From contig JAFYQC010000147.1 in assembly GCA_017547265.1 (NCBI GenBank), positions 1-5,253 of the forward strand: a stretch of 5,253 nucleotides of DNA, given 5' to 3'. Made by a program: the position numbers and the translations under genes. This document shows, one piece after another, positions 1 through 5,253 of this stretch. Below the pieces are notes generated by a model. The model was given only the letters and a program-made list of their open reading frames with translations, was not told the DNA's origin and ran no database searches. Origin of the DNA: Kiritimatiellia bacterium (GTDB lineage: Bacteria; Verrucomicrobiota; Kiritimatiellia; RFP12; UBA1067). Positions within the stretch are counted from its first letter, which is position 1. Each line of letters opens with the position of its first letter.

Positions 1-393
1 CGGATGAATCCTTGTGCAGAGGGGGCGCATGGGCTTTCGATGGAGTTTCTCAGGCGGAATGGAATTCACCCAGCAAACGGGCTTGGGCGTTTCGTGGGTT
101 TTATCGACGGGTGTGATCTGCTTGTCGCTCACAATCTTCCATTTGACTTGCGCATGTTGAAGAACGGATGTGTGAAGTATGGGGTTCATCATGCTTGGGA
201 TGGCGTGAGAACCTGCGATACGCTTGCCTTGGCCCGCCAGATGCATCCAGAATTTGAGTGCCATGCGCTTTGGCATCTGATTGACGCACTTGGCGTTGAT
301 GGAACAAACAGTCACGACGCTCTTGATGACGCACGAGCCTGCGCGGAGGTATTTTTCAAACTTGTAAACGAAAGGAACAAAAAGGATGGATGA
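1..393 (+). CDS. DnaQ-like DEDDh 3'-5' exonuclease, 5'-truncated by the window edge
   Basis: This encodes the C-terminal two thirds or so of a DEDDh-family exonuclease (the fold of DNA polymerase III epsilon, DnaQ), which removes nucleotides from DNA 3' ends with two metal ions. Counting from the ATG at position 4, the sequence shows the 'NP...A.GAHGLS' segment (residues 2-12) that normally follows the first acidic motif. Motif ExoII is 'VAHNLPFD' (residues 41-48, catalytic D48) and ExoIII is 'HDALDDA' (104-110, catalytic H104 and D109). The DxE of ExoI should lie just upstream, outside the window, and the frame is open through position 1, so the ATG at 4 is internal rather than the true start. 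The gene overlaps the next one by 8 bp, so the two are probably translated together. An exonuclease beside a DnaE-like protein recalls the epsilon/alpha pairing. Family is confident; a proofreading role is inferred and doubtful given the partner's lost active site. Confidence 0.85.
   Translation, partial: RMNPCAEGAHGLSMEFLRRNGIHPANGLGRFVGFIDGCDLLVAHNLPFDLRMLKNGCVKYGVHHAWDGVRTCDTLALARQMHPEFECHALWHLIDALGVDGTNSHDALDDARACAEVFFKLVNERNKKDG
371..376 (+). promoter_or_regulatory. Ribosome binding site of the DnaE-like/phosphatase gene
   Basis: AAAGGA lies 9 nt before the ATG at 386, inside the 3' end of the exonuclease gene. It supports this start and indicates translational coupling with the upstream frame, which ends at 393. 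Confidence 0.55.
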
Positions 394-2275
394 GAAAGAG
401 GTGCGTCTCCGTGAGCGTGTCATAGCCGGAGCACGCAAGAGGTGGAATGACACAGAGATGGATTTGTTTGCTGCCCAGAGGCTTGAGTTTGAGCTGTCCT
501 TGATTAACAAGGGGGGCTGGACTGATTACTTTCTCATGGTTGCCGATATGGTAGAAGCGGCGAGAGGTGCCGGCGGCATTGTTGGCCCGGGGCGAGGACG
601 GGCTGTGGCAAGTGTAGTGCTTTATGCGCTCGGCGTGACTGGAGTAAATCCGTTCAAACATGAAAACATCCTGTTTGAGCGTTTCCTTCCATCGGAGATA
701 GCGAAAGATGCTTCGCTCATCTGTGTGGATTTTGACGGCATCGGCTATGCCGCTGCATTGGCGTATCTCAAAACGAGTTATGGCGAGATCAAAGCAGAGG
801 AAAGGAAATCTCATGCCTCGCCAGAGTGTTGGCATGTTGGCGAGAGATGTATCGGCGTGACCCGTCTGGAAGCACTTGATCGGATTGCCTTCACGACAAA
901 GTTGATCGCTGAAACCGGCGGCACGGTCCCAGACCTCGAGAATCTGCCAGAGGATGAGACTTCGGCGATGCAAGTGCTTTGCAGAGGTGATACGGCTGAC
1001 ATTCCTGGATTCGATACGCCGTCGGCCAGAAGGTGGATTCGCAGACTGCACCCGAACGATGTACGCGAGCTGGCGATTATACATGCCTTGCATCATGCAT
1101 ACATGAAGGACAAAATAGCCGCATATGAAAAATGCAGACAAGAAGGTGATGTTTCGGCAACATATAGCCTCAAGGCGGCAAAAGAGTATTTGTGGGAAAC
1201 TAATGGTGTGATCGCATACGATGAGCAGGTCATGCTGTTGTTGAGACGGCTTGGCGGGTTTACCCGCGACGAGGCGTATAAATGTCGCAAGGCTTTGGCG
1301 TGCAAAATGAGCGAAAGAATAGCGGGGTTCAAGGAGAAGTTCATCTCTGGCTTTGTCGGTAATGAAGAGCTGTGCAAGGCTGAGGGGATTTCTGCCGATG
1401 AAGCGCACGGATTGGCTGGACGGATTTGGTCGGAATTGGAACATGATGCGATGTTCACGTCCCTGAAAGCGCACGACATTGCGCAGGTGCGGCTGGCCTA
1501 TCTGTCGGCATATCTGAAGCACAACTACCCAATGGAGTGGATGTTTGCGGACGGCGAAATTTCCGGGATGCCGACAGTCAGGAAAGTTCGAGGGCAAATA
1601 ACGCTACGCGACATTGAACATGCGTTGACGGTATATGACATGCGTGTGATTATGCTTGTCCGTCATGCGGAGCGGCCTCCGCTCGATCCGTCGGATACGA
1701 CGTTTGGCGCACACCTCCCGATAACGGAGAAAGGCATGTCCGATGCTTTGACATTCGGAGGGACACTCGCACATTTTGTCCATGCAGGGGATGCCGCCGT
1801 CTTTGCAAGCGAAACATTAAGAACGATCCAGACGGCGCATGTTATCCACCGATGTTTTGTAAGACAGGATGAGTTGCCCTCTTCGGAAGTGAGGCGGTGC
1901 GGATATCTCGGAGGAAAATCGCCGTTCTTTGGATCGCTCGACGAGCGCATGAAACTGATTGCCGAAGGTCGCTATCTTGATCGCCTCAACGAGTATTACC
2001 GAGTGGGTACGCAACTTGGCTATCGTCCGCTTGCTTCTGCCACTGATGCGTTTGAGGATTGGCTGATAGAGACCTCAAGGATGTCGGGGCGGCCGCTCAC
2101 AATTGCTGTCACCCACGATATCAACGTCGCTTCTTTTCTTGCCGGTCGTGGCGTTGTGACCTCCTTTACGAATGAGACATGGCCTCACTATCTTGACGCG
2201 GCGGTCATCATGCTTGACGGACATGGATATGCTGAATATGGGTTTCTGAAACATATCGATTACGGAGAAAAGTGA
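386..2275 (+). CDS. Inactive-looking DnaE (Pol III alpha)-like core fused to a histidine phosphatase domain
   Basis: Two domains are visible in 629 residues. Residues ~25-390 match the core of bacterial replicative polymerase alpha. They show 'YFLMVADMVEAA' (48-59), 'GPGRGRAVASVVLYALGVT' (67-85), 'ILFERFL' (95-101), a 'LENLPEDE...VLCRGDTADI' region (184-206), 'NGVIAYDEQVM' (273-283) and 'AYLKHNYPMEWM' (375-386). The PHP domain and the C-terminal half of DnaE are missing; full alpha subunits exceed 1000 residues. The PDxDxDF catalytic motif is replaced by 'SLICVDF' (110-116), losing both metal-binding aspartates. The third aspartate (FDFLGL motif in DnaE) also appears lost near residues 156-162. 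Residues ~418-610 are a histidine phosphatase: 'RHAE' (R426, nucleophile H427), 'LRTIQTA' (R479) and 'VTHD' (H577). These key residues are intact, so phosphatase activity is plausible; the substrate is unknown. The start at 386 has a ribosome site and overlaps the exonuclease gene. The DnaE relation is confident; non-catalytic status is inferred from a by-eye alignment. Confidence 0.82.
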   Translation: MDEKEVRLRERVIAGARKRWNDTEMDLFAAQRLEFELSLINKGGWTDYFLMVADMVEAARGAGGIVGPGRGRAVASVVLYALGVTGVNPFKHENILFERFLPSEIAKDASLICVDFDGIGYAAALAYLKTSYGEIKAEERKSHASPECWHVGERCIGVTRLEALDRIAFTTKLIAETGGTVPDLENLPEDETSAMQVLCRGDTADIPGFDTPSARRWIRRLHPNDVRELAIIHALHHAYMKDKIAAYEKCRQEGDVSATYSLKAAKEYLWETNGVIAYDEQVMLLLRRLGGFTRDEAYKCRKALACKMSERIAGFKEKFISGFVGNEELCKAEGISADEAHGLAGRIWSELEHDAMFTSLKAHDIAQVRLAYLSAYLKHNYPMEWMFADGEISGMPTVRKVRGQITLRDIEHALTVYDMRVIMLVRHAERPPLDPSDTTFGAHLPITEKGMSDALTFGGTLAHFVHAGDAAVFASETLRTIQTAHVIHRCFVRQDELPSSEVRRCGYLGGKSPFFGSLDERMKLIAEGRYLDRLNEYYRVGTQLGYRPLASATDAFEDWLIETSRMSGRPLTIAVTHDINVASFLAGRGVVTSFTNETWPHYLDAAVIMLDGHGYAEYGFLKHIDYGEK

Positions 2276-2324
2276 GAAGGTAACGTTGGCCCCGGCGTCG
2301 GAGTACAGCCAAGAGAGATTCTAA

Positions 2325-2474
2325 TGCCGTGACACGACGGGGCCGCACCTCCAGTCGCACGAACGCATCCTGAACGCATCCGTCGAGGTAAACAACTTCG
2401 AGCCGGTCACTTTCGACGAACTCGTCGCTAACAACCAGAGGTACAAGGCAGAACGCCCCGAAAGAACGACGTGA
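2325..2474 (+). pseudogene. Short C-terminal gene remnant, family unrecognised
   Basis: An open frame of 49 codons runs from just after a TAA (2322-2324) to a TGA (2472-2474). It has no usable start codon or ribosome site. From about 2346 the translation looks like real protein, with 'HLQSHERILNASVEV' followed by 'NFEPVTFDELVANN' and a charged tail. Its codons are rich in G/C at the third position, like the PurF fragment at the right edge and unlike the DnaE-like gene to the left. A frame shifted by one base just upstream (about 2282-2323, 'NVGPGVGVQPREIL') is also open and could be the continuation of the same broken gene. I do not recognise the family. The most likely reading is the tail of a resident gene truncated when neighbouring DNA was gained; a chance open frame remains possible. 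Confidence 0.35.
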
Positions 2475-2534
2475 GCAGGCGAGGCAGGACACAGGTCGGC
2501 CTGATTTCCTTCTGTTCATGTGTAGTTGTCTGTC

Positions 2535-2563
2535 TTTTCGCACGTATTGTTAGTACGCGAAAA
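2535..2563. repeat. Inverted repeat TTTTCGC / GCGAAAA
   Basis: TTTTCGC (2535-2541) is the exact reverse complement of GCGAAAA (2557-2563). Inside it GTA (2544-2546) and TAC (2554-2556) can extend the pairing around a 7-nt loop, leaving a 2-nt bulge. It lies upstream of the -35 box, so it is not in the downstream mRNA. It may be a protein-binding site or part of a terminator for upstream transcription. Confidence 0.5.
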
Positions 2564-2583
2564 TGTATCTTTTCTACATTCGC
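2557..2583. repeat. Inverted repeat GCGAAAATGTA / TACATTCGC, sharing an arm with the previous one
   Basis: AATGTA (2562-2567) and TACATT (2575-2580) pair perfectly around the 7-nt loop TCTTTTC. The stem extends through GCGA (2557-2560) and TCGC (2580-2583) with two unpaired A residues on the left. The left arm is the same GCGAAAA used by the 2535-2563 repeat, so the two structures exclude each other. It ends 3 nt before the -35 box of the XRE promoter. Confidence 0.5.
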
Positions 2584-2586
2584 CTT

Positions 2587-2615
2587 TTGCGGTTGAGCGA
2601 GAGATATAGTATACT
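2587..2615 (+). promoter_or_regulatory. Sigma70-type promoter of the XRE-nuclease-RhuM operon
   Basis: A -35 box TTGCGG (2587-2592) and a -10 box TATACT (2610-2615) are separated by the ideal 17 bp. Transcription would begin near 2622, giving a leader of about 30 nt before the ATG at 2654. The surrounding DNA is markedly AT-rich compared with the flanking genes. Confidence 0.65.
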
Positions 2616-2617
2616 AT
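2606..2617. promoter_or_regulatory. Perfect 12-bp palindrome over the -10 box, candidate operator
   Basis: ATAGTATACTAT is its own reverse complement and contains the whole -10 hexamer. A dimeric repressor bound here would block RNA polymerase. The first gene of the operon encodes a Cro/C1-type DNA-binding protein, so autorepression is the natural inference. The sequence shows the symmetry and position only; binding is not shown. Confidence 0.5.
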
Positions 2618-2641
2618 TACACAATCACTCACAAGGCATAT

Positions 2642-2647
2642 AGGTGG
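2642..2647 (+). promoter_or_regulatory. Ribosome binding site of the XRE gene
   Basis: AGGTGG lies 6 nt before the ATG at 2654, which fixes the start of the regulator gene. Confidence 0.6.
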
Positions 2648-2653
2648 ATATCA

Positions 2654-2887
2654 ATGGCGCTTTGCTACAAGAAACTCTGGCATCAGCTGATTGACCATGA
2701 CATGACTCGCACAGACCTGCGCGAGGCAATCGGTTTGTCGCCCACAACACTTGCAAAAATGTCCAAGGGCGAGGCCGTCGCGACGCCAATCCTTGAGAAA
2801 ATTTGCGGGACGCTCCATTGCAACATAGGCGACATCGTAGATTATGTCCCTGACGAACCAGCAAACATGCAGGAGCAGAAGAAATGA
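2654..2887 (+). CDS. Small XRE/Cro-C1-type helix-turn-helix regulator
   Basis: A 77-residue protein that is almost entirely one Cro/C1-type DNA-binding domain. The helix-turn-helix spans about residues 19-40: 'TDLREAIGLS' forms the first helix and turn, and 'PTTLAKMSKGE' the recognition helix. It is followed by 'ILEKICGTLHCNIGDIVDYV' (46-65), the typical end of this compact subfamily. The tail after residue 66 is polar and probably disordered. The start has a ribosome site and a promoter with an overlapping palindrome. Its TGA overlaps the next ATG in an ATGA arrangement, so it is co-translated with the nuclease. It most likely represses its own operon, as small XRE proteins of toxin-antitoxin and defence cassettes do; that role is inferred. 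No effector-binding or protease domain is present. Confidence 0.9.
   Translation: MALCYKKLWHQLIDHDMTRTDLREAIGLSPTTLAKMSKGEAVATPILEKICGTLHCNIGDIVDYVPDEPANMQEQKK
2871..2875 (+). promoter_or_regulatory. Ribosome binding site of the YhcG-family nuclease gene
   Basis: AGGAG inside the 3' end of the XRE gene lies 8 nt before the ATG at 2884 and supports that start within the ATGA overlap. Confidence 0.6.
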
Positions 2888-4032
2888 AACAGGCGAAGCG
2901 AGTGGCCGTTTCAAGCAATGAGTTTGGCGCGGTTCTGGAGATAATCAATGCGCATCGCGCAAAGGCCCTGGTGTCCGTAAACGTGGAGCATCTGCTCACG
3001 AACTGGGAGATCGGCGGATACTTGTCCGCCAAGATTAAGCATGAAGGCTGGGGCAAGTCAACCATCGACAACCTTGTTGACTACATACACACCCATGCGC
3101 CAAGTGAGCGGGGGTATGGGAGACGAAACCTATACAACATGGTTGCCGTCTATGAAGCGTTCACATCTTCCGATTTCGCAGCACTAGTTGCACGATACGG
3201 AAACCGAATTGTCCAGTCGGCGGCTGGACAATTGCCATGTGGGGAATTCGTGCAGCCGAGAGCTGCACAAATTCAAGCTGCCAATCTGCCAGAAGTGCAG
3301 CCAGCGGCTGCACAAATTGCCCCGATGCCTTGTGTCCTCGCGCTGACGACGTTCACGAATATTGTGGAGATTCTGAATCGCACCAGAACTGCACAGGAGC
3401 GTTTGTTCTACATCGTGTACTCCTTTAGGGAGCGCCTGAAGAAACTCGAATTGCGCCGTTGTCTTGTCAACGACACCTATTCGTCGCTTCTCGGTGGCGA
3501 CAAGAAGAACTTTTCCAAGGCGCTTGTCGCGTCGTATCCCGATTCGCCGGTCATCTTCAAGGACTCGGCGTTTGTCGATTTCCTCAATCTGCCGGAGAAG
3601 CATTCCGAGAAGAAGCTTCGCAAGGGAATCGTTGCGAACATGAAGGACTTTATCCTGTCGATTGGCAAGGATTTCCTGTTTGTCGGCGAGGAGTTCCCCG
3701 TCAAGGTTGGCGGTTCCGAATTCAACATTGATCTTCTCTTCTACCATCGCGCGCTTCAATGCCTCGTGGCCTTTGAACTAAAGGCTCGCTCGTTCCGTCC
3801 CTCTGACATGGGACAGCTGGAGTTCTACCTCGAAGCGCTCGACAGGGATGTTAAGCGGGCGAACGAGAATCCGTCCGTTGGCGTGTTGCTTTGCAAGAAC
3901 GCAGACCGCAGCACCGTCGAATATGCTCTTTCGAGGTCGATGAGTCCCGCGATGGTCGCCGAGTACAAGCGGTTGATGATACCGAAGGAAGTCCTGCAGG
4001 AAACATTCAACCGCTACATTGGAGTGAAATAA
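2884..4032 (+). CDS. yhcG: YhcG-family (DUF1016) PD-(D/E)XK nuclease
   Basis: The 382 residues are close to the usual length of the YhcG/DUF1016 family. The N-terminal DUF1016 domain spans about 15-105, with 'NWEIGGYLSAKI' (40-51), 'GWGKSTIDNLVDYI' (55-68) and 'GYGRRNLYNMVAVY' (77-90). The C-terminal PD-(D/E)XK nuclease domain spans about 225-365. Its metal-binding residues are D283 in 'FNIDLLFYHRAL' and E298/K300 in 'AFELKARSF', followed by 'GQLEFYLEALD' (310-320) and 'SVGVLLCKNAD' (331-341). The catalytic signature is therefore intact. The family fold is that of restriction and Holliday-junction-type nucleases, but its substrate is not well established. The linker (about 108-147) holds three copies of an eight-residue unit, VQxxAxQ(I/L), each encoded by a DNA hairpin. 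Codons become visibly richer in G/C at the third position from about 3420, in the nuclease half. It is coupled to the XRE gene; a defence or recombination role is inferred from context. Confidence 0.9.
   Translation: MKQAKRVAVSSNEFGAVLEIINAHRAKALVSVNVEHLLTNWEIGGYLSAKIKHEGWGKSTIDNLVDYIHTHAPSERGYGRRNLYNMVAVYEAFTSSDFAALVARYGNRIVQSAAGQLPCGEFVQPRAAQIQAANLPEVQPAAAQIAPMPCVLALTTFTNIVEILNRTRTAQERLFYIVYSFRERLKKLELRRCLVNDTYSSLLGGDKKNFSKALVASYPDSPVIFKDSAFVDFLNLPEKHSEKKLRKGIVANMKDFILSIGKDFLFVGEEFPVKVGGSEFNIDLLFYHRALQCLVAFELKARSFRPSDMGQLEFYLEALDRDVKRANENPSVGVLLCKNADRSTVEYALSRSMSPAMVAEYKRLMIPKEVLQETFNRYIGVK
3207..3318 (+). repeat. Three homologous in-frame hairpin repeats in the nuclease linker
   Basis: Each unit is 24 nt (eight codons) and folds on itself. 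Unit 1 is 3211-3234; its stem AATTGTCCAG (3207-3216) / CTGGACAATT (3224-3233) has a 7-nt loop. Unit 2 is 3250-3273; 13-nt arms at 3244-3256 and 3262-3274 carry one mismatch around a 5-nt loop. Unit 3 is 3295-3318; GTGCAGCC (3295-3302) / GGCTGCAC (3306-3313) has a 3-nt loop. Units 2 and 3 differ only in the loop. All are in frame and encode VQSAAGQL, VQPRAAQI and VQPAAAQI, separated by 15 and 21 nt. The C-G pair at 3213/3227 is a G-C pair in the other two units. Confidence 0.85.
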
Positions 4033-4038
4033 AGAGGA
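4033..4038 (+). promoter_or_regulatory. Ribosome binding site of the RhuM-like gene
   Basis: AGAGGA fills the 13-bp gap after the nuclease stop codon and lies 7 nt before the ATG at 4046. Confidence 0.6.
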
Positions 4039-4045
4039 CGGCGGC

Positions 4046-4939
4046 ATGAACGAGAATCAGATAGTCGTGTATCAGCCGAACGAGACTGTCCGGCTGGACG
4101 TACGTCTTGAAAATGAGACGGTATGGCTGACGCAAAGCCAGATGGCGACTTTGTTTGGGTGCAGTACGGACAACATCGGGCTTCACTTAAAGAACGTGTA
4201 TTCCGTCGGCGAGTTGTCAAGAGAAGCAACTACCGAGGATTTCTCGGTAGTTCGTCTCGAAGGTTCGCGTCAAGTCCGTAGAACCGTGACGTGCTACAAC
4301 CTCGACGCCATTATTTCGGTTGGATATCGGGTGAACTCCGTTCTTGGCGTTAAATTCCGCCAATGGGCAACGGGAATATTGAAGGAATATTTGCTCCGTG
4401 GTTATTCGGTAAATGCGAGGTTGAATCAACTTGAGGACAAGGTAGATCGGCGGCTTGTGGCGCATGACCAGCGCATTTCAACCCTTGAAAGCAAAGTCGA
4501 TTTCTTCGTGCAGACCAAGGAGCCGCCGCTGCAGGGGGTGTTTTACGACGGGCAGTTGTGGGATGCGCGGGCGCTGGTGCTGAAACTCGTGGCCGGCGCG
4601 AAGCGTTCGCTGATTCTCATCGATAACTGGGCGACGACTGCGACGCTCGACTTGTTCGCGAAGAAGCGCAAGGGAGTGAAGGTGACGGTCTTCACGTCGC
4701 AGCATTTCAACAAGAAGGGCGTGCCGCAGCGCAAGCTGTCCGCATCGGACGTTGCGACGTTCAATGCGCAGTATCCTAAGCTCGCCGTCAGATTCACCGA
4801 GTCGTTCCATGACCGCTTTCTCGTCATCGACGACAGGGAACTGTATCTGATCGGGGCGTCGCTGAAGGATCTCGGGCGCAAGTGCTTTGCGTTCACAAAG
4901 CTTGACCCCGGTGAAATCGTCCGCATCCGTGCCGACTAA
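4046..4939 (+). CDS. rhuM: RhuM-like protein with C-terminal phospholipase-D-like domain
   Basis: 297 residues in two parts. Residues ~5-125 match the RhuM 'virulence protein' family: 'VRLENETVWLTQSQMATLFG' (19-38, a helix-turn-helix-like segment), 'NLDAIISVGYRVNS' (85-98) and 'FRQWATGILKEYLLRGY' (104-120). A likely coiled coil follows (about 124-152). Residues ~164-286 look like a phospholipase-D-like domain: 'SLILIDNWATTATLDLF' (188-204), then 'HDRFLVID' (255-262) and 'YLIGASLKDLG' (267-277). The HxKx4D signature appears as H255-x-R257-x4-D262, with Arg for Lys, and only one HKD half is visible. Activity, if any, may need a dimer or may be lost. RhuM proteins are often found beside restriction and other accessory genes; no biochemical function is established. 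It is third in the XRE operon, 13 bp after the nuclease. The last ~11 residues (287-297, 'DPGEIVRIRAD') may derive from PurF rather than RhuM, so the native C-terminus may have been replaced. Confidence 0.85.
   Translation: MNENQIVVYQPNETVRLDVRLENETVWLTQSQMATLFGCSTDNIGLHLKNVYSVGELSREATTEDFSVVRLEGSRQVRRTVTCYNLDAIISVGYRVNSVLGVKFRQWATGILKEYLLRGYSVNARLNQLEDKVDRRLVAHDQRISTLESKVDFFVQTKEPPLQGVFYDGQLWDARALVLKLVAGAKRSLILIDNWATTATLDLFAKKRKGVKVTVFTSQHFNKKGVPQRKLSASDVATFNAQYPKLAVRFTESFHDRFLVIDDRELYLIGASLKDLGRKCFAFTKLDPGEIVRIRAD
4228..4252 (+). repeat. Perfect hairpin inside the RhuM-like coding region
   Basis: AACTACCGAG (4228-4237) and CTCGGTAGTT (4243-4252) are exact reverse complements around the 5-nt loop GATTT. 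It encodes residues 61-69 of the RhuM-like protein, in frame. The amino acids there fit the family reasonably, so it need not be an insertion. Confidence 0.75.
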
Positions 4940-5253
4940 ATGGAAGTGTTGCGGCCAGCCAATCCACGCATGCAGATATGCGCTTTCCTGTGGGTCTATT
5001 ACGGCTTCCCAACCAGCAACTACGAGGGACGCAACACCGAAATGGTGCGCAACGAGTGCGGCCGCGTGATGGGACAGGAAGACGATACAGAGGTGGATTG
5101 CGCCTGTGGTATCCCCGATAGCGGAGTCGGCATGGCGGTTGGTTATGCACAAGGACATGGTTGCCCCTACATGCGCGCCATCAGCAAATACACTCCCACT
5201 TGGCCTCGTTCCTTCACCCCGAGCAATCAGGAGACGAGAAACCTGGTAGCCAA
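4940..5253 (+). CDS. purF: Amidophosphoribosyltransferase (PurF) fragment: 5'-truncated, probable pseudogene, runs off the window
   Basis: An open frame of 104 codons starts at an ATG immediately after the RhuM stop codon and continues past the window end. It matches the phosphoribosyltransferase half of PurF, which makes phosphoribosylamine from PRPP and glutamine in the first committed step of purine synthesis. Visible segments are 'QICAFLWVYYGFPTSNYEG' (residues 12-30), 'CGIPDSGVGMAVGYAQGHG' (58-76) and 'YTPTWPRSFTPSNQETRN' (84-101). These correspond to the 'C..EYIYFARPDS', 'VPDS...A.GYA' and 'R.FI.P.Q..R' regions of known PurF proteins. The whole N-terminal glutamine-hydrolysing domain with its catalytic cysteine (about 230-270 residues) is absent; that DNA is the RhuM-like gene. 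It has no promoter or ribosome site of its own. Either purF was cut by insertion or recombination, or the contig is misjoined. The family call is confident; expression is doubtful. Confidence 0.8.
   Translation, partial: MEVLRPANPRMQICAFLWVYYGFPTSNYEGRNTEMVRNECGRVMGQEDDTEVDCACGIPDSGVGMAVGYAQGHGCPYMRAISKYTPTWPRSFTPSNQETRNLVA

Follow-up and report, generated by a model that had tools for sequence, protein, structure and literature searches.

The active-site aspartates of DnaE, the Pol III alpha polymerase of the C family, are D401, D403 and D555 (PMC8485763 and PMC3919608, in the sections consulted), and the portion consulted of a survey published in 2013, which covered about 2000 genomes, calls the catalytic aspartates of this family 'absolutely conserved' (PMC3919608). 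The corresponding portion of a 2026 survey describes inactive members of the X and Y families and none of the C family (PMC12926913), and in neither portion is a DnaE/phosphatase fusion described. In noncanonical PolX, according to the excerpts consulted (PMC9226535), a polymerase scaffold with a lost triad and deletions carries an active phosphoesterase, a precedent for a dead polymerase with an active phosphoesterase; however, its polymerase belongs to family X, not C, and its phosphoesterase is a metal-dependent PHP domain. MutT1 likewise combines a nucleotide-handling domain with a histidine phosphatase domain in one protein, but its Nudix partner is active and it has no polymerase domain (PMC11784022, in the part consulted). 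Our literature searches found no report of a histidine phosphatase-DnaE fusion, of DNA polymerase III alpha in Kiritimatiellae, or of REase-ARP. The RNase HI-CobC fusion Rv2228c also joins a nucleic-acid enzyme to a histidine phosphatase, with an RNase H that is unrelated to DnaE.

The window, the whole 5,253-nt stretch of DNA analysed here, contains on its forward strand a single intact open reading frame of 629 amino acids (386..2275) in which a DnaE-derived core, a predicted pseudo-polymerase, is joined to a histidine phosphatase. The presence of both families in one frame, proposed earlier from the sequence alone, is borne out by Pfam and NCBIfam profiles: Pfam returns two DnaE pieces and a weak histidine phosphatase match, and the top NCBIfam DnaE models align in two stretches with a jump between them. 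The N-terminal part of the palm spans residues 8-136 (407..793; Pfam DNA_pol3_alpha, E 1e-25, profile positions 3-128 of 260) and carries a GPGRG motif (residues 67-71) and FERF. In the alignment to E. coli DnaE, L111 and C113 (716..724) stand at catalytic D401 and D403 (E. coli numbering), about 40 residues (115-155; 728..850) occupy the place of the deleted thumb, and G157 (854..856) falls at catalytic D555, a pairing that is slightly less sure because it adjoins the thumb deletion. The fingers follow (residues 164-390; 875..1555; Pfam DNA_pol3_finger, E 1.8e-26 for 164-326) and keep the steric-gate histidine H363 (1472-1474) as well as K361. A linker (residues 391-417; 1556..1636) has, in the structure model, pLDDT below 50 at 394-396, a strand at 398-404 and a helix at 407-415; it leads into the phosphatase domain (residues 418-629; 1637..2272), with R426-H427 at 1661-1666, R479 at 1820-1822 and H577-D578 at 2114-2119.

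Compared with DnaE, the fusion lacks the PHP domain (no PHP match), the thumb, the catalytic triad and the C-terminal clamp-binding region. The absence of the first and last of these had been noticed in the sequence-only reading and holds, the frame beginning at the palm. Between the positions of D405 and K553 the window has 40 residues, against 100 or more in thumb-bearing DnaE. We placed these losses in a 209-row alignment covering palm and fingers, assembled from the best hits of the protein searches and some loci rather than as a random sample, with the thumb called by alignment length (at least 100 residues) and the phosphatase by motif. All 172 thumb-bearing rows keep the triad and none has a phosphatase, whereas thumb and triad are both absent from all 18 phosphatase-bearing rows (the window and 17 clusters); 14 further rows, in which the thumb is absent or reduced, have an incomplete triad and no phosphatase, and in five a reduced thumb goes with the triad. 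Thumb loss, triad loss and phosphatase gain therefore go together, with intermediates. Six DnaE-like proteins without a phosphatase (P0341, P0344, P0283, P0244, P0247 and P0303), whose triad is incomplete in the alignment and whose thumb is reduced or absent, are possible further pseudo-polymerases.

Other parts of the polymerase have been kept. The overall palm-fingers fold of DnaE is present by Pfam and in the structure model. G361-R362-G363 (GRG) is retained in all 22 core-group rows with letters there, and the equivalents of K758 and H760 in 23 of 24 rows each; H760 is the presumed steric gate, which we take to touch the sugar of the incoming dNTP. At S364 and K553, presumably triphosphate contacts, the residues are replaced in the alignment to E. 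coli DnaE. Since the thumb, the three metal-binding aspartates, the PHP domain and the C-terminal region are lost, this protein should not copy DNA, and the DnaE part is best described, on these residues, as a pseudo-polymerase core that is predicted to be dead as a polymerase. The earlier description of a 'stripped-down Pol III alpha core' is thus right about DnaE origin but not about a working core. The net charge of the window core (-9) was considered as a sign of DNA binding and set aside as uninformative; it does not speak for binding.

The phosphatase half, by contrast with the polymerase half, looks intact. R426-H427 and R479 are present in all 19 aligned rows with the domain and H577 in all 18 that reach that position, so that the residues first read as intact in the window are conserved among its relatives. 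We take H427 to be the nucleophile, with R426, R479 and H577 beside it and D578 as the acid, roles assigned from the superfamily. Structure prediction of the full chain, suggested by the sequence-only reading, gave a high-confidence predicted DnaE fold and confirmed the histidine phosphatase fold. Phosphatase chemistry is accordingly a well supported prediction of both residues and model, and a nucleotide or a DNA end may be its substrate. Within the superfamily (RosC, the MutT1 C-terminal domain, PhoE, acid phosphatases) the domain differs in being joined to a DnaE core and in forming its own subfamily, with RHAERPPLDPSDTTFG and SPFFGSLDER blocks.

The fusion is not confined to the window. 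A search of 5.8 billion proteins gave 1938 matches among 7995 scored candidates (two protein searches were run, with about 8000 candidates scored in each and the best 120 listed), and P0001-P0022 are set apart from the remaining matches by score. The joint between DnaE and phosphatase is common to at least 17 of these clusters (P0001-P0004, P0007-P0010, P0012-P0018, P0020 and P0022), which are 38-100% identical; P0001, nearly identical to the window, differs from it at three positions, all in the DnaE part. P0005 and P0021 start inside the fingers and continue into the phosphatase, and P0006, P0011 and P0019 comprise the DnaE part only. Four clusters (P0013, P0016, P0017 and P0018) have an extra N-terminal stretch, and a profile from two of them matches the phosphatase profile (hhalign 94.7%, E 6.4e-8); by its sequence this stretch appears to be a second, dead phosphatase copy, its catalytic residues being absent by eye. 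No characterised protein with this architecture was found in our searches, in agreement with the initial impression.

In a phosphatase tree of 75 rows, including 12 cassette phosphatases (see below) and leaving out L002, the window groups with fused rows and with P0122, P0123 and P0126. Nine of the 12 cassette phosphatases belong to another clade, which has 25 rows, and the other three (L052-L054) to an outer group. The fused rows do not form one supported clade, and one or several fusions are therefore both possible. A virus or phage origin was considered and rejected: two scans of viral contigs gave no relative of the fusion, and of 989 phage records matched by tblastn none covers 80% of the query, the 20 matches listed covering residues 8-388 only.

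Relatives of the two halves also occur as separate genes. A scan of genome contigs gave five loci, all with a free-standing phosphatase and three of them from Kiritimatiellae; all five genomes belong to the class that was then searched. For 345 genomes of this class, the matches listed include no complete fused frame; in one genome (G150) a dead-type core is truncated by the contig end. The dead core of locus L046 runs into the linker region at the end of its contig. The PurF piece of the window is at most 64% identical to PurF of the class genomes, among the matches listed, and the comparison suggests that the window's species is absent from the 345. Close phosphatases (E <1e-80) were found in 13 of the 345 genomes, and the 13 cassette loci come from one class, are not independent and in several cases are cut by contig ends. 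A DUF6946 match occurs in all 13, in L004 only of a second DUF6946 type, and at 11 the fetched stretch also contains a DnaE core match; the portion consulted of PMC10584680 places DUF6946 in a nuclease clan. Because DnaE and phosphatase are mostly neighbouring separate genes in the class genomes, the fusion has a visible origin.

The DnaE genes of these loci are themselves varied. The 11 copies comprise six short ones (about 770-820 residues, PHP and core), three full-length ones and two fragments; fragments were seen at L003/L056 (L056 with an internal deletion) and at L004, where the contig begins inside DnaE. At L002 a 34-residue PHP trace is the sole DnaE remnant, and L049 has no DnaE. The triad is intact in all six copies aligned (four short, two full), and of the six genomes that carry a short copy, five (G001, G005, G189, G193 and G264) list another DnaE frame elsewhere. 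At L004 (2-1387) the DnaE fingers run straight into a stretch that by eye resembles a DnaB-type helicase, and P0027 and P0031 are listed with PF03796, which we take to be DnaB, together with DnaE domains.

Gene order is also variable: nine of the 13 loci end with the phosphatase, and L047 and L048 begin with it. In L052 and L053 it is flanked by DUF6946 and a full-length DnaE, and the DUF6946 and phosphatase frames overlap there by 8 bases. Many of the loci have a RAYT-like transposase and a variable gene between or beside DUF6946, DnaE and phosphatase. The variable gene, often PD-(D/E)XK-like, is of REase-ARP types, another D...EGK type, the second DUF6946 type or one further type; a loose, self-made D...(E/Q)xK pattern, some of whose matches may be due to chance, fits 11 of the 14 cassette genes examined. 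A cassette of DUF6946 nuclease, short or full-length DnaE, RGRPRK protein, exchangeable nuclease and histidine phosphatase recurs at L001, L005, L047, L048, L050-L054 and L056, and its RGRPRK protein has a weak similarity to RecX, below cut-off. PADLOC 2.0.0 (E 0.01) found no model match for the fusion or for seven cassette proteins.

In the window the fusion has other neighbours. Upstream is the C-terminal part of a DEDDh-type (DnaQ-like) exonuclease (1..393, forward strand; Pfam RNase_T, E 7.9e-13), whose 5' part is outside the window and whose end, stop included, shares 8 bases with the beginning of the fusion (ATGGATGA at 386-393). No DUF6946 match was found in the 5.3-kb window, which ends inside this upstream gene and has YhcG downstream of the fusion. 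G+C at codon position 3 is 0.51-0.57 in the exonuclease, DnaE and phosphatase parts, against 0.65-0.69 in the YhcG, RhuM and PurF genes downstream. Between genes, at 2276-2653, a short frame end reads NNFEPVTFDELVANNQRYKAERPERTT by eye and is possibly a gene relic. The YhcG (DUF1016) and RhuM/PLD genes (2884-4939) match the PADLOC candidate defence models PDC-S02 and PDC-S05, and relatives of the PLD end of the latter gene occur at cassette loci L047 and L051. The YhcG frame contains three 24-nt repeats at 3207-3318, where the DUF1016 match is stretched; at least two of them show hairpin symmetry, and the whole looks like an in-frame REP-like insertion. The piece of PurF at 4940-5251 matches model positions 229-317 only; it follows the RhuM gene directly, and purF therefore lacks its N-terminal part at this site.

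We propose that the fusion is an active phosphatase on a dead DnaE scaffold, derived from such a cassette, that places the phosphatase on a ligand or partner in conflict with foreign DNA, a reading to which we assign a probability of about 0.5. A Pol III alpha core would have lost the thumb, the aspartates, the PHP domain and the C-terminal region, leaving the mini-palm and fingers as a shell that would keep part of the nucleotide-contacting surface. The phosphatase would form a phospho-histidine on H427 by the usual superfamily route, and the shell would position it on a ligand, either a nucleotide or a nucleic acid, or on a partner from the operon, from which phosphate would be stripped. The gene probably descends from the Kiritimatiellota cassette of DUF6946 nuclease, DnaE, variable nuclease and histidine phosphatase, the window itself being without a DUF6946 match, and this cassette would most likely serve in conflict with foreign DNA; its restriction-type nucleases make a conflict role more plausible. 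The computations show the fusion, the loss of polymerase residues, the intact phosphatase site and the linkage of the phosphatase's relatives to the cassette; activity as a phosphatase, the ligand, the targeting and a part in defence are what we infer. A more specific version is tentative, and we consider it rather unlikely: that this is the first C-family pseudo-polymerase, a nucleotide or nucleic-acid sensor steering a phosphatase effector in a new Kiritimatiellota nuclease/DnaE/phosphatase conflict system.

Alternatively, the DnaE part could be a decaying passenger, the phosphatase having captured the 3' end of a dying DnaE neighbour and being the only part that matters. We regard this as doubtful, if the most serious of the alternatives. 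Full DnaE, short DnaE, thumbless core, stub and phosphatase without DnaE can be arranged as a series, and DnaE is gone or fragmentary in L002, L049 and L056. P0003 has an in-frame loss of 59 DnaE residues. In 33 of 36 pairs divergence is higher in the DnaE half than in the phosphatase half, mostly by less than 2.4-fold. The extra divergence is, however, mostly modest: the ratio of DnaE to phosphatase divergence lies between 0.57 and 2.33 in 34 of the 36 pairs, which are not independent, with values of 4.22 and 14.4 in the remaining two, and across 20 rows 50 positions of DnaE do not vary (gaps allowed). Long intact frames in at least 17 clusters and the high-confidence DnaE fold predicted by the model likewise argue against decay. 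Long N-terminal extensions were found on 20 phosphatases, 17 of which match the DnaE core profile there, 13 of these with a short stub only and six with two pieces (E-values computed against 20 sequences only, some first pieces being weak at 0.0004 to 0.13). With a short stub on 13 of the 20, the DnaE part can therefore shrink; yet the region of the last DnaE helix is retained in the stubs of 13 proteins, six of which have an earlier piece too, and this suggests a role for at least part of DnaE.

Rather improbable, in our estimation, is a metabolic phosphatase acting on a sugar, lipopolysaccharide or cofactor phosphate, with a chance fusion and the nuclease cassette as mere neighbourhood. The histidine phosphatase superfamily is promiscuous. 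The NCBIfam matches of the domain are lipopolysaccharide heptose phosphatases (PmrG, E 2e-7, far below cut-off), and the best folds include RosC, PhoE and other small-molecule phosphatases. Against this stand the fusion itself and the link with DnaE and nucleases, which recurs in several gene orders. Four weaker phosphatase matches taken as controls (L041-L044) have no DnaE in the stretches of 5.5 to 10 kb fetched for each, though another distant phosphatase, L055, has a DnaE gene about 3 kb away.

A minimal polymerase that still works, its phosphatase clearing away pyrophosphate or damaged nucleotides, would fit the retained fingers and steric-gate histidine and the DEDDh-type exonuclease upstream, but we reject it as highly improbable, the metal-binding aspartates and thumb being missing from every phosphatase-bearing row and the triad being reported as absolutely conserved in the C family (PMC3919608, in the portion consulted). 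Least probable of all, to the point of being negligible, is an artefact of assembly or frame joining two genes, or a local deletion with homologues that are always two genes, as the sequence-only reading had allowed: the free-standing phosphatases of the contig scan and the class genomes without a whole fused frame among their listed matches would agree with it, but independent clusters share the joint and the dead core of L046 reaches the linker region.

Returning to an active phosphatase on a dead DnaE scaffold, the fusion may stem from a bacterial conflict system, as a polymerase put to a new use. If this is true, thumbless, triad-free DnaE cores with a phosphatase would represent a bacterial replicase fold recruited as a non-polymerase scaffold, and the fusion family points to the exchangeable-nuclease cassette as a candidate for defence.
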